DNA from: Ectopseudomonas composti | GTDB lineage: Bacteria; Pseudomonadota; Gammaproteobacteria; Pseudomonadales; Pseudomonadaceae | Assembly: GCA_946886245.1 (NCBI GenBank) | Contig: CAMPIF010000315.1 | Location: 1 to 5,683 of the forward strand | Direction of reading: 5' to 3' | DNA: 5,683 bases | The notes under the pieces: model-generated | What the model was told of the DNA's origin: nothing | Seen by the model: the letters and a program-made list of their open reading frames with translations, nothing else | Databases searched by the model: none | Shown: in pieces, positions 1 through 5,683 of the stretch | Layout of the letters: each line of letters starts with the position of its first letter | How positions within the stretch are numbered: the stretch's first letter is position 1 | Position numbers and translations under genes: made by a program

Positions 1-425
1 GCCTGAGCGTCGCTATCATCGGCCAGCAGGCGAAAGCCCTCGAACCGGAACTCCGGCGCCACGCTGCAACCGACCAGCGTGTAGGCACCCGTCGAGCGCG
101 CCGCCTGCCAGGCATGGGCCGCCACCGCGCGCTGCGGCATCTGCCCTTCTGCCGCTGGCCCGAGCAACTCGCAACGCACCGCGTCGGGAGTGTCGGCGAT
201 CAACAACTGCAGGGGGTCGCCCTCGTGAAAATGCCACAGCTCATCGGCGTCGACCCGATGCCAGCGGCTGACCGCATCACCTGGCAGCAGGAACAGAATG
301 GCGCTGGAAGCCGCCCGGCCCTGAGCATCGCGCTGCGCCGAAACGAACAGACGACGGTAGTAACCGCCCTCGGGATGCGCGGCAAGCCCGAGGCTGTCGA
401 TCAACTGGCGAGCGCGCGGGTGCAC
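1..425 (-). CDS. Cupin_5 (DUF985) family protein, 3' part outside window
   Basis: The first 141 residues can be read from a GTG start at 425-423; the gene runs off the left edge with no stop. The protein shows the DUF985/cupin_5 pattern: LGLAAHPEGGYYRR (residues 12-25), a strand ending in AILFLLPGD (42-50), the core RWHRVDADELWHFHEGDPL (54-72) with metal-type His56, His65 and His67, then WQAARSTGAYTLVGCSVAPEF (106-126, key W106, G119, P124). The family is a small beta-barrel of about 150-170 residues whose biochemical role is poorly defined. The start is well fixed: an in-frame TGA lies four codons upstream, and a GAAGG Shine-Dalgarno lies six bases before the GTG. The GTG begins one base after the flavodoxin stop, so the two genes are very probably co-transcribed and translationally coupled. 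Family assignment is confident; function is not inferred. Confidence 0.85.
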   Translation of the reverse strand, partial: MHPRARQLIDSLGLAAHPEGGYYRRLFVSAQRDAQGRAASSAILFLLPGDAVSRWHRVDADELWHFHEGDPLQLLIADTPDAVRCELLGPAAEGQMPQRAVAAHAWQAARSTGAYTLVGCSVAPEFRFEGFRLLADDSDAQ

Positions 426-426
426 G

Positions 427-876
427 TCAGGCCTTCAGCGCTGCCACGAAGGCTTGCAGCCAGGGTTCGGCATCGGTTTCAGGCGTGACGGTTTCGCTGG
501 AGTCCAGGCGCAGCATGTCCACCACTTCGCGCAAGCCCAGCTCGGCATACAACTCACGCATCAGTTCACCGCCACCGCAGAAGGTGTCATAGCTGGAGTC
601 GCCCAGCGCCAGCACTGCAGCCGGCTTGCCGCTCCAGGCCGGCAAACGGTCTCTGATTTCGCTGTACAGCGGCAGCAGGTTGTCCGGCAGTTCACCCATG
701 CCGGTGGTGGACGTCACGGTGAGCAAGGCGTCCGGCGCGAAGGCCAGCAGCTCCTCGAGGCTCATGTTCGACTTGTGCCAGGCGTCCAGCCCGGCGGCCT
801 TGAGCTGGCGCTCGGCGTGGCGAGCGACTTCCTCGGCCGTGCCGTAGACCGAGCCCGAGAGAATGGCGACTTTCAT
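427..876 (-). CDS. Small flavodoxin (MioC-like)
   Basis: A 149-residue FMN-binding flavodoxin, a soluble cytoplasmic one-electron carrier. The N-terminal phosphate loop SGSVYGTAEEVA (residues 7-18) matches the T/S-G-S-x-x-G-T-A signature. TSTTGMGELPDN (55-66) and ALGDSSYDTFCGGG (90-103) are the two loops that sandwich the isoalloxazine ring. The length is that of short-chain flavodoxins without a reductase domain. The ATG at 876 is preferred over a much longer in-frame extension upstream, because GGAG lies six bases before it and the homology begins exactly there; the extension would run through the oppositely oriented LOV gene. The partner reductase and substrate are unknown; MioC of E. coli has been linked to biotin synthase. 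The order flavodoxin ... folM-folE also occurs in P. aeruginosa as I recall it (PA3435 onward). No good -35 is visible for this gene, only a CATAAT-like -10 at 908-913. Confidence 0.9.
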   Translation of the reverse strand: MKVAILSGSVYGTAEEVARHAERQLKAAGLDAWHKSNMSLEELLAFAPDALLTVTSTTGMGELPDNLLPLYSEIRDRLPAWSGKPAAVLALGDSSYDTFCGGGELMRELYAELGLREVVDMLRLDSSETVTPETDAEPWLQAFVAALKA

Positions 877-920
877 GACAACTCCGGAAACAGGAAAAAC
901 GCCGCGTATTATGCCGCAAG

Positions 921-948
921 TGGACAGGCCGACCCGATGTTTTAGAAT
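921..948 (+). promoter_or_regulatory. Sigma70-like promoter of the LOV gene
   Basis: TGGACA (921-926) and TAGAAT (943-948) are separated by 16 bases; each differs from the sigma70 consensus by one base. Transcription would start near 955, leaving a leader of about 24 bases that contains GGAA (967-970) eight bases before the LOV ATG. No TGTACA-type box is seen in the 876-979 gap, so the photoreceptor gene looks constitutively transcribed, unlike the regulator gene. Confidence 0.6.
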
Positions 949-978
949 GCAGCGCATAGCCATCGCGGAACCGGACTC

Positions 979-1437
979 ATGATCAATGCCAAACTGCTGC
1001 AACTGGTAGTCGACGCCTCCAACGATGGAATCGTGGTGGCCGAGCAGGAGGGCGACGACAACATCCTGATCTATGCCAACGCGGCGTTCGAACGCCTGAC
1101 CGGCTACGCCAGTGACGACATTCTCTATCAGGACTGCCGCTTCCTGCAGGCAGGCGATCGCGCGCAGCTTGGGCTGCAGGCCATTCGCGACGCGGTCAAG
1201 GCGAACAAGCCCTGTCGGCAGATCATTCGTAACTACCGCAAAGATGGCAGCGCGTTCTGGAACGAGCTGTCGATCACGCCGGTGCTCAACGAAAGCGACC
1301 AACTGACCTACTACATCGGTATCCAGAAGGACGTCACCGAACAGGTCGAAGCCAAGCAGCGGGTGCGTGAGCTGGAGGCACAAGTAGCCGAGCTGAAGGC
1401 CGAGCTGGCGCGCCTTGAAAAGCTGACGAACGGATAA
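979..1437 (+). CDS. Short LOV blue-light photoreceptor (PpSB1-LOV-like)
   Basis: A 152-residue protein made of one LOV (PAS-type) domain plus a C-terminal helix and no output domain. The photoactive site is YQDCRFLQ, with Cys53 placed to form the flavin C4a adduct under blue light. Expected FMN contacts are present: Arg54, Gln57, Arg61, Asn85 and Asn95 (in RNYRKDGSAFWNE) and Gln116 (in IGIQKDVT). Residues 119-149 form a predicted J-alpha coiled coil with Leu132, Val136, Leu139, Leu143 and Leu146 in heptad positions, suggesting a parallel dimer; this tail is about ten residues longer than that of P. putida PpSB1-LOV (142 aa). Residue 66, Arg in PpSB1-LOV and linked there to very slow dark recovery, is Leu here. 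Short LOV proteins must signal through a partner; in P. putida they are needed for class II LitR-controlled light induction, and such a regulator lies 1.1 kb away. It is followed after 54 bases by the PilZ-like gene on the same strand. Confidence 0.95.
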   Translation: MINAKLLQLVVDASNDGIVVAEQEGDDNILIYANAAFERLTGYASDDILYQDCRFLQAGDRAQLGLQAIRDAVKANKPCRQIIRNYRKDGSAFWNELSITPVLNESDQLTYYIGIQKDVTEQVEAKQRVRELEAQVAELKAELARLEKLTNG

Positions 1438-1491
1438 AACTATCCTGCGCCAGCGCAGTCAGATGGGTTTGACCCTGCGCAGTCTCATTCC

Positions 1492-2100
1492 ATGCAAAGC
1501 GACCCGCTGCTGACTCAGGACGAACTGGATTTCATCCAGACGATCCTCTTCAAACCTCCGCAAAAGCGGCGCTCTAGCGCAGTGCCGCCGTTGACTCTGG
1601 GCGAGCAACTCAGTGAGCTTCTGGCGCGCCTGGGCAATGAAGAGCAGCTGAGCCTGGACACCCATACCAACAATCAGCACCTGAGCTTTCCTCTGCACCT
1701 GATCCAGGACGGCCACCGCCAGTCGCGTCTGGAACTGGGAGCACCGCTGATCTTCGAACAAGGCGTAAGCGAACGCCCGTGGCGTCTCGTTCTGCCCACG
1801 GCGCTGGCACTGCTGGACGGCAGCGACCAACCCAGTGGCCTGCAAGCGCTGGAGCTATCGAACAGTGGAATCCTGGTGGAGTACAGCAGAACAGGCACGC
1901 CGGCCAAGGATCAGTTGCTGCAGCTGATCTTGCCCCGGGAGCGCCGCGTTCAACTGCGCGCGCGGCTGGCAAGACGCGTCAGCCAGAAGCGTTACGCCTA
2001 CAGCCTGCAGACGCTGCATACGGAAGATGAGCAGACCCTGCGTCAGTACCTGTTCGAACAGCACAGCGAACAACAGTCGCAGACCGCAGCAGTCAGCTGA
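1492..2100 (+). CDS. PilZ-like domain protein, putative c-di-GMP effector
   Basis: A 202-residue cytoplasmic protein with no signal peptide or membrane segment. Residues 1-85 are a charged, mostly helical region of unknown nature. Residues 93-190 look like a PilZ barrel: a short basic stretch RPWR (95-98) where PilZ proteins carry RxxxR; ELSNSGILVEY (121-131), which fits the D/N-x-S-x-x-G strand motif; then LPRERRVQLRARLARRV (147-163) and a final HTEDEQTLRQYLFEQH (176-191), typical of the closing strand and helix. The first motif is degenerate, so c-di-GMP binding is uncertain. No strong Shine-Dalgarno precedes the ATG at 1492, but upstream sequence offers no better start. It lies 54 bases after the LOV gene with no visible terminator and is probably co-transcribed with it. 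It could instead be an uncharacterised conserved Pseudomonas protein with only a PilZ-like fold. Confidence 0.7.
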   Translation: MQSDPLLTQDELDFIQTILFKPPQKRRSSAVPPLTLGEQLSELLARLGNEEQLSLDTHTNNQHLSFPLHLIQDGHRQSRLELGAPLIFEQGVSERPWRLVLPTALALLDGSDQPSGLQALELSNSGILVEYSRTGTPAKDQLLQLILPRERRVQLRARLARRVSQKRYAYSLQTLHTEDEQTLRQYLFEQHSEQQSQTAAVS

Positions 2101-2121
2101 AGCCCTGTACCCTGGGTCGCC

Positions 2122-3075
2122 TCAGGTATCCAGATGACCCGCCAGGAACTGCTGCATACGCCGCTGCATCAGGCGCCCTTCGTTACCCAGGCAGGCAATG
2201 GGCGAACCGGCCAGACTCTCCTCCGCCAGATCGGCACTGTCACCGGCCAGCAGCAGCGGACATGCCAGACCCAGCGCCAGGCGCGCCAGTTGCCGTGGGA
2301 ACTCCTCGCCTGGCGGCTGGTTGCTGAAGATCACCAGCGCCTGGGGCTGCATGCGTTCACAGACCAGGGCCAGATCGGTCATGGGTACGCCAGGCCCCAT
2401 CACCGACACGCCGACGTCCTGATTGCCCAACAACAACGCCGCAACCAGCAACTCCAGCTCCCGACAGTGGCCCGGTAGCGCCACCAGCAGCACGCGCTCA
2501 CGCGAGTCATCGCGCCCCAACTGCAGACGCTGCCAGCAGCGCCCACGCAGGAAGCCGTCGAGCATCAGCCACTCGCCGCGCAGGCCGACTTCGTCCTGGC
2601 GCAGCAGCAGTTCCTGCCAGACCGGCATGAAAATGTCCTGGAACACCACCGGCAGCGGGTAGCAGGAGAAAATCTGCCCATACAAGCGCTCGAGACGAGG
2701 CTCATCGAAGTTCTGCAGCGCACTGCGCACCTGGCCCTGCCACTGACTCCAGTCGTCACTGCTGACTTCGTTGTAGGCCGGCGTGGCGACGCTGCGAGTG
2801 CTGGCGCTCTTGGCCAGGATCGAACCGACCTTGCTGACCGCGACGCCGCGCTCGATCCAGGCGAGGATGCTGCGCACGGCATCGATATCGGCCTGTGAAT
2901 AGAGACGATGGCCGCTGTCGGTACGCGTCGGTTGAATCAGGCCGTAACGCCGTTCCCAGGCACGCAGGGTGACCGGATTGACGCCGGTAAGGCGAGAAAC
3001 CTCACGGATGGGGAACAGCTCTTCCTGCTTCAAAGCGCTGGACGCAAGCGATGTGACGGAGGCGAGTTCTGGCAT
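2122..3075 (-). CDS. Class II LitR (CarH/PplR-like) MerR-family regulator
   Basis: A 317-residue transcription regulator. Residues 21-87 are a MerR winged helix (FPIREVSRLTGVNPVTLRAW, then RRYGL, GHRLYS and a helix ending near VGSIL). Residues about 113-188 match the four-helix bundle and 194-316 the Rossmann-like cobalamin domain of CarH/LitR. The cobalamin residues are lost: the W...EH motif reads Leu158...Glu-Trp169, and ExHxxG reads H-C-R-E-L-E (203-208), so the His ligand is Arg205. This is the class II, B12-independent form. In P. putida such proteins (PplR1-3) act with short LOV photoreceptors on light-induced genes, and PplR3 lies beside PpSB1-LOV as here. The start is uncertain: ATGs also occur at 3111 and 3087; 3075 is chosen because a -10-like TACAAT at 3110-3115 would place the earlier ATG upstream of the transcript, and the extra residues are hydrophobic and unlike the family. 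No start has a good Shine-Dalgarno. Divergent from DUF393. Confidence 0.9.
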   Translation of the reverse strand: MPELASVTSLASSALKQEELFPIREVSRLTGVNPVTLRAWERRYGLIQPTRTDSGHRLYSQADIDAVRSILAWIERGVAVSKVGSILAKSASTRSVATPAYNEVSSDDWSQWQGQVRSALQNFDEPRLERLYGQIFSCYPLPVVFQDIFMPVWQELLLRQDEVGLRGEWLMLDGFLRGRCWQRLQLGRDDSRERVLLVALPGHCRELELLVAALLLGNQDVGVSVMGPGVPMTDLALVCERMQPQALVIFSNQPPGEEFPRQLARLALGLACPLLLAGDSADLAEESLAGSPIACLGNEGRLMQRRMQQFLAGHLDT

Positions 3076-3109
3076 GGCTTCGGGCATCACGGCAACGAAT
3101 ATGAGAGGC

Positions 3110-3138
3110 ATTGTAACCCAGCTAAGGCAGGCTTACAT
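3110..3138. promoter_or_regulatory. Overlapping face-to-face promoters, regulator / DUF393
   Basis: On the plus strand TTGTAA (3111-3116) and TACATT (3134-3139) are 17 bases apart, placing a start near 3146, about 20 bases before the DUF393 ATG. On the minus strand the same bases read ATGTAA (3138-3133) and TACAAT (3115-3110), again 17 apart, giving a start near 3103 for the regulator. Each strand's -35 would be the other strand's -10, so the two promoters could not be used at once. The elements match consensus only moderately, and an alternative regulator promoter begins at TTGTAC (3156-3151). Confidence 0.4.
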
Positions 3139-3155
3139 TGTGCAAGAACTGTACA
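3132..3155. promoter_or_regulatory. Candidate LitR/PplR direct-repeat operator, regulator / DUF393
   Basis: TGTACA (3150-3155) and CTTACA (3132-3137) are separated by exactly 12 bases, the spacing of the P. putida PplR1 site, recalled as T(G/A)TACA-N12-TGTA(C/T)A. The left half-site has two mismatches read on the plus strand; on the minus strand it reads TGTAAG. A further TGTAAC lies at 3112-3117. The site covers the -10 region of the DUF393 promoter and lies upstream of the regulator start, so binding could control both genes and give autoregulation. Confidence 0.5.
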
Positions 3156-3165
3156 AGGTGATTTC

Positions 3166-3603
3166 ATGCATAACCTTGCTTGGCCATTGACCCTCTACTA
3201 CGACGGCGACTGTCCGCTCTGCGCACGCGAAATCGGCATGCTCAGGCGACATGCGTCACCCCTGCGACTGCTGCTGGTGGATATTGCTGCCGCTGACTTC
3301 GATCCGCTGCCGCTGGGGGTATCCCTGAGCGCGATGCAGGATCGTCTGCACGCACGCTGGGCCGATGGCGAATGGGTGCTGGGCCTTGATGCCAGCCTGT
3401 GGAGCTGGGAGGCGGCCGGACTGGGAAGCTGGGTGGCGCCGCTGCGCTGGCGACCGCTGCGTCCGCTGCTGGAGTGGGGCTATCGCTTGTTCTGCCGCCT
3501 GCGCCCCCATTTGGCACGACTCCCGCACCCTGACGGTGCAGCACGTTGCCAGGAAGGCAAGGCTTGCTCCGGCCGACGCCCGCCATCAGGCAGGGCTGGC
3601 TAA
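3166..3603 (+). CDS. DUF393 / DCC-family thiol-disulfide oxidoreductase-like protein
   Basis: A 145-residue protein of the DUF393 family (YuxK-like), named for the DxxCxxC motif. Here YYDGDCPLCAREI (residues 11-23) has Cys16 and Cys19 in the expected place just after the first strand, as in a thioredoxin-like redox centre. DGEWVLGLDA (67-76) is the second conserved block. Substrate and partners are unknown for the family. The ATG at 3166 is chosen because AAGGTG lies five bases upstream and family homology begins within ten residues; the open frame extends further upstream, through the oppositely oriented regulator. The tail after residue 120 (HPDGAARCQEGKACSGRRPP) is Arg/Gly/Cys-rich and low in complexity, and may be a drifted C-terminus; the usual final family motif is weak. 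The gene probably belongs to the light-controlled set because a TGTACA box sits 11 bases before its ATG. Confidence 0.85.
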   Translation: MHNLAWPLTLYYDGDCPLCAREIGMLRRHASPLRLLLVDIAAADFDPLPLGVSLSAMQDRLHARWADGEWVLGLDASLWSWEAAGLGSWVAPLRWRPLRPLLEWGYRLFCRLRPHLARLPHPDGAARCQEGKACSGRRPPSGRAG

Positions 3604-3641
3604 TTTCCGCAAAACGGGAATAATCCTTGCTGCGTTCTTCG

Positions 3642-3666
3642 TCGAGCACACCACCCCCGTGCTCGA
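3642..3666 (+). other. Perfect 8-bp inverted repeat between DUF393 and ABM genes
   Basis: TCGAGCAC (3642-3649) and GTGCTCGA (3659-3666) are exact reverse complements around a nine-base loop. No T-run follows (the next bases are TCGCGCCC), so it is a poor intrinsic terminator. It could slow transcription, protect the mRNA end or bind a dimeric protein. The 114-base gap has no convincing promoter and no TGTACA box, which suggests the ABM gene is read at least partly from the DUF393 promoter. Confidence 0.4.
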
Positions 3667-3717
3667 TCGCGCCCAATGCCGTACCCCGGCTGACGGCAAC
3701 ACTCGAGGAGATACACA

Positions 3718-4284
3718 ATGTCCCCCGTTACCTTGATGGTGGCGCGCCGCGTTGCCAATGGCCGTTATCACGATTTCATCGCCTGGCTACGTGAAGGCGA
3801 ACACCTGGCCACCGACTTCCCTGGCTACCTCGGCTCCGGCGTACTGGCACCGCCTGCCGGTGATGATGAGTTCCAGATCGTTTTCCGTTTCAGCGACGAA
3901 CAGACCATGGCTTCCTGGGAGCACTCGGCCTCGCGCCAGGCCTGGCTGCAGCGTGGTGCGGGACTTTTTGCCCAACCGCAGGAAAAGCGCGCTGTCGGCC
4001 TTGACGCCTGGTTCGGCAGTGCCCTGCGACGGCCGCCGCGCTGGAAGCAGAGCGTGGCGATCTGGCTGGCATTCTTTCCGGTATCCCTGGGCTTCAACCT
4101 GCTGCTGGGCCCCTGGCTGGCCGACCTGTCGCTGCTTGCCCGCGTGCTGTTGTCGACGCTGGCCTTGACGCCACTGATGACCTACTGGTTCATCCCACTT
4201 TCCACTCGCCTGCTCGAGCCCTGGCTGCAAGGTAACTACCCGCAGCGCCTGGGCAGACGAACCGCCAGCATCGGCAAGCCCTGA
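3718..4284 (+). CDS. ABM-domain protein with two C-terminal membrane helices (COG3224-type)
   Basis: A 188-residue protein. Residues 1-95 form an antibiotic biosynthesis monooxygenase (ABM) dimeric alpha/beta-barrel domain: VTLMVARRV (4-12), a helix with FIAWLREGEHLATDFPGYLGSG (20-41), then EFQIVFRFSDEQTMASWEHS (51-70), where W67 and the following helix are characteristic. Residues about 112-134 and 138-160 are hydrophobic enough for two membrane helices; WFIPLSTRLLEPWL (157-170) matches the conserved end of COG3224 proteins. The ABM domain should face the cytoplasm. The family has no settled substrate; heme-degrading and quinol-oxidising ABM relatives exist, but no specific active-site residues can be claimed here. 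The start is secure: AGGAG (3706-3710) is seven bases before the ATG. A hairpin terminator follows 18 bases after the stop. Confidence 0.85.
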   Translation: MSPVTLMVARRVANGRYHDFIAWLREGEHLATDFPGYLGSGVLAPPAGDDEFQIVFRFSDEQTMASWEHSASRQAWLQRGAGLFAQPQEKRAVGLDAWFGSALRRPPRWKQSVAIWLAFFPVSLGFNLLLGPWLADLSLLARVLLSTLALTPLMTYWFIPLSTRLLEPWLQGNYPQRLGRRTASIGKP

Positions 4285-4302
4285 AAGCATCCATTTCTAT
4301 CC

Positions 4303-4333
4303 ATCGGCCAGCCTCGTGCTGGCCGATTTCGTT
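4303..4333 (+). terminator. Intrinsic terminator after the ABM gene
   Basis: ATCGGCCAGC (4303-4312) pairs perfectly with GCTGGCCGAT (4318-4327) around the loop CTCGT, and the downstream arm runs into TTTCGTT. The GC-rich 10-bp stem is strong; the T-tract is short and broken, so some read-through toward folM is possible. The stem is symmetrical, but no T-rich tract favours the minus strand and no gene there needs it. Confidence 0.7.
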
Positions 4334-4375
4334 GTACAAATGGCCAATAGCTGTACAAAAGCAACAGTGCGTACA
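4332..4375. promoter_or_regulatory. Cluster of three TGTACA half-sites, possible LitR operator/promoter
   Basis: TGTACA occurs at 4333-4338 and 4352-4357 (13 bases between), then CGTACA at 4370-4375 (12 bases after the second). The second pair matches the recalled PplR1 site with one mismatch. The first two boxes also make a promoter-like pair, TTGTAC (4332-4337) and TACAAA (4354-4359) with a 16-base spacer, readable toward folM. The cluster lies immediately after the ABM terminator, about 230-270 bases before the folM start. Confidence 0.5.
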
Positions 4376-4482
4376 GGTAAAGCACAAAAAAGCCCTCTCC
4401 GCCTCATCATTAAAAAACCTTAAAATTCAGCGCCATAGGCAAAGTCACTGAGCCTGATAGCAAAACCACATGCCGCACATGG

Positions 4483-4509
4483 TTGTACAACTTGCGACTC
4501 TGGTATAGC
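4483..4509 (+). promoter_or_regulatory. Candidate light-controlled promoter of folM-folE
   Basis: TGTACA (4484-4489) and GGTATA (4502-4507) are 12 bases apart, matching the recalled PplR1 direct repeat with one mismatch. The same bases supply TTGTAC (4483-4488) as a -35 and TATAGC (4504-4509) as a -10 with a short 15-base spacer, the kind of imperfect spacing often found at MerR-family-controlled promoters. Transcription would start near 4516, giving a folM leader of about 85 bases. Confidence 0.5.
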
Positions 4510-4528
4510 TTTATCCACGGTCTGGTGA

Positions 4529-4566
4529 GTACCGCCTGCCACTGGTCAGGTATCCCGAGGCGGTAC
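4529..4566 (+). promoter_or_regulatory. Stem-loop in the folM leader
   Basis: GTACCGCCT (4529-4537) and AGGCGGTAC (4558-4566) are exact reverse complements with a 20-base loop, 35 bases before the folM ATG and just after the predicted transcription start. No T-run follows, so it is not a normal terminator. It may stabilise the mRNA or regulate it. It resembles no riboswitch class I recognise. The AT-rich stretch 4381-4430 between this leader and the upstream TGTACA cluster holds no gene or clear promoter. Confidence 0.4.
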
Positions 4567-4601
4567 GAGCCAGGCCTTCATTTCTTTCCCACGAGTTGCA
4601 C

Positions 4602-5312
4602 ATGAGCGCTGCCAACTTTCCCATCCTGATCACCGGCGCCGGCCAGAGGGTCGGCCTCTACTGCGCCGAACGTCTGCTCGACGAAGGCCAGCCGGTGATC
4701 ATCAGCTACCGCCAGCACCGCGACGATATTGCGCGGCTGCGTGAGCGCGGTGCCATCGCCCTGCAGGCTGATTTCAGTGATGAGAGCGGCATCATGGCGT
4801 TCATCGAACAGCTCAAGGCGCAGTGCAGCGGCCTGCGCGCGATCGTGCACAACGCCTCGCAGTGGCTGGCGGAAACGCCAGGCGAAGAAGCGCAGGTCTT
4901 TCGTCAGCTGTTCAGCGTGCACATGCTCGCGCCCTACCTGATCAACCTGCATTGCAGCGAGCTGCTGCTGCAGTCGCAACACGCCGACATCGTGCACGTG
5001 AGTGACGACGTGGTGCGCAAGGGCAGCGCCAATCGCCCCGCCTACTGCGCCAGCAAGGCGGGCCTGGAAAGCCTGACGTCGTCGTTCGCCGCGCGTCTGG
5101 CGCCACGCATCAAGGTCAACACCATCGCGCCGGCGCTGCTGATGTTCAACGATGGTGACGACGACGCCTACCGGACCAGGACCCTGGCCAAATCGGCGCT
5201 GGGCATAGAACCCGGCCCGCAGGCCTTCTACCAGACTTTGCGCTACCTGCTGGACAACGCCTACGTAACCGGAACGACCCTTACCCTCAACGGCGGCCGC
5301 CACCTCAAGTGA
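4602..5312 (+). CDS. folM: FolM, dihydromonapterin / dihydrofolate reductase (SDR family)
   Basis: A 236-residue short-chain dehydrogenase/reductase that reduces 7,8-dihydromonapterin to tetrahydromonapterin with NADPH, and dihydrofolate weakly, in the cytoplasm. The N-terminal cofactor loop is ITGAGQRVG (residues 10-18), the FolM form of TGxxxGxG with Arg16, and Arg37 after the second strand fits NADPH preference. VHNASQW (82-88) carries the NAS block; the catalytic set is Ser134 (VHVSDD), Tyr148 and Lys152 (YCASK). [10 protein letters not shown] (173-182) and [14 protein letters not shown] (222-235) are typical C-terminal blocks. The ATG at 4602 is preferred over a TTG two codons earlier; the upstream ACGAG is a weak ribosome site. 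It is 22 bases ahead of folE, an operon also found in P. aeruginosa as recalled, where tetrahydromonapterin has been linked to phenylalanine hydroxylase. The only promoter candidates seen carry TGTACA boxes. Confidence 0.93.
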
Positions 5313-5334
5313 GGCGACTGCTCAGGACACTGCC

Positions 5335-5683
5335 ATGAGCCAACCCCTTTCCCAGCAATACCGCGAAATTCTCGTAGGCCTCGGTGAAAACCCGGAACGC
5401 GAGGGTCTGCTCGATACGCCCAAACGCGCAGCCAAGGCCATGCAGTATCTGTGTCATGGCTACCAGCAGTCGCTGGAGGAGATCGTCAACGGCGCGCTGT
5501 TCGAGTCCGACAACGACGAGATGGTGATCGTCAAGGACATCGAGCTGTACTCGCTGTGCGAGCACCATCTGCTGCCCTTCATCGGCAAGGCGCACGTCGC
5601 CTACATCCCCACCGGCAAGGTGCTCGGGCTGTCCAAGGTGGCGCGCATCGTCGACATGTACGCGCGGCGCCTGCAGATCCAGG
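5335..5683 (+). CDS. folE: GTP cyclohydrolase I (FolE), 3' part outside window
   Basis: The first 116 residues of type I GTP cyclohydrolase, which converts GTP to 7,8-dihydroneopterin triphosphate, the first step of folate and pterin synthesis, as a cytoplasmic homodecamer. Residues 20-31 ([12 protein letters not shown]) are the conserved helix region, and [19 protein letters not shown] (74-92) is the active site: Cys75 and His78 are zinc ligands and His77 is catalytic, by comparison with Cys110, His113 and His112 of E. coli FolE; the third ligand Cys should lie past the window edge. [18 protein letters not shown] (98-115) follows as expected. AGGA (5324-5327) sits seven bases before the ATG. 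This is the zinc-dependent FolE1, not FolE2. It follows folM by 22 bases and should share its promoter. In P. putida a folE is reported as light-induced, consistent with the upstream boxes. Confidence 0.95.

Follow-up and report, generated by a model that had tools for sequence, protein, structure and literature searches.

The TGTACA boxes in this piece of Ectopseudomonas composti DNA are best read as operators of the light regulator encoded next to them, as the first-pass annotation had proposed and as has been published for the P. mendocina ortholog (PMC9758184). On this explanation the boxes would serve an ortholog of the repressor PmlR2 whose repression is lifted by a blue-light LOV protein, with a second operator between pmlR2 and the DUF393 gene; taken whole, we give it a probability of about 0.8. 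The core claim, boxes as light-regulator operators with folM-folE as a target, is already in print. What is new is an upstream array before folM, an 11-bp pair at pmlR2/DUF393 and a revised list of targets. The present analysis directly established the boxes with their spacing and conservation.

The window, i.e. the whole stretch of 5,683 nucleotides analysed, carries in order the genes for a DUF985 cupin, a flavodoxin, a short LOV protein, a PilZ-like protein, a MerR regulator, DUF393 (DCC1-like), ABM, FolM and FolE. The closest of the 38 loci fetched, from Pseudomonas sp. 8O (L001), has nine genes with 91-100% protein identity. One contig labelled as a Comamonas metagenome-assembled genome (L005) bears a Pseudomonas locus with identities and coordinates equal to those of L004, and is probably a mislabelled or contaminated bin. 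The features used below are:

979-1437, plus strand: gene of the short LOV blue-light receptor, PmSB-LOV ortholog, with a PAS domain; adjoins pmlR2 as in PMC9758184
2122-3087, minus strand: pmlR2 ortholog, encoding a class II LitR MerR-type repressor with a MerR HTH only; 321 aa with the ATG at 3087
3111-3116, minus strand: TACAAT, probable -10 of pmlR2; ATTGTA in 20 of 20 near-alignment rows
3134-3139, plus strand: TACATT, probably the DUF393 -10; a weak -35, TTGTAA, would lie at 3112-3117; shares bases with CTTACA
3139-3155, no strand: operator candidate TGTGCA-N5-TGTACA (the 11-bp pair) between divergent pmlR2 and DUF393; conserved
3166-3603, plus strand: DUF393 / DCC1-like thiol-disulfide oxidoreductase gene (Pfam PF04134), likely target
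4303-4327, plus strand: terminator-like hairpin 3' of ABM, between ABM and the array, from a consensus scan only
4333-4338, no strand: outermost TGTACA, 13 bases away from 4352 and weakly conserved
4352-4375, no strand: upstream array TGTACA-N12-CGTACA, 1 mismatch; right box 114 bp before the 4484 box
4381-4386, no strand: AGCACA, apparently the degenerate remnant of a third half-site (most near relatives have AGTACA), 11 bp beyond CGTACA
4484-4489, no strand: TGTACA, proximal folM operator over the -35 region; published site, gap of 12 conserved
4501-4509, plus strand: TGGTATAGC, probable extended -10 of folM judging from conservation, including the GGTATA 'half-site' at 4502-4507
4602-5312, plus strand: folM (dihydromonapterin reductase), SDR Pfam; P. 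mendocina counterpart light-induced
5335-5682, plus strand: folE (GTP cyclohydrolase I) by Pfam, cut by the window end

The regulator belongs with a described system. Its longer open reading frame extends to 3111; the ATG at 3087 is the probable start, from agreement with the published length of PmlR2, a class II LitR repressor of 321 aa (PMC9758184). No B12-binding Pfam family was matched by the window regulator at E 1e-3, and for PmlR2 itself a weak B12-binding_2 match has been reported (PMC9758184). As in class II LitR/short-LOV gene pairs, a MerR HTH regulator with no match to a B12-binding domain thus lies near a short LOV gene, and counting in the translated frame places Cys53 of the LOV protein within DCRFLQ. 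The neighbourhood matches the pmlR2 / PmSB-LOV / folM-folE-folX locus of P. mendocina NBRC 14162, and the gene arrangement, the regulator length, the half-site and the folM site with its 95-bp distance are all as described there (PMC9758184).

In P. mendocina, PmlR2 footprints TGTACA-N12-TGTACA at P6650, a promoter with two perfect N12 sites that is repressed in vitro by PmlR2 and released by the illuminated LOV protein (PMC9758184). The folM promoter is also gel-shifted by PmlR2, the most stable shift being that of P6650; for folM the evidence is binding by gel shift only (PMC9758184). Blue light raised folM 2.4-2.5-fold and folE 1.6-3.3-fold, and the changes were small for pmlR2 (1.4-1.5-fold; near-constitutive) and for the LOV gene (0.9-1.1) (PMC9758184). 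The folM site printed there, TGTACA-N12-GGTATA at 95 bp before the gene, is window 4484-4507, with the folM ATG at 4602. The proposal that folM-folE is a target of the light regulator therefore has a published counterpart in site, gel shift and light induction. In the open-licence literature we found no account besides PMC9758184, either of TGTACA light-inducible boxes in Pseudomonas or of this locus by its protein names. The string CGTACA is absent from its main text and DUF393 is not named there; no mention of the upstream array or the 11-bp pair was found in the available text. One hypothetical gene named in the region (PME15555) could be DUF393 or ABM (PMC9758184).

The five TGTACA positions reported in the first-pass annotation (663, 3150, 4333, 4352 and 4484) are all exact, and the excess over chance holds, dinucleotide shuffles containing 0.41 copies on average with 0 of 200 reaching five. 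Four boxes are indeed intergenic and the fifth, 663, lies inside the flavodoxin gene. That one in five is coding is what a reading as chance copies of a 6-base palindrome would have in its favour, but the shuffles and the spacings fixed across clades make that reading extremely improbable. Conservation speaks against chance for 3150, 4352 and 4484, and only weakly for 4333; 663 could be chance. Non-conservation in related species had been named as an outcome that would refute the proposal; the 3150, 4352 and 4484 boxes are kept across clades in most of the loci compared.

The 12-base spacing given in the first-pass annotation for PplR1 of P. putida KT2440 is correct: the consensus T(G/A)TACA-N12-TGTA(C/T)A is quoted in PMC9758184, and we scored pairs by mismatches to it. 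Both 4352-4375 and 4484-4507, before folM, have 1 mismatch; 3132-3155 and the coding 663-686 have 2 each. The claim that three boxes have an N12 partner thus stands for 4352 and 4484 and falls for 3150, whose partner CTTACA (3132) is no better than that of 663 and erodes in near relatives whose DUF393 is not intact, so we rejected it as a half-site. With an N12 partner of the same quality as that of 3150, the box at 663-668 is a useful internal negative control. The window resembles the PplR1 regulon in its half-sites and N12 rule, but differs in also having an N5 pair at DUF393/pmlR2 and N13 pairs in the folM array; a further difference is that the folM upstream regions of three more distant Pseudomonas loci (L035-L037) are without boxes.

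We compared the region before folM in 38 rows (the window plus 37 loci, L038 being without folM). The proximal box followed by GGT(A/T)TA is present in 33 of them, and every one of the 33 has a gap of exactly 12. The five rows without the box (L032, L033 and L035-L037) still have the LOV and regulator genes as neighbours. L032 and L033 have neither box nor GGT(A/T)TA; L035, L036 and L037 retain TGGTATAG, but the 345 bases leading up to folM contain no TGTACA. The persistence of TGGTATAG there without TGTACA favours reading GGTATA as belonging to an extended -10, in which case the TGTACA box covers the -35. A simple promoter scan returned no sigma-70-type match in 3000-4650, so the -10 and -35 readings rest on conservation. 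A single box at the proximal folM operator fits weak regulation compared with the two perfect N12 sites of P6650.

Further upstream lies the right box of the array (CGTACA at 4370). Of the 33 boxed rows, 31 have it, with a score of at least 5/6, at a distance of 113-115 bp from the proximal box; it is degenerate in L015 and missing in L026. Several other clades have TGTACA-N13-TGTACA at the array position. Among 398 Pseudomonadaceae genomes, which partly overlap with the 38 loci, 53 contain the proximal motif preceded by GTACA at one of 31 positions (93-123 bases upstream), and in 30 loci fetched from these, folE is found in 30/30 and folM in 29/30. In L103, pmlR2 and folE lie close together, the proximal motif has a gap of 13 and a folM match is absent from the fetched piece. 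Starting instead from the proximal motif TTGTACAA-N10-TGGTWTAA, 30 of 40 genomes also have GTACA 93-123 bases upstream, and these 30 belong to the 53; the 10 others have none in that range, and one of these 10 is among the fetched loci. We fetched 30 of the 40 places: folM is downstream in 30/30 and the upstream GTACA is present in 29/30. As a control on the same 30 loci, 44 other ranges of equal width contained GTACA in 0-2 of 30 (43 ranges) or 10 of 30 (one range).

We infer from this conservation that the array helps folM. The distances of the upstream box are 111-116 in 32 of 66 cases, 100-105 in 28 and longer in 6, with none at 106-110; they are one base off for a few N11 matches, and the rows are related, so that the clustering yields no probability. 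Strict helical phasing of the array was considered and rejected: L090 and L097 are at 101, 13 bp from 114, some of the 100-105 distances simply reflect the third half-site in the near-clade array, and the rows are related. Looping between array and proximal box is a guess. A fuller, speculative proposal, which we consider unlikely as it stands, would make folM a two-operator switch, in which a weak proximal box and a stronger array about 11 helical turns upstream are joined by a looping LitR oligomer, and a flexible half-site grammar of 11, 18 and 19 bp would let one family use both CarH-like and N12 operators. Clades also share a short conserved stretch at about 4425-4440, between the array and the proximal box; in relatives it reads like CTCAGCAAAATAGGC.

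The array at 4352-4386 might instead be no folM element but a relic, once the operator of a divergently transcribed gene of the light regulon (DUF6482) that is missing from the window lineage. A DUF6482-like minus-strand ORF does start near the array in L018, L020-L024, L088, L089, L096, L099 and L112 (the family assigned by Pfam for L018 only and by eye for the others, the L021 and L023 ORFs being shortened), and elsewhere DUF6482 is the first gene of a photolyase-related operon that has these boxes too (L072) and adjoins boxes in L068. Against this, the near clade keeps the array at about the same distance from folM with ABM on the other strand and no DUF6482-like ORF. The array is also kept in L025, L030, L085, L086 and L091, which have no minus-strand ORF of 60 aa there, and in L028, L031, L100 and L110, where the ORFs are not DUF6482-like by eye. 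We regard a relic as rather unlikely and retain the array as a probable folM element.

Between pmlR2 and DUF393, the box at 3150 pairs better with TGTGCA at 3139 (N5 spacing, 1 mismatch in 12). Scanning with up to 2 mismatches allowed turned up 2 N5 pairs where 0.05 were expected, a count reached by 1 of 200 shuffles. Of 36 unique sequences, the window among them, 29 have the pair at a score of at least 10/12 and 7 lack it. All 21 unique DUF393-bearing sequences have it, as do 7 of 14 without DUF393; L010, with a truncated DUF393 and counted apart, has it too. It is missing in 7 of 37 relatives (L026, L031, L032, L033 and L035-L037), in which the LOV and regulator genes are likewise adjacent. 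Among later-added loci, of which 15 of 30 were examined (3 of those 15 showing no regulator end), the pair occurs in 6/6 with DUF393 and 0/6 without. Within the near clade (regulator at least 85% identical), seven loci without intact DUF393 have changes in 0-2 of the 12 half-site positions, compared with 4-13 of 20 and 5-8 of 14 in the flanks.

The pair thus follows DUF393 between clades and outlives it within one, so DUF393 is more likely to be the main target, and pmlR2 may be another. The alternative that the pair at 3139-3155 serves autorepression of pmlR2 and not DUF393 gains from the sparing of the half-sites in those seven near-clade loci; it is weakened by the distant DUF393-less loci without the pair (the seven relatives named above, L085, L086, L091, L100, L103 and L110) and by the small published light change of pmlR2 (PMC9758184), and we think it improbable, if not very much so. 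The same small change leaves the earlier claim that the regulator targets itself weak, yet the survival of the pair beyond DUF393 in several genomes speaks for it. We infer that DUF393 is a target; the first-pass proposal to this effect is plausible, but through the N5 pair and not an N12 operator. Consistent with TACATT as its -10, columns 3132-3138 (CTTACAT) are altered in 7/7 near-clade loci without intact DUF393 and in 0/11 with DUF393; against it, L025, outside the near clade and without DUF393, keeps CTACAT. ABM, suggested as a further target, is not supported: the boxes lie behind its stop codon and the terminator-like hairpin (the consensus scan found 3 such hairpins in 3000-4650 against 1.3 expected), and there is no TGTACA between DUF393 and ABM.

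The 11-bp TnnACA repeat at 3139-3155 is like the operators of CarH/CarA, the B12-type LitR proteins, where tandem 11-bp repeats of TnnACA are the rule, three or more of them and some degenerate (PMC9304148). Here TnnACA occurs 11 bp apart twice on the minus strand and only once on the plus strand, and only two repeats are in register. The regulators also differ, CarH using B12 (PMC9304148) and the window regulator having no B12-binding Pfam match at the threshold given above.

Genome-wide, 25 related genomes contain 152 exact TGTACA-N0-30-TGTACA pairs against 37 for a reversed control pattern. N12 is by far the commonest spacing, with 56 of the 148 pairs listed (of 152), in 24 of 25 genomes; among the same 148, N26 accounts for 14, N11 and N13 for 8 each, N9 for 7, N5 for 6 and the rest for 0-6 each. 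N26 is the linker beside the N12 sites of P6650-type promoters, and N9 comprises near-identical sequences in seven genomes, resembling one coding place. G023 and G024 have an identical sequence at their N5 pairs (two of the six), which looks coding in the one fetched (L075). For gene context, 20 box places were picked by choice. In these, N12 pairs lie before a TudS-DUF1722 gene, itself followed by a MerR-like gene (so classed by eye), and before a photolyase-related gene; DUF6482 with a photolyase-related gene comes after a cluster of N11, N5 and N12 pairs; N12 boxes also adjoin an FAD/amine oxidoreductase, an acyl-CoA dehydrogenase and two chemoreceptors, and mixed-spacing boxes adjoin DUF6482 genes. 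On the question raised in the first-pass annotation, whether genome-wide hits precede photolyase-type genes, some of these places agree; L075, inside a coding region, and L080, beside an unrelated secretion gene, do not fit.

The two chemoreceptor places, L064 (1514-1537) and L066 (1544-1567), have perfect TGTACA-N12-TGTACA pairs beside two methyl-accepting chemotaxis genes, one of them CHASE3-HAMP-MCP, which suggests that these chemoreceptors may be light-regulated. DUF6482 genes lie by boxes in L018 (5176-5469), L068 (1173-1475) and L072 (1205-1519, before the photolyase-related gene). In the light-induced pair PME7070-cryB of P. mendocina, the first gene has the same position as DUF6482 (PMC9758184), and we guess that PME7070 is a DUF6482 gene.

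The boxes might be sites chiefly for the paralogue PmlR1, or for the two paralogues together, rather than for the adjacent regulator. PmlR1 and PmlR2 share 70% similarity in their HTH domains, the P6650 operon is located near pmlR1, within its region (PMC9758184), and boxes of relatives precede the TudS-DUF1722 and MerR-like genes; yet PmlR2 itself gives the folM gel shift and the P6650 footprint described above, and we judge an assignment mainly or jointly to PmlR1 to be unlikely. The absence of the pair from 7 of 37 relatives and of the folM box from five rows, the 10 of 40 genomes whose proximal motif has no GTACA in the upstream range, the nearly light-independent pmlR2 and LOV transcripts and the small published folM induction also count against our explanation. 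Nevertheless, the adjacent PmlR2 ortholog remains the preferred regulator of the boxes.

In the dark, the repressor would occupy two places before folM-folE(-folX): the TGTACA over the promoter's -35 and the array about 114 bp upstream. Under blue light the short LOV protein would act as an anti-repressor and strip the repressor off, and expression of the pterin genes would rise a few-fold. At the 11-bp pair between pmlR2 and DUF393, DUF393 would be repressed and pmlR2 at most mildly tuned. Pterins and folates can serve as photolyase cofactors, so co-induction of their genes with photolyase-family genes makes sense. The pterin operon would thus be tied to blue light via an operator layout that recurs across Pseudomonadaceae.
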